Shown here piece after piece: positions 1 to 64,000 of a stretch of 64,000 nucleotides of DNA; positions within the stretch are counted from its first letter, which is position 1; every line of letters begins with the position of its first letter. Made by a program: the position numbers and the translations under genes. Under the pieces are notes generated by a model. It saw only the letters and a list, made by a program, of their open reading frames with translations, was not told the origin of the DNA and ran no database searches. Origin of the DNA: Actinomyces procaprae (GTDB lineage Bacteria; Actinomycetota; Actinomycetes; Actinomycetales; Actinomycetaceae); assembly GCF_004798665.1 (NCBI RefSeq), contig NZ_CP039292.1, positions 1,984,001-2,048,000 on the forward strand, in the 5' to 3' direction.

Positions 1-2
1 AC

Positions 3-1295
3 GTGGAGATCATCGTCGCCGTCAACGCCAAGGACTTCGCCCGCCACAAGATCCGCGCCGACCACGGCACCTCCTACGAGGACGAGGTACTCCGCCACGT
101 GGACGCCTTCCGCGACTACGGGCTGTACGTGGGCTCCATCGTGATCACCCAGTGGACCGACGACAACCTCCAGGCCGCCGAGTTCAAGCGCAAGCTGGAA
201 AAGCTCGGCATCACCGTCTACCGCCACTTCCCGATCCCCGGCTACCCCAACGACGTCACCCGCATCGTCTCCGAGCAGGGCTACGGGCGCAACGAGTACA
301 TCGAGACCTCCCGCGACCTGGTGGTGGTCACCGCGCCGGGGCCGGGATCGGGCAAGATGGCCACCTGCCTTTCCCAGATCTACCACGACCACGTGCGCGG
401 CATCTCCTCCGGCTACGCCAAGTTCGAGACCTTCCCCATCTGGAATCTGCCGCTGGACCACCCGGTCAACATCGCCTACGAGGCCGCCACCGCCGACCTT
501 GACGACGTGAACATGATCGATCCCTTCCACTTGGCGGCCCACGGCGTGCAGACCGTCAACTACAACCGCGACGTCGAAGTGTTCCCGGTGCTCTCGCGCC
601 TGTTCGAGCAGATCATGGGCGCCTCCCCGTACGCCTCCCCCACCGACATGGGGGTGAATATGGCCGGCTACTGCATCAGCGACGACGACGTGTGCCGGGA
701 GGCCTCCAAGCAGGAGGTGATCCGCCGCTACTACAAGGCACTGGTGGCAGAGAAGCGGGACATGCTCGAGCCGGTCCAGTCCGGGCGGATCGCCCTGCTG
801 ATGAGCAAGCTCGGCATCGCCAAGGAGGACCGGCCGGTGGTTGTGCCGACGCTTGAGCTCGCGGAGGCGACCAACGCGCCGGCCGCGGCCATTGAGCTGC
901 CGGACGGATCCATCGAGCTGGGCAAGACCTCCCCGCTGCTGGGCTGCTCCTCCGCGATGCTGCTCAACGCCCTCAAGCGCCTGGCCGGCATAGACCCGAC
1001 GGTCGACCTACTCGCCAAGGAGTCGATCGAGCCGATCCAGACGCTCAAGACCCGCCACCTGGGCAGCCGCAACCCGCGCCTGCACACCGACGAGGTGCTG
1101 ATCGCGCTGGCGGTCTCCGCCAACGGGGATGCCAACGCCGCCCGCGCACTGGACGAGCTGGGCAGCCTGCGCGGCTGCGACGTGCACACCTCGACCATCC
1201 TCGGGCCCGTGGACGAGGGCATCTTCCGCTCCCTGGGGATTCAGGTGACCAACGAGCCGGTCTTCGCCACGAAGTCCCTGTATCGCAAGAAGTAG
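3..1295 (+). CDS. DUF1846 family protein, 5' end outside the window
   Basis: The frame is open from the first bases of the window, and the Val codon at position 3 sits inside the conserved core of the family ([11 protein letters not shown]), so it is an internal residue. By comparison with the usual family length of about 500 residues, some 60-70 N-terminal residues lie upstream. About 110 residues into the visible part is the signature [15 protein letters not shown], followed by [15 protein letters not shown] and [13 protein letters not shown], which are diagnostic of DUF1846. The family has a P-loop-like Rossmann N-terminal domain; its biochemical role is not established, so no function is assigned. 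It converges on holA, with only about 80 bp between the stop codons and no clear terminator. Confidence 0.9.
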
Positions 1296-1375
1296 CACCG
1301 TCACCGAGCTGCCCCTGGCCGCCATCACACAGTCCTGAGCGGCAGTCGGCCAATGACCCGTCCATAGGTCCGGCG

Positions 1376-2413
1376 CTAGGAGGAGCGCCCCGGCAATCTC
1401 CCGCGGCGGGCGTCGCAGATGGTGATCACGGCCCGCTCGACGGCGTAGACGGGATCCCGGGAGGCACCCTTGACCTCGGCGTCGGCGCGGGCGACCGCCT
1501 GGATCGCCACGGCGAGGGCGTCGTCGGACCAGCCGGCCAGCTCGCGGCGGGCGCGGTCGGCCTGCCACGGCGCCATACCCAGGTCACGGGCGGTCAGCCC
1601 CCGACGCCCGCCCATGGCTGCTACCCGGGCGAGTTGGCGGATCTTCATGGCCAGGGCGGCGACGATCGGGACCGGATCGGTGCCGGTGGCCAGCGCGTGC
1701 CGCAGGGCGGTTACGGCTTTCACGACGTTCCCGGCCGCGGCGGCGTCGGCCACGGTGAAGCCGGTGGCCTCGAAGCGGCCCGCATAGTAGGTGTTGACAG
1801 TCGCGATCGTGATGGTGCCCTGGGTATCGGCGATCAGCTGCTCGGCGGCCGAGCACAGCTCCCGCAGGTCGGTGCCCAGCGCATCCACCAGTGCCCCGAC
1901 GGCGTCTGGATCCATACGGCGCCCGGCTTGGCGCACATCAGCGGTGACCAGCGCCGCCTTGTCCTTGGGAGACTTGACTGCCTGGATGGTGCACACCGGG
2001 TAGGACGACTTGGCCAGCGCGTCCAGCAGCTTCTTGCCCCGCTGGCCGCCATTGTGCCGCAGTACGACGGCGACGTCGGGGGCAGGCGCAGAAATGTAGG
2101 CGAGCAGGTCGGTGAGCAGCGCGTCGGTCATCTGCTCCAGCGCAGGAATGAGTACCAGCTTGGGCTCGCCGAACAGAGACGGCGACACGAGCGTGTCCAG
2201 TTGATGAGCCTCATAGGTGGCGGCCTCGACGGTACTGACCTCGGTGGCCGGATCCTGCTGACGCGCCTGGTTCAGCAGACGGGCGACTGCCCGATCGGCC
2301 AGCAGCTCCTCCCCCGCGCGGATCAGGACAATCGGTGCCAGCTCGACCTCGTCCCAGCCGGGTCCGGCGGGGGCGCGCCGGGCGGCGCCGCGTGCGGGTC
2401 GGGAGGATGCCAT
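1376..2413 (-). CDS. holA: DNA polymerase III subunit delta
   Basis: The 345-residue product matches HolA, the clamp-loader subunit that opens the beta sliding clamp within the gamma/tau-delta-delta' complex in the cytoplasm. The length is normal. Family landmarks are the N-terminal segment LIRAGEELLADRAVARLL, the sensor-like region around LFGEPKLVLI, and the C-terminal helical stretch VAALAMKIRQLARVAAMGG that packs in the clamp-loader collar. The first 20 residues are Arg/Ala-rich and probably disordered. The start lies 3 bp after the comEC stop, so the gene is translated as the last cistron of comEA-comEC-holA, an order seen in many bacteria. Identity is secure; the exact start within the basic N-terminus is less so. 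Confidence 0.95.
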   Translation of the reverse strand: MASSRPARGAARRAPAGPGWDEVELAPIVLIRAGEELLADRAVARLLNQARQQDPATEVSTVEAATYEAHQLDTLVSPSLFGEPKLVLIPALEQMTDALLTDLLAYISAPAPDVAVVLRHNGGQRGKKLLDALAKSSYPVCTIQAVKSPKDKAALVTADVRQAGRRMDPDAVGALVDALGTDLRELCSAAEQLIADTQGTITIATVNTYYAGRFEATGFTVADAAAAGNVVKAVTALRHALATGTDPVPIVAALAMKIRQLARVAAMGGRRGLTARDLGMAPWQADRARRELAGWSDDALAVAIQAVARADAEVKGASRDPVYAVERAVITICDARRGRLPGRSS

Positions 2414-2416
2414 GGC

Positions 2417-4138
2417 TCATAGCCTGCCATGCCTGCGCGGACGGTGCGCGCGGCGTCGCCCCCACCAGTACACGCCGCCGATGACTGCGACCTCGGCGGC
2501 GGCGAGCGCCAGCGCCCCACCCGCCTGCCCCGGCCAGGCGAGTGACGCTCCTGGCAGCTGAGCGAACCGGTGCGCCACCAGCGCGAGCCAGGCGCACGAC
2601 GCCGTCGCCGGCCAGGCGATCACGGTCGCCGCCTGCGGCCACAGGGGCGCTACCAGGGCGGCAAGGATGCCGCATACCGTGGCCACCGGTACGGGAGGTG
2701 CGGCCAACACGTTTGCGGGCACTGACCAGATCCCGACCACCGGTCGCAGCAGTACCAGCACCGGGGCGCAGGCCAGCTGGGCGACCAGCGGCAAAGCCAC
2801 GCCGGCGGCCAGGGGACGGGGCAGGTGCCGGGACAGCACGGCAGCCAGGGGCGCCGAGCCGAGGAGGATGCCGGCGGTTGCGACCACCGACAGGGCGAAG
2901 CCGTAGTCCCGGGCCTGCCATGGGTCGAGTAGCAGCAGAACGATCACGCCCGCGCACAGTGCGGGCAGGGATGCGGAGCGTCTTCCCGCGCCCACTCCCA
3001 ACAGCATGACCACGCCCATTGCGGCTGCCCGCAGCACGGATCCGTCGGGGCGCACCAGCACCACCAGTCCGGCAAGCACCAGGGCCCCGGCGGCGGCGCG
3101 CACCCACCGGGGCAGGATGCCCAGAGCAGACAGCGCCAGTCCCATGACGATGGCGACGTGCTCTCCGGAGACGGCGGTCAGGTGGGTCATTGAGACGGTG
3201 CGCATATCGTCTCGCACCTGCGCGGGCAGGGCGTGGTCGTCGCCGAGAGCTACACCGGGCACGAGCGCGCGGGCGCCGGGCGGCCAGCTGACTGCGGCAC
3301 CGGTCGGGCCGGGTTCATCAGCAGTCGGTTCTCGACCGACGGCGTCGGCAAGACCGTCCCTCAGTCCCGCAACGAGGCCGAGAACTCCCCTCGCCGGGCC
3401 CATAACGGATACGGTGGCGCCGGCTCCGATGACCGCCGCCTCCCCGCTTCCGGGATCGGCAGGACGCAGGCGTGCCTGCACGCGTACGGGTGTGCCCATG
3501 GGGATCTCCAGCCAGTCGGCGTCGCCCAGGACCGTTGCGCTCAGGCGCGAAGGGCTCCCGTCAACGGTGTCAACGGATAGACCGCTCAGCACGGTGGTCC
3601 GCTTGGCTGTTGCGGTGGCTCGCGGACTACGGGTGACGGTGCCGGTGAGAGTGACGGTGCGCTCCTGCTGTGCGGCGCGGGTCAGCGGATCCTGAGCCCG
3701 GGCCCAGGATCCTGAGGCGGTCACGATCAGTACCGCCACCACGGTCAGCACCAGCGCCAGGAGTGATGCCGCTGGTGAGCCGATGGCCGAGCCGTCGGCT
3801 GCGCCCGCGCCGGGGCGCGGGTCGTAGCGGTGCCGGGGCGGGTGGAAGCGGGAGGCGGCCACCGCCAGCGGTATCGCCGCAACCGCGGCCACGGCTGCGG
3901 CGAGGGCCGCGGGGACCCAGGACTGCTCCCCTTCCAGGCCGACTGCCCAGAAGGCGGCGGCCCAGGCCCCGAGTGCGGCCGGTCCCAGACGCAGGTCGAG
4001 CGGTGAGGGGGCGCTTTCCCGAGTGGCATGGCGGGCACGACGGCGCGGAGAGTGGCGGCGCAGCACCTCCGGGTCGTCCCAGGGGGCGGGCTCGGTGCGC
4101 TGGGTGCGATGCCTGCGTGGGGTGCTGGGCGGAGTCAT
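2417..4138 (-). CDS. comEC: ComEC/Rec2 family DNA-uptake channel protein
   Basis: This is a polytopic membrane protein of 573 residues with the ComEC competence domain. The signature HLTAVSGEHVAIVMGL lies near residues 316-331 and many hydrophobic segments follow. In the family, ComEC forms the inner-membrane channel through which single-stranded DNA enters during transformation. An N-terminal pair of membrane segments (about 50-100 and 125-145) precedes an OB-fold-like region (LTGTVTRSPRATAT onward). The metallo-beta-lactamase domain found at the C-terminus of longer ComEC proteins is absent; the protein ends soon after the last membrane segments in a basic tail. The start overlaps the comEA stop by 4 bp (ATGA), and holA follows after 3 bp, so the three genes are one transcription unit. 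Confidence 0.92.
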   Translation of the reverse strand: MTPPSTPRRHRTQRTEPAPWDDPEVLRRHSPRRRARHATRESAPSPLDLRLGPAALGAWAAAFWAVGLEGEQSWVPAALAAAVAAVAAIPLAVAASRFHPPRHRYDPRPGAGAADGSAIGSPAASLLALVLTVVAVLIVTASGSWARAQDPLTRAAQQERTVTLTGTVTRSPRATATAKRTTVLSGLSVDTVDGSPSRLSATVLGDADWLEIPMGTPVRVQARLRPADPGSGEAAVIGAGATVSVMGPARGVLGLVAGLRDGLADAVGREPTADEPGPTGAAVSWPPGARALVPGVALGDDHALPAQVRDDMRTVSMTHLTAVSGEHVAIVMGLALSALGILPRWVRAAAGALVLAGLVVLVRPDGSVLRAAAMGVVMLLGVGAGRRSASLPALCAGVIVLLLLDPWQARDYGFALSVVATAGILLGSAPLAAVLSRHLPRPLAAGVALPLVAQLACAPVLVLLRPVVGIWSVPANVLAAPPVPVATVCGILAALVAPLWPQAATVIAWPATASCAWLALVAHRFAQLPGASLAWPGQAGGALALAAAEVAVIGGVYWWGRRRAHRPRRHGRL

Positions 4139-4917
4139 ACTGTCGCCCGGTCCCGGAGTTCCTCGAGCTTCGCCGCACCGATTCCGGAGACGCCCGTCAG
4201 GTCGTCGACTGAGGTGAAGGGGCCGTGTTCGTTGCGGTAGTCGATGATGCGCTGCGCCAGTGCCGGACCGATGCCGGGCAGATTCTCCAGCTCGGCAGCA
4301 CCGGCCGTGTTGATGTTGATCCGGCTGGCGCCGACGGTGCTCTGGCCGGAGCCGTCCGCCCCGTCGGCCACGGCGTCGGCACCGCTGCCTGCGCCGGTGT
4401 TCCAGGCAGAGGCATCCTCACCCTGGTGCGGCACGCGAACCTGTTCGCCGTCCGTGAGGATGCGGGCGAGGTTGAGCTGGTCGGTGTCCGCATCCGGCAG
4501 GGCGCCGCCGGCGGCGCTGATGGCGTCGACGACGCGTGCGCCCGCGGGTAGCACGACCACCCCGGGACTGGTGACGGCACCGGCGACGTGAACTACCAGC
4601 TCACCACCCGGGTCGGTGGGCGGTGCGCTCCCCAGCGGGTCGGTAAGCGGAACGGCGGCCGTTGGCGCCGCACTCTGGGATGCGGTGGTCGCAGGGGCTG
4701 CGGAAACGGACGGCGGGGGCGAGACCAGCACTGTGCGAGCTGCGAGGGCAAGGGCGAAGAGCACCAGCACGCTGCCGAGCCCAATGGCGGCCCTGGGTGC
4801 GAGGGCAAGGCGTCGGGGCCGCCGCACCGGTTCGGCGGGGTCCGTGGAGCAGGCGATGCGGACGAAGTCCGTCAGGGGGCGCTTGCCCGCCCGGTCCGCC
4901 ACCCGCTTGCCACTCAT
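4135..4917 (-). CDS. comEA: ComEA family helix-hairpin-helix DNA-binding protein
   Basis: The 260-residue protein has a basic cytoplasmic N-terminus, one membrane segment near residues 44-64 (IGLGSVLVLFALALAA), a low-complexity Ala/Pro linker, an SLBB domain (about 105-163, ELVVHVAGAV...VRVP) and a C-terminal double helix-hairpin-helix (about 200-260, with LPGIGPALAQRII and VSGIGAAKLEEL). This is the standard ComEA layout: a membrane-anchored receptor that binds incoming double-stranded DNA and passes it to ComEC. It is the first gene of comEA-comEC-holA and overlaps comEC by 4 bp. The ATG at 4917 is the natural start because the basic membrane-anchor N-terminus follows directly. Confidence 0.93.
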   Translation of the reverse strand: MSGKRVADRAGKRPLTDFVRIACSTDPAEPVRRPRRLALAPRAAIGLGSVLVLFALALAARTVLVSPPPSVSAAPATTASQSAAPTAAVPLTDPLGSAPPTDPGGELVVHVAGAVTSPGVVVLPAGARVVDAISAAGGALPDADTDQLNLARILTDGEQVRVPHQGEDASAWNTGAGSGADAVADGADGSGQSTVGASRININTAGAAELENLPGIGPALAQRIIDYRNEHGPFTSVDDLTGVSGIGAAKLEELRDRATV

Positions 4918-5018
4918 GGATCGACGGTAAGGCCATGGCGCGCTGTCCGTCCCGGCGCCTGTGAACGCCGTCGCCCGAGGCTGCGGCGAAGGTCCCCTGT
5001 GGACGGTGGCGGCCCCTC

Positions 5019-5852
5019 CTACCGGGGGGACTCAAGGTGCGGTGCGACGACGATCCCCAGGGCGCCCGGCCCCAGGTGGACGCGGCTGGCGGGATCGGCG
5101 GGTGAGCGCATGATGGACTCGACGAGGGCCCCGGCCTCCACCATGGCATCAGCCAGGTCATTCTCCAGGGCGCGCCCATCGGCCGGGTCATCGCAGTAGT
5201 GGACTGCGAGCCGCACGGGTGCTGCCGGAGGCCGCGGGCCGGTCAGTGAGGTTCCGCCGGTTGCGCGCACCGCCTGCGCGATCAGGTGGCGGCGGGCGCG
5301 GGCGGCCCCGCGGACCATTTCGACGACGCCGATTCCCTCCGGTCCAGTGGTCAGGATCGGCCGGATGCCCAGGGCGCCGCCGGCGAAGGCGGTGGCGCGG
5401 TCAATGCGACCGCCGCGACGCAGATGAGCCAGGTCCTGCACCAGGAAGAACAGGTGGGAACGCGCCACGGACTCGCGTGCTCGGGCTGCCCCGCGGCGGG
5501 CGTCGTCGGCCTCTGCGGCTGCCAGCGCGGCCAGCCCCAGTACGCCGCCGGAGGCCCCGGAGTCCAGGACGGTGATCGTCGCCCCCTGGGCGGCGAGCTC
5601 ACGCGCCGCCAGCAGGGCGTTGTCAACCGTGCCGGACAGGGATGCAGTGACGTGCAGTGCGAGCACCTCGTTGCCGCGCTCGGCGGCGCGCAGGTAGGCG
5701 TCGGTTAGCTCGGCGACCGAGGGACGCGCCGTCGTCGCCGGCGCGCCGTCGTCCCCGTCTACGGCATGCAGCGGAACGACCATAATGCCGTGCTCCTTCG
5801 CAAGCGCTGCGGGCAGGCAGGCTGACGAGTCGGTGACCACGGTGAGCGACAT
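5019..5852 (-). CDS. DegV family fatty-acid-binding protein
   Basis: The 277-residue product begins MSLTVVTDSSACLPA, the classic DegV N-terminus. It continues with VPLHAVDGD, the ligand-pocket motif LHVTASLSGTVDNALLAA, and the LRRGGRIDRATAFAGGALGIRPIL segment. DegV/FakB proteins bind a fatty acid between two alpha/beta domains and, in the Fak system, present it to a FakA kinase. No fakA is visible here, so that role is inferred from family only. I chose the ATG at 5852; an upstream extension in frame is non-coding in character and overlaps a repeat relic. The gene stands alone, about 100 bp downstream of the comEA start on the same strand. Confidence 0.9.
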   Translation of the reverse strand: MSLTVVTDSSACLPAALAKEHGIMVVPLHAVDGDDGAPATTARPSVAELTDAYLRAAERGNEVLALHVTASLSGTVDNALLAARELAAQGATITVLDSGASGGVLGLAALAAAEADDARRGAARARESVARSHLFFLVQDLAHLRRGGRIDRATAFAGGALGIRPILTTGPEGIGVVEMVRGAARARRHLIAQAVRATGGTSLTGPRPPAAPVRLAVHYCDDPADGRALENDLADAMVEAGALVESIMRSPADPASRVHLGPGALGIVVAPHLESPR

Positions 5853-5892
5853 GATCGAAGCGTAAGCCTTCGATGCCGATACCTTGTCGACC

Positions 5893-6080
5893 GGCGCTTC
5901 CGATTTTCGGGTGTGGTGGCGGGTAGGGGGCGCCTGCGCGGGTGGACCGTCTGGTGAACGAGCCCCAATGGGAGTCGGGGGCGGTGTGGAGTGAAGCGTG
6001 GCGGTCCGCGCGCTGGCCTGACGGACCGACCTCGGCACGTAACAACTACCGACCTCGGCACGTAACAACTACCGACCTCG
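5893..6080. repeat. Relic of a GGC(T/G)CTTC-ended transposable element with 23-bp tandem repeat
   Basis: The segment opens with GGCGCTTCCGATTTTCGGGT followed by GTGGTGG, which resembles the terminal inverted repeats of the complete elements at 23117-23736 and 55615-56486. It closes with a tandem repeat of a 23-bp unit beginning ACCGACCTCGGCACG: two perfect copies at 6025-6047 and 6048-6070, and 10 bases of a third at 6071-6080. The TCGGCAC core is also present in the internal array of the 55.8-kb element. No opposite end or target duplication is visible before the next gene, so this looks like a truncated copy between divergent genes. Confidence 0.55.
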
Positions 6081-6113
6081 CGTTGGAATTGCATGGCCGC
6101 ATACGATGCGGGC

Positions 6114-8039
6114 ATGACGAGTCCCACACCCGACCCAGCCGAGATCGCCCGCCTGAAGGCCGAGGCGGCGCAAGCGGCCGCGGACGCCGCCGCGGCAAGG
6201 GCGGCCGCGGCACAGGCAGCGTTGGAGGCAGCACTGGCCGCCCAGAGTGATCCCTCCGCCACGGCGTCGCCGGATCCCGCAGCAACGCAGCCGCAGGACG
6301 CCCCGGTGGTGGAGCCGCAAGCGGTCTCCGGCTACGCCGCCCGCGTGCGGGACGGATACGCCTTCGCCGGCCCCGTACTGCCGGTGGGTACCTACCTGGC
6401 TTACCCCACGCCGGACGACCCGCCCGCGGACCCGGATGCGGACCCCGCACCGGTGCCCGGGGTGAAGGTGGGCATCCCGCTCGGTCTGCTCAACCGTCAC
6501 GCCCTGGTCGCCGGCGCCACCGGTACTGGCAAGACGCGCACGCTGCAACTCTTGGCTGAGGGGCTGTCCACCGCCGGCGTGCCCGTGTTCCTGTCAGATG
6601 TGAAGGGGGACCTGACGGGTTTGGCGGAGGCCGGTGCCGCCTCCGACAAGCTCGCGGCTCGCAACGCCGCCACCGGGCAGGCGTGGGAGGGGCGGGCCTT
6701 CCCGCTGGAATTGTTCACCCTCGGGGATTCGGAGGGGACGGCGGCGCAGTCGGCCACCGCGGCGGGCGCCTCCACCGGGACCCCCATCCGCACCACGGTG
6801 ACGGCCTTCGGGCCGGTGCTGCTCTCCCGCGTACTCGGGCTGAACGACACGCAGACCTCCGCGCTGGAGCTGGTGTTCCACTGGGCGGACGCGCAGGGGC
6901 TGGCACTTATTGACCTCAAGGACCTGCGCAGCGTGGTCGACTACTTGACCGGCACCGAGCCCGGCAAGCAGGAGTTGCGCGGCATCGGCGGGGTGTCCAG
7001 CGCAACGGCGGGGGTGATTCTGCGGCAGGTCTCCGCCTTGGAGGCGGCCGGCGGCTCGGTCTTCTTCGGGGAGCCGGCCCTGGACGTGCACGACCTGCTG
7101 CGGACCGCCGCCGACGGCCGCGGCGTCATCTCCTCCCTGGAACTGGCGGACATCCAGTCTCAGGGGACGTTGTTCTCCACCTTCCTGATGTGGTTGCTGG
7201 GCGAGCTGTTCGAGGTGCTGCCGGAGGTCGGCGACCCGGACAAGCCGGCGCTGGTGTTCTTCTTCGACGAGGCGCATCTGCTGTTCGACGGTGCCAGCAA
7301 GGCCTTCCTGGAGGCGGTCACGCGCACGGTGAGACTGATTCGCTCCAAGGGAGTCGGCATCGTGTTCATCACCCAGTCCCCCACGGACGTGCCCGAGGCC
7401 GTGCTGGCCCAGCTGGGCAGCCGCATCCAGCATGCGCTGCGCGCCCATACGCCGGCCGACGCCGCCAAGCTGAAGCAGGCGGTATCAACCTTCCCGGTCT
7501 CCCCACTGGAGCTGACTCGAGTGCTCACCGTCCTGGGTACGGGCCAGGCGGTGGTATCGGTGCTGGATGAGAAGGGCCGTCCCGCACCGGTGGCGCCCGT
7601 CGTGGTGAACACTCCGGCCGCGGTAATGGGCCCGGCACAGCCGGCCACAATCCGGTCGGTGCTCTCGGCCTCGCCACTCATGCCCAGGTACGCCGCCGCA
7701 GTGGACAACGAGTCCGCCTACGAGCTGCTGGCCAAGCGCACCGAGGAGGAGGCGGCCCGCACCGAGGCGGCCCGCGCCGAGGCCGAGGCCCAGGCCGCGG
7801 CGGAGAAGGCCGCGCAGGAGGCGGCCAAGGCACAGGCGAAGGCCGAGGCCCAGGCCGCCCGGGAGGCCCAGCGCACCGCCGAGCGGCTGCAACGTGAGGC
7901 GGAGAAGGCGGCTGAGCGCGAGCAACGGGCACGGGAGCGGGCCGCCGAGCGGCGTCAGCGCGAGGTGGAGAAGCTGATCGGCTCCGCCGGCCGCCAGATC
8001 ACCCGCTCCATCCTCGGCAACATCCTGCGCGGCCGCTGA
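6114..8039 (+). CDS. HerA-like helicase/ATPase, DUF853 family
   Basis: The 641-residue protein is a DUF853-type member of the HerA/FtsK ATPase group. An Ala-rich coiled-coil N-terminus (1-50) is followed by a Walker A motif GATGTGKT (134-141), the family segment VFLSDVKGDLTGLAEAG, Walker B FFFDEAHLLF near 381-390, and a sensor-like IVFITQSPTDVP. The C-terminus is a long charged Ala/Glu/Lys/Arg coiled coil ending in GRQITRSILGNILRGR, typical for this family. The cellular role of DUF853 proteins is not settled. I chose the ATG at 6114 over 6093 because a TACGAT -10-like hexamer lies only 6 bp upstream, which suggests a leaderless mRNA, and family homology begins after it. Confidence 0.88.
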   Translation: MTSPTPDPAEIARLKAEAAQAAADAAAARAAAAQAALEAALAAQSDPSATASPDPAATQPQDAPVVEPQAVSGYAARVRDGYAFAGPVLPVGTYLAYPTPDDPPADPDADPAPVPGVKVGIPLGLLNRHALVAGATGTGKTRTLQLLAEGLSTAGVPVFLSDVKGDLTGLAEAGAASDKLAARNAATGQAWEGRAFPLELFTLGDSEGTAAQSATAAGASTGTPIRTTVTAFGPVLLSRVLGLNDTQTSALELVFHWADAQGLALIDLKDLRSVVDYLTGTEPGKQELRGIGGVSSATAGVILRQVSALEAAGGSVFFGEPALDVHDLLRTAADGRGVISSLELADIQSQGTLFSTFLMWLLGELFEVLPEVGDPDKPALVFFFDEAHLLFDGASKAFLEAVTRTVRLIRSKGVGIVFITQSPTDVPEAVLAQLGSRIQHALRAHTPADAAKLKQAVSTFPVSPLELTRVLTVLGTGQAVVSVLDEKGRPAPVAPVVVNTPAAVMGPAQPATIRSVLSASPLMPRYAAAVDNESAYELLAKRTEEEAARTEAARAEAEAQAAAEKAAQEAAKAQAKAEAQAAREAQRTAERLQREAEKAAEREQRARERAAERRQREVEKLIGSAGRQITRSILGNILRGR

Positions 8040-8081
8040 CCCCAGCACGTATAGCGTCGACGCACCTGGCCCACCTACACC

Positions 8082-8108
8082 ATCTGTACTAGTATTAGTA
8101 GTACAGAT
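8082..8108. promoter_or_regulatory. Palindromic operator upstream of the GntR/YtrA regulator
   Basis: A perfect inverted repeat has arms ATCTGTACTA (8082-8091) and TAGTACAGAT (8099-8108) separated by 7 bp. It lies 33 bp before the start codon of the YtrA-type regulator. TGTACTA-type dyads are the known operator form for this GntR subfamily, and the site probably overlaps the promoter, so autorepression of the regulator and its downstream membrane protein is the likely role. Confidence 0.8.
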
Positions 8109-8141
8109 CAGTTCGTCGTACCCTCACCGGGAGTTAGCAGC

Positions 8142-8525
8142 ATGGACCTGGAAGTCGACCCCCTGTCCCCCACCCCGATCTACCAGCAGCTCCGCGACCG
8201 GATCGTGGAAGGAATTGCGCGCGGCGAGCTGCCGCCCGGCCGACGACTCCCCTCCGTGCGCGCCCTCGCCGGAGCCTTCGCCATCAACCCGGCCACCGTC
8301 TCCAAGGCCTACGATCTTCTGCGTGCCGAGGGCTTGGTTGTCACCAACGCCAAGTCCGGCACCGTCATCGCTCCTGCGGGTGACTGGACCGAGGCCGCCG
8401 CGTGGCAGTCGCGGCTGCGCACGCTACTGGCCGAGGCCCGTGCACACGGCCTGGCCGAGCAGCGGATCCTCGACGCCGCCGCCCACCAGCTCGACACGCT
8501 CTCACCGGTGGGGAGCGAACGGTAA
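8142..8525 (+). CDS. GntR family transcriptional regulator, YtrA subfamily
   Basis: The 127-residue protein has an N-terminal winged helix (about 10-78) with the GntR signature PIYQQLRDRIVEGIARGELPPG, LPSVRALA and NPATVSKAYDLLRAEGLV. A short C-terminal helical segment follows in place of a full effector domain, which defines the YtrA subfamily. These regulators usually repress adjacent transporter or membrane-protein genes and their own promoter. A perfect palindrome stands just upstream. The stop codon shares its last base with the ATG of the next gene (TAATG), so the two are translationally coupled. Confidence 0.92.
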   Translation: MDLEVDPLSPTPIYQQLRDRIVEGIARGELPPGRRLPSVRALAGAFAINPATVSKAYDLLRAEGLVVTNAKSGTVIAPAGDWTEAAAWQSRLRTLLAEARAHGLAEQRILDAAAHQLDTLSPVGSER

Positions 8526-9625
8526 TGCTGGCCTACACCGTAAGCATGAGCTTGACCGCCGTGGTGCTGGGCCTGGCGTTCTGGGCGACTCCGGCCATCT
8601 CCCGGGACACGCTCCCGCTGGGCGTGTCGGTACCCGCCGAACGCGTCCACGACCCGGTTGTGCTACGCGCCATTCGTACCTGGCACAGATGCTGCCTGGT
8701 CGGCACCGCCGTCGCGGTGGCGGCGATTGTGCTGCTGCACTTAAGCGGCATCACTGCCAGCCGCCCGGGCCTGCCCGTAATCATCATGTTGGCACAGTTG
8801 GGCGCGGGTTTCGCGTCCTGGACGGTGGTGCGCCTGCCCATCATTGAGGCCAAACGGCAGGAGGGCTGGTACGAGGACCGGCGGGTGCGAAAGCTGGCCC
8901 CGATCGGCACCCCCGAGGAGTCTGGCAGCGCAATGCCCTGGTACGTCGCCTCGGTGCTCCTCCTGTTGGTCGCCGCGGTCTTCGTGCTGCTGCGCTACGA
9001 CACGCTGCCCGACCCGCTGCCGATCCACTGGGGAGCCGACGGCGCCGTCGACGGCTGGGCGCGGCGCACCCCCCTGCAGGTGCTGCTGCCTGCGGCCATC
9101 GGCCTCGTGCTGGTCGCCGTGGTGGCGCTGTGCACCAGCATCGTCCGCCGCAGATTGCTGGCGAGCATCCCCGTCGACGGCGACCGGGACCGAACTCGGC
9201 GGCTCACCCGCGCCCAGGCGCACCTGATCGACCGGGTAATGGGGCCGCTGGCCCTGGCCACGGGCGTCTCCTTCGCCGGCATCCTGGTATTGCCGCTTGC
9301 GAAGTCACCTGCCGCCGCGCGCTGGTGGCTGGCTATCACGGTGACGGCCATCTGCCTGCTGATCCTGTGGATGATCGCCGACCTGATCCGACTCTCCCGC
9401 CGATTCACACGTCGGCTCACACCCGTGGACGCCGACTCCCCCGACGACGACGAGCTATGGCTCGGCGGGTTGTTCTACGTCAACCGCGCGGACCCCTCGC
9501 TGCTGGTGCCCAAACGCGCCGGCGTCGGCGTCGACCTGAACTATGGGCACCCGGTCGGGCGGGTGCTCGCAGTCTTCATACTGATCGACCTGGTATTCAC
9601 CATCGGCGTGTGCATCGTGGCGTGA
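8525..9625 (+). CDS. DUF1648/DUF5808 multi-pass membrane protein
   Basis: The 366-residue protein has several hydrophobic segments (about 1-20, 55-75, 85-105, 145-165, 190-215, 250-270, 280-300 and near the C-terminus). The segment DTLPDPLPIHWGADGAVDGWA is the DUF1648 signature, the domain also found at the front of SdpI-type immunity proteins. The C-terminal ELWLGGLFYVNRADPSLLVP matches the DUF5808 type. A GntR-YtrA regulator coupled to a DUF1648 protein is a recurrent pair in Gram-positive bacteria and suggests a role in envelope stress or immunity, but the substrate is unknown. I chose the ATG at 8525 for its coupling with the upstream stop. Transcription probably starts at the operator-bearing promoter before the regulator. 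Confidence 0.85.
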   Translation: MLAYTVSMSLTAVVLGLAFWATPAISRDTLPLGVSVPAERVHDPVVLRAIRTWHRCCLVGTAVAVAAIVLLHLSGITASRPGLPVIIMLAQLGAGFASWTVVRLPIIEAKRQEGWYEDRRVRKLAPIGTPEESGSAMPWYVASVLLLLVAAVFVLLRYDTLPDPLPIHWGADGAVDGWARRTPLQVLLPAAIGLVLVAVVALCTSIVRRRLLASIPVDGDRDRTRRLTRAQAHLIDRVMGPLALATGVSFAGILVLPLAKSPAAARWWLAITVTAICLLILWMIADLIRLSRRFTRRLTPVDADSPDDDELWLGGLFYVNRADPSLLVPKRAGVGVDLNYGHPVGRVLAVFILIDLVFTIGVCIVA

Positions 9626-9684
9626 CCAGACACGCGCCGGACAGACTGGAAAACCCCAGAATCGTCACTACATTATGTGTTTCA

Positions 9685-10422
9685 TCACCGATCAGACACA
9701 TAGTCATTGAGATGTCCTACGAGAGTTTCTATAAGACTATCCGTGACCTGAACCTGCCACCTCCCATATCTGGCTTCGACAGGCAATCCCATATAACCAC
9801 TACGATGCCCTTCAACTGAATCCTTCCTTGGATTGTATATCACAAAATCGAAATCTTTAACGAGAAAGAAAAAATCTTCTCGCAAGTATTTGACGACAAT
9901 CTTTGCGTCCTCGTTATGGAGGCTGCGCAGAGCCATGACCTGCCCACGAGACCTGCTGTCATCAGGAAGGAAGTATACGTAGGAAACGCCTCGTCGAAGG
10001 TTCTTTTTAACAGCCTCAATAAAGTAACCACCATTCACATCTCCTGCGATGTCTTTAGACACTATCCACACCTCTTCCACCGAATTATCCAACTCAATTG
10101 ACTCCAAGCGAGCATTGTCCACCATCCATCCAGTCCGCTCCGCCGACAGCTCCGCAAGCGCCGCGTCAACTTTGCGCTCTATTGCCGCCAGCACCTCGTT
10201 CGCGGGATCGAGATAGTACCTGTGAACAAGGTAGACGGTCAGAGTAAACACGATGTACGAAGCCGAAAAACCCAGCACCGTAAGCATAAGCCCGGCGCGC
10301 CCCTGTATCTCGGCAAGCAGTAACGTAAGCACCATTGCCAAAAACGGAATAGTGACTTTACCAATGGTGGGAGACCATAGTTTCCTCCACCAGGGCTCCG
10401 AAGGCCTCGACATATACAACAC
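9685..10422 (-). CDS. Unrecognised two-segment membrane protein in AT-richer DNA
   Basis: I do not recognise this 245-residue protein. It has two N-terminal hydrophobic segments (about 22-40 and 45-68), then a short coiled stretch and a soluble domain containing VEEVWIVSKDIAGD, a LRRGVSYVYFLPDD segment and a final helix. The VWIVS...NLRRGVSYVYFLP...FVIYNP pattern recalls bacterial domains related to phospholipase D-like or nucleotide-binding sensors, but no HKD motif is visible, so this is only a resemblance. The gene and its flanks are clearly AT-richer than everything around them and use codons such as ATA and AAA that are rare here. It converges on the DUF1648 gene and is best read as horizontally acquired. 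Confidence 0.6.
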   Translation of the reverse strand: MLYMSRPSEPWWRKLWSPTIGKVTIPFLAMVLTLLLAEIQGRAGLMLTVLGFSASYIVFTLTVYLVHRYYLDPANEVLAAIERKVDAALAELSAERTGWMVDNARLESIELDNSVEEVWIVSKDIAGDVNGGYFIEAVKKNLRRGVSYVYFLPDDSRSRGQVMALRSLHNEDAKIVVKYLREDFFFLVKDFDFVIYNPRKDSVEGHRSGYMGLPVEARYGRWQVQVTDSLIETLVGHLNDYVSDR

Positions 10423-10772
10423 CTCCCAACCGGGCGCCCGCTATACTACCCCGAATGCATTAGGGGTCAGGATAACGCAAATACGCCCGATTACTATTCA
10501 ATGACCCGTCTACCAGTCTCACGACGACGCTAATCCCGCGAGAGACGTTTCGGCTGAACGAGCACGATTGTCCCACAAAAAACGTAGCTCCGCAGGCGTG
10601 TCGCAGCACCGCTACCCAGTACAGTCCCAGCGGACAAACTCAGACCGATTTCGACGTAAGTGAGTCACCGCGCGCACGGTGCCGCGGTATCTCAGTATTC
10701 ATGTCAATACAGTCATCTCAGCGGTGCGTGACTGCCGTAGTAAACCCAGGCAGTGTGGTGTCACCACAATCC
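10423..10772. other. Intergenic region between an acquired gene and leuS
   Basis: This 350-bp stretch continues the AT-richer composition up to about 10700. It should hold the promoter of the membrane-protein gene that reads away at 10422 and the 3' untranslated end of leuS. The only structure I see is two weak dyads, ACCCC/GGGGT around a GAATGCATTA loop near 10448-10467 and ACTGCC/GGCAGT near 10735-10755. No tRNA or protein-coding gene is evident. Confidence 0.5.
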
Positions 10773-13736
10773 TCACTCGGGGACGACGCTCACCAGCTTG
10801 GGGGCGCGCACGATCACCTTGCGCACGCCGCGGCCGTCCAGAGCACGGACCACGCCGGGGGCGGCCAGGGCCAGCTTCTCCAGCTCGGCGGCGTCGATGT
10901 CGGGGTCGACCTCCAGGCGGTCACGGACCTTGCCCTTGACCTGCACCACGCAGGTGACCTTCTCGGCCGCCAGCAGTGCCTCGTCGGTAACCACTGGGAA
11001 GGGCTCGTGGGCGAGCGAGCGCTCATGCCCGAGCCGCTGCCAGATCTCCTCGCAGATGTGCGGGGCGACGGGCGCGGCCATGAGCGCCAGCGCCTCCACG
11101 GCCTCACGCGGCACGGTCTTCAGACCGGTGAGGTGGTTGTTGAGCACGATCAGCTTGGCGATCGCCGTGTTCAGGCGCATGCCCTCATAGTCCTCGCGCA
11201 CGCCCACGATGGTGCGGGCGACCAGGCGCCGGGTGGCCTCATCGGCGGGAGCAGCGGACACCGTCACCTCGCCGGTGGTCTCGTCGACGACGTTGCGCCA
11301 CAGCCGCTGCAGGAAGCGCTGGGCACCGGCGACGGCGCGGGTATCCCACGGACGGTCCTGGTCGAGCGGCCCCATGCTCATCTCGTAGACGCGGAAGGTG
11401 TCGGCGCCGTAGGCGTCGTACATGTCGTCGGGGGTGACGATGTTCTTCAGGGACTTGCCCATCTTGCCGTACTCACGGTTCACGGGCTGCCCCTGCCAGG
11501 TGAAGACCGAATTGCCGCCCTCGTCCTGGGTCTCCTCGACCTCGTCGGCGGGCACGTACTGGCCCCGGGAGTCGGTGTAGGCGTAGGCCTGCACGTAACC
11601 CTGGTTGAACAGCTTGTGGTACGGCTCGGAGGAGGACACGACCCCCAGGTCGAAGAGCACCTTGTGCCAGAAGCGGGAGTAGAGCAGGTGCAGGACGGCG
11701 TGCTCGACGCCGCCCACATACAGGTCGGTGCCGCCGGAGGTATTGCCGGCCTCCGGGCGCGGCCCCATCCAGTAGGCCTCGTTGGCGGGATCGACCAGCT
11801 GCGCGTCATCGGTGGGGTCGATGTAGCGCAGCTCGTACCAGCAGGAGCCGGCCCACTGGGGCATCGTGTTGGTCTCGCGCCGGTAGGTCTTGAGCCCGTC
11901 GCCCAGGTCGAGCTCAACCTCCACCCACTCGCTCGCCTTGCCCAGCGGCGCCTCCGGGGAGGAGGTGGCGTCGTCGGGGTCGTAGGTGCGCGGGGAGTAG
12001 TCGCTGACCTCGGGCAGCTCCACCGGGAGCATGGACTCCGGCAGGGCGTGGGCGTGACCGTCCTCGTCCCAGACGATCGGGAAGGGCTCGCCCCAGTAGC
12101 GCTGGCGGGAGAACAGCCAGTCGCGCAGGCGGTACGTGACGGCGCCGTGCCCGTAGCCCTTGGACTCCAGCCAGGCGGTCATGGCGGCCTTGGCCTCGTC
12201 CTTGCCCATGCCGTTGAGGCTGATCTCGGCGTTGGCGGAGTTGATGATCTGCCCGTCACCGGTCCAGGCGGCCTCGTCCAGGGAGAATCCCTCCGGCGGG
12301 GCGATCGTGGCGATGACGTCCAGGTCGTAGGCGCGGGCGAAGTCCCAGTCGCGCTGGTCACCTGAGGGGACGGCCATGATCGCACCGGTGCCATAACCCA
12401 TAAGCACGTAGTCGGCGACGAACACGGGCACCTGTGCGCCGTTGACGGGGTTGGTACCGAACAGGCCCGTGAAGACGCCGGTCTTGGTGCGCTCGGTGTC
12501 GGTGCGCTCGGCCTCCGTGGCCTGGGCGGCGCGGGCCCGGTAGGCGGCCACCGCCTCCGCCGGGGTGGCGTAGCCGCCGGTCCAGGCGTCCCGGGTGCCC
12601 TCGGGCCAGGAGGGTGGGACGGTCAGGGCGGCGGCGTCCTGCTCCGGGCTGGCGCCGGACAGGCCGCCCAGCAGCGGGTGCTCGGGGGCGACCACCATGA
12701 AGGTGGCGCCGAACAGGGTATCGGGGCGCGTGGTGTAGACGGTCAGCTCGTTCTGGCTGGCGCCGACGGCGTCGGCCCCGGGCAGGGCGAAGGTCACCTC
12801 CGCGCCCTCGGAGCGGCCGATCCAGTTGCGCTGCATGGTCTTGACCTTCTCGGGCCAGTCCACCGTGTCCAGGTCCTCGGCCAGCCGGTCGCCGTAGGCG
12901 GTGATGCGCATCATCCACTGGCGCAGGTTCCGCTTGAACACGGGATAGTTTCCACGCTCGGAGCGGCCCTCGGCCGTGACCTCCTCGTTGGCCAGCACGG
13001 TGCCGAGCCCGGGGCACCAGTTCACCGGGGCGGAGGATACGTAGGCGAGGCGGTGGGAGTCGACGACGTCGGCCTGCTCCCCCGGCGTCAGCTCGGCCCA
13101 GGGGCGGCCGTCGGGAGTGGGGACCAGCCCGGAGGCAAGCTTGTCGACCAGTTCGCTCACGGGGCGGGCGGCACCGGTGCCGCGGCCGTCGCGGCGGGGG
13201 GCGTCCGGGTCGAACCAGGAGTTGAACACCTTAAGGAAGATCCACTGGGTCCAACGCACGTACTCCACGTCGATGGTTGCCAGCGAACGGCGCGGATCGT
13301 GCGACAGGCCGAGCCGGCGCAGCTGGCGGCGCATGTTGGCGATGTTCGCCTCGGTGGAGATACGCGGGTGCTGGCCGGTCTGCACCGCGTACTGCTCCGC
13401 CGGCAGGCCGAAGGCGTCGTACCCCATGGTGTACAGGACGTTCTTGCCGGTCATGCGGGTGAATCGGGCGATGACATCGGTGGCGATGTAGCCCAGGGGG
13501 TGCCCCACGTGCAGTCCCTTCCCCGACGGGTAGGGGAACATGTCCAGCAGGAAGAACTTCTCCTTGCCCGCCTGCGGGCCGGCCAGCCCGCCCGCAGGGT
13601 TGTCGGCGTTGAAAGTGCCCTCCTTCTCCCACCGGTCCTGCCAGGCGGTCTCCAGGCGTCCGGCCAGGGCGGCCGTGTACCGGAAAGGCGTGGCGTTCTG
13701 CTCGGCGGCCTGCTGGGCCAGGCTGTTCTCCGTCAT
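10773..13736 (-). CDS. leuS: Leucine--tRNA ligase
   Basis: This 987-residue class I synthetase charges tRNA-Leu in the cytoplasm. The HIGH-type motif HVGHP is at residues 76-80 after [14 protein letters not shown], and the KMSKS-type motif appears as KMGKS near residue 757. The CP1 editing domain is present, with the threonine-rich [14 protein letters not shown] and the [19 protein letters not shown] segment. The enzyme ends in the usual anticodon-binding and C-terminal domains ([16 protein letters not shown]). The ATG at 13736 is supported by a purine-rich GGGAG upstream; the longer in-frame extension lacks family similarity. I saw no T-box in front of it. Confidence 0.97.
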
Positions 13737-13948
13737 CGCGGGAGCGCTCCCTTGGTTCGTGCGAATGGGGCAGGGCCGCAGCGCCGTCGGCGGACAGGCC
13801 GAACGGCGCGCGGCCCCGTTGCTGCGGGCCAGCCTATCCCCCGCCCGGCCTCGCTCCGGCTCGGGTCCGCCAAGTGGAGGCGCGAGCCCGGTCACGTCGG
13901 CCCCGGGCGGGGCGTGGGGCAGGACGCGACGAGCCTGCGGGGTCGCGC

Positions 13949-14420
13949 TCAGGCCAGTGCCGGAGAGTCGAGCGCCGCAGGAACCTGCTCGCCCCAGCCG
14001 TCCTCGCGCAGGCCGGCGCGCAGACGCTCCATGGCGGCATCGAGCTCCGCAGCGGGCACGTCCTGCCGGGCGGCTGCGGGCGCGACGTCCCCCTCGGCGC
14101 GGATGGGCAGTACGTGCAGGTGTAGGTGGTCGACCTCGTAGCCGACCACCATGACGGCGGCGCGCGCAGCATCGAACACACGCGTCTGGGTACGGCCGAT
14201 GCGCTTGGCGACGACGGCCAGGTGGGCGATGAGCTCGTCGGGGGCGTCCACGTAGGAGACGACCTGCTGCCGGGGCACGACCAGGACGTGCCCGTCGGTG
14301 TGCGGGGCGATGGTGGCGAAGGCGACGCAGGTCTCATCGGCCCAGACGAAGCGTCCGGGAAGGTCGCCGTTGATGATCTTGGTGAAGACGGACTGCGCGG
14401 GGAGTGGTTGTTTCGCTCAC
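13949..14420 (-). CDS. HIT family protein with an apparent frameshift near its start
   Basis: The reading frame [39 protein letters not shown]...DHLHLHVLP is a complete histidine-triad protein of the nucleotide hydrolase/transferase superfamily, with the active-site triad HLHLH. In that frame no ATG, GTG or TTG precedes FTKII before a stop at 14417-14419. A GTG at 14420, reading SETTTP, is 30 bp after the mntR stop but is one base out of frame. Removing one base from the run of four C (14399-14402, G on the + strand) joins the two as [15 protein letters not shown], a normal HIT start. The gene is therefore either broken or mis-sequenced by one base. Coordinates given assume the GTG start. Confidence 0.75.
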
Positions 14421-14449
14421 AGCCCCAGGGTAGTGGAATCGGCCGAGGA

Positions 14450-15206
14450 CTACTGCGCCGCCCCTGTACCCTCCGGCCGGGCGACTACCCACAGGCCGCC
14501 CTCCGGGACGGCGACGAGCTCCTCCCCCGCGGCCGCACCCTCCGGCTGCTCGGCCCGCACACGAGTAGTGGGCCGGCCGTCGGCCGCGCCGTTGTCCCCG
14601 CGCCCCACCCACGAGTACGCGGGAATCCAGGCCGATCCCCGCGCGCGCCAGCTGCTTGAGGAGGGCGGCGTCATCCCGGATGCGTCCTACTACGCCGCAC
14701 TGCCCAACACGCAGCGACTCGACCGCGCGCAGCTTCGGCACAGCGACCCGCCCTTCGGGATCCGGGATGGGATCCCCGTGCGGGTCCCGCACGGGATGCC
14801 CCAGGGCCGCGTCGAGTGCCGCCAGCAGCCGGTCGGAGACGGCGTGCTCAAGCACCTCCGCCTCGGCGTGGACCTCGTCCCACTCGAATCCCAGCGCCGC
14901 TACCAGGTAGGTCTCCAGCAGCCGGTGCCGACGCACCATTGCCTGTGCCAGGCGTCGGCCCCGGTCGGACAGGGTTACGGCCCGGTAGGGGGCGTGTTCC
15001 AGCAGACCCGCATCCACCAGGCGGGAGACGTTCTCCGACGCGGTCGACGGCGCCACCCCCATGCGCCGGGCGAGCCCGGTAATGGAGGCTCCTTCACCGC
15101 CCCACTCGGAGGCCGCCCACACGGCCTTGAGGTAGTCCTGGGTGACGGCCGAGCCGTCGGCGGCGGTGGGCTCTTCTGCCGGCTCGCCCTGGTGCACCGG
15201 GCTCAC
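14450..15206 (-). CDS. DtxR/MntR family metal-dependent regulator with an apparent frameshift
   Basis: The N-terminal two thirds is a clear DtxR-family protein: winged helix (TQDYLKAVWAASEWG...SITGLARRMGVAPSTASENVSRLVDAGLLEHAPYRAVTLSDRG) followed by the metal-binding and dimerisation domain (MVRRHRLLETYLV, LEHAVSDRLLAALDAALGHP). These repressors sense Mn2+ or Fe2+. After GIGLDSRVLV the frame loses family character, while the -1-base frame reads GRGDNGAADG...GGLWVVARPEGTGAAQ and stops at 14450, a plausible SH3-like C-terminal domain. The shift lies in C runs at about 14603-14610. The GTG start at 15206 overlaps the VKOR stop by 4 bp (GTGA), so both are co-transcribed. Confidence 0.78.
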
Positions 15207-15925
15207 CGCAGCATCGCCACCCAGCCGTCCCAGAATGCCACCAGCACTATGACGACGATCGCGGCGTACATGACCCCGGCGATCCACCAGCGCCCGGCCA
15301 CCAGGGCGCGAACAGCGGCTTGAGGCAGTCCGAGGTGGCCGCCCTGCGCCGCCCGCGCCCAAGTACTGGTGGCGATCGGGATGGTCACCGCCCAGATCAG
15401 GGTGCAGAAGGGGCAGAGCTTGCCGAAGGTCAGCACCGATACGGCCAAGAACCAGGCGACGAACCCGATGCCGCACACGGTCCCCGCCGCCAGGCCCCAC
15501 CACACCCAGCGGGGCAGCCGGCCGCCCGCCGCCAGCAGCAGTCCGATCAGCAGCAGCACCGCGAAGGCCATGGCACCGATGAAGGAGTTGGGGGCGCCCA
15601 ACAGGTTGCCCTGCCAGACGTTCAGGGAGTCCCCGCAGGACACCAGCGGGTTCACGTCGCAGACCAGGCCGGCGTCCGGCTCACGCAGCTGCCTGATCTG
15701 GCTGACGATCAGTTCCCAGCAGGCACCGATGCCGATCAGCGAGCCGACGATCAACAGCGCCGCGTAGGAACCGGGCGCACCGGTCGCGGTCTGCCAGGCG
15801 GGCGCTCCGGGCGATTGCGCGGGCGCGGCGGGCGCCGGGGCATCGGCCAGGTAGGCGTCCAGCTCCTCCTCGCTCATCGCGTCGATCATCGCGTCGACCT
15901 CGGCCTGGGTGGGCACATGCGCCAT
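15203..15925 (-). CDS. Vitamin K epoxide reductase (VKOR) family protein
   Basis: This is a 240-residue integral membrane oxidoreductase with about five hydrophobic segments. The loop cysteines C89 (CDVN) and C97 (VSCG) and the active-site pair CPFC (171-174) are all present. Bacterial VKOR reoxidises a thiol-disulfide oxidoreductase of the DsbA type during disulfide formation in exported proteins, passing electrons to quinone. In Actinomyces oris a VKOR supports oxidative folding of pilins, so a similar job is likely here. The acidic N-terminus (1-50) is cytoplasmic and poorly conserved. A GAGGAG ribosome site precedes the ATG at 15925. It overlaps the MntR-like regulator by 4 bp. Confidence 0.9.
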   Translation of the reverse strand: MAHVPTQAEVDAMIDAMSEEELDAYLADAPAPAAPAQSPGAPAWQTATGAPGSYAALLIVGSLIGIGACWELIVSQIRQLREPDAGLVCDVNPLVSCGDSLNVWQGNLLGAPNSFIGAMAFAVLLLIGLLLAAGGRLPRWVWWGLAAGTVCGIGFVAWFLAVSVLTFGKLCPFCTLIWAVTIPIATSTWARAAQGGHLGLPQAAVRALVAGRWWIAGVMYAAIVVIVLVAFWDGWVAMLR

Positions 15926-16063
15926 CGGCGGAACTCCTCGGCTGCTTGTGGATGTGGGAGCGTCCCGGTAACCGCGGGAACGCGTCCCCTATTGTGCCTC
16001 ACTGCCGTTGCGCCGCGAATGCGCGGCAAAGCCGCCCGGGAATACCGCCCAGGACTCAATCCC

Positions 16064-17854
16064 TCACGGCTCCGCGGGCTCCTGCGCCGCGGGCACGGGC
16101 CGCCAGGCACCGACGGTGACGGAGGCGTCCGGGTGCAGGGTGACGGTACGCCAGGCGACCAGGTCGCCGTCGGGACTGAAGGAGAATACGTGCAGGTAGG
16201 CGTCCTCAGTGACCTGGCCGATCGAGGTTCCGCCCTTCCCCGCACCGGAGACGAGTTGGGCGACGTCGAGGTTCCCGCCGACGGTGGTGGTCATGCCCCG
16301 CTCCTGGTGGACATGCCCGGCGACCAGGAGCGGCGCGCAGCCCTCTGCGACCAGTGGGCCGAAGGTGTAGGGCTGGTGGATGAGCACGAGGTCGACCCGG
16401 TTGTTCGCGTCGGCCGCCTGGCAGGAGGTGGAGGCCAGGCGGGCGCCCAGCTGCGCAGCGTCCTCGCGCCCGCGTGGGACCGTGCCGCTGGCGGAGGTGC
16501 GGTCGGGGTCGACATCACCGAGCACGTTGAGCCCGGCGACCTTCTGGACCGTCCCGTCGGTGACGGTCCACCCCTGGGCGCGCAGGCGCGCCACGGTGGA
16601 TTCAGAGTCGTGGTTGCCGATCGTGGCCACGCGCGCAACCCCGGAGGGCACCGCGTTTGAGAGCGCATCAACGCAGATCGACTCGGGCTGGCTCCCGGTC
16701 ATGGTCAGATCGCCGTCGTCCAGGTGCAGATCCGCGTCGGCGAGCTCGTCCAGTACGCCGGCGAAGGAGATCACGTCCAGGTTGCAGTGAAGGTCGGTTG
16801 ACAGCACGGCGGTGATGTCGGTGTCGGGTTCCACCGCCCAGGCTCCGGTGACCGGAGCGGTCGCGGTCGGGTCGGCGTCGGGCCCCGTGCCGGCGGACGC
16901 AGTGTGGCCCGCGGTGAGGGCCCGCGTGGGCTCAATGCCCGTGGCGGTGCCGGGCGGAGCCGTGGGCGAGGCGGACTGGGGCGTCTCGGCGACGGGCACT
17001 GAGAGAGCAGTGGTGCCGCGAGCAGTTGCCGCGTCGCGGGCGAGGCTCACGGCCTCTTCGTCGACCATCCCGTCAGCGGCAGTGACATCGACGGCCCCGT
17101 CGACGGCGGCCGCCGCGCTCCACGCCGCCCTGAGATTGCTCTCCGCCGCGGTGTAGAAGGCGGTGTTCTCGTCGAGGAAGGCGGTTACACGGCTTCCGTA
17201 GGCCTGCACGATGTCGGCCACCCGCCCGGACAGGCGAGCGCTCTCCAACGGTGTCCCCGCCAGCGCCTCCAGCCGCGTCCCGGGGGGCGCAGTGGTGCGC
17301 ACCGCCGGCACTGCCACGGCGAGCACGCAGGCAGCAGCCGTCGTCGCCGCCAGAACCACCGCCGCACGCGGCACGTCCCGTACCTTGCTCGGCCGCAGTG
17401 GGCGCAGCCCCGCCAGGCGCCAGACGACCACCAGGCTCAGCAGCACCGATTCCACCAGGCCGGCGCGCCGGATGGCGTCATCAGCGAGGGCGCGCAGGCC
17501 GCGCTGGACGGTGAGCTCGGGGTGGGTGGCCAGAGATACGTATGCGGCACCGTCGGAGCTGAGCGCCTGCCCGAGTGTCTCCTCCGAGACGACGTCGGGG
17601 TCGGCTTCTCCCGGGATCTCCCCCACTGTCACGGCGACTCCGAGAACCGGGGTCGGCGAGTCCATGGTGACCGAACCGAGTGGGCCGAGGTCGACGGTGA
17701 GCGTGGAGTCCAGCGTCACCGCCCAGTCGGCTTCATGCGGCCCCAGTGGCGCCGACGCCGTCGCCGTCGACACACCGATGACCAGTGACAAGCACCCGGT
17801 GACCGCCAGCAGGGTGCATGTGCGCACAACCTTGCGGAAACGGGCCGTGCGCAA
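16064..17854 (-). CDS. Exported or membrane-anchored metallophosphoesterase
   Basis: The 596-residue protein has an N-terminal hydrophobic segment (about 12-32, signal or anchor), an extracytoplasmic region, and a second hydrophobic pair around 130-175. The C-terminal calcineurin-like domain (about 350-590) carries the metal ligands DLH, DDGD, GNHD, an LIHQP histidine and GHVH. Substrate is unknown; family members include exported phosphatases and nucleases. I used the TTG at 17854 because no ATG or GTG occurs in frame upstream, yet the frame stays open and reads like protein back to about 17951, where a CTG overlaps the previous stop. The true start is therefore uncertain. The gene follows the HAD hydrolase gene on the same strand. 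Confidence 0.82.
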   Translation of the reverse strand: MRTARFRKVVRTCTLLAVTGCLSLVIGVSTATASAPLGPHEADWAVTLDSTLTVDLGPLGSVTMDSPTPVLGVAVTVGEIPGEADPDVVSEETLGQALSSDGAAYVSLATHPELTVQRGLRALADDAIRRAGLVESVLLSLVVVWRLAGLRPLRPSKVRDVPRAAVVLAATTAAACVLAVAVPAVRTTAPPGTRLEALAGTPLESARLSGRVADIVQAYGSRVTAFLDENTAFYTAAESNLRAAWSAAAAVDGAVDVTAADGMVDEEAVSLARDAATARGTTALSVPVAETPQSASPTAPPGTATGIEPTRALTAGHTASAGTGPDADPTATAPVTGAWAVEPDTDITAVLSTDLHCNLDVISFAGVLDELADADLHLDDGDLTMTGSQPESICVDALSNAVPSGVARVATIGNHDSESTVARLRAQGWTVTDGTVQKVAGLNVLGDVDPDRTSASGTVPRGREDAAQLGARLASTSCQAADANNRVDLVLIHQPYTFGPLVAEGCAPLLVAGHVHQERGMTTTVGGNLDVAQLVSGAGKGGTSIGQVTEDAYLHVFSFSPDGDLVAWRTVTLHPDASVTVGAWRPVPAAQEPAEP

Positions 17855-17943
17855 GCGCCACCACCGCAGCAGCAGAGCCCACGCCCTGCCGAGCGCCTCA
17901 GCGCCGCCTCGCAGCGGCGACCGGGGATCTATGCGGGGAGGAG

Positions 17944-18840
17944 TCAGTTCCGGTCACCCGCCGCGATGCGTGCGGCCAGGTCGGTCACGAAGGCGGCCGT
18001 GTCCTCCCAGGTACCGACGGCCTGGCAGGTCACTCCCATGGCCTTGACCGGGTAGTCATTGCCGTCGGGATCGAGCCGGTCCCCCACGAACAGCATCTGC
18101 TCCAGCGCAATGCCGGTCACCTCTGCGAGCCTGCGCATGCCGTAGGCCTTGTCGATTCCCTTGCGGGTGATGTCCACGCTGGTGGATCCGCCGGAGCGGA
18201 CCTCCAGTTCGGGGAGCCGCGCGGCTACGGCATCGCGTAGGCGGCCCTTCTTCTCCCCCGTGGGGTCCCACGCCTGCTTGGCCTCCAGCGGCGCCTCCTG
18301 CCCGAGTGCGGAGAAGGTTATCTGGCTGCCCCGGTCCTCCAGCGCCGGCCCCCAGGTCTGCTCCTCCCACAGCCCCAGGCGACGGGCCTCGGACTCCACG
18401 ACGGCGCAGGCCTGCGCGACCTGTTCCGGTGTCAGGTCATTGGCGTACACCAGTGTCCAGTCGCCGTCGTCAGCGTTGTAGGTGTAGTAGCGCGTGCCGC
18501 AGGTGGGCATGAGGTGAAGTCGTGCGAGCTGGTCGGGCCGGGCGTCCAGGCGGGCGAGTACCTGCTGGCGGAACTGTCCGATCTGGCCACCGGAGATGAC
18601 GCATACAGGAATGACGTCGAGCAGCGCGCGCAGGGCCGTGGCCATGCGCGTCGGCATGGGCGACTTGGAGGGGGCGAGTGTCCCATCCAGGTCGAAGGCG
18701 ACCAGCCGCGGGGCGTTCTCAGGCATATCGGTGGGGACGACGGGCGTTGCATCCGGGGTCGAGGGCATGGGACGCATTGTGTCGCACGTCTGCGGCACCA
18801 CAAAACCTGAGTCAGCTGGCGGAGTAATGGCTCCGGCCAT
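17944..18840 (-). CDS. HAD-IIB family hydrolase, phosphomannomutase-like
   Basis: This cytoplasmic HAD phosphatase/phosphomutase of 298 residues has the catalytic loop FDLDGTLAPSK (about 49-59), the substrate region MPTCGTRYYTYN, and the C-terminal motifs VDITRKGIDKAYG and LFVGDRLDPDGNDYPV that bind Mg2+. Sequence order matches HAD subfamily IIB near the eukaryotic-type phosphomannomutases. The substrate is probably a sugar phosphate but cannot be fixed. The ATG shares one base with the stop of the preceding MetS-like peptide gene (TGATG), so translation is coupled; downstream Met codons at residues 22 and 25 are alternative starts. Confidence 0.85.
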   Translation of the reverse strand: MAGAITPPADSGFVVPQTCDTMRPMPSTPDATPVVPTDMPENAPRLVAFDLDGTLAPSKSPMPTRMATALRALLDVIPVCVISGGQIGQFRQQVLARLDARPDQLARLHLMPTCGTRYYTYNADDGDWTLVYANDLTPEQVAQACAVVESEARRLGLWEEQTWGPALEDRGSQITFSALGQEAPLEAKQAWDPTGEKKGRLRDAVAARLPELEVRSGGSTSVDITRKGIDKAYGMRRLAEVTGIALEQMLFVGDRLDPDGNDYPVKAMGVTCQAVGTWEDTAAFVTDLAARIAAGDRN

Positions 18841-19010
18841 CAGGACTCCTGCGGATGCCTCAGGTGCTCGTGGGCGGCAGCCAGAGCCGCCTCCCTCGCC
18901 TCAACATCCTCACGACGTCCCCGCACGATCAGGGCCGTCACGGATACGGCCAGGCCGCCCCAGATGATGACAATGGCGATGAGCATTACGGCGATTGCCT
19001 GTCCGGTCAC
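18840..19010 (-). CDS. MetS-like small subunit of an NSS transporter
   Basis: A GTG-started frame of 56 residues reads VTGQAIAVMLIAIVIIWGG...RREDVEAREAALAAAHEH. It has a single hydrophobic helix followed by a charged amphipathic tail. In Corynebacterium the NSS methionine/alanine transporter MetP needs a similar small partner, MetS, encoded directly downstream. Here the gene begins 1 bp after the stop of the NSS transporter gene, with the ribosome site inside its end, and its own stop overlaps the next start by one base. Size, topology and position together make a functional MetS-like subunit likely. Confidence 0.85.
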   Translation of the reverse strand: MTGQAIAVMLIAIVIIWGGLAVSVTALIVRGRREDVEAREAALAAAHEHLRHPQES

Positions 19011-19011
19011 C

Positions 19012-20589
19012 TCAGTTCACCTCCTCCAGCACATCCAGGTCCAGGGGTAGGTAGTCATCGACCGGGGTGCGCCAGGGCATCCGGGTGAAGACCACGGTGG
19101 CGACGGCGACCAGGAAGATGGTGCCCCACCCGAAGACCGCTTGCAGGCCTACGGAGTACTCGTCGTACCCGCTGGTCACATAGGACCAGACGTTCTGAAC
19201 GAACATGTATCCCAGCAGGAGGGGCGCTACGACGGCAACCAGGCCCCGCCACCAGCCGCCGATGATGCGCGTATCGGACACGAGGTTCAGGTGACGCTGC
19301 AGCTCCTTCAGGCGCCGCAGTACCAGGCCCAGCCCGACGCACATGACGATGGCGGAGCCCACCACGCCGATGTAGTTGATGTAGGCGTCAACGATATCCA
19401 GGTCCCACAGACCCGAGGCGGTGCCGAACAACATGAGCGAGAGAGCGGCACTGGGCAGCCCGGACGCCACGGTCGCCTTGGCGTTCGACCAGCCGAGCTT
19501 CTCCCCCACGGCGGGAGCGACAACCTGCAGGATGGAGATGAAGGAGGTCAGCCCGGCCATCGAGAATGAGGCGAAGAACAACACGCCGAACAGCGCGCCG
19601 CCGGGCATCTGGGAGATGACGGTCGGGAAGGTGATGAAGGCGAGCCCGACGCCCTGGATCCCCTCCAGATCAGCAACCGCCACACCTTCGACATGCGCCA
19701 TGAAACCCAGCGTGGCGAACACGCCGATACCGGCGAGAATCTCGAAGGAGGAGTTCGCGAATGCCGCGGTGAAACCGGTGCCCACAAGATTCGAGCGCCG
19801 CTTGAGGTACGAGGCGTAAGTGAGCATGATGCCGAAGCCGATAGACAGGGAGAAGAAGATCTGCCCGAAGGCCGCTACCCAGACCGTGTAGTCAGTCAGC
19901 CGGCTCCAGTCGGGTGTGAACAGGGTGTTGAGGCCGTCTGTGGCGCCGGGTAGCAGGATGGCTCTTGCCACGAGCACGACGAACATGATCACCAGCACGG
20001 GCAGGAACACCCGGTTGGCCCGTTCAACGCCTCTGGAGATCCCACGGGCAACGACGAAGATCCCGAACGCCCATACCAGTGCCAACGGAATCACGACACC
20101 CAGGATGGGAATCGGTGAGTACGCGGGGGTTGAGCTGTCCGCCAGGGTGGTCTGGCCGATGTAGTCACTGAAGAAGCCGGCTGCGTCGTCCCCCCAAGCG
20201 GTGGTCAGGGAGAAGAGTGTGTAGCGCAGGGCCCAGGCAACGATCACCGCGTAGTAGGTCATGATGACGAAGCAGATGAAGACCTGCCACCAGCCGAGCC
20301 ACTCGAACCGCTTGGACACTCTCCGGAAGACGGCCGGCGCGGATCCACGGAAGCGGTGTCCGAGCGCGTAGTCGAGGAAGAGCACCGGGAGGCCGGTGAT
20401 CAGCAGAGCGATGATGTACGGGACCATGAACGCGCCACCACCATTGTTGTAGGCGGTGCCGGGGAAGCGCCAGATATTGCCCAGTCCGACTGCGGAGCCG
20501 ATCGCGGCCATGAGGAATCCGAGCTGTCCGCTCCACTGCTCGCGCGCGGGCATCTGCGTCTGATTTGGCGTTCCGGGACTGGAGGGCAT
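19012..20589 (-). CDS. Sodium-dependent transporter, NSS (SNF) family
   Basis: The 525-residue protein has about twelve membrane segments. The NSS signature GFLMAAIGSAVGLGNIWRFP (TM1, which binds Na+ and substrate) appears at about residues 24-43. NGGGAFMVPYIIALLITGLP forms TM2, and GQIFFSLSIGFGIMLTYASY forms the TM6 unwound region. It imports an amino acid by Na+ symport across the cytoplasmic membrane; the closest functional model is MetP of Corynebacterium, but the substrate is not provable from sequence. It leads the unit transporter, MetS-like peptide, HAD hydrolase. A GGAAGG ribosome site precedes the ATG. Confidence 0.93.
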   Translation of the reverse strand: MPSSPGTPNQTQMPAREQWSGQLGFLMAAIGSAVGLGNIWRFPGTAYNNGGGAFMVPYIIALLITGLPVLFLDYALGHRFRGSAPAVFRRVSKRFEWLGWWQVFICFVIMTYYAVIVAWALRYTLFSLTTAWGDDAAGFFSDYIGQTTLADSSTPAYSPIPILGVVIPLALVWAFGIFVVARGISRGVERANRVFLPVLVIMFVVLVARAILLPGATDGLNTLFTPDWSRLTDYTVWVAAFGQIFFSLSIGFGIMLTYASYLKRRSNLVGTGFTAAFANSSFEILAGIGVFATLGFMAHVEGVAVADLEGIQGVGLAFITFPTVISQMPGGALFGVLFFASFSMAGLTSFISILQVVAPAVGEKLGWSNAKATVASGLPSAALSLMLFGTASGLWDLDIVDAYINYIGVVGSAIVMCVGLGLVLRRLKELQRHLNLVSDTRIIGGWWRGLVAVVAPLLLGYMFVQNVWSYVTSGYDEYSVGLQAVFGWGTIFLVAVATVVFTRMPWRTPVDDYLPLDLDVLEEVN

Positions 20590-20937
20590 CGAGGACCTTC
20601 CGGGTTGTGAGGAGCCGGTATGTGCGGCTGCCCGTGCGTAATGGCACAGGCCTTGAAGTAGTAGGACGATAGTCGCACCTTGGACACAGCCCTACCATGT
20701 CCCGGCATGTGGACGGTGGAGTGTGCTGCCCCAACCGTTCCCATAGGCCGGTCCGACGCCGTCGCCCCAGGTCGGCTCCACCGGCAGCGCCGATTGGTCT
20801 CGTATAGGTGCCTCTCCGGGTGACCGGCCCCACGTCGCCACGGGTTGTGCGACACTGGCATGTCGCGCATTCGGAGCCTCCCGGTATTCCCGGCGCTCCC
20901 CTGCGCGGCAATTTGAACGATGACTGAAAGGACCACC
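20590..20937. other. Divergent intergenic region, NSS transporter and deoD
   Basis: This 348-bp region separates two divergent genes and must hold both promoters. I see a 6-bp dyad GCGACA/TGTCGC (20849-20854 and 20861-20866) about 70 bp before deoD, which could be an operator, and a CATGTCCCGGCATG repeat near 20695-20708. No coding or RNA gene is evident. Confidence 0.5.
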
Positions 20938-21654
20938 ATGGCAACGCCTCATATCGCCGCCGAGCCCGACGACTTCGCCCCCGCTGTGCTCATGCCGGGA
21001 GATCCCCGCCGCGCCCAGCGCATCGCCGAGGGCCTCATGGATGACGCCCGCCTGGTGACGGACGTGCGCGGTATGCTCGGCTTCACCGGAACCGTCGACG
21101 GCAAGCCGTTGTCCGTGATGGGGTCCGGTATGGGGCAGCCTTCCTTCTCCATCTACGCCACCGAGCTGTTCAGCCAATTCGGGGTCGAGCGCATTATTCG
21201 CGTGGGCACGGCAGGCGGCATCGGGAAGCACGTGCATGTCGGTGATGTTGTCATCGCCACCGGCGCGCACACCGACTCCGCAATGAACCAGCTGCGCATC
21301 CCCGGAGTGAACTTCTCCGCCGTGGCCGACTTCCGGCTTGCTATGGCCGCCTATCGGGCGGGGATCGAAGCGGGGCTGTCGGATCGCATGCACACCGGCA
21401 CGATCATCTCCCGCGACCACTTCTACTTCACGCCCGAGGGGCAGACCGAGCGCCTGTCCGCATACGGGACTCTCTGTGTGGAGATGGAGGCGGCGGCCCT
21501 CTACGGCGTCGCAGCCGAATTCGGTAAGCAGGCACTAGCCGTGTTGACCATCTCCGACCATCTGCTGGATCACTCCGGAGACATGACCGCCGCCGAGCGG
21601 GAGACTCGTTTCCAGGACTCTCTGCGGCTGGCGGTGGCGGCCGCGCTCAGTTGA
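20938..21654 (+). CDS. deoD: Purine-nucleoside phosphorylase, DeoD type
   Basis: This 238-residue cytoplasmic enzyme splits purine nucleosides with phosphate to give the free base and (deoxy)ribose 1-phosphate for salvage. The family opening ATPHIAAEPDDFAPAVLMPGDPRRA is followed by VRGMLGFTGTVDGK, VGTAGGIG, CVEMEAAALYGVAA (ribose-binding Glu) and TISDHLLDHS with the catalytic Asp. Length matches hexameric bacterial DeoD. I chose the ATG at 20938 because GAAAGGA lies 6 bp upstream; an ATG at 20920 is less well placed. A strong stem-loop follows directly after the stop. Confidence 0.95.
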   Translation: MATPHIAAEPDDFAPAVLMPGDPRRAQRIAEGLMDDARLVTDVRGMLGFTGTVDGKPLSVMGSGMGQPSFSIYATELFSQFGVERIIRVGTAGGIGKHVHVGDVVIATGAHTDSAMNQLRIPGVNFSAVADFRLAMAAYRAGIEAGLSDRMHTGTIISRDHFYFTPEGQTERLSAYGTLCVEMEAAALYGVAAEFGKQALAVLTISDHLLDHSGDMTAAERETRFQDSLRLAVAAALS

Positions 21655-21659
21655 GAGGC

Positions 21660-21696
21660 GCCGGGCGGGCCATGAGGTCGCCTCGGCCCGCCCGGC
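21660..21696. terminator. Stem-loop terminator between convergent deoD and the NifX-like gene
   Basis: A perfect 12-bp GC stem (GCCGGGCGGGCC at 21660-21671 with GGCCCGCCCGGC at 21685-21696) encloses a 13-nt loop, beginning 6 bp after the deoD stop. There is no long T run on either side, as is common in high-GC actinobacteria. It could serve both converging genes. Confidence 0.7.
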
Positions 21697-21834
21697 TCCG
21701 GTCCGGTCAGTAGCAGCGCCCCTGCCGAGCTCGTTACGGCGGCCGGCACGGCGACGCCCACCCGGGCACGCACGCGGGATCCCGACCGGCCCGCCCCGCG
21801 GGCCGATGGCGCCCCTTGCCAAGCGCTGTCTGTG

Positions 21835-22236
21835 TCAGTACGGGAGCTCTCCCGCTTCACCCGCCTCCGAGCCGGCCAGGGCCGTGACCACCGCCGCGCG
21901 CGCGTTGCCAACTGGCGTTAGGAGCAGGCGGATACCCATACGGCCGACCACTCTGCGCATGCCGGGTCCCATGTGCGCTGCGACGATCGTGTCCACCCGG
22001 TGCTGATTCAAGAACCGGACGATCCGCGCATGATGTGAGCCCTCGGTCCCGGCGTCGTGGGCCGTGTCCCAGCCCACCGAGAACTCCTGCCAGCCGGTGA
22101 TCACTCCGTCCGTCACACTAGCGACCGCAACTCGCGGAGCGCGGCCGAAACGCGGCTCGACGTCGCCCGTAGGGGTGACGGGGACCAGCACGACCGTTGT
22201 CGGACTCGCCAGCGGTTCAGTGTGGAATGCCTTCAT
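21835..22236 (-). CDS. NifX/NifB-type dinitrogenase cofactor-family protein
   Basis: The 133-residue protein has the fold and motifs of the dinitrogenase iron-molybdenum cofactor family: VLVPVTPTGDVEPRFGRAPRVAVASV, DAGTEGSHHARIVRFLNQHRVDTIVAAHMGPGM, and GIRLLL near the C-terminus. Stand-alone members occur in many organisms without nitrogenase and may bind or carry a metal cluster, but the role is unknown. No nif genes are present here. It begins 48 bp after the ppgK stop and could be co-transcribed with it. Confidence 0.85.
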   Translation of the reverse strand: MKAFHTEPLASPTTVVLVPVTPTGDVEPRFGRAPRVAVASVTDGVITGWQEFSVGWDTAHDAGTEGSHHARIVRFLNQHRVDTIVAAHMGPGMRRVVGRMGIRLLLTPVGNARAAVVTALAGSEAGEAGELPY

Positions 22237-22284
22237 GTCAGTACCCTATGCCGCGTTGCGAGCACTGGCGGCTGTCGCCGCGGC

Positions 22285-23040
22285 CTACCGCTGCTGTTCT
22301 CGGCTTGCCTGATAGGCAGCGCCGACGATCCCCGCGGTGTTCAGCAACTGTGCGGGGACGATCGGCGTCTTGAGATCAAGCCGAGGCAGGAACTTCTCAT
22401 GCTTCTTGGAGACGCCTCCGCCCACCACGAACAGATCCGGGGAGAACAGCATCTCGACGTGAGAGTAGTACCGCTGCAGCCGCTTGGCCCACTTCTTCCA
22501 TGACAGCTCCTGCTGCTCCCGCTGCCCTGAAGAGGCGCGTTTCTCGGCGTCGTAGCCGTCGATCTCCAGGTGTCCGAGTTCGGTATTCGGCACCAGGGTG
22601 CCGTCAACGATGATCGCTGAGCCGATCCCCGTGCCGAGCGTAGTGACGATCACCGTGCCCGGCACTCCCTTCGCGGCTCCGAAGGCAACCTCGGCGAGTC
22701 CGGCAGCGTCGGCGTCATTGAGGGCGGTGACCTCCCGTCCCAGGTGCCGCAGCATCAACTCGTTGACGTCGATGCCCGCCCACGATCCGTCGAGGTTGGC
22801 GATGAATGGCACGGTCCCGTGCACGATCGGGGCGGGGAAGGCGACACCAACTGGGACGTTGGCGCTCACCCCGAGCCCCTCGAGCAGCTCCCTGCACACC
22901 TCTGCCACGGCGTCTGGGGTCGCAGGCTGGGGAGTCTCGATCCGTATGCGGTCACCGATGAACTCGCCTGTTTCAAGATCAACTCTGGCACCCTTGACTC
23001 CCGAGCCGCCGATGTCGATGCCGCACGCGATCGAAGTCAT
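22285..23040 (-). CDS. ppgK: Polyphosphate glucokinase
   Basis: This 251-residue ROK-family kinase phosphorylates glucose using polyphosphate (and often ATP). The N-terminal phosphate-binding loop is [10 protein letters not shown] (9-18). [11 protein letters not shown], the catalytic ALNDADAAG, the [15 protein letters not shown] loop and [19 protein letters not shown] follow, then the C-terminal [33 protein letters not shown], typical of actinobacterial PpgK. The start ATG at 23040 has a GAGGAGGA ribosome site. Only 77 bp upstream lies the end of a MITE-like element, so its native promoter may have been altered. Confidence 0.95.
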
Positions 23041-23116
23041 GTCGTCCTCCTCATGCCGACTATGCCCGTGCATGCCGAGGATAACCCAACGGGGGTCCGA
23101 GCAGCCGCGGTTTGCG

Positions 23117-23736
23117 GGCTCTTCGCGTTTGAGGGTGTGGTGGTGTGCAGGTGGGGGCCTGGTGGCGGTCGTTGTGGACGTCCCGGCGGGGCCGCTCTGC
23201 CAGGTACGGGTAGGGCGGGCGTGATTGATCGTCGTGAGCCTGGGCGGGTCACTGCAGGTCCCGACGGATACGCCGATTCCGGGCGGGTCCCTCCGGGATG
23301 CGGCGGATGGGATGGGAGGACTCGGATGCTCGCCTGGCGGTTCGTACCTTCTGGTCAACGATTCGTACTATCCGGCGACGGTACGTACCCCTGGGTGCCG
23401 AACCGTCGCAGGAAGGTACGAACCGTCGGCGCTATGTGCCGAACCGTCAACCAAAGGTACGAACCGTCAAGCGAGCACCCGAACCGTCGTGTTGATCCGC
23501 GTGTGCGCCTGGCGATCATCCGGTGTCCTGATGACGCCCCGTACGGGGCGGTGGCCGCCTCCTCTTGCGACCAGCACGCCATCGGCTGGTGGCTCCTGGC
23601 GCCTGGCCGGGTCGGCGTGCTGCGGCCGTAAAACGGGCCCGCGCCCGGCGACTCGGGTGTCAACGACGACGCCCGACCCCGCACCCCAGCAGATAACTCA
23701 CACCCCCACCAACCACACCCACGAACACGAACAGCC
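23117..23736. mobile_element. MITE-like non-autonomous element upstream of ppgK (copy A)
   Basis: A 620-bp segment with no convincing gene is bounded by inverted ends: GGCTCTTCGCGTTTGAGGGT followed by GTGG on the left and, on the other strand from 23736, GGCTGTTCGTGTTCGTGGGT followed by GTGG. Imperfect 8-bp direct repeats flank it (GGTTTGCG 23109-23116, GCTTTGCG 23737-23744). GGCTCTTC ends and 8-bp duplications are characteristic of the ISL3 family, so it may be mobilised by an ISL3-type transposase elsewhere. Inside, 23331-23490, is an array of GGTTCGTACC / GGTACGAACCGTC motifs shared with the copy at 55.6 kb. Confidence 0.75.
23331..23490. repeat. Inverting array of about 20-bp repeats inside MITE copy A
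   Basis: Motifs related to GGCGGTTCGTACCTTC occur first in one orientation (23336 onward). A core GGCGACGGTACGTACCCCT follows, and then the same motif repeats in the opposite orientation as GGTACGAACCGTC or TGCCGAACCGTC, about five times with 18-24-bp spacing. The core matches that of the array at 55.8-56.0 kb almost base for base. The array could fold as a large cruciform or RNA hairpin; its function is unknown. Confidence 0.7.
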
Positions 23737-23819
23737 GCTTTGCGCCGCCGCTTTGGGACGCGTACGCGCTGCTCAGCGCAGTGTTTTGTTTTGGGTGTGG
23801 TTGTGGGTGGGTGGGTGTG

Positions 23820-23938
23820 CCGGCGGTGTCCTACTCTCCCGCCCGCCTGTCGGGGGCAGTACCATTGGCGCTGGGGGGCTTAGCTTCCGGGTTCGGAATG
23901 GGTGCCGGGCGTTGTCTCCCCCGCTATGACCACCGGCA
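23820..23938 (-). rRNA. rrf: 5S ribosomal RNA
   Basis: On the - strand the sequence runs from GCCGGTGGTCATAGCG at the 5' end through the loop and ends CGGGAGAGTAGGACACCGCCGGC, both canonical for bacterial 5S rRNA. The two ends pair in the terminal helix. Length is about 119 nt; exact termini are good to a few bases. It lies downstream of the 23S gene after an unusually long spacer and is the last gene of the operon. The ppgK-side MITE is about 80 bp beyond its 3' end. Confidence 0.93.
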
Positions 23939-24416
23939 CGACCCACCCACCCACGACCACACCCCCACTGTTCGTCCCCGGGGGGTTCCGCGCCCCCCCC
24001 GGTGGCGTGTGTGCCGCTTGGGGTGGCGTGGTCGCACGGCAGTGGCTGCCTGTGCCTGCTGAAGCACTGTGCTGTTATAACCCCCCCACCCCGCCACAAC
24101 CACTACTGGTTGGTGGCGGGCCGGCTGGTGGCCTGCGGGGGGGCGGGTCGCGCACCCGGCCCCTGGGGGGGTTCTGCGGGCGGGTTGTGGTTGGTCGTGG
24201 ACCGTACAGCGGACGCCCGCACCCACCCGTTGGGGGTTGTCACGCCCGAACGGCGCCCCCCAACAAAAAAGGAGTGTGCGTGTGTGTGTTGTTGCCTGGC
24301 TGCCGGCGTGCTCGCTGCCGCCCCCCCTCTTGCGGGTGGCGGCCGCTGCTGCCCTGCCCCCTTTTTTTTTGGCTTGTGCCCGCCCCCACTTACGGCCTGG
24401 CCGTGCGGGGGTGGGT
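23939..24416. other. Long 23S-5S spacer rich in homopolymer runs
   Basis: This region of about 478 bp separates the 3' end of 23S from 5S. It contains many runs of C or G of 6-8 bases, a run of nine or more T near 24362-24370, and several GC-rich hairpin segments that could act in processing. No tRNA or protein gene is recognisable. A spacer of this size between 23S and 5S is longer than usual. Confidence 0.6.
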
Positions 24417-29510
<5,094 letters not shown>

Positions 29511-29654
29511 AACAAAAACCAAACAAAGAAACCAACAAAAAAAACACCAACCAAACAAACAAACACGACACACTATCGAGATCCCAAACAACACACCCAC
29601 CGAGTGTCCGCAATACCTTGCCGGTCATTACTTCTTCTCGGAAGCGCCGGAGGA

Positions 29655-29683
29655 ACTTTAGCGAACCGCGCGATCCGGGTCAA
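29655..29683 (-). promoter_or_regulatory. rRNA operon promoter
   Basis: On the - strand a TTGACC -35 hexamer (29678-29683) and a TAAAGT -10 hexamer (29655-29660) are separated by exactly 17 bp. They sit about 145 bp before the 16S 5' end. The leader between them and 16S is very T/G-rich on the transcript. The rest of 29511-29922 holds this leader and the tyrS terminator; I see no gene there. Confidence 0.8.
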
Positions 29684-29813
29684 ACCGGGAATCCGTGATT
29701 CCCGTCTCGGTCAGCGGCTCTGTTCAGTTACTCCGTTCCGCCTTCCCGGGTGAACCCCGTTCCTGGCGGCAGGGGATTACTTTACGCACCCGCCCTGCCG
29801 CGGTCAAACAGAT

Positions 29814-29850
29814 CGGCGGTGACAACAGCCACATGCCGTTGTCACCGCCG
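29814..29850 (-). terminator. Stem-loop terminator after tyrS
   Basis: A perfect 13-bp stem (CGGCGGTGACAAC with GTTGTCACCGCCG) with an 11-nt loop lies about 70 bp beyond the tyrS stop and before the rRNA promoter. It should keep tyrS transcription out of the rRNA operon. No T tract follows. Confidence 0.7.
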
Positions 29851-29922
29851 CTGGCACCCGGTATTCGCCGGGGCCTGCCCACTACACCCAGTCGGCATGG
29901 TCGCCGCTCAGCGCGAGTGTTG

Positions 29923-31203
29923 TCATGCCCTTCTGGCGACCGCGAGATTGCGCCTGCCCTTCCGAATGAGGACCACGCCCCCGGCAAGCACTTGCTCCGC
30001 CCCCACCGGCGCGTCCTCGTCGGTGACCTTGACGTTGTTGAGGTAGGCGCCGCCGGCCGCGACCGTCTTCCGCGCCGCGTTACGGCCCTTCTCCAACCCG
30101 GAGGCCACCAGCAGGTCGACGATCGTTGACTCGCCGACCTCGAGTGCTGCGGCAGGCAGGTCGGCGGTCGCAGCCGCAAGCGTCTGCGCATCCAACTCGC
30201 TCAGCTCTCCCCTCCCCCACAACGCCGCGGTAGCGGCCTCGGCCTGCGCAGTCGCCTCCACCCCATGAACCCAGGTGGTCACCTCGTGTGCCAGGGCGCG
30301 CTGCGCCTCTCGGGCCTTCGGATTCGTTGCCACGGACTCCTCCAACCGCTCGATCTCCTCACGCGGCAGGAAGGTGAATACCTTGAGGAAGCGGACGACG
30401 TCGGCGTCCTCGACCTGGAGCCAGAACTGGTAGAACGCGTAGGGGCTGAGCATTTCAGGGTCGAGCCAGATCGCACCGCCCTCGGTCTTGCCGAACTTGG
30501 TTCCGTCAGCCTTGGTGATCAGCGGGTTGGTCATCACGTGAACCGAGGCACCCTCGACCTTGTGAATCAGGTCCATGCCACCCACCAGATTGCCCCACTG
30601 GTCGTTGCCACCCACCTCAAGGGTGCAGCCGTGACGGCGGAATAACTCCAGGTAGTCGTTTGCCTGGAGGATCTGGTAGCTGAACTCGGTGAAGGAGATG
30701 CCCTCCTCACTGGCCAGGCGGCGGGCCACAATGTCCTTGGACAGCATCGTCCCCATGCGGAAGTGCTTGCCGAGATCGCGCAGGAAGTCGATCGCGGACA
30801 GCTGCGCGGTCCAGTCCAGGTTGTTGACGATACGGGCGGGATTGTCGCCCTCGAAGTCGAGCAGGTGCTCAAGCTGCTCCCGCATCCCCTGTGACCAGCC
30901 GGCCACGACCTCCTTCGTATTCAGCGTCCGCTCGCCCTTGGCGCGCGGGTCACCGATGAGCCCCGTGGCGCCACCCACCAGGGCCAGCGGATGATGGCCG
31001 GCCAGCTGCAGGTGCCGCATGACCTTGACCGCGACAAGGTGACCGTGATGCAGGGAGGGCGCGGTCGGGTCGAAGCCGCAATAGAAGGTGACCGGTCCGG
31101 CGTTCAGCGCTGCGCGCAGCGCGTCGATGTCGGTGTGCTGGGCGATGAGGCCCCGCCACTGCAACTCATCCAGGATGTCGGTCACGGTCCTGTGCCTTCC
31201 CAT
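29923..31203 (-). CDS. tyrS: Tyrosine--tRNA ligase
   Basis: This 426-residue class I synthetase charges tRNA-Tyr. It shows YCGFDPTAPSLHHGHLV with the HIGH-type motif HHGH (52-55), the tyrosine-binding GGNDQWGNLVGGMDLI, and the KMSKS-type loop KFGKTEGG near 235-242. A C-terminal S4 RNA-binding domain follows (about 360-426, NAARKTVAAGGAYLNN). The ATG at 31203 is used; a GTG six codons later (VTDILDELQ) is an equally good start by family comparison. No T-box leader is apparent. The gene is followed by a stem-loop and then the rRNA operon on the same strand. Confidence 0.96.
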   Translation of the reverse strand: MGRHRTVTDILDELQWRGLIAQHTDIDALRAALNAGPVTFYCGFDPTAPSLHHGHLVAVKVMRHLQLAGHHPLALVGGATGLIGDPRAKGERTLNTKEVVAGWSQGMREQLEHLLDFEGDNPARIVNNLDWTAQLSAIDFLRDLGKHFRMGTMLSKDIVARRLASEEGISFTEFSYQILQANDYLELFRRHGCTLEVGGNDQWGNLVGGMDLIHKVEGASVHVMTNPLITKADGTKFGKTEGGAIWLDPEMLSPYAFYQFWLQVEDADVVRFLKVFTFLPREEIERLEESVATNPKAREAQRALAHEVTTWVHGVEATAQAEAATAALWGRGELSELDAQTLAAATADLPAAALEVGESTIVDLLVASGLEKGRNAARKTVAAGGAYLNNVKVTDEDAPVGAEQVLAGGVVLIRKGRRNLAVARRA

Positions 31204-31366
31204 GTCTGCTCCCGGCACATGCAAGCCGGGGCCGGGGCGGTTGCCCGGCGCGGGCTAGTCTGCCACGGCCGTGCCGCATGCCAGACGAAGTGTCAGGAGA
31301 GCGGACATGCGCCTCCCCCGAGATCGGCGCCTCATCCCCGGTACATCCTCTGGATGCACGCAATAT

Positions 31367-32026
31367 CTATCGGGGCCGCGCCACGGCAATGCCGATCGTG
31401 GGGCCGTAGGCCTCCCACCCGCCGGCCGCCCGGGCGCGCTTGCCCGCTTCGATGATCAGTCCGTGCAGGTCTACCAGCTCCGCATGGCTGAGTCCCTCGG
31501 CATCGATGTGGGACTCCAGGGCCTTCCTGGTGGTCTCGTAGTCGTGGCCGACGGCGTAGCCGGCCTGTCGTAGCAGACGCCGCCCGTAGGCGTCGAAGAT
31601 GAAACGACGCCTGCCATAGACCATGAGCGCCGCCACATCGACGCTTTCCGGCCCAATGCCGGGCAAGGACAGCAGCGCGGCGCGCAGGGCGTCGTCGTCC
31701 AGCTCCACCGCGGCCTTCCCGTCCGCGGACAGCATCCAGGCGGCGAAGGCGCGCAGCGCACGCGACTTGGCCCGCATGAAGCCGGCCGGGCGGATGAGCG
31801 CGGTCAGCTCCGTGTCGGTCAGGCGCAGCAGCCTGTCCGCCTCGAATCCGGTGGCCTCCCACAGCAGCGCAAGGGCGCGCTCGACATTCGTCCAGGCGGT
31901 GTTCTGCACCAGTACGATCCCGCACACGTATTCGAAGGGGGTCCGCGCGGGCCATACCGGAGTCTCCCCCAGCGCGGCGTGCGGGAGCGTCAGTAGGTCG
32001 CGCACCGGCAGTGGGTCGCCGGTCAT
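31367..32026 (-). CDS. Endonuclease III-like DNA glycosylase (HhH-GPD superfamily)
   Basis: The 219-residue protein has the HhH-GPD fold: an N-terminal helix bundle (TPFEYVCGIVLVQNTAWTNVERAL), the helix-hairpin-helix LLSLPGIGPESVDVAALMVYG, and the catalytic-Asp segment FIFDAYGRRLL. The four-cysteine iron-sulfur cluster of classical Nth is missing, as in Mag III-type 3-methyladenine glycosylases. It should remove damaged bases in base-excision repair, and it lies two genes from mpg, another alkyl-base glycosylase. The ATG overlaps the preceding methyltransferase stop by 4 bp, so mpg, methyltransferase and this gene form one unit. Confidence 0.85.
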   Translation of the reverse strand: MTGDPLPVRDLLTLPHAALGETPVWPARTPFEYVCGIVLVQNTAWTNVERALALLWEATGFEADRLLRLTDTELTALIRPAGFMRAKSRALRAFAAWMLSADGKAAVELDDDALRAALLSLPGIGPESVDVAALMVYGRRRFIFDAYGRRLLRQAGYAVGHDYETTRKALESHIDAEGLSHAELVDLHGLIIEAGKRARAAGGWEAYGPTIGIAVARPR

Positions 32027-32661
32027 TGCCCCGCCCCCCTCGGGCGGTCCCAGACCAGTGAGTAGCGCCAGTAGAAGCGACGACGCATCCGGGACCCCGG
32101 CAGGATCCGGGCGGACGCCGCGCGAATCTCCTGCAGCGACTCGCGCGCCGGCGCCGTGGGCACACCGACATCGCGCCTTTCGCCGTGCAGCAGGCTCGCG
32201 ATCCGAATGGGTACCACGCTCATGGCGCTCAGCGCCCAATCCCAGGCAGAGGCGTTGGCGGCCAGCCCGACGATCAGGAGCCGACCTCCCGGAGCGACCA
32301 GTGCGGCCAGCTGCTCCAGCCCCGCCTCCAGCGGCAGGTGGTGCAGGACCGCCACGCAGGTGACGGTGTCGAACTCTCCAAGGCAGTCGGTCGCGCCCGG
32401 CGCCAGCACGTCCGCCTGCCGCACATCGGCTCCGGGGAGCCCGGTCAGGCGCGCGCGAGCACGGCTCGCGGTATCCGGATCGGTCTCGATCCCGACGACC
32501 TGGTCGCACACGGCTGCGAGCCGTTCCATGAGCAGTCCCTCACCGCAGCCCACGTCCAGGGCCCGCCCGCCGCGGCGGGCGGCGTCCGCCACGAGCTCTT
32601 TGTGGAAGGCCGCATTGTGGTTCCAGTAGCGGTTGGAATGCGCGGTGCCTGCGGCGCTCAT
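32023..32661 (-). CDS. SAM-dependent class I methyltransferase
   Basis: The 212-residue protein carries motif I ALDVGCGEGLLMERLA (about 34-49), motif II VVGIETDP, and VTCVAVLHHLPLEAGLEQLAALVAPGGRLLIVG, the usual class I Rossmann methyltransferase order. The N-terminal SNRYWNHNAAFHKEL and the C-terminal RRRFYWRYSLVWDRP resemble a small-molecule methyltransferase group. The substrate cannot be deduced. Both ends overlap neighbours by 4 bp (ATGA with mpg upstream and the HhH glycosylase downstream), so co-expression with two repair glycosylases is certain at the translational level, though a repair role is not shown. Confidence 0.85.
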   Translation of the reverse strand: MSAAGTAHSNRYWNHNAAFHKELVADAARRGGRALDVGCGEGLLMERLAAVCDQVVGIETDPDTASRARARLTGLPGADVRQADVLAPGATDCLGEFDTVTCVAVLHHLPLEAGLEQLAALVAPGGRLLIVGLAANASAWDWALSAMSVVPIRIASLLHGERRDVGVPTAPARESLQEIRAASARILPGSRMRRRFYWRYSLVWDRPRGAGQ

Positions 32662-33368
32662 CGTCTGCTCCCGCCCCGGCTGCGTGGACGCGCGGGCTTG
32701 TAGGGAGAGACCGTCGGCTCGCCGTCGATCCAGAAGCGCCACGGGTAGGCGACGCCGTCTCCGCCGGAGCCGGACACACCGGTGCGCGGGCCGGTGCAGA
32801 TACAAGCGGGGTCCGGTGCGCCTCCCGGTACGGGCAGCGTCAGGACCACGCGGGAGCCCGCCGGACCGAGCCGGACGCCGTCGTCGTCCCGGGTCAGGCC
32901 GAGTGCCTGACACAGGCGGGCCGGCCCACGTGCCAGGTCGCGGTCGGTGCGGGCGGCGGGCCGACGCCGGCGCGCCAGGTCGAGTCCGTCCACAACCTCC
33001 CCGCCGCGCAGCAGTACGGCGCGGGAGCACCCGGCGGGGCCGCAGACGATATTCGCGCAGTAGTGCATGCCGTAGGTGAAATAGACGTAGATGGCGCCGG
33101 CGGCCTCGAACATGGAGGCGTTGCGGGCGGTGCGGCCGCGGTAGGCGTGCGAGCCCGGGTCCGCCTCACCCCGGTAGGCCTCGACCTCCGTCAGGCGCAC
33201 CGACACCAGACCCTGCGGTGAGTTGGTGGTCAGCACCGCGCCGAGCAGCCGCGGAGCCACGTCGACCGGGTCGTCGGCAAGCAGCCGGGCGATGTCCGCG
33301 GGCACGCCCGGCGCGCCGGCGGGGTCATCGTGGGGAGACTCCGTCCCCACCGCCTCCGACCACGTCAT
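32658..33368 (-). CDS. mpg: DNA-3-methyladenine glycosylase, AAG/MPG family
   Basis: The 236-residue protein matches the AAG family. APRLLGAVLTT begins the fold, the LTEVEAYRGEADPGSHAYRG segment contains the catalytic Glu, and RNASMFEAAGAIYVYFTYGMHYCANIVCGPAG includes the base-flipping Tyr region. VLLRGGEVVDGLDLAR and LARGPARLCQALGL complete the domain. It excises alkylated and deaminated purines. The C-terminal 15 residues are basic and variable. It starts 10 bp after the argH stop and overlaps the methyltransferase by 4 bp, so it may be transcribed from the argH side. Confidence 0.93.
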   Translation of the reverse strand: MTWSEAVGTESPHDDPAGAPGVPADIARLLADDPVDVAPRLLGAVLTTNSPQGLVSVRLTEVEAYRGEADPGSHAYRGRTARNASMFEAAGAIYVYFTYGMHYCANIVCGPAGCSRAVLLRGGEVVDGLDLARRRRPAARTDRDLARGPARLCQALGLTRDDDGVRLGPAGSRVVLTLPVPGGAPDPACICTGPRTGVSGSGGDGVAYPWRFWIDGEPTVSPYKPARPRSRGGSRR

Positions 33369-33378
33369 GCGCCCGTCC

Positions 33379-36322
<2,944 letters not shown>

Positions 36323-36548
36323 GCTCTCCTCCTCGTACTCGTCCCCGTATCCGGGCCCGGGCGGCCGTTCGGGACATGCGGTTGTCACAGGGGCTCGTTG
36401 CGGCACCGACCGCAGCGGCCTGCTGTTGCCGTAGCGTAACCGCATCTGTTAGTTCGCGAGCCGGAATGCGGAGCGATTTCAATCGCCGGAGCGCCGACGC
36501 GCACGACTACCGGTGCACGGCGGGCGGCTTCTTGGCCCCACTGGTATG

Positions 36549-36587
36549 CCGATGGCCGACGCCCCGTGGAGGGACGCCGACCATCGG
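36549..36587 (-). terminator. Stem-loop terminator after argG
   Basis: A 17-bp stem with three G-U or mismatched positions (CCGATGGCCGACGCCCC with GGGACGCCGACCATCGG, loop GTGGA) lies about 48 bp beyond the argG stop. It separates the arginine cluster from the ligase-like gene, whose promoter must lie in the remainder of 36323-36548. Confidence 0.7.
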
Positions 36588-36634
36588 TGGCAAGACCGTG
36601 ACGTGTAGCGGCGTGCTTGTGCGCCGCCGGGGCG

Positions 36635-37858
36635 CTAGAAGGAGACCCCCCGTCCCAGGCGCACATCGCGGGCGGCGGCGAGCTTGGACTGCATGCCGTA
36701 GATCTCAATGAAACCCCGTGAGGAGGACTGGTCGAAGGTGTCGCCGGTCTCGTAGGTGGCCAGGTTGAAGTCGTACAGGCCGGTTTCGGTCCGCCGCCCA
36801 TTGACCGTGGCACGGCCCCCGTGCAGCACCATGCGGATGTCACCGGTCACGTAGTACTGCGTGTCCTCGATGAAGGCGTCCATGGAGCGCTTGAGCGGCG
36901 AGTACCACTGGGCCTCGTAGACGAGCTCGCTCCACGTCTGCTCCAGCTGCCGCTTGTAGCGGCGCTGCAGGCGCTCCAGGGTGACCGACTCCAGCGCCTG
37001 GTGTGCCTCAATGAGCGCGACGGCGCCGGGAGCCTCGTAGATCTCCCTGGACTTGATGCCGACCAGCCGGTCCTCAACCATGTCGATACGGCCCACGCCC
37101 TGGGCGCCGGCGCGGCGGTTGAGCTCCTGGATCGCCTCCAGCGGGGTAACCGCCTTGCCGTCGATCGCGGTGGGCACGCCCTGCTCGAAGTGGATGACGA
37201 CCTCGTCGGGCAGCGGCGGGTAGGTGGGGTCGTCGGTGTAGACGTAGACGTCCTTGGTGGGCGCGTTCCACAGGTCCTCGAGGAAGCCGGTCTCGATGGC
37301 ACGGCCCCAGACGTTCTGATCGATGGAGAAGGGGTTGTGCTTGGTGGTCTCGATCGGCAGGTCGTGCTTCTCCGCGTACTCGATGGCGACGTCGCGGGTC
37401 AGGGCGAGGTCCCTCACCGGGGAGATGCAGTTCATATCCGGGGCCATGGAGGTGATGGCCACCTCGAAGCGGACCTGGTCGTTGCCTTTGCCGGTGCAGC
37501 CGTGGGCGACAGTACTGGCACCGAACTCGCGGGCGGCCCGCACCAGGTGCTTGGCGATCACCGGACGAGACAAGGCGGACACCAGCGGGTACTTGCCCTC
37601 GTACAGCGCGTTCGCCTTCAACGCGGGCATGCAGTACTCCTCGGCGAACTCCTCGCGCGCGTCGGCCACGTAGGCCTCCACGGCACCGCAGTCGAGAGCT
37701 CGCTGGCGGATCACCTCCAGGTCCTCACCGCCCTGGCCGACGTCGACCGCGACGGTAACAACCTCTCGGCCGGTCTGCTCACCGATCCAGCCGATCGCGA
37801 CGGAGGTGTCCAGGCCCCCGGAGTAGGCGAGGACGACACGGTCCTGGTGCTTGCTCAT
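36635..37858 (-). CDS. argG: Argininosuccinate synthase
   Basis: This 407-residue enzyme condenses citrulline and aspartate with ATP. The PP-loop [15 protein letters not shown] lies at about residues 9-23. [22 protein letters not shown] and the C-terminal [28 protein letters not shown] are diagnostic. Length is normal. ATG at 37858 follows an A-rich leader with GAGAAAGAAA. It is separated from argR by 84 bp, so it may have its own promoter besides read-through, and it ends at a stem-loop. Confidence 0.96.
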
Positions 37859-37942
37859 ATGTGTTCTGTTTCTTTCTCTGTGGTGTCCGATAGAAGACAA
37901 GTTTGGAGTGGATGCTTCGGGTGCGGTGGGGCGGGCCGGGGA

Positions 37943-38503
37943 TCAGCCGTGCGGACCCGGGCCGGCCAGGGCCAGTAGGTGCGCGGCCACATCTGCGGCC
38001 ACCGCCTCGGAACGGGTGATCACCAGCACGGTGTCGTCCCCGGCGATGCACCCGAGCACACCCGGAAGCATCGCGTCGTCGACCGCGCCGGCCAGCAGCT
38101 GGGCGGCGCCCGCAGGGGTGCGCAGGACCAGCTGGTTGCCGGCCCACTCGGCGGTGACCACCAGGTCGGCGCACCAGCGGGCCAGGCGGGCGGTGGTGTG
38201 CTCGGTCAGGGGCTCATCGTCACCGCCGATGGGCGGGACCTGGCCGGGGGCGCCGGCCTCGGGGATGGCATACACCTGCGTTCCGCCGACTGAGCGGACC
38301 TTAGTGGCGCGCAGTTCCACCAGGTCGCGCGACAGCGTCGCCTGCGTGGTGGTCACCCCGTGCCGGGCCAGTGCCTCACGCAGCTCCGCCTGGGAGTGGA
38401 TGCGCTCGTGGCCGAGGATCCGGGCGATCAGGGCGTGCCGGGCCGCCTTGGTCGAGGGCGTGCCGGCACCGTCAAGGGCGGGTGCGTCGTGGGCCATCGT
38501 CAT
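37943..38503 (-). CDS. argR: Arginine repressor
   Basis: The 186-residue protein has the ArgR winged-helix DNA-binding domain (RHALIARILGHERIHSQAELREALARHGVTTTQATLSRDLVELRATKV) and a C-terminal hexamerisation/arginine-binding domain with GCIAGDDTVLVITRS, where the GDDT motif contacts arginine. It would repress the arg operon when arginine is plentiful. The start overlaps the argD stop by 4 bp (ATGA), although the Met two codons later is an alternative. Its position inside the operon it controls is common in actinobacteria. Confidence 0.95.
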   Translation of the reverse strand: MTMAHDAPALDGAGTPSTKAARHALIARILGHERIHSQAELREALARHGVTTTQATLSRDLVELRATKVRSVGGTQVYAIPEAGAPGQVPPIGGDDEPLTEHTTARLARWCADLVVTAEWAGNQLVLRTPAGAAQLLAGAVDDAMLPGVLGCIAGDDTVLVITRSEAVAADVAAHLLALAGPGPHG

Positions 38504-39747
38504 GCCGCCGCGCGCCCGCCCAGGACGTCGGCCAGTGTCACGGTGAAGCCGTCGGCGTCGTCGTCGGACAGGATCAGGGGCGGTGCCAGCCGGAGGGTGT
38601 CCGGCCGGGGCGGGTTGACGATGAAGCCGCGCCGCTCCAGGTCGGCCGCAACCTGCGCAGCCGGGCCGACGGCGTCTGCCAGACCGATCCCGCGCAGCAG
38701 GCCGGCTCCGCGTACCTCGGTCACGCCGGACACGGCGGCCAGCTCAGCCGCCCACCGGTCCCCCAGCTCGGTGACCCGCTCAAGCAGGCGCTGTGAGCGG
38801 ATCGTGTCGATGACGGCCAGGGCCGCGGCCGCGGCCACCGGGTTGCCGCCGAAGGTGGTGCCGTGCTGGCCCGGCCCGAGTAGCCCGGCCGCGGCGCCGA
38901 CTGCGACGGTGGCGCCGATCGGCATTCCCCCGCCCAGCCCCTTGGCGAGAGTGACCACATCCGGGACCACGCCGGGGGCGAGCAGGTGATGCGCCATCCA
39001 GGCACCCGTGCGGCCCATGCCGGTCTGCACCTCGTCGAGGATCAGCAGTGCACCCGCCGCGGAGGTGAGTTCCCGCGCGGCCTCCAGGTAACCGGCCGGC
39101 AACGGGCGTACCCCGGCCTCCCCCTGGATGGGTTCCACGAACAGGGCGGCAACATCATCACCCATGGCTTCGCGCAACGCGTCGACGTCACCGGCGGGAA
39201 TGAACTCCACCCCACCCGGCAGGGGCTCGAAGGGCTCGCGGTAGGCGGCCTTGTGCGTCAGTGCCAGCGCGCCCATGGTGCGGCCGTGGAAGGCCTCCTC
39301 AAGGGCGAGCACACGGGGGCGGGAGGGGCCGCCATGGCGCCGGGCAATCTTGAAGGCCGCCTCATTCGCCTCCGCGCCGGAGTTGGCCAGGAACACCCGG
39401 GCATCGCCGTGCGCTTCCGGGTACACCAGTGCCGCCAGGTTCTCGGCAAGGGTGATCTGCGCCGGTGAGGTGAACAGGTTGGAGATGTGTCCCAGGGTGC
39501 CCAGCTGCTCGGTGACCGCGGCGACCAGGGCCGGATGGGCGTGGCCCAGGCAGTTGACCGCGATGCCGGCCAGCAGGTCGACGTACTCGTTGCCGTCGGC
39601 GTCCCAGACATGGGCGCCCCGTCCGCGCACGAGCACGCGGGAGGGCGTGCCGAAGGTGTTCATGACCGCGTCGGCGTAGCGGCCTCGCCAACTCTCATTG
39701 GTGCCGGTAGCCGTGGCTGCGGTGAAATCGGGTTCGGGGCTGGTCAT
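38500..39747 (-). CDS. argD: Acetylornithine aminotransferase
   Basis: This 415-residue class III PLP aminotransferase converts N-acetylglutamate semialdehyde to N-acetylornithine. It shows [33 protein letters not shown], the [13 protein letters not shown] segment, [15 protein letters not shown] (Asp that contacts the PLP nitrogen) and [15 protein letters not shown] with the Schiff-base lysine. Length and motif order match ArgD rather than ornithine-oxo-acid transaminase, and the gene context settles it. It overlaps argB upstream and argR downstream by 4 bp each. Confidence 0.95.
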
Positions 39748-40679
39748 AGCGTGGCGCCTCCTTTCGTGCGCGACTGCGGAATGACATCGGGATGGACCAC
39801 GGTGCCGACGCCGTCGTCGGTGACGATCTCCAGCAGCATGGAGTGGGGCTGGCGCCCGTCGACGACGTGGGCCTGCCCGACGCCGCCGCGCACGGCCCGC
39901 AGGCAGGCCTCCATCTTGGGGACCATGCCGCTGGACAGTTCGGGCAGGAGCGCCTCGAGCGCGTCGGCGCCGATGCGGGAGACCAGCGAGTCCTTCTCCG
40001 GCCAGTTGGAGTACAGGCCCTCCACGTCTGTGAGCACGATGAGCTTCTGTGCCCTCAGGGAGACGGCGAGGGCCGCGGCCGCGGTGTCGGCGTTGACGTT
40101 GAGCACCGTTGTCGCGTCGGCGACCAGGGGGGCGACCGAGGAGACGACCGGGATGCGGCCCTGGTCGAGCAGCTCGATCACGGAGCGGGGGTCGACCTCC
40201 ACGACGTCGCCGACCAGGCCGACGTCGACGCTCTCACCGTCCACGGTGGCCAGGCGCTGGCGGGCGCGCAGCAGGCCGCCGTCCTCTCCGGAGATGCCCA
40301 CGGCGGCGGAGCCGAACTCGTTGAGCAGGCTCACCAGCTCACGCTGCACGCCCCCGGTGAGCACCATGCGCACCACGTCCATGACCTCGGGAGTCGTCAC
40401 GCGCAGCCCGCCCCTGAACTCGGACTCGATGCCGAGCCGCGCCAGCATGGCGCTGATCTGGGGGCCGCCGCCGTGGACGACGACGGGCCGCAGCCCCACC
40501 TGGTGCAGGAAGAGGACATCCTGGGCGAAGGCGCGTTTGAGGTCTTCGTCAACCATGGCGTTGCCGCCGTACTTGATGACGATGGTGGCGCCCTTGTAGG
40601 CGCGCAGCCAGGGCATGGCCTCAAGCAGGACGGAGGCCTTCTGGGTGGGAGTCAACGAAGCGGGAAGCGTAGTGGTCAT
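39744..40679 (-). CDS. argB: Acetylglutamate kinase
   Basis: The 311-residue amino-acid kinase phosphorylates N-acetylglutamate. [39 protein letters not shown] and [26 protein letters not shown] are present, as is the C-terminal [28 protein letters not shown]. In many actinobacteria this enzyme is feedback-inhibited by arginine; the N-terminal helix [12 protein letters not shown] associated with the arginine-sensitive hexamer is visible. The start overlaps argJ by 4 bp and the stop overlaps argD by 4 bp. Confidence 0.96.
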
Positions 40680-41872
40680 GTCGTGTAGTCCGCGTTGATG
40701 GTTACGTATCCGTGGGTGAGGTCGTTGGTCCAGACGGTGGCCGCGGCGTCGCCGGCGTTCAGGGCGATGTCGATGCGGGTCTCGCGCGGGGTCATGTCCA
40801 CGGTGGAGCGGTCCTCGCCGAGGGCGCCGTGGCGGTAGATCGTCACCCCGTTGATGGCTACATCCACGGCGTCGGGGTCGAAGGGGCACAACGCCTCGGG
40901 AACAGTACCGAGCTGGGAGACGACGCGCCCCCAGTTGGGATCCTCCCCGGCCACGGCGCACTTGAGCAGGTTGGAGGCCGAGACGGTGCGGGCCGCCACC
41001 TCCGCCGCGGACTCGGTGACCGCGCCGGTGACGGTGATGGCGATGTCGTGGGTGGCGCCCTCCGCATCGGCCACCAGCCGGCGTCCGAGGCGGCCCAGCA
41101 GCTCCTGGACGGCGGCGCCGAAGTCCTGCGCCGTCGGGGTCGTCCCGGAGGCACCGGAGGCGAGCAGCAGCACGGTGTCGTTGGTGGACATGCAGCCGTC
41201 GGAGTTGATGCGGCCCACGGTGCGGGCGGCGGCCCGGGACAGGGCGGACTGGGCGGTGTAGGCATCGACGACGGCGTCGGTGGTGATCACGCACAGCATG
41301 GTGGCGAGGCCGGGGGCGAGCATGCCCACGCCCTTGATCATGCCGCCAATGGTCCAGCCGTCCAGGTGGAGGGTGTCCTCCTTGGAGACCGTGTCCGTGG
41401 TCATGATCGCGGTGGCGGCTGCATGTCCCGCCTCCGCCGTGGTGTCCAGTGCCTGGGCTGCGGTGGCGGCCCCCGCCAGCAGTGCCGTCATATCCAGTGG
41501 GACGCCGATGACACCGGTGGAGCACACCAGCACCTGGCCCGCCTGTATGCCCGGGTGATCGTCGGCCAGCAGCTCGGCGACGCGGTCGGCGGTGGCAGCC
41601 GTGTCGGCGGCGCCCTGGGGGCCGGTGCAGGCGTTGGCCGAGCCGGAGTTGAGAATCACCGCACGGGCGGCGCCGGCCCGGCCGCGTCCCCCCGCCAACA
41701 CGCTGCGGCACCATTGCACGGGGGCGGCGGCGACCCGGTTAGTGGTGAACACGCCTACGGCTACATCCAGGGGGCCGTCGTTGACCACCAGGGCGAGGTC
41801 GCGCTTGCCCGACTCCTTGAGCCCGGCACTGATCCCGGCGGCGCGGAAACCGGCGGCGGCGGTGACGCTCAC
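40676..41872 (-). CDS. argJ: Glutamate N-acetyltransferase / amino-acid acetyltransferase
   Basis: This 398-residue ArgJ recycles the acetyl group from N-acetylornithine to glutamate. The precursor self-cleaves at an Ala-Thr bond, seen here as [13 protein letters not shown] near residues 191-203. The [13 protein letters not shown] and [10 protein letters not shown] segments and the C-terminal [16 protein letters not shown]-like ending ([15 protein letters not shown]) are typical. The GTG start at 41872 overlaps the argC stop by 4 bp. Presence of ArgJ indicates the cyclic acetyl pathway; no separate argA or argE is in this window. Confidence 0.95.
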
Positions 41873-42984
41873 GGGGCGACTCCTTCGGTGATGACCCCGG
41901 TGACCTCGGGCAGGCCGAGGGCGAGGTTGAGGGACTGGATGGCGGCAGAGGCGGTGCCCTTGCCGAGGTTGTCGATGGCGCAGATGATGACGGCGCTCTC
42001 CGCTGCGGCGTCGTAGGCGACCTGGACGGTCGCCAGGCCGGTACCGGTGACGGCGCCGGTAACGGGCCAGGTGCCCTCGGGCAGCAGATGGATCAGGGGC
42101 TCACCGCCGCCGGTGCCGCCGTAGACGCGCTGCCACGCGTCGCGCAGGAGGGCGCCCGGATTGTCCGCTGCGCGCACGGCCTCGGTGACCGGCGCGGTCA
42201 CGGTGGCGAGAATGCCACGGCTCATGGGCACCAGCACCGGGGTGAAGGACAGCCGGACGGCCCCGGGGGCGGCACCGGCCACCTGGAGGTTCTGGATGAT
42301 CTCGGGAATGTGCCGGTGGGTGCCGCCGACGGCGTAGGGCTGCGCGGAGCCGAGGGCCTCGGAGGCGGTCAGGTGTGGCTTGAGGGCCTTGCCGGCCCCG
42401 GAGTAGCCCACGGCCAGGACGGTACTGATCCGGGCGGGGTCGATGAGTCCGGCGGCGATGCCTGGCTGGGCGGCGAGAGTCACTGCGGTGACATTGCAGC
42501 CGGGGACGGCGATGCGGCGGGTGGAGGCGAGCTCGGCGCGTTGTGCGGCGGCGGCCCCCTCACCGTCATGCAGCAGCTCGGGCATGCCGTAGGTCCAGGC
42601 GCCGGCGTAGTCGGTGCCGTAGAACCGCTGCCAGGCGGCGGCGTCGGTGAGCCGGTGGTCGGCGCCGCAGTCCACGAGGATGGGGGTCGGGCCGGGGGCC
42701 TCCTCCAGGGCTGCGGTGATGGCCCCCGAGACGCCGTGCGGCAGCGCCAGCACCACAATGTCGTGCCCGGCCAGGTGCTCGACGTCGGTCGGGGTGACCT
42801 CTCGGTCGGCCAGGGAGATCAGGTGGGGGTGGTGCTGCCCCAGGCGGGTGCCGACCGAGGCGTTGGCGGTTACGTTGCCGATCTCGATCTCGGGATGGGC
42901 GGCAAGAAGGCGAAGCACCTCTCCGCCGGCGTACCCGGTCGCTCCGGCGACCGCTGCTGTCCAAGTCACCCGGAAACCATACAT
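41869..42984 (-). CDS. argC: N-acetyl-gamma-glutamyl-phosphate reductase
   Basis: The 371-residue NADPH-dependent enzyme reduces N-acetylglutamyl phosphate to the semialdehyde. [25 protein letters not shown] is the nucleotide-binding start, and the catalytic cysteine lies in [11 protein letters not shown]. Other landmarks are [26 protein letters not shown] and the C-terminal [28 protein letters not shown] at 42984 lies just after an ARG-box-like dyad and a possible -10, so the mRNA may be leaderless. A GTG at 42969 (VTWTAAVAG) is the alternative. It is the promoter-proximal gene of argCJBDR. Confidence 0.96.
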
Positions 42985-42989
42985 CCGAC

Positions 42990-43003
42990 TGGATACATAT
43001 GCA
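42990..43003 (-). promoter_or_regulatory. ARG-box-like dyad in front of argC
   Basis: On the - strand TGCATATGTATCCA reads as TGNAT-N4-ATNCA, the symmetry of ArgR half-sites known from E. coli and Bacillus. It ends 5 bp before the argC ATG and overlaps a TATGTA sequence that could be the -10, so ArgR bound here would block the promoter. The assignment rests on symmetry and context only. Confidence 0.55.
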
Positions 43004-43081
43004 CAACCGGCTCGGGGCGCAGCCGAGTCGGCTTACTCACAGCACGCGCGCAGCCGCGCCCCAGCGAGCCACCGGCTTGGT

Positions 43082-43573
43082 TCAGTGCGCTGCCAGGGCC
43101 TCGGCGATCGACCTGCTCCACTCACGTACCGCATCCAGATCACGGAAGTCCCCCTCAGAGGCGCCGCCCATGCGGGCGATCGAGCGCTCACGCAGCGTCA
43201 GTGCGGAGGGGTTGAAGCGTCCGGCGAAAGTGACGTGGTCCTCAGGGTCGATGGACAGCAGCACCGGGCCGATCCTGTGCGGATCGGAGATCTTGCCCTT
43301 GGGCAGCCCGGACAGCCCCACCGAGAACGCCCACACCGGGTGGGACTGCAGCTCCTCATGGAAACGCTCGGTGAAGTCGACGGCCTCGGGGGTCCAGCGC
43401 GTCATGTACACGGCGCTTCCCAGCACGAAGGCGTCATATCCCGCGACGTCGGTAACGTCCTCGGGATGGGCCTGGTCCACGTCGTGGCCCGCGGCTCGCA
43501 GCTCCTGCGCAATGACCGCACCGACCTCGTCGGTGGAGCCGTGGCGGGAGGATGATGTGAGCAGGATCTTCAT
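43082..43573 (-). CDS. Flavodoxin-domain protein, HemG-like
   Basis: The 163-residue protein begins MKILLTSSSRHGSTDEVGAVIAQELRAAGHDV, an FMN-phosphate-binding loop of the flavodoxin_5 type. Family features VAGYDAFVLGSAVYMTRWTPEAVDF, VWAFSVGLSG and the C-terminal DAVREWSRSIAEAL are shared with protoporphyrinogen-oxidase HemG and stand-alone menaquinone-linked flavodoxins. It is probably a soluble electron-transfer flavoprotein; the partner is unknown. It lies between pheT and argC on the same strand with gaps of about 80 and 100 bp. Confidence 0.82.
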   Translation of the reverse strand: MKILLTSSSRHGSTDEVGAVIAQELRAAGHDVDQAHPEDVTDVAGYDAFVLGSAVYMTRWTPEAVDFTERFHEELQSHPVWAFSVGLSGLPKGKISDPHRIGPVLLSIDPEDHVTFAGRFNPSALTLRERSIARMGGASEGDFRDLDAVREWSRSIAEALAAH

Positions 43574-43651
43574 GGCCTCAGTATCGCCGTGCGGGTCGGC
43601 TTCCCGCAGCGCGTCACGCATCGGAACGACCATCCGTGACCACCCCCACAC

Positions 43652-46306
43652 TCATGCGCGCAGCTCGGCACCAAGACGCTTGGCGGCACGCTTGACCACG
43701 CGCTTGCGCACCGCGGCGGTCTCCTCAGCCGTGAGGGTCCGGTCTGCCGCACGCAGTCGCAGGGAGAGGGCCAGGGACTTGCGCCCCTCCCCGAGCTGCG
43801 GGCCACGGAAGACATCGAACAGGCGTACCTCCTCGGCCAGGTCCCCGGCCGCCTCGCGCACCACCTGCTCAACCGCGGCGGCGGTGACCGACTCGTCCAC
43901 GACCAGGGCCACATCCTCCTTCGCGGCCGGGAAAGTGGACACCGGACGCACCTGGAGGACGCCGACTTCTGCGGCGGCCGCCAGCAGCGGCTCCAGGTCG
44001 AGTTCGACGGCGCAGGCCCGGGGAGGCAGCCCGAGGTTACGGGCGACGCGCGGGTGCAGCTCGCCGGCGTGGGCGATCAGCGCTCCGGGCACCAGTTCGC
44101 GGCCCTGCCGGACAGCGGGAAGCCGCACCTCAGCGGTGCGTCCGGGATGCCAGGGCGCGTAGGGAGCCTGCGGGGCGGCCACTTCGACAGCGACGCCCAG
44201 CGCGGCGGCGATGGTGCGCACCAACTGGATGGCGTCCGCCCAGTCCCAGGGGCGGGCGGCACCGAGCACGCCGGCGCGCTCCCGGTCCCCGGCCAGGACG
44301 ACGCCCACGTGCGTGGGCTGGGCCGGGATGCCGGCGTTCAGCGCGGCGATCTCCGCCTCGGAGGGGCGGTGGTCCACGCCCGGGATGGGCGCCGGCACGG
44401 TCCCGGCGGGGTGGGTGACACTGCCGACCTCGAAGACGGCAAGGTCCTCCAGACCGCGGGAGACGTTGCGGCGGGCCACCTCCAGCAGGGAGTCGAGCAC
44501 GCTTGTGCGCAGCAGCGGGGCGTCGTCGGCCAGTGGGTTGGCCAGGCGCATCGCCGCTCGGCGCGGATCGTCGGCGGGCAGCTCGAGACGGTCGTGCGCA
44601 TCGCCGATGAACGGGTAGGACAGCACCTGCGTGAGGCCGGCGTCGGCGAGAATGCGCACCACGTCGCGGCGGGCGCGCTGCCGGAATGTCAGGCCCGTCC
44701 CCGCAGGCGCCACCGGCACGATGGAGGCGATGTTGTCGTAGCCGTCCAGGCGGGCGACCTCCTCCGCGAAGTGGGCGGCGCCCACCAGGTCCGGCCGCCA
44801 GGTGGGCGGGGTGACCGCGAGGAGCTCCACGCCGTCGGCGTCCGTTCCGGCCGGCTCAACCGTGCAGCCGATGGCGCGCAGCAGTTCGGTGACGCGGGCG
44901 GTGCCGTAGGCGACGCCGGTCAGGCGCTGCGCGGCGTCGGCGCGGATGGTGATCGGCTGCGGCGCGACGGTGCGGTTGACGTCGGTGGCTACCGCATCGG
45001 CGGTGCCGCCGCCGTACTGGACCAGCAGGTCCACGGCACGCTGCGCGGCCACGGGAGCGAGCTCGGTGTCCACGCCGCGCTCGTTGCGCCTGGAGGACTC
45101 GGTGGGCAGCTTGTGCCTGCGGGCGGAGCGGGCGATGGACACGGCGTCGAAGTGGGCGGCCTCGATGAGCACGTCGGTGGTCTCGGCGTCGATCTCCGTC
45201 TCCGCGCCGCCGAACACGCCCGCGAGCACCAGCGGCCGGGAGCCCTCCCCGGACGGGGAGTCGGTGATCAACAGGTCCTCGCCGTCCAGGGTGCGGGTGA
45301 CCTCGTCGAGGAAGGTGAGGGGCTCCCCCTTCCGGGCGCGGCGCACCACGATCGGGGCGGCCAGCTTGTTCAGGTCGAAGGCGTGCAGCGGCTGGCCCAG
45401 ATCCAGCATCACGTAGTTGGTCACGTCCACGGCCAGGCTGATCGGGCGCATGCCGGCGGCGATCAGGCGGTCCTGCATCCACTTCGGGGAGGTGGCGGAG
45501 GGGTCGATGCCGCGCACCACGCGGGCGACGTAGCGGTCCACGCCCGGGCGGCCGTGGATGGGGGCGGTGTCCTCGGCGAAGCGCACGGGGAAGCCGTCCG
45601 CCCCGGCCGGGACGATTCCCTGCGGGAAGCGCTCGGGGTTGGTGGCGTCGGCCGGGTCCGTGAAGGCGGCCCCGGTGGCGTGGGAGTACTCGCGCGCCAC
45701 GCCGCGCATGGAGAAGCAGTAGCCGCGGTCCGGGGTGATGTTGATCTCCAGGACCTCCTCCCCCAGTCCGAGCAGGCCGATGGCGTCACTACCCGGGGCG
45801 GGGATCTCCTCGCCGTCGCGACCGTGGGCGGCCAGCCAGCGCTCGAGCACGATGATGCCGGAGTGGTCGTTGCCGAGGCCGAGCTCCCGCTCGGAGCAGA
45901 TCATGCCGTCGGAGATGTGCCCGTAAGTCTTGCGGGCGGCGATGGTGAAGTCGCCGGGCAGGACCGCTCCGGGCAGCGAGACCACCACGTGGTCGCCGGC
46001 CTCGAAGTTGTGGGCGCCGCACACGATGCCACGGCTGGGCAGCTCGGATGGCTCCTTGCCGGTTCCGGGGGCGTCGTTGTGCTGGCCGACGTCGACGCGG
46101 CAGTAGTTGATCACCTTGCCGTTCTTCTGCTCCTTGGCCTCACGGGTCAGCACCCGGCCGACGACGAGGGGGCCGGTGACGGCGGGGGGAACGATGCGCT
46201 CCTCCTCCAGTCCGACCTTGACCAGGTCGGCGGCCAGCTGCGCGGCGCTCGTTCCTACAGGGATGTCTACGTGCTCGCGGAGCCACTCGATCGGGACGTA
46301 CGGCAT
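43652..46306 (-). CDS. pheT: Phenylalanine--tRNA ligase subunit beta
   Basis: The 884-residue beta subunit has all expected domains. An N-terminal tRNA-binding OB domain (about 40-160, VVGRVLTREAKEQKN...CGAHNFEAGDHVVVSLPGAVLPG) is followed by the B3/B4 editing region (ISLAVDVTNYVMLDLGQPLHAFDLNKL), the B5 domain (RLTGVAYGTARVTELLRAIGC), the catalytic-like core and a C-terminal FDX-ACB anticodon-binding domain (VSTFPAAKEDVALVVDESV). With PheS it forms the alpha2-beta2 enzyme that charges tRNA-Phe. It starts 1 bp after the pheS stop, so the pair is an operon. Confidence 0.96.
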   Translation of the reverse strand: MPYVPIEWLREHVDIPVGTSAAQLAADLVKVGLEEERIVPPAVTGPLVVGRVLTREAKEQKNGKVINYCRVDVGQHNDAPGTGKEPSELPSRGIVCGAHNFEAGDHVVVSLPGAVLPGDFTIAARKTYGHISDGMICSERELGLGNDHSGIIVLERWLAAHGRDGEEIPAPGSDAIGLLGLGEEVLEINITPDRGYCFSMRGVAREYSHATGAAFTDPADATNPERFPQGIVPAGADGFPVRFAEDTAPIHGRPGVDRYVARVVRGIDPSATSPKWMQDRLIAAGMRPISLAVDVTNYVMLDLGQPLHAFDLNKLAAPIVVRRARKGEPLTFLDEVTRTLDGEDLLITDSPSGEGSRPLVLAGVFGGAETEIDAETTDVLIEAAHFDAVSIARSARRHKLPTESSRRNERGVDTELAPVAAQRAVDLLVQYGGGTADAVATDVNRTVAPQPITIRADAAQRLTGVAYGTARVTELLRAIGCTVEPAGTDADGVELLAVTPPTWRPDLVGAAHFAEEVARLDGYDNIASIVPVAPAGTGLTFRQRARRDVVRILADAGLTQVLSYPFIGDAHDRLELPADDPRRAAMRLANPLADDAPLLRTSVLDSLLEVARRNVSRGLEDLAVFEVGSVTHPAGTVPAPIPGVDHRPSEAEIAALNAGIPAQPTHVGVVLAGDRERAGVLGAARPWDWADAIQLVRTIAAALGVAVEVAAPQAPYAPWHPGRTAEVRLPAVRQGRELVPGALIAHAGELHPRVARNLGLPPRACAVELDLEPLLAAAAEVGVLQVRPVSTFPAAKEDVALVVDESVTAAAVEQVVREAAGDLAEEVRLFDVFRGPQLGEGRKSLALSLRLRAADRTLTAEETAAVRKRVVKRAAKRLGAELRA

Positions 46307-46307
46307 G

Positions 46308-49438
<3,131 letters not shown>

Positions 49439-49442
<4 letters not shown>

Positions 49443-51073
49443 ACCTGCGCAACGACCTGCGCGGCCTGGGCCGCGCCCTGCGCCTGACCGCCAGGAGGCT
49501 GCGGGTGCAGGCGCTCGCCTGGATACTGCCCCTGTGGCTAGGCATGGCGTCCTTCGCGCCGGCCTATCAGGACGCCTACTTCTCCGCAGCTGGCGACGCC
49601 GGTGGTGCGGGCGGCAATGCGGTGGTCGAGGCGCTGCGGGCCTCCCCGGGCACGCGCCTGTTGTACGGCGAGCTCCCCGACCCGGGCACCATCGGCCAGC
49701 TGGTGCAGTGGGAGGGGGCCACCTACCTGCTGGTGTGCACCGCGCTTATGGCGGTGCTGCTGACCTGCCGCCTGTTACGCGCGGATGAGGACGAGGGTCT
49801 GATCGAACTTTTGCGGAGCGCGGGCACTGGGAGGTGGGTACCTTTCCTCGCCCCGGTGCTGGTTATCTGGGCGGCGGTCGGCGTCCTGGCCGCCTTGGTG
49901 GGCGGCACGCTCGCGGCCGAGGCCGCGCAGATCGAGTCGCTTCCAGCGGCGGGCGGATGGGCGTTGGCCGGAGTGACCGCCGTCGTCGGCTGGGGCTTCG
50001 CAGGCCTGGCCGCCGTAGCCTGCCAGTTGGCGCGCAGCGCCGCCGGCGCCCGCCCGCTGGCCCTGGCATGTGTTGGGGTTGCCTTCATGGTGCGGGTGGC
50101 CGCCGACCAATGGGAGCTCACCTGGCTGCGGTGGCTCACACCCCTGGGCTGGCGCGATCTGGTCGCCCCCTACACCGACGACGACCCCATGCCACTGGCG
50201 GCATGCGCGGCGATATGCGTTGTCCTAGTGGCGGCGGCCGGAGCCCTGTACGCCCACCGGGAGTATGCCGGCGGCTACCTGCCCGACCGGGCCACCAGCG
50301 GGCGCCGCTGGCGGATCCACGGCTACGCCGACCTACTCACGCGCCTGTCCACACGCACAACACTGGCATGGGCGGCGGCGGTGGTCTGCTTCGCGGCGTT
50401 GTTCGGTTCTACGACCGAGGGCATCCTGGAGATGATGCGGGACGAGCGCATCGCCGAATACGTGAACATGCTGGTACAGGCCGGCGCCGACATGATGGAA
50501 CAGTTCATGTCGCTGATGACCGTGATGATGGTGCTGCTGATCGCGGTGGCGGCGACTGGGCAGGCGGGTCGGCTCGCCGCCGATGAGGCCGCCGGACTGG
50601 TGGAGGCCGAGGCCGCCGTCGGGGTGCCGCGCCGGCGCCTGTTCCTGATGCAGGCAGTCTCGGCGGCAGCGGTGGGGGCGATTCTGCTGGTGTTGTGTGG
50701 GGCCGTGCTGGCCGCAGTCACGGCCACGCAGGTGACCGAGGATCATGCCGTGGCGCGGGCCTTCGTGTTCACCGTCACCCAGCTGCCCGGAGTGCTGGCG
50801 GCGATCGGCATCGCCCTGGCGGTGGTCGGCGTGGCGCCGCGACGTTTTGGCCTCGTGTGGGCAGTGATCGCCTGGAGCGCCTTCGCCAGGCTGCTGGGCG
50901 GCATGATGGACCTGCCGACCTGGGCGCAGGACCTGAGCGTGCTCGGGCACTACCTCGACGTCGTCGGCGACCCGGACTGGGTACCGCTGGCGGTGCAGAC
51001 GGCTATCGGCGTCCTCGGTACCGCCGTCGGCCTGGTGGCCTACCGACGCCGCGACCTGAGTGGAGCCGGGTGA
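49439..51073 (+). CDS. ABC exporter permease, COG3559-type (first copy)
   Basis: The 544-residue protein has about twelve membrane segments and resembles the 'polyketide antibiotic exporter' permease group that works with DrrA-like ATPases. A first hydrophobic segment (about 20-38) is followed by an extracytoplasmic loop, GELPDPGTIGQLVQWEGATYLLVCTALMAVLL, and later WLRWLTPLGWRDLVAPYTDDDPMPL. The C-terminal part ends with GGMMDLPTWAQDLSVLGHYLDVVGDPDW. It is translationally coupled to the ATPase. Long stretches are almost identical at the DNA level to the second permease gene, pointing to tandem duplication with gene conversion. Substrate unknown; export of a drug or lipid is inferred. Confidence 0.87.
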
Positions 51074-51109
51074 ATCGAGGGGTACGTGCGTACCGCCTCT
51101 GCCTGGCAA

Positions 51110-51140
51110 TTGACAGCGACGCAGGGTCGCTTGCTGGGAT
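51110..51140 (+). promoter_or_regulatory. MerR-type promoter of the second MerR gene
   Basis: TTGACA (51110-51115) and TGGGAT (51135-51140) flank a 19-bp spacer containing the dyad AGCGAC-N5-GTCGCT (51115-51131). The ATG begins 6 bp after the -10. Layout equals that of 47540-47570, but the palindrome sequence differs, so the two regulators probably recognise different operators. Confidence 0.75.
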
Positions 51141-51146
51141 GTGGGC

Positions 51147-52004
51147 ATGCGCGTCAAGGAGATGGCCGACCTCGCCGGCACCACCACACGGGCGGTACGC
51201 CACTACCACCGGCTCGGCCTGCTGCCGGTACCGCCGTCGGCGGGAGGGCGCCGGGACTACGGCGTCGAACATCTGGCCCGGCTGCTGCGCATCCGTTGGC
51301 TGGCGGACCGCGGCCTCTCCCTGACCCAAGTCGCACAGATTCTCGCCGCGGATGCGCGGGGCACGGATCGCGAGGCAATCCTGCAGGACCTGCGTTCGGC
51401 ACGTGAGAACATCGAGGAACGGCAGCGGGCGCTGCGTGAACAGGCCGATCGCGTCGATGAGCTCATCGCCCGGGTTGCCGGCGGCGGCCCTCCCTCACCA
51501 TTGCCCACTGCACTCACCTACTTCTACGACGACGTCGCCCGCCGGATACGCGGCCTGGAGGCCCCGGCCCGGGACCGGGCCTTGCAAGTCCTGACCGGGG
51601 AACGGCGCCTCATGATGACGCTCGCCGCGCGCGAGATGATTCCCGCCAGTGCGAGCCGGTTCATTGCGGAGCTCGACGCCGCCGAGCGCGACGCGTGCGC
51701 CCGACAGATATGCGCCTTCGCCGAATTGGAGCAGACGGGTGATGCCGGTGCGGTCGAGCTGGCGCAGGAGTCCTGGGCGCTGGCCCTGCGGCACAAGCAG
51801 AGTTCGCTGGCCATCCTGAACGATCTTCCCGAGGGCGAGCTGGGGCGAGCCCTGTGGGATTTGGCCGGGGTCCTCTCGACCATAAGCTATCCGCTCAAAA
51901 TCCACCGGGTATTCACCGGCGCACTGCTCGATCTGATGCTGGCCGACCCGGATTTCGCGGCGGCGATCCACCGGTCGGCCGGCGGGAGGCGGGTCAGCTT
52001 GTGA
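51147..52004 (+). CDS. MerR family transcriptional regulator (second copy)
   Basis: The 285-residue protein repeats the architecture of the regulator at 47577: [66 protein letters not shown], a coiled coil, and a helical effector domain (FIAELDAAERDACARQICAFAELEQTG). The DNA-binding domains are close paralogues while the effector domains diverge, so the inducers may differ. I chose the ATG at 51147 because it lies 6 bp from the -10; a GTG two codons earlier is inside the promoter. The stop overlaps the second permease start by 4 bp (GTGA). Confidence 0.9.
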   Translation: MRVKEMADLAGTTTRAVRHYHRLGLLPVPPSAGGRRDYGVEHLARLLRIRWLADRGLSLTQVAQILAADARGTDREAILQDLRSARENIEERQRALREQADRVDELIARVAGGGPPSPLPTALTYFYDDVARRIRGLEAPARDRALQVLTGERRLMMTLAAREMIPASASRFIAELDAAERDACARQICAFAELEQTGDAGAVELAQESWALALRHKQSSLAILNDLPEGELGRALWDLAGVLSTISYPLKIHRVFTGALLDLMLADPDFAAAIHRSAGGRRVSL

Positions 52005-53662
52005 CAACTCGCGCCGAGCGCCGTCCCGTACGGATGCGCGCCGCACCCAGGCCGCAGGCAACTGCGCCTCTCCATGGGCTGCGCCCGACCGTGCATCTGC
52101 TGTGGCGACGCCTGCGGTGGCAGGTCCTTGCCTGGTGCCTGCCCCCATGGCTGCTGGCGGCGCTCACTCCCCCGGCGTATGAACGCGTGTATCCCTCGCC
52201 GCAGACCCGGGAACTGCTCGTACAGAGCATGCGCGACACGCCGGGTACCCGCCTGCTGTACGGCGTCCTACCGTTGCCGGGACGGATCGGCCAGCTGGTG
52301 CAGTGGGAGACGGGCACTTACCTGTTGTTCTGCGTGAGTCTCATGGCGGTGCTGTTGGTCACCAGGACGATGCGCGCCGACGAGGAGGACGGACTGGTCG
52401 AGGTACAGCATGCGGCGGGAGTGGGGTGGGCGATTCCCTTCGCAGCGCCGTTGCTTGTGTGCACCGGGGCGGTTGCGGGGTTCGGACTCGGCGTCGGCCT
52501 GGTTCTGACCGGCGTGGCTCGATTCGTGACCGAGATGACGGTTGTTGGGGCTTGGATGCTGGCGGGCGCGGTAGCGGTGACCGGCTGGGCCTTCATCGGT
52601 CTGACGGCGTTGGACTGTCAGTTGTATCGGCGGGCGAGCCAGGCGCGGTTGCTCGCCCTGGTGACCCTGACGGTGGGGTTCGCGCTGCGGGTGGCGGCGG
52701 ATGAGCTCGGTGCCGCCTGGCTGCGGTGGCTCACACCCCTGGGCTGGCGCGACCTGGCGGCTCCCTACACCGACGACGACCCCATGCCACTGGCCCTGTG
52801 CGCCGCGACATGCGTTGCCCTGGTGGCGGCGGCCGGAGCCCTGTACGCCCACCGGGAGTACGCGGACGGCTACCTGCCCGACCGGGCCACCAGCGGGCGC
52901 CGCTGGCGGATCCACGGCTACGCCGACCTACTCACGCGCCTGTCCACACGCACAACACTGGCATGGGCGGCGGCGGTGACCTCCTTCTCCGCACTGTTCG
53001 GTGCCATGGCGGGCAACCTCACCGGCCTGCTGAAGCCGGGCTCGGCGACCGGTTCGTATGTCGGGAAGATGGCCGCCGGCAGCCCAGTCCAGCAGTACCT
53101 GTCGCTGCTCACAATAATGACTGTCCTGCTCGTCGCGGTGGCCGCGGTGCAGCGGATCAACGTCGTCGTTCTGGAGGAACGGTTCGGCCTGATCGACGTC
53201 GATTACGCGGTCGGGCTGTCACGGACCCGGTTGTTCGTGGTGCTGGGCGGTGTGGCCGCGGTTGAGGCCTTCGGCCTGCTGGTGCTCTCCGGCGGTGTGC
53301 TCGCAGCCGCGACGGGTTCTCAACTCGCCGAGGACCATGCCGTGGGCCGGGCCTTCGTGTTCACCGTCAGCCAGCTGCCCGGAGCGCTGGCGGCGATCGG
53401 CATCGCCCTGGCGGTGGTCGGCGTGGCGCCGCGACGCTTTGGCCTCGTGTGGGCAGTACTTGCCTGGAGCGCCTTCGCCAGGCTGCTGGGCGGCATGATG
53501 GACCTGCCGACCTGGGCGCAGGACCTGAGCGTGTTGGGGCACTACCTCGACGTTGTCGGTGACCCGGACTGGGTGCCGCTGGCGGTGCAGACGGCTGTCG
53601 GCGTCCTCGGTACCGCCGTCGGCCTAGTGGCCTACCGACGCCGCGACCTGTCAGGTGTCTGA
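52001..53662 (+). CDS. ABC exporter permease, COG3559-type (second copy)
   Basis: The 553-residue paralogue of the permease at 49439 shares the same order of about twelve membrane segments, WLRWLTPLGWRDLAAPYTDDDPMPL, the RATSGRRWRIHGYADLLTRLS block and an almost identical C-terminal third. The N-terminal third and the middle loop (MAGNLTGLLKPGSATGSYVG) are diverged. No ATPase gene accompanies it, so it probably uses the ATPase at 48495. GTG at 52001 is chosen for its 4-bp overlap with the MerR stop. The pattern of identical and diverged blocks suggests gene conversion after duplication. Confidence 0.87.
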   Translation: MTTRAERRPVRMRAAPRPQATAPLHGLRPTVHLLWRRLRWQVLAWCLPPWLLAALTPPAYERVYPSPQTRELLVQSMRDTPGTRLLYGVLPLPGRIGQLVQWETGTYLLFCVSLMAVLLVTRTMRADEEDGLVEVQHAAGVGWAIPFAAPLLVCTGAVAGFGLGVGLVLTGVARFVTEMTVVGAWMLAGAVAVTGWAFIGLTALDCQLYRRASQARLLALVTLTVGFALRVAADELGAAWLRWLTPLGWRDLAAPYTDDDPMPLALCAATCVALVAAAGALYAHREYADGYLPDRATSGRRWRIHGYADLLTRLSTRTTLAWAAAVTSFSALFGAMAGNLTGLLKPGSATGSYVGKMAAGSPVQQYLSLLTIMTVLLVAVAAVQRINVVVLEERFGLIDVDYAVGLSRTRLFVVLGGVAAVEAFGLLVLSGGVLAAATGSQLAEDHAVGRAFVFTVSQLPGALAAIGIALAVVGVAPRRFGLVWAVLAWSAFARLLGGMMDLPTWAQDLSVLGHYLDVVGDPDWVPLAVQTAVGVLGTAVGLVAYRRRDLSGV

Positions 53663-54070
53663 AGCGCGGCAAGTCCGGCCAGGTGACATGCGGCCGCAGC
53701 GACAGCACCGACCCCTGGACGGTTGCCCCGCCCGCGCGCGGGTGGCTCCGGTGGCCTGACTGGCGGGATGACTGTCGGTGCGACCGCCGGACCCGCGCGC
53801 GGGTGTGCCCGGCGTGAGCGCGCCGCACGCTCAGTTGTGGCGCAGTTTTAGGGATTTGGCGGAATCATGCGGAAAACACCTCAGCCGGTGAACGCGGCAT
53901 TCGGCTCCCACGTGCGCCGACCCCCGCGGCGCACGTGGGAGCCGAACGACCTCCTTCAACCCAAAACCAAGAACGTTGAAATACCAGGCAAAACTCGCTG
54001 TCCGGTCAGAGCGGCAAGATGACTGAGCGTGCGCCGCCACGGGAGGCAACCCGCATTGGAATGTCGCGTA
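53663..54070. other. Intergenic region between the second permease and the IS element
   Basis: The 408-bp stretch carries no gene I can support. It holds two copies of a self-complementary CCCGCGCGCGGGT (53731-53743 and 53792-53804) and the long hairpin at 53900-53946. From about 53947 to the IS end the composition becomes less GC-rich. Confidence 0.55.
53900..53946. terminator. Perfect 19-bp hairpin, candidate terminator or repeat
   Basis: TTCGGCTCCCACGTGCGCC (53900-53918) is exactly complementary to GGCGCACGTGGGAGCCGAA (53928-53946) around a 9-nt loop. It lies about 240 bp after the permease stop. It may be a factor-independent terminator without a U tract, or a REP-like intergenic repeat. 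Confidence 0.55.
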
Positions 54071-55247
54071 CCCCGTTGTCTATGAAGAAGTGCAACACCG
54101 TGCCTACTAGCCTGGGTTCTGTGAGGAATCCGTTGGCTTTGGAGAGGAACGGTGCTGCACCGTGTGTAGAGGATACCGGCACTTGAGCGGTGAGGAGCGT
54201 GATGTGATTCAGGCGATGCTCCCCCACTCATTCGCTGCGGCAGATCGCCACCGCGCTGGGCCGCAGCCCGGCGACTATCAGTCGGGAGGTGGCCCGCAAC
54301 TCCTGGCGGCCCTCCCACCTGGCCCAGGCCTACAGGCCCTACCGGCCCGCCAGGTTGAAGACCGACTGGTGGACCGGGCGGGCATATGTGGCCTCCCGCG
54401 CCGAGGCGGCTGCGCGCTCACGCCACCACGGCCGGCGTGCACGCATGAGTCATGACCCCCTGGTCGCCTATGTAACCGAGCGGCTGCGCCGGGGGTGGAG
54501 CCCGCTGGTGATCAGCGGCCGCCTGAGGCTGGACCACCCCGATGATGAGCGGATGCGGGCCTGCCCGGAGACCATCTACGCCTGGATCTACGTCACCCAG
54601 GATCGGGCCGCCGGCCTGTCCGGCTACCTGGCCAGGGCTCACCGGCGCCGCCGCCACACCGGCGGGCGCAGGACGGTTGGCTCCCCGATCCGTCTGCGCG
54701 TGGGTGTCAGCCACCGGCCCAAGACAGCGGATGAGCGCTCCCAGGCGGGTCACTGGGAGGCCGACTCTGTGATCTGCAAGCATGGGGTCATCCACACCCT
54801 GGTGGACCGGGCCACCCGGTTCATGCTCACCGCCCTGCTGCCGGACAAGACCGCCGCCGCCACTTCCGCCGCCCAGACCCGCCTGCTCGATGGCCTGCCC
54901 ACCCATATGCGCAGGACGATCACCTACGACAATGGTAGTGAATTCGCTGCCCACCACACCCTGGTGGAATCCCACGGGGTACTGACCTACTTCGCCGACC
55001 CCTACAGCTCCTGGCAGCGGGGCACCAACGAGAACCGCAACGGCGTGCTTCGCCGCTACCTGCCCAAAGGCACCGACATCACCCACCTGGACCCAACGGA
55101 ACTAGCCGACATAACCACCGAGATCAACAACCGCCCCCTACGGGTCCTGGGCTACCACACACCAGCCGAAGCCCACCAACAAGCCCTGACCCAACATACA
55201 ATCAAAACCACCAACCCCAGGCGTTGCACTTCAACCTAGACAACGGG
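54071..55247 (+). mobile_element. IS30-family insertion sequence
   Basis: The element is bounded by terminal inverted repeats of about 28 bp. The left reads CCCGTTGTCTATGAAGAAGT then GCAACACC; the right, on the other strand, reads CCCGTTGTCTAGGTTGAAGT then GCAACGCC, with four mismatches. A 4-bp direct repeat CGTA (54067-54070 and 55248-55251) is the likely target duplication. Size (about 1.18 kb), the GTTGCACTTC end motif and the DDE transposase inside all fit IS30. It sits directly before the Phd/VapC genes. Confidence 0.82.
54162..55239 (+). pseudogene. IS30 family transposase with an apparent frameshift
   Basis: The frame starting at GTG 54162 gives YRHLSGEERDVIQAMLP, the helix-turn-helix start of IS30 transposases. 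It then leaves the family, while the +1 frame picks up exactly with LRQIATALGRSPATISREVARNSWRPSHLAQAY. The break lies in a run of five C at 54221-54225; four C would restore one frame. The rest is intact with the DDE catalytic core: GHWEADSVIC (D), ITYDNGSEFAAHH (D) and YSSWQRGTNENRNGVLRRYLP (E), ending inside the right inverted repeat. Either the copy is inactive, or the base count in the C run is wrong. Confidence 0.8.
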
Positions 55248-55286
55248 CGTAGACGATCTGCGCTACGCTTGCTACAGAGTGATGTC

Positions 55287-55544
55287 ATGACTACGATTCC
55301 ACACCGCGAGCTACGGAACGACAGCGCCGCAATCCTCCGCCGAGTGGAGGCCGGCGAGAGTTTCGAGATCACCAACAACGGATGTCCCGTGGCCGAGCTT
55401 GTACCTATTACTCACGACCGCCTCGCGCTACTGCGTCGGCAAGGCGCTACGCGTCCAGCGGTCCCCACAGACTTCAACGCCTTAATGCGCGCGCGAGGAC
55501 TCAGCTCAAAAGATGTACTGGAAGATCTGCGCGGCGAGCAATGA
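55287..55544 (+). CDS. Phd/YefM-type antitoxin
   Basis: The 85-residue protein reads MTTIPHRELRNDSAAILRRVEAGESFEITNNGCPVAELVP, the standard Phd/YefM N-terminal dimerisation and DNA-binding domain, followed by a shorter toxin-binding tail. It would neutralise the PIN toxin and repress their common promoter. The stop overlaps the vapC ATG by 4 bp (ATGA). The start at 55287 is the first family-like Met; an upstream in-frame Met lies inside the IS element. Its partner toxin gene is disrupted, so this antitoxin is now an orphan at this locus. Confidence 0.9.
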   Translation: MTTIPHRELRNDSAAILRRVEAGESFEITNNGCPVAELVPITHDRLALLRRQGATRPAVPTDFNALMRARGLSSKDVLEDLRGEQ

Positions 55545-55814
55545 CCATTTGCTACCCAGATACCTCCGCGGCGCTCAAGCTTCTTATTGAGAAAGCCGAG
55601 TCAGATCCTTTAGCGGCTCTTCCGGTTTGAGGGTGTGGTGGGTGGTGTTGGCTTGCGCTGATTCGCCGGGGCCGTTGGGGTCATCCGGGCGCTGGACCGG
55701 GGCTGCCGCCATTGACGACGCACGGCGGCAAGCTCGGTGCCCTACCCGCCAGGCCCCGGGCGCAGGCGTGAGCGCTCGGGGTGCGGACCTGGCGTGTTCG
55801 CCCGCGCGCCCCGG

Positions 55815-56010
55815 GTGACGGTTCGGCACTTGGCGTGACGGTTCGGCACTTGGCGTGACGGTTCGGCACTTCGCGTGACGGTTCGGCACTTGGCACCAAC
55901 GATTCGGCACTTCCGGCGACGCTACGTACCCCTACCGTACGAACCGTCGCACGACGGTACGAATCGCCGACCAGAACATACGAACCCTCAGGCGAAGGTA
56001 CGAACCGTCG
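55815..56010. repeat. Inverting array of about 20-bp repeats inside copy B1
   Basis: Four nearly perfect tandem copies of GTGACGGTTCGGCACTTGGC occupy 55815-55894, then a variant unit (ACCAACGATTCGGCACTTCC) follows. Next comes the core GGCGACGCTACGTACCCCT, and then the motif continues in reverse as GTACGAACCGTCGC, GGTACGAATCGCCG, ATACGAACCCTC and GGTACGAACCGTCGC. The same organisation and core occur in copy A at 23331-23490. Confidence 0.8.
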
Positions 56011-56049
56011 CGTCAACACACAAACCCCAGCCCAACACACCCACAAACC

Positions 56050-56469
56050 GGCTCTTCGTGTTTGTGGGTGTGGTGGTTCGGGCTCGCGGGTGGTCGTGTT
56101 CGGCGCGGACGGGTCCGACTTGGCGGTGGCGTTCGGGACTGGGAGGTCGTGCTCGGGCGTCCGGGCGAGGTCTGAGTGGGGCCTGCGCCGACATTCTGGG
56201 GCCGACGAGGACATGTGGCCGGCAAGGGGGTGTCCCCGGGGCGGCGTCACGGGCGTCGAGCGAGTGCGGTCAAGACCAGCGCGCGGTCATCGGGTACGCC
56301 CCTTCGGCGTCTGCCACGCCAGTTAGACCTCCACTGAAAGGCCCAGAACCCTCCAGCAGACACCAAACCCGAGTAGTAAACCCCGAACCGGCGCAACAGA
56401 CCACGCCAGCGCAAACCACGCCGACGAACCACCTCCCGGCTCCACCCACACCCCCAAACACGAAGCGCC
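56050..56469. mobile_element. MITE-like element nested in copy B1 (copy B2)
   Basis: The 420-bp segment begins GGCTCTTCGTGTTTGTGGGT and its other end, read on the - strand, is GGCGCTTCGTGTTTGGGGGT. The flanking octamers CACAAACC (56042-56049) and CTCAAACC (56470-56477) differ by one base. They correspond to a stretch of the right inverted repeat of B1 (GGTTTGAG in reverse). Removing B2 and one octamer restores a well-matched B1 end. B2 lacks the repeat array and any clear gene. Confidence 0.75.
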
Positions 56470-56683
56470 CTCAAACCGGAAGCGCCCCTTTAGCCACCTG
56501 GCTGACCGAGCAGACCGCAAACGGCTTGTCATGATTGATTCCCAGGGCACCGTCGGGACTCGCCTTGAATTGCGCGCCCACTTGGAGCGCCTTATACGCG
56601 ATCTCAGACGATCCAAGTAGAGGAACACGGCCCAACTGGACAAACGCGGTCAGCGCGTGTGATGACCGGCTTGACTCACAAGT

Positions 56684-56732
56684 ACGCAGGTCGGCCCGCA
56701 GCAACTCATGGCTGCTGCGGGCCGACCTGCGT
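56684..56732 (-). terminator. Stem-loop terminator after ino1
   Basis: A perfect 20-bp stem (ACGCAGGTCGGCCCGCAGCA with TGCTGCGGGCCGACCTGCGT) with a 9-nt loop lies about 22 bp beyond the ino1 stop. It is the strongest hairpin of this part of the window and should end ino1 transcription. Confidence 0.85.
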
Positions 56733-56754
56733 GTGTGCATGGCGGAACGAGCGA

Positions 56755-57834
56755 TCAGCGCTCGACCTCACCCCGGATGAAGGCCTCAGTGGAGTCCATG
56801 GCCTCCTCATCGGGGCGCTGCTGGGGCGGGGACTTCATGAAGAAGGACGATGGCGACAGCAGCGGACCACCGATGCCGCGATCCAGGCCGATCTTGGCGG
56901 CCCGGATGGCGTCGATGACCACGCCGGCGGAGTTCGGGGAGTCCCAGACCTCAAGCTTGTACTCCAGGCTCACGGGAGCGCCGCCGAAGTTGCGGCCCTC
57001 CAGGCGCACGAAGGCGAACTTGCGGTCGTCCAGCCAGCCTACGTAGTCGGAGGGGCCGACGTGAATGTCCTTCTCGGCGAACTGCGTGGAGACGTTGGAG
57101 GTGACCGCCTGGGTCTTGGAGATCTTCTTCGACATCAGCCGCTCGCGCTCCAACATGTTCTTGAAGTCCATGTTGCCGCCGACGTTGAGCTGGTAGGTGC
57201 GGTCGATGGTGATGCCGCGCTCCTCGAACAGGCGCGCCAGTACCCGGTGGGTGATGGTGGCGCCGATCTGGGACTTGATGTCGTCGCCGATGATCGGCAG
57301 GCCGGCATCGGTGAACTTCTGTGCCCAGGCCGGGTCGGAGGCGATGAACACCGGCAGGCAGTTGACGAAGGCGCAGCCGGCGTCGATGGCGCACTGGGCG
57401 TAGTAGCGGTCGGCCTCCTCCGAGCCGACGGGCAGGTAAGAGACCACAACGTCGACCTGGGCGTCCTTGAGCGCCTGGACCACGTCAACCGGAGGCTCAC
57501 TGGACTCCTGGACGGTCTCGCGGTAGTACTTGCCGAAGCCGTCCAGGGTGACGCCGCGCTGGACACTCACGCCGGTGGGGGCGACGTCGGCGATCTTGAT
57601 GGTGTTGTTCTGTGAGGCGTTGATGGCGTCGGCCAGGTCGAGCCCGACCTTGGCGGCGTCGACGTCGAAGGCGGCCACGAACTCGATGTCTGAGACGTGG
57701 TAGTCGCCGAACTGGACGTGCATCAGGCCGCCCACCGTGTCGGTCGGTTTGGCGTCCGCGTAGTGGGTGACGCCCTGCACCAGCGACGACGCGCAGTTGC
57801 CCACACCGACGATGGCGACACGTATCTTGCTCAT
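56755..57834 (-). CDS. ino1: Inositol-3-phosphate synthase
   Basis: The 359-residue NAD-dependent enzyme converts glucose 6-phosphate to inositol 3-phosphate, the first step to mycothiol and phosphatidylinositol in actinobacteria. The N-terminus [19 protein letters not shown] binds NAD. Diagnostic segments are [75 protein letters not shown], and the C-terminal [22 protein letters not shown] at 57834 is preceded by AGGAG. It is transcribed alone and ends in a strong stem-loop. A perfect palindrome CGGCCCATTGGGCCG (57848-57862) lies in its leader and might be an operator. Confidence 0.95.
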
Positions 57835-58002
57835 CTGTTCTCCTAATCGGCCCATTGGGCCGTTCGAGGATCTGACGCGCGCGATTTTAGCCATCCGCCC
57901 TGGTCAAGGCATGTCACGCCCGTGAATAGCGGCATTCAGCGAATACGCACCTCGGCGCCCGGTCGGCGCACCAGAGCCAAGGACTCGTTGCCGGCGTGGG
58001 CC

Positions 58003-58071
58003 TTGCAGTCGCGCGGAAGAATCGGTATGCTGGCTGAACACGCTCAGCGAACGCGTTCAGTGAACGCGTTC
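58003..58071 (+). promoter_or_regulatory. Promoter and double palindromic operator of the TetR gene
   Basis: TTGCAG (58003-58008) and TATGCT (58026-58031) have a 17-bp spacer. Directly downstream are two copies of the perfect palindrome GAACGCGTTC (58049-58058 and 58062-58071), with a related half-site TGAACACGCTCAG before them. Such twin dyads just before a tetR gene are typical autoregulatory operators. Confidence 0.75.
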
Positions 58072-58099
58072 TAAGTAGGGCCGAGTCCAAGGAGGGTCA

Positions 58100-58711
58100 A
58101 TGCCCACACGCGCCGAATCACGCGATGCCACCAGGGCCCGGGTCTTGGCAAGCTCGCGAAGGCTGTTCGAGGAAAGAGGTTTCAACGCGACGACCATCAA
58201 GGACATCGCGGCGGACGCCGGCGTCAGCGTAGGAAGCGTCATGTACGTCGGAGACAAGAGCGGCCTGTTGGTTGCATGCTTTGACGAACGCATAGAGGCG
58301 CTACACACCGGTTACCCTCCGACCAGCCGCGCACAAGTGCGGTCTGAAGGTGGCGGCGATGGCGCACAGGCGATCCTCGACATCCTCTCTCCCTTCATCG
58401 ACTTGTTCGGCAGTTGCCCCGACCTCACCCGGTCCTACGGAGCGGTGCTCATCTCCGGCGCTCACAGTTCGAGAGTCTTCAGCGAACTGCGGGAGGAGTT
58501 GATCAACGAACTCCAAGACGTCTTTGCCGCGGCCTCCGACTGCTCGACGACGGCCGCCAAACAGCGTGCCACAACTGCATACCTTGCCTATCTGGGCGCA
58601 CTTCTCGAATGGGCATCCATCCCGAGAGCCGGGACGGACGCACTCCGCAGCCGAGTGCGCGACGCGGTCCACCCGCTCCTGACAGCCTCCAACGAGGAGC
58701 ACGACCAATGA
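58100..58711 (+). CDS. TetR family transcriptional regulator
   Basis: The 203-residue protein has an N-terminal TetR helix-turn-helix (RARVLASSRRLFEERGFNATTIKDIAADAGVSVGSVMYVGDKSGLLVACF, about 12-62) and an all-helical ligand domain of unknown specificity. It probably represses its own promoter through the GAACGCGTTC dyads upstream, and with it the DoxX-like gene whose ATG overlaps its stop by 4 bp (ATGA). AGGAGG lies 7 bp before the ATG. GC content is somewhat lower than in the surrounding core genes. Confidence 0.92.
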   Translation: MPTRAESRDATRARVLASSRRLFEERGFNATTIKDIAADAGVSVGSVMYVGDKSGLLVACFDERIEALHTGYPPTSRAQVRSEGGGDGAQAILDILSPFIDLFGSCPDLTRSYGAVLISGAHSSRVFSELREELINELQDVFAAASDCSTTAAKQRATTAYLAYLGALLEWASIPRAGTDALRSRVRDAVHPLLTASNEEHDQ

Positions 58712-59067
58712 CACTGCTCCCTCACTTTCCGTGGCTGGTGGTCCTCCTCGCAGTTGTACTGCTGGGTGACGCCACCTTGTCACTGCGACCTCCTGCCTTC
58801 ATCCGTAACTGCCTCACCGGAGTCGGATTTCCGCGGCAGTGGTGGTGGACTCTTATAGTCATCAAGGTCTTGGCGGCCGTCGGCCTGCTTATCGGTTTGC
58901 GCGTGCAGGGAGTCGCGCTCGCCGCCAGCACAGGCGTGATCTGCTACTTCCTATGCGCCGTCGTCGCCCACGTCAGGGCAGGGTTCATGGGCCGCGAGCT
59001 GTGGATCAACTGCCTGGGCATGCTAACCCTGGCTGTTGTAACTGCGGTCACGTCATTCGTCGGCTAG
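58708..59067 (+). CDS. DoxX-like four-helix membrane protein
   Basis: The 119-residue protein consists of four predicted membrane helices (about 7-25, 45-65, 68-88, 98-118). The pattern LRPPAFIRNCLTGVGFPRQWWWTLIVIKVLAAVGLLIGLRVQGVALAASTGVICYFLCAVVAHVRAG matches the DoxX-like family. These small proteins often sit under TetR or MarR control and have been linked to redox or envelope stress, but the reaction is unknown. It is translationally coupled to the TetR gene, which probably controls it. The 297 bp after it hold no supported gene. Confidence 0.8.
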   Translation: MTLLPHFPWLVVLLAVVLLGDATLSLRPPAFIRNCLTGVGFPRQWWWTLIVIKVLAAVGLLIGLRVQGVALAASTGVICYFLCAVVAHVRAGFMGRELWINCLGMLTLAVVTAVTSFVG

Positions 59068-59364
59068 CCCCTCCCGGTCATCACCGCATCAGTCGCAGAG
59101 TCGTGTCTGCGCGCCCATGCTCATCTTGCCCGTCGCCCTGACCGTCGCGCTGGTGGGCTACTGGAGGCGGCGCGCATAGTCCATAGGCGTACCGCCACCG
59201 GGACCACGCCGCTCTCCTGTCACCAGATGCACCACTTTCCCGGTCGGCTCCGCATAAGCATCAGGCTCCTCCCCCGACATCCAGGGGTACACGCACCTGC
59301 CCTAACTACTCGACCGCAGAATGTGGTGCATCCAGTGACACCATCGGCTCTCGAATAGGCCGTT

Positions 59365-60219
59365 TCAGCGGGTGCGCGCCTCCACGCGCCGGGCCAGGGC
59401 ACCCAGGGCCCAGTTGATGAGCACGTAGATCAAAGCGATGATCACGTAGGCGGGCAGGTAGACGTCGAGGTGGGCGGTCACCCGTGCCGAGGAGGTCAGC
59501 AGGCGGCCTGCGTACATCAGTTCCAGGTAGGCGACCACGTAGCCGAGCGAGGAGTCCTTCAGGATCGTCACCAACTGGGTGATCAGCGTCGGCAGCATCA
59601 GCCGCAACGCCTGCGGGGCCAGAATCAGTCGCATGGTCTGGCCGCCACTGAGCCCCAGCGCCTGCGCGGCCTCGGTCTGGCCGCGGTCCAGGGCCAGCAC
59701 CCCAGAGCGGAAGACCTCCGCCGTCGTCGCCGAGGAGCACATGACGATGGGCACGGTAAGCATCCAGAAGGGCGACAGCGTCAGCCCCCAGCGCGGCACC
59801 GCCAGCAGGAAGAAGTAGATCAGCAGCAGCATGGGAATGGCGCGCATGGTGTCGATCCAGGCGCCGAACACCGCACGTACGAACGCCATGCCGCTCATGC
59901 GCGCCCATCCCAGCAAGATGCCCAGCGGGAAGGACAGAGCAGCGCCCACGACGGTCACCAGCAGCGTGTCAGCCAGGGACCGAGCGAGGTAACCGACCAC
60001 AGACTGCCCCAGGAAGTAGCGCCACTTGGGGTACGCGAGCTGTCCGGCCTCACCGAGCTGGAAGAGCGCAGCCGCCACGAGCGCCCCTACGATCAGGGTC
60101 ACCAGCACCGACCCTATGAGAATCCGGCGCCGTCCCCTGGGGCCGGGGGCGTCGAAGAGCAGGTCGGCGTCGGTGGCTCCTGATGAGCGCGTGGGAACAC
60201 GTGTGGTCAACACACTCAT
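59365..60219 (-). CDS. Amino-acid ABC transporter permease, GluD-like
   Basis: The 284-residue permease has five or more membrane segments and the HisM-type inner-membrane signature, with the EAA loop as QTEAAQALGLSGGQTMRLILAPQALRLMLPTLITQ. The N-terminal 30 residues are cytoplasmic. It pairs with the GluC-like permease to form the channel for polar amino-acid uptake, probably glutamate, as in the Corynebacterium gluABCD system. The ATG overlaps the preceding permease stop by 4 bp (ATGA). It is the last gene of the operon. Confidence 0.9.
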   Translation of the reverse strand: MSVLTTRVPTRSSGATDADLLFDAPGPRGRRRILIGSVLVTLIVGALVAAALFQLGEAGQLAYPKWRYFLGQSVVGYLARSLADTLLVTVVGAALSFPLGILLGWARMSGMAFVRAVFGAWIDTMRAIPMLLLIYFFLLAVPRWGLTLSPFWMLTVPIVMCSSATTAEVFRSGVLALDRGQTEAAQALGLSGGQTMRLILAPQALRLMLPTLITQLVTILKDSSLGYVVAYLELMYAGRLLTSSARVTAHLDVYLPAYVIIALIYVLINWALGALARRVEARTR

Positions 60220-60869
60220 GCGCGGACCTCCCGTCCGGTGATGCGGCGCTCGAGCAGGCCGCCGAGCTTGGTCGCCAGGAAGGCGATGACCAGGTAGGTA
60301 AGACCCGAGGTCAGGAAGGTGATCACCGCTTGCGCGTAGCGCAGGTTCAGCTGCTGAGTGACGTTAGTCAACTCGGGAACACCAATCGCCGCGGCCAGAG
60401 AGGAGCCGATCAGGCAGGAGATGAAGATGTTGACCAGCGGCTGAATGGTGCGGGCCAGAGCCTGCGGCAGCACTACGGCGCCGATGATCAGCCCGAAGGG
60501 CATGCCCAGGGCACGAGCCGCCTCGATCTGTCCCTTCGCCACGGAGTTGATTCCCGAGCGCACCGTCTCGCACACGAACCCTGAGGCTGAGAAGACGATG
60601 GCGGTGACGGCTGCGGCGAAAAGGGACAGGGGCACGCCAGCCCGGGGCGCGGCGAAAGCTGCCAGGATCATCAGGCACAGGGTGGGAATGTTGCAGGCCA
60701 CCGTCACCCAGGCGGCACCGAGCGCCCGCAGCGGGGGGATCGGGCTGACCCGGAAGACCGCGATCACCGTGCCGACGACGAGCGCGCACGCGAAGCCGAC
60801 GACGGCGATTGTCAGGGTCGTGGCCAGGCCCTGGCCGATCATGCCGAGGTTGTCGGTGATGACATTCAT
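60216..60869 (-). CDS. Amino-acid ABC transporter permease, GluC-like
   Basis: The 217-residue permease has about five membrane segments. GLATTLTIAVVGFACALVVGTVIAVFRVSP starts the family fold, and the EAA loop GQIEAARALGMPFGLIIGAVVLPQALARTIQPLVN contacts the ATPase. It forms a heterodimeric channel with the following GluD-like protein. It lies 102 bp after the substrate-binding lipoprotein gene; that gap holds a strong hairpin which may lower permease levels relative to the lipoprotein. Confidence 0.9.
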   Translation of the reverse strand: MNVITDNLGMIGQGLATTLTIAVVGFACALVVGTVIAVFRVSPIPPLRALGAAWVTVACNIPTLCLMILAAFAAPRAGVPLSLFAAAVTAIVFSASGFVCETVRSGINSVAKGQIEAARALGMPFGLIIGAVVLPQALARTIQPLVNIFISCLIGSSLAAAIGVPELTNVTQQLNLRYAQAVITFLTSGLTYLVIAFLATKLGGLLERRITGREVRA

Positions 60870-60889
60870 GGGCGCCTCCTCCGGAGCAT

Positions 60890-60923
60890 TGGGGCGGCCG
60901 CCTCGGAAAGGCGGGCCGCCCCA
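60890..60923 (-). promoter_or_regulatory. Intercistronic stem-loop between gluB-like and gluC-like genes
   Basis: TGGGGCGGCC (60890-60899) pairs perfectly with GGCCGCCCCA (60914-60923), with an inner partial stem GCCT/AGGC. Such hairpins after a binding-protein gene often stabilise its mRNA or cause partial termination, giving more binding protein than permease. Confidence 0.65.
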
Positions 60924-60971
60924 GCCACCGTGCTGTGCTAGCGGATTGATGTTGGCCCGAGCCGGCCGTGC

Positions 60972-61910
60972 TCAGTCGGTCTCGGAGCCGGGCACGGAGC
61001 CGATCACGGGCGGCTCGGGAGCGTCACCGCCGATGATGGCGCCGATGGTTGCGGCCCAGATGGCGTTCCAGGTGCCGTCGTCGTAGATGGTCTGCAGGAA
61101 GGTGTTGACGAATGCCTGCGCGTCGGAGTCCTTGGGCAGGCCGATGCCGTAGGGGTCCTCGGTGAAGGGCTCACCTACGATCTTGACGCCGTCGTTGGAC
61201 TGCACCTCGCTGAGCTCAAGGGACTGGTCGACGACGTAGGCGTCCACCTGGCCGGCCTCGAGCGCGGCCACGCAGCTGGGGTGGTCGGTGAACTGCACCT
61301 GCTCGGCGTCGGGCGCGGCCTCGTCCAGGGCAGGGCCGGAGGAGGAGTTGGACTGGACGGCGACCTTCACCCCGGCGAGGTCGTCGACGCCGTTGATGCC
61401 GGACTCATCCGCGCGCACCAGGACCGACTGGCCCGAGGAGTAGTAGGGGCCGGCGAAGGAGATCTTCTCGGCGCGCTCCGGAGTGATCGTGTAGGTGGCG
61501 AAGACGGCGTCGACCTGGCCGTTCTCGATCATGGTCTCGCGCGTGTCGGAGGTCACCTGGGTCACCTCCAGGAGGGACCGGGCGTCATCCCCACCGATGA
61601 TGTAACGAGCCAGCGCCTGGGCGAGGGCGGCGTCGAAGCCGGAGATCTGGCCAGTGGCGGGGTCCTCAATGGAGAACACCTCTGAGGTCTTGGTGCCACC
61701 GGTCTTCAGCACCCCCGCCTGCTTGACGGCCGACGCCCAGGTGGAGGCGGCCACGACGTCGTCGGCGGCTACGGGGCCGGAGTTGATGACGGCGTCGTAG
61801 TCGCTGTCATCACCGCTGGAATCGGCGCAGGCCGCCAGCACGGCGGCGAGCGAGGCCGCACCGGCGGCGGTCAGCAGGGTACGGCGCGTGAGCTGAGGAA
61901 GTACGGACAT
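60972..61910 (-). CDS. Glutamate-type ABC transporter substrate-binding lipoprotein, GluB-like
   Basis: The 312-residue protein has an N-terminal lipoprotein signal with twin Arg (LTRRTLLTAAGAASLAAVLAAC; lipobox LAAC, lipidated Cys at about 28). A family 3 solute-binding domain follows: VLKTGGTKTSEVFSIEDPATGQISGFDAALAQALARYI, ARYIIGG and DSRETMIENGQVDAVFATYTITPERAEKISFAGPYYSSGQSVLVRADES. It captures a polar amino acid outside the membrane for the GluC/GluD-type channel. The gene starts 71 bp after the ATPase gene. Confidence 0.9.
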   Translation of the reverse strand: MSVLPQLTRRTLLTAAGAASLAAVLAACADSSGDDSDYDAVINSGPVAADDVVAASTWASAVKQAGVLKTGGTKTSEVFSIEDPATGQISGFDAALAQALARYIIGGDDARSLLEVTQVTSDTRETMIENGQVDAVFATYTITPERAEKISFAGPYYSSGQSVLVRADESGINGVDDLAGVKVAVQSNSSSGPALDEAAPDAEQVQFTDHPSCVAALEAGQVDAYVVDQSLELSEVQSNDGVKIVGEPFTEDPYGIGLPKDSDAQAFVNTFLQTIYDDGTWNAIWAATIGAIIGGDAPEPPVIGSVPGSETD

Positions 61911-61981
61911 GGTGGTTCCTTTCGGATGCGGCAGGGTGGTTACCAGGAATCGATGGTGGCCGCTGAGCTCAGTGGCCGAGT

Positions 61982-62749
<768 letters not shown>

Positions 62750-62942
62750 AGGAGCCTCTTCTCGTGTAGGGGCGAATGGGACTGGGGCTGCCTCAGCGAC
62801 AGCTACAGCAACACATTCGCATGACCACTGGATCCCTCCGGTTCGGATTCGCGGCGACCGGCCCTCCCGGCCACCGTTGCGGCGCCCCGATCCGGGCGGA
62901 CCGCACGGTGGGCGCGAGTTGCACAGTAGCACCCCAAGCCTA

Positions 62943-62962
62943 GAGGCGCGTGCGCGCGCCTC
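62943..62962 (-). terminator. Stem-loop after the TrmH-family gene
   Basis: GAGGCGCG (62943-62950) pairs with CGCGCCTC (62955-62962) around a TGCG tetraloop, about 28 bp past the stop of the methyltransferase gene. The glu-type operon promoter should lie between here and 62749. Confidence 0.6.
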
Positions 62963-62989
62963 CAGCAAGCGGAAACACTGGGAGCGGCG

Positions 62990-63937
62990 TCACACTCCCG
63001 TCTCGGTGTTTGAGACGCAAGGAGCTTGATAAGCATGCTGCGCCCGGGCGCTGGTGTACAGGCAGATGGCGGCGGCGGAGGCGACGTTCAGGGACTCGGC
63101 CCGCCCGTAGATGGGGATCGAGACCACCGTGTCCGCCGCATCCAGGGCTGCAGGCGCCAGCCCGCGGGCCTCGTTGCCCAGCAGCCAGGCCGACGGCGCC
63201 GCCAGCTCCGCCTCGGCGTCGAACAGGCTCACGGTGCCGCGCCCATCGGCCGCCAGCAGCCTCAGCCCCACCGCCCGCAGCATCCGCACGGCCTCCTCGA
63301 GCTCGACGCCGACCAGCAGCGGCAGGTGGAACAGGGAACCAGCAGTGGCGCGCACGACCTTCGGATTCGTCGGGTCGACGCTGCCCTTAACGAGCACAAC
63401 GGCGTCGGCGCCCGCAGCATCGGCGGCACGGATGATAGTGCCGGCATTGCCGGGATCCTGGGCCTCGGTGAGCACCGCCACCAGGCGCGCCCCGGACAGG
63501 GCCGCCTCCAGGCCAGAGGCGGAGCAGGCATCGGCCTCACCCGCGGCGGCATCTGCCTCCTCCGCACCCGCAGCTGCCTTGACCGTTCCCCCGCCGATTC
63601 CCGTCTCCGGCGACGCCGCCACGGCGTCGGCACTCACTACGGCCAGCACGCCCTGGGCGTCCGTGCTCATAGCGGCCATGACCTCGGGGGTCACCAAATG
63701 GGTGTACAGCCCAGCGGAAGCCGCGGCGCCGGCAATATCAACGTGAGCCCGAGCCGCCTCCTCGGTGAAGTAGACGTCCAGCACGTGCCCTGCGGCATGC
63801 CGCACCGCCTCGCGCACGCCCTGCGGCCCCTCCGCCAGAAAGCGGTGGTGCTTATTGCGGGCGGAACGCCGAGCCAAGCCCGCCACCCGGGTAATGCGAG
63901 TGGCCTTGGGATTGTCCAGAATCGCGCTCGTGCTCAT
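62990..63937 (-). CDS. TrmH/SpoU family RNA 2'-O-methyltransferase
   Basis: The 315-residue protein has an N-terminal substrate-binding domain (ARRSARNKHHRFLAEGPQGVREAVRHA, L30e-like, about 1-100) and a SPOUT catalytic domain. Motif 1 is AQDPGNAGTIIRAADAAGADAVVL, motif 2 is WLLGNEARGL and motif 3 is VSIPIYGRAESLNVASAAAICLY. It methylates a ribose 2'-OH in rRNA or tRNA using SAM; the exact nucleotide cannot be told from sequence. An Ala/Glu-rich insertion of about 30 residues (AEEADAAAGEADACSAS) between the domains is unusual. The ATG at 63937 is near the window end. Confidence 0.9.
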   Translation of the reverse strand: MSTSAILDNPKATRITRVAGLARRSARNKHHRFLAEGPQGVREAVRHAAGHVLDVYFTEEAARAHVDIAGAAASAGLYTHLVTPEVMAAMSTDAQGVLAVVSADAVAASPETGIGGGTVKAAAGAEEADAAAGEADACSASGLEAALSGARLVAVLTEAQDPGNAGTIIRAADAAGADAVVLVKGSVDPTNPKVVRATAGSLFHLPLLVGVELEEAVRMLRAVGLRLLAADGRGTVSLFDAEAELAAPSAWLLGNEARGLAPAALDAADTVVSIPIYGRAESLNVASAAAICLYTSARAQHAYQAPCVSNTETGV

Positions 63938-64000
63938 GGGCGCAGATTACCGGGAACAACGAGACGGCCCCTCACCGGGGCCCGCCGCTCGGCGGGTTCA

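What the first reader, a model, noticed from the sequence alone, without database searches (positions are those of the whole stretch)
55541..56534. vapC toxin gene broken by nested ISL3-like MITEs
Within a PIN-toxin gene lies an element with GGC(T/G)CTTCCGGTTTGAGG ends and a perfect 8-bp duplication CCTTTAGC. Removing it and one octamer rejoins the PIN reading frame (SDPLATWLTEQTANG). A second element with GGC(T/G)CTTCGTGTTTG ends sits inside the right inverted repeat of the first, with octamers differing by one base. Two successive insertions can therefore be read in order. The elements encode no transposase. GGCTCTTC ends and 8-bp duplications point to ISL3-family mobilisation.
Basis: partly seen in the sequence, partly recalled or inferred. 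Interest (0 to 1): 0.8.

Follow-up and report, generated by a model that had tools for sequence, protein, structure and literature searches.

The report
Nested ISL3-type MITEs inside decayed vapC
Two small parasitic DNA elements, one lodged in the end of the other, sit in an already crippled bacterial toxin-antitoxin gene; they belong to a large family moved by a known type of transposase, and many of that family have an odd interior of repeats spaced two turns of the DNA helix apart.

Summary
Element 1 (55615-56486) has ISL3-type ends and a perfect octamer duplication, CCTTTAGC. Element 2 (56050-56469) sits 9 bp inside element 1's right end; its octamers differ at one base. Four relatives carry vapC uninterrupted here, with one octamer: natural empty sites. 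The genome has at least 16 element-1 matches. In 80 fetched stretches plus the window, 18 end pairs have exact 8-bp duplications (shuffle mean 0.5). Three ISL3 copies have matching ends, all broken; a sister species has intact ones.

Two corrections. vapC was not broken by MITEs alone: 282 bp, most of the PIN domain, are also deleted just downstream. The insertion order is likely, not proven, because element 1 keeps 17 bp of its right end outside element 2.

Beyond the finding: 22 of 26 MITE-sized elements have 20-bp-phased interiors, of three unit types. Element 1's is a centre-inverted array (steps 20/21, centre 22 in 77 of 77 arrays), confined to 7 of 49 genomes of the genus, the seven richest in these ends. 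ISL3-borne MITEs and MITEs with tandem repeats are both published; a centre-inverted, helically phased interior seems a new variant.

The parts
54071..55248 (+). IS30-type element (transposase ORF 54289-55239) just upstream of the antitoxin gene; a 99.6% copy also splits one of the ISL3 copies
   Evidence: BLAST of window 54000-55300 to L103, 1178 bp at 99.6%; Pfam rve core 2.8e-9. The name IS30 is recalled, not from a call
55287..55544 (+). Phd/YefM-type antitoxin gene, open frame
   Evidence: Pfam PhdYeFM_antitox 1e-8, TIGR01552 1.9e-8
55541..55614 (+). 5' piece of the vapC (PIN) gene, ending in the left octamer CCTTTAGC 55607-55614
   Evidence: 92% to L118/L119, uninterrupted here; PIN domain of the L118 gene 1.5e-11
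55615..56486 (+). Element 1 (ISL3-type MITE, 444 bp of its own) with element 2 and its extra octamer inside
   Evidence: ends, exact octamers, at least 15 further matches in the genome
55817..56009 (+). Centre-inverted phased array in element 1: six + units starting at 55817, 55837, 55857, 55877, 55898, 55918 and four inverted units whose first bases lie at 55948, 55968, 55989, 56009 (core GACGGTTCG)
56050..56469 (+). Element 2 (ISL3-type MITE, 420 bp), nested 9 bp from the right tip of element 1
   Evidence: ends, octamers with 1 mismatch; related longer elements of 733-1266 bp
56042..56049 (+). Left octamer of element 2, CACAAACC
56470..56486 (+). Right octamer of element 2 (CTCAAACC) plus the last 9 bp of element 1: 17 bp of element-1 right end
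56296..56415 (+). Worn array of another unit type in element 2 (read by eye; below the lag-20 threshold)
   Evidence: inspection; element 2 is one of the 4 of 26 below threshold
56487..56534 (+). Right octamer CCTTTAGC (56487-56494) and short 3' piece of vapC ending in a stop; a 282-bp deletion lies at about 56530/56531
   Evidence: comparison with L118, L119
23117..23736 (+). Another ISL3-type MITE in the window, with array 23336-23488 and octamers GGTTTGCG / GCTTTGCG

Best explanation
Both elements are non-autonomous ISL3-family MITEs. An ISL3-family DDE transposase recognised their roughly 24-bp ends (GGCKCTTCSKGTTTGNGGGTGTGG) and inserted them into 8-bp targets that are mostly two G/C, four A/T, two G/C, duplicating the octamer. 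Element 1 entered vapC in this lineage after it split from G024 and G034. Element 2 most likely entered the right end of element 1 afterwards, at the A/T-rich AAAC of that end. vapC was in addition disabled by a separate 282-bp deletion. Shown: ends, octamers, empty sites, copies, ISL3 transposase genes between matching ends. Inferred: transposition in trans, the order of events, and that this assembly now lacks a working partner.
For: Exact 8-bp octamers 18 against 0.5 expected. AT% by octamer position over 29 pairs (up to one mismatch): 24, 17, 86, 93, 97, 76, 17, 17. Four natural empty sites. 16 element-1 matches over 370 bp in the genome, the window's included (40 of 146 candidates scored, so a lower bound). 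ISL3 copies 1930325-1931774, 2799297-2800618 and 3062150-3064775 with GGCTCTTCCGGTTTAAGG at one or both ends, the last bounded by exact octamer GCTATTTC. Sister genome G024 has ten equally scoring ISL3 genes in 466-aa open frames; the one examined is a 1448-bp element with ends GGCTCTTCGCGTTTAGGGG / GGCTCTTCGTGTTTGAGGG and exact octamer CGTTTACC.
Against: No whole ISL3 gene was found in the own genome: of 15 matches nine are listed, all partial, and the six unlisted score lower; the three copies with ends are frame-broken or split. Present-day mobility is thus unproven. Of the seven array-bearing genomes, G010 and G034 have no ISL3 match at E 0.001 and G028 only weak ones. Element 2's octamers differ at one base, and CACAAACC fits the A/T-centred target less well. 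Movement itself was not observed.
Confidence: 0.94

Rival explanations
1. The element-1::element-2 composite formed elsewhere and inserted into vapC as one unit.
For: Element 1 keeps 17 bp of right end outside element 2; its outer octamers are identical while element 2's differ by one base, as if older. Elsewhere one exact octamer pair (2798697-2800618, CGTTTACC) is bounded by the outer ends of two different elements, a 561-bp MITE and an ISL3 copy, so ends of neighbours may be used together.
Against: No second composite among the 13 own copies listed (13 of 161 candidates scored), where only the window copy stops at the element-2 insertion point; the right end is only 17 of about 24 bp.
Confidence: 0.15
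2. The MITEs are mobilised by a transposase of another family that happens to share the end sequence.
For: No whole ISL3 gene seen in the own genome; no ISL3 match in G010 and G034.
Against: ISL3 genes lie between the same ends with 8-bp duplications here and in G024; published Microcystis MITEs with GGCTCTTCG ends and 8-nt duplications were linked to ISL3 on the same grounds (PMC11448079, section 21 read).
Confidence: 0.03
3. The phased interiors are ordinary minisatellites made by slippage, without function, copied along with the MITEs.
For: Copies differ by a whole 41-bp step at one locus; tandem minisatellites inside MITEs are known, P. gingivalis BrickBuilt (PMC4596501, abstract and passages).
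Against: Slippage alone does not predict inversion about a centre with spacing 22 in 77 of 77 arrays, the same 20-bp step in three unit types, or arrays found where the ends are worn. The 77 were picked with centre spacing 20-24 allowed, so the test of the centre is a limited one.
Confidence: 0.4
4. The arrays act as RNA (a long transcribed hairpin).
For: The four arrays folded each fold better than all 200 shuffles, z -4.7 to -9.1.
Against: Mirror positions do not co-vary: of 31 variable positions in 28 non-redundant arrays, one has as few as 20 of 500 shuffles reaching the observed match, the next 54; period 20.5 fits B-DNA rather than A-form RNA (recalled helix values).
Confidence: 0.15

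Closest known systems
Microcystis 187-nt MITE linked to ISL3-family transposases (PMC11448079; passages and section 21 read)
   Same: no transposase; ends matching GGCTCTTCG; 8-nt target duplications; ISL3 elements with matching ends in the same genome; some insertions into genes
   Different: 187 nt with identical copies, stem-loop but no phased array reported in the section read; here several diverged families of 420-1266 bp, nested, most with phased interiors
BrickBuilt and 464/PgRS MITEs of Porphyromonas gingivalis (PMC4596501; abstract, outline and passages)
   Same: MITEs with tandem repeats inside (23 nt and 41 nt), similar ends on unrelated interiors
   Different: repeats described as direct; no centre inversion and no ISL3 link in the passages read
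ISL3-family insertion sequences
   Same: ends, 8-bp duplication; DDE transposase gene in the larger copies
   Different: the window elements carry no ISL3 transposase match

Membership tests
ISL3-borne MITE | short element without transposase | tested here: met
   the ISL3 profile finds nothing inside the window elements; the mechanical ORFs in them were not scanned against Pfam
ISL3-borne MITE | terminal inverted repeats matching an ISL3 insertion sequence of the genome | tested here: met
   GGCTCTTCCGGTTTGAGG against GGCTCTTCCGGTTTAAGG around ISL3 genes
ISL3-borne MITE | 8-bp target duplication | tested here: met
   18 exact pairs; natural empty sites for element 1; element 2 has one mismatch
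ISL3-borne MITE | multiple copies with defined ends | tested here: met
   16 element-1 matches over 370 bp; element-2 relatives
ISL3-borne MITE | movement in trans by ISL3 transposase | not testable with these tools
   needs a transposition assay
type II toxin-antitoxin locus (Phd/VapC) | intact toxin gene | tested here: not met
   insertion plus 282-bp deletion
REP/BIME-type repeats | associated REP (RAYT) transposase | not tested
   considered only because of the inverted repeats

The most novel reading that the evidence does not exclude
In one set of genomes of this genus (7 of 49) ISL3-borne MITEs have evolved a functional interior: oriented 9-bp sites repeated every two helical turns and inverted about a fixed centre. 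A host or element protein would bind them on one face of the DNA and loop or wrap the element, helping the ends to pair or insulating neighbouring genes. The different unit types would then be parallel versions of the same device.
Probability: 0.3. Interest if true: 0.68.

Novelty: new variant of a known kind. Interest (0 to 1): 0.42.

Why it matters
As a nested MITE insertion it is a clean but ordinary case that places one of the lesions of vapC in one lineage. What deserves notice is the interior. Helically phased, centre-inverted site arrays carried to many places by a transposase, and still there where the ends are worn, would be a mobile source of protein-binding arrays, and they come with natural occupied and empty sites in sister species against which an effect on neighbouring genes could be measured.

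Tried and rejected
Rfam search of the region: only sub-threshold microRNA matches at 56670-56738, taken as chance. RNA hairpin as the conserved feature: strong folding but no co-variation. Standalone arrays as an element of their own: 53 of 77 have an inward-facing ISL3-type end within about 500 bp of the array centre (up to 6 of 24 mismatches; 9 of 77 in the control orientation), 31 of 77 on both sides (0 in the control), so most look like MITE interiors; the other 24 have no recognisable end. A search for terminal repeats with octamers around 15 standalone array loci gave one doubtful hit. Strand polarity of the 23-bp repeats: an apparent run of + hits is a listing effect, since fetched loci hold both strands; rejected. 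Insertion into other elements' ends as a general rule: the test flagged 4 of the 28 pairs printed; I read only element 2 as a clear case, the other three lying beside a neighbouring end.

Papers: (listings); PMC4133298 and PMC1590026 (passages) added nothing decisive; PMC10969869 (passages only).

Full report
Observation. Element 1 spans 55615-56486 between identical octamers CCTTTAGC; element 2 spans 56050-56469, nine bases from the right tip of element 1, between CACAAACC and CTCAAACC. The window is G000:C1:1984001-2048000 of an unnamed 3.6-Mb genome; its genus has 49 held genomes.

Natural empty sites. The left flank (55250-55614) and right flank (from 56487), searched apart, meet with an overlap of exactly 8 bp in four relatives: L118 (G034), L119 (G024), L120 (G027) and L121 (G028) (sequences). 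The insertion therefore most likely happened in the G000 lineage. Of the 49 genomes, 19 (the own one included) matched the left flank; the right flank was compared with the 19 loci fetched from the 18 other genomes. It matched five of them, and in these four both flanks meet.

vapC is doubly broken. Against L118 and L119 the window lacks 282 bp at about 56530/56531. The L118 gene is 131 aa with a PIN domain (1.5e-11); the window keeps about 36 codons of it in two pieces. In G041 (L122), the fifth match, a different part of vapC is missing, without a MITE match in the locus. The antitoxin gene is open and matches Phd/YefM families. An IS30-type element sits just upstream.

ISL3 membership. PF01610 matches nine places in the genome. 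Three larger elements carry ISL3 genes with ends of the type GGCTCTTCCGGTTTAAGG: 1930325-1931774, 2799297-2800618 and 3062150-3064775. All three are broken: two by frame changes, the third by a 99.6% copy of the window's IS30-type element. Of 15 NF033550 matches in G000 nine are listed, none whole; the six unlisted score lower. G024 has ten equally scoring ISL3 genes in 466-aa open frames; the one copy examined has matching ends and the exact octamer CGTTTACC. Ends and octamers together: 18 exact 8-bp pairs against a shuffle mean of 0.5 (maximum 4 of 1000). Over 29 pairs (up to one mismatch) the octamer is A/T-rich only in its four central positions. The stretches were chosen for their matches and cover about 5% of the genome, so these are not genome totals.

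Families. Element 1 has at least 15 further matches of over 370 bp; six copies with octamers run 465-527 bp, and the window copy lacks about 60 bp near its left end. Element 2 is a short relative of 733-1266-bp elements.

Order of events. The octamer copied from element 1's end leaves 17 bp of that end outside element 2, so a composite jump is not excluded. Elsewhere one exact octamer pair is bounded by the ends of two different neighbouring elements (2798697-2800618), which keeps that option open. Only the window copy stops at the element-2 insertion point among the 13 own copies listed, which favours two steps: element 1 first, then element 2.

The interior. Of 26 octamer-bounded elements under 1300 bp, 22 have a 20-bp self-match count of 20 or more; 200 control slices of the window reach 10 at most at that lag, though 6 of the 200 reach 20 at some other lag. 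The four below threshold are 369346, 1640659, 2304480 and element 2. In most of the 22 the top lag is 20 or its double (40 or 41); in 1302870 it is 19. Left out of that count were four larger elements (two of them ISL3 copies without a bounding pair of their own) and the outer element 34578-35653. The 22 fall into three unit types: GACGNTTCG (10 elements), AACGCNACTT (8) and a third in the relatives of element 2 (4). Members of a type are relatives, and the second and third types share partial similarity (72-76% over some 100-170 bp), so these are not 22 independent cases.

The first type in detail. In the 133 loci given to the script (81 own, 52 from relatives) 77 arrays with at least five units were found, 32 own and 45 from relatives; all have + units to the left and inverted units to the right, with first-base spacing 22 across the centre although 20-24 was allowed. 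In the stricter scan (50 clusters), 207 of 214 steps between units of one orientation are 20, 21 or a multiple (40, 41, 61) where a unit was missed. Unit pairs occur 25 to 100 times in each of 7 genomes of the genus and not in the other 42 (reversed control 0). In the wider family 4 of 164 other genomes have one hit each, as many as the control. The exact 15-base end is found in 13 of 49 genomes, 8 to 66 times in the same seven and at most 6 times elsewhere.

Arrays and MITEs. 53 of 77 arrays have an inward-facing end within about 500 bp of the centre (control 9), 31 on both sides (control 0); 24 have none recognisable. At three loci compared across species, arrays are shared by three to five species at the same site and missing in others: the locus of L073 lacks it in G041 and G028, that of L115 in G027; at the locus of L085 G034 keeps half an array, and the alignment of G027 there is poor. 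End remnants are readable at L085 and L115. Arrays thus seem to outlast the ends; I did not measure whether they evolve more slowly than neighbouring DNA.

DNA or RNA. The four arrays folded fold strongly, but mirror positions do not co-vary (28 non-redundant of 65 arrays with two or more units a side; 31 positions, one at 20 of 500 shuffles; positions 11 and 12 of unit 3 match less often than shuffled). The core GACGGTTCG is largely held in every unit while the rest varies. I read this as oriented protein sites on one face of the helix: inference, no protein known.

Known or new. ISL3-borne MITEs with GGCTCTTC ends and 8-nt duplications are in print for Microcystis (PMC11448079, section 21 read), and MITEs with internal 23- and 41-nt tandem repeats for P. 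gingivalis (PMC4596501, abstract and passages). My searches for Actinomyces with ISL3 or MITE terms found nothing on point in their listings, and those for phased or tandem MITE interiors showed no centre-inverted case in the rows listed; most subscription papers are not held. The nested pair is therefore a new member of a known kind; the phased interior looks like a new variant.

Noticed in passing
own genome, e.g. L108:1085-1177, L067:322-460, L093:784-919: A second dispersed tandem repeat, 22-23-bp direct units CTACCGANCTC..., 300 unit-pair hits in G000, 7 to 89 in each of the other six array-bearing genomes and 1 to 4 in three further genomes of the genus.
   Followed up: partly
L068:714-2369 (G000 977913-979522): Two near-identical arrays flank a single gene (a DUF559-like product by recall, no profile run); G010 shows two similar unit runs about 1.4 kb apart.
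   Followed up: no
window 54071-55248 and L103:1541-2715: The same IS30-type element sits upstream of the antitoxin gene and inside an ISL3 copy about 1 Mb away, 99.6% identical, which suggests recent movement.
   Followed up: partly
G000 2798697-2800618 (in L099): A 561-bp MITE and an ISL3 copy side by side share one outer octamer pair, CGTTTACC, exact; the ISL3 copy examined in G024 has the same octamer.
   Followed up: no
loci of L073, L085, L115: By eye, arrays at these loci lie between genes that converge; not counted over all arrays.
   Followed up: no
L122 (G041): vapC of a sister species lacks a different stretch, so this toxin gene has decayed more than once.
   Followed up: no
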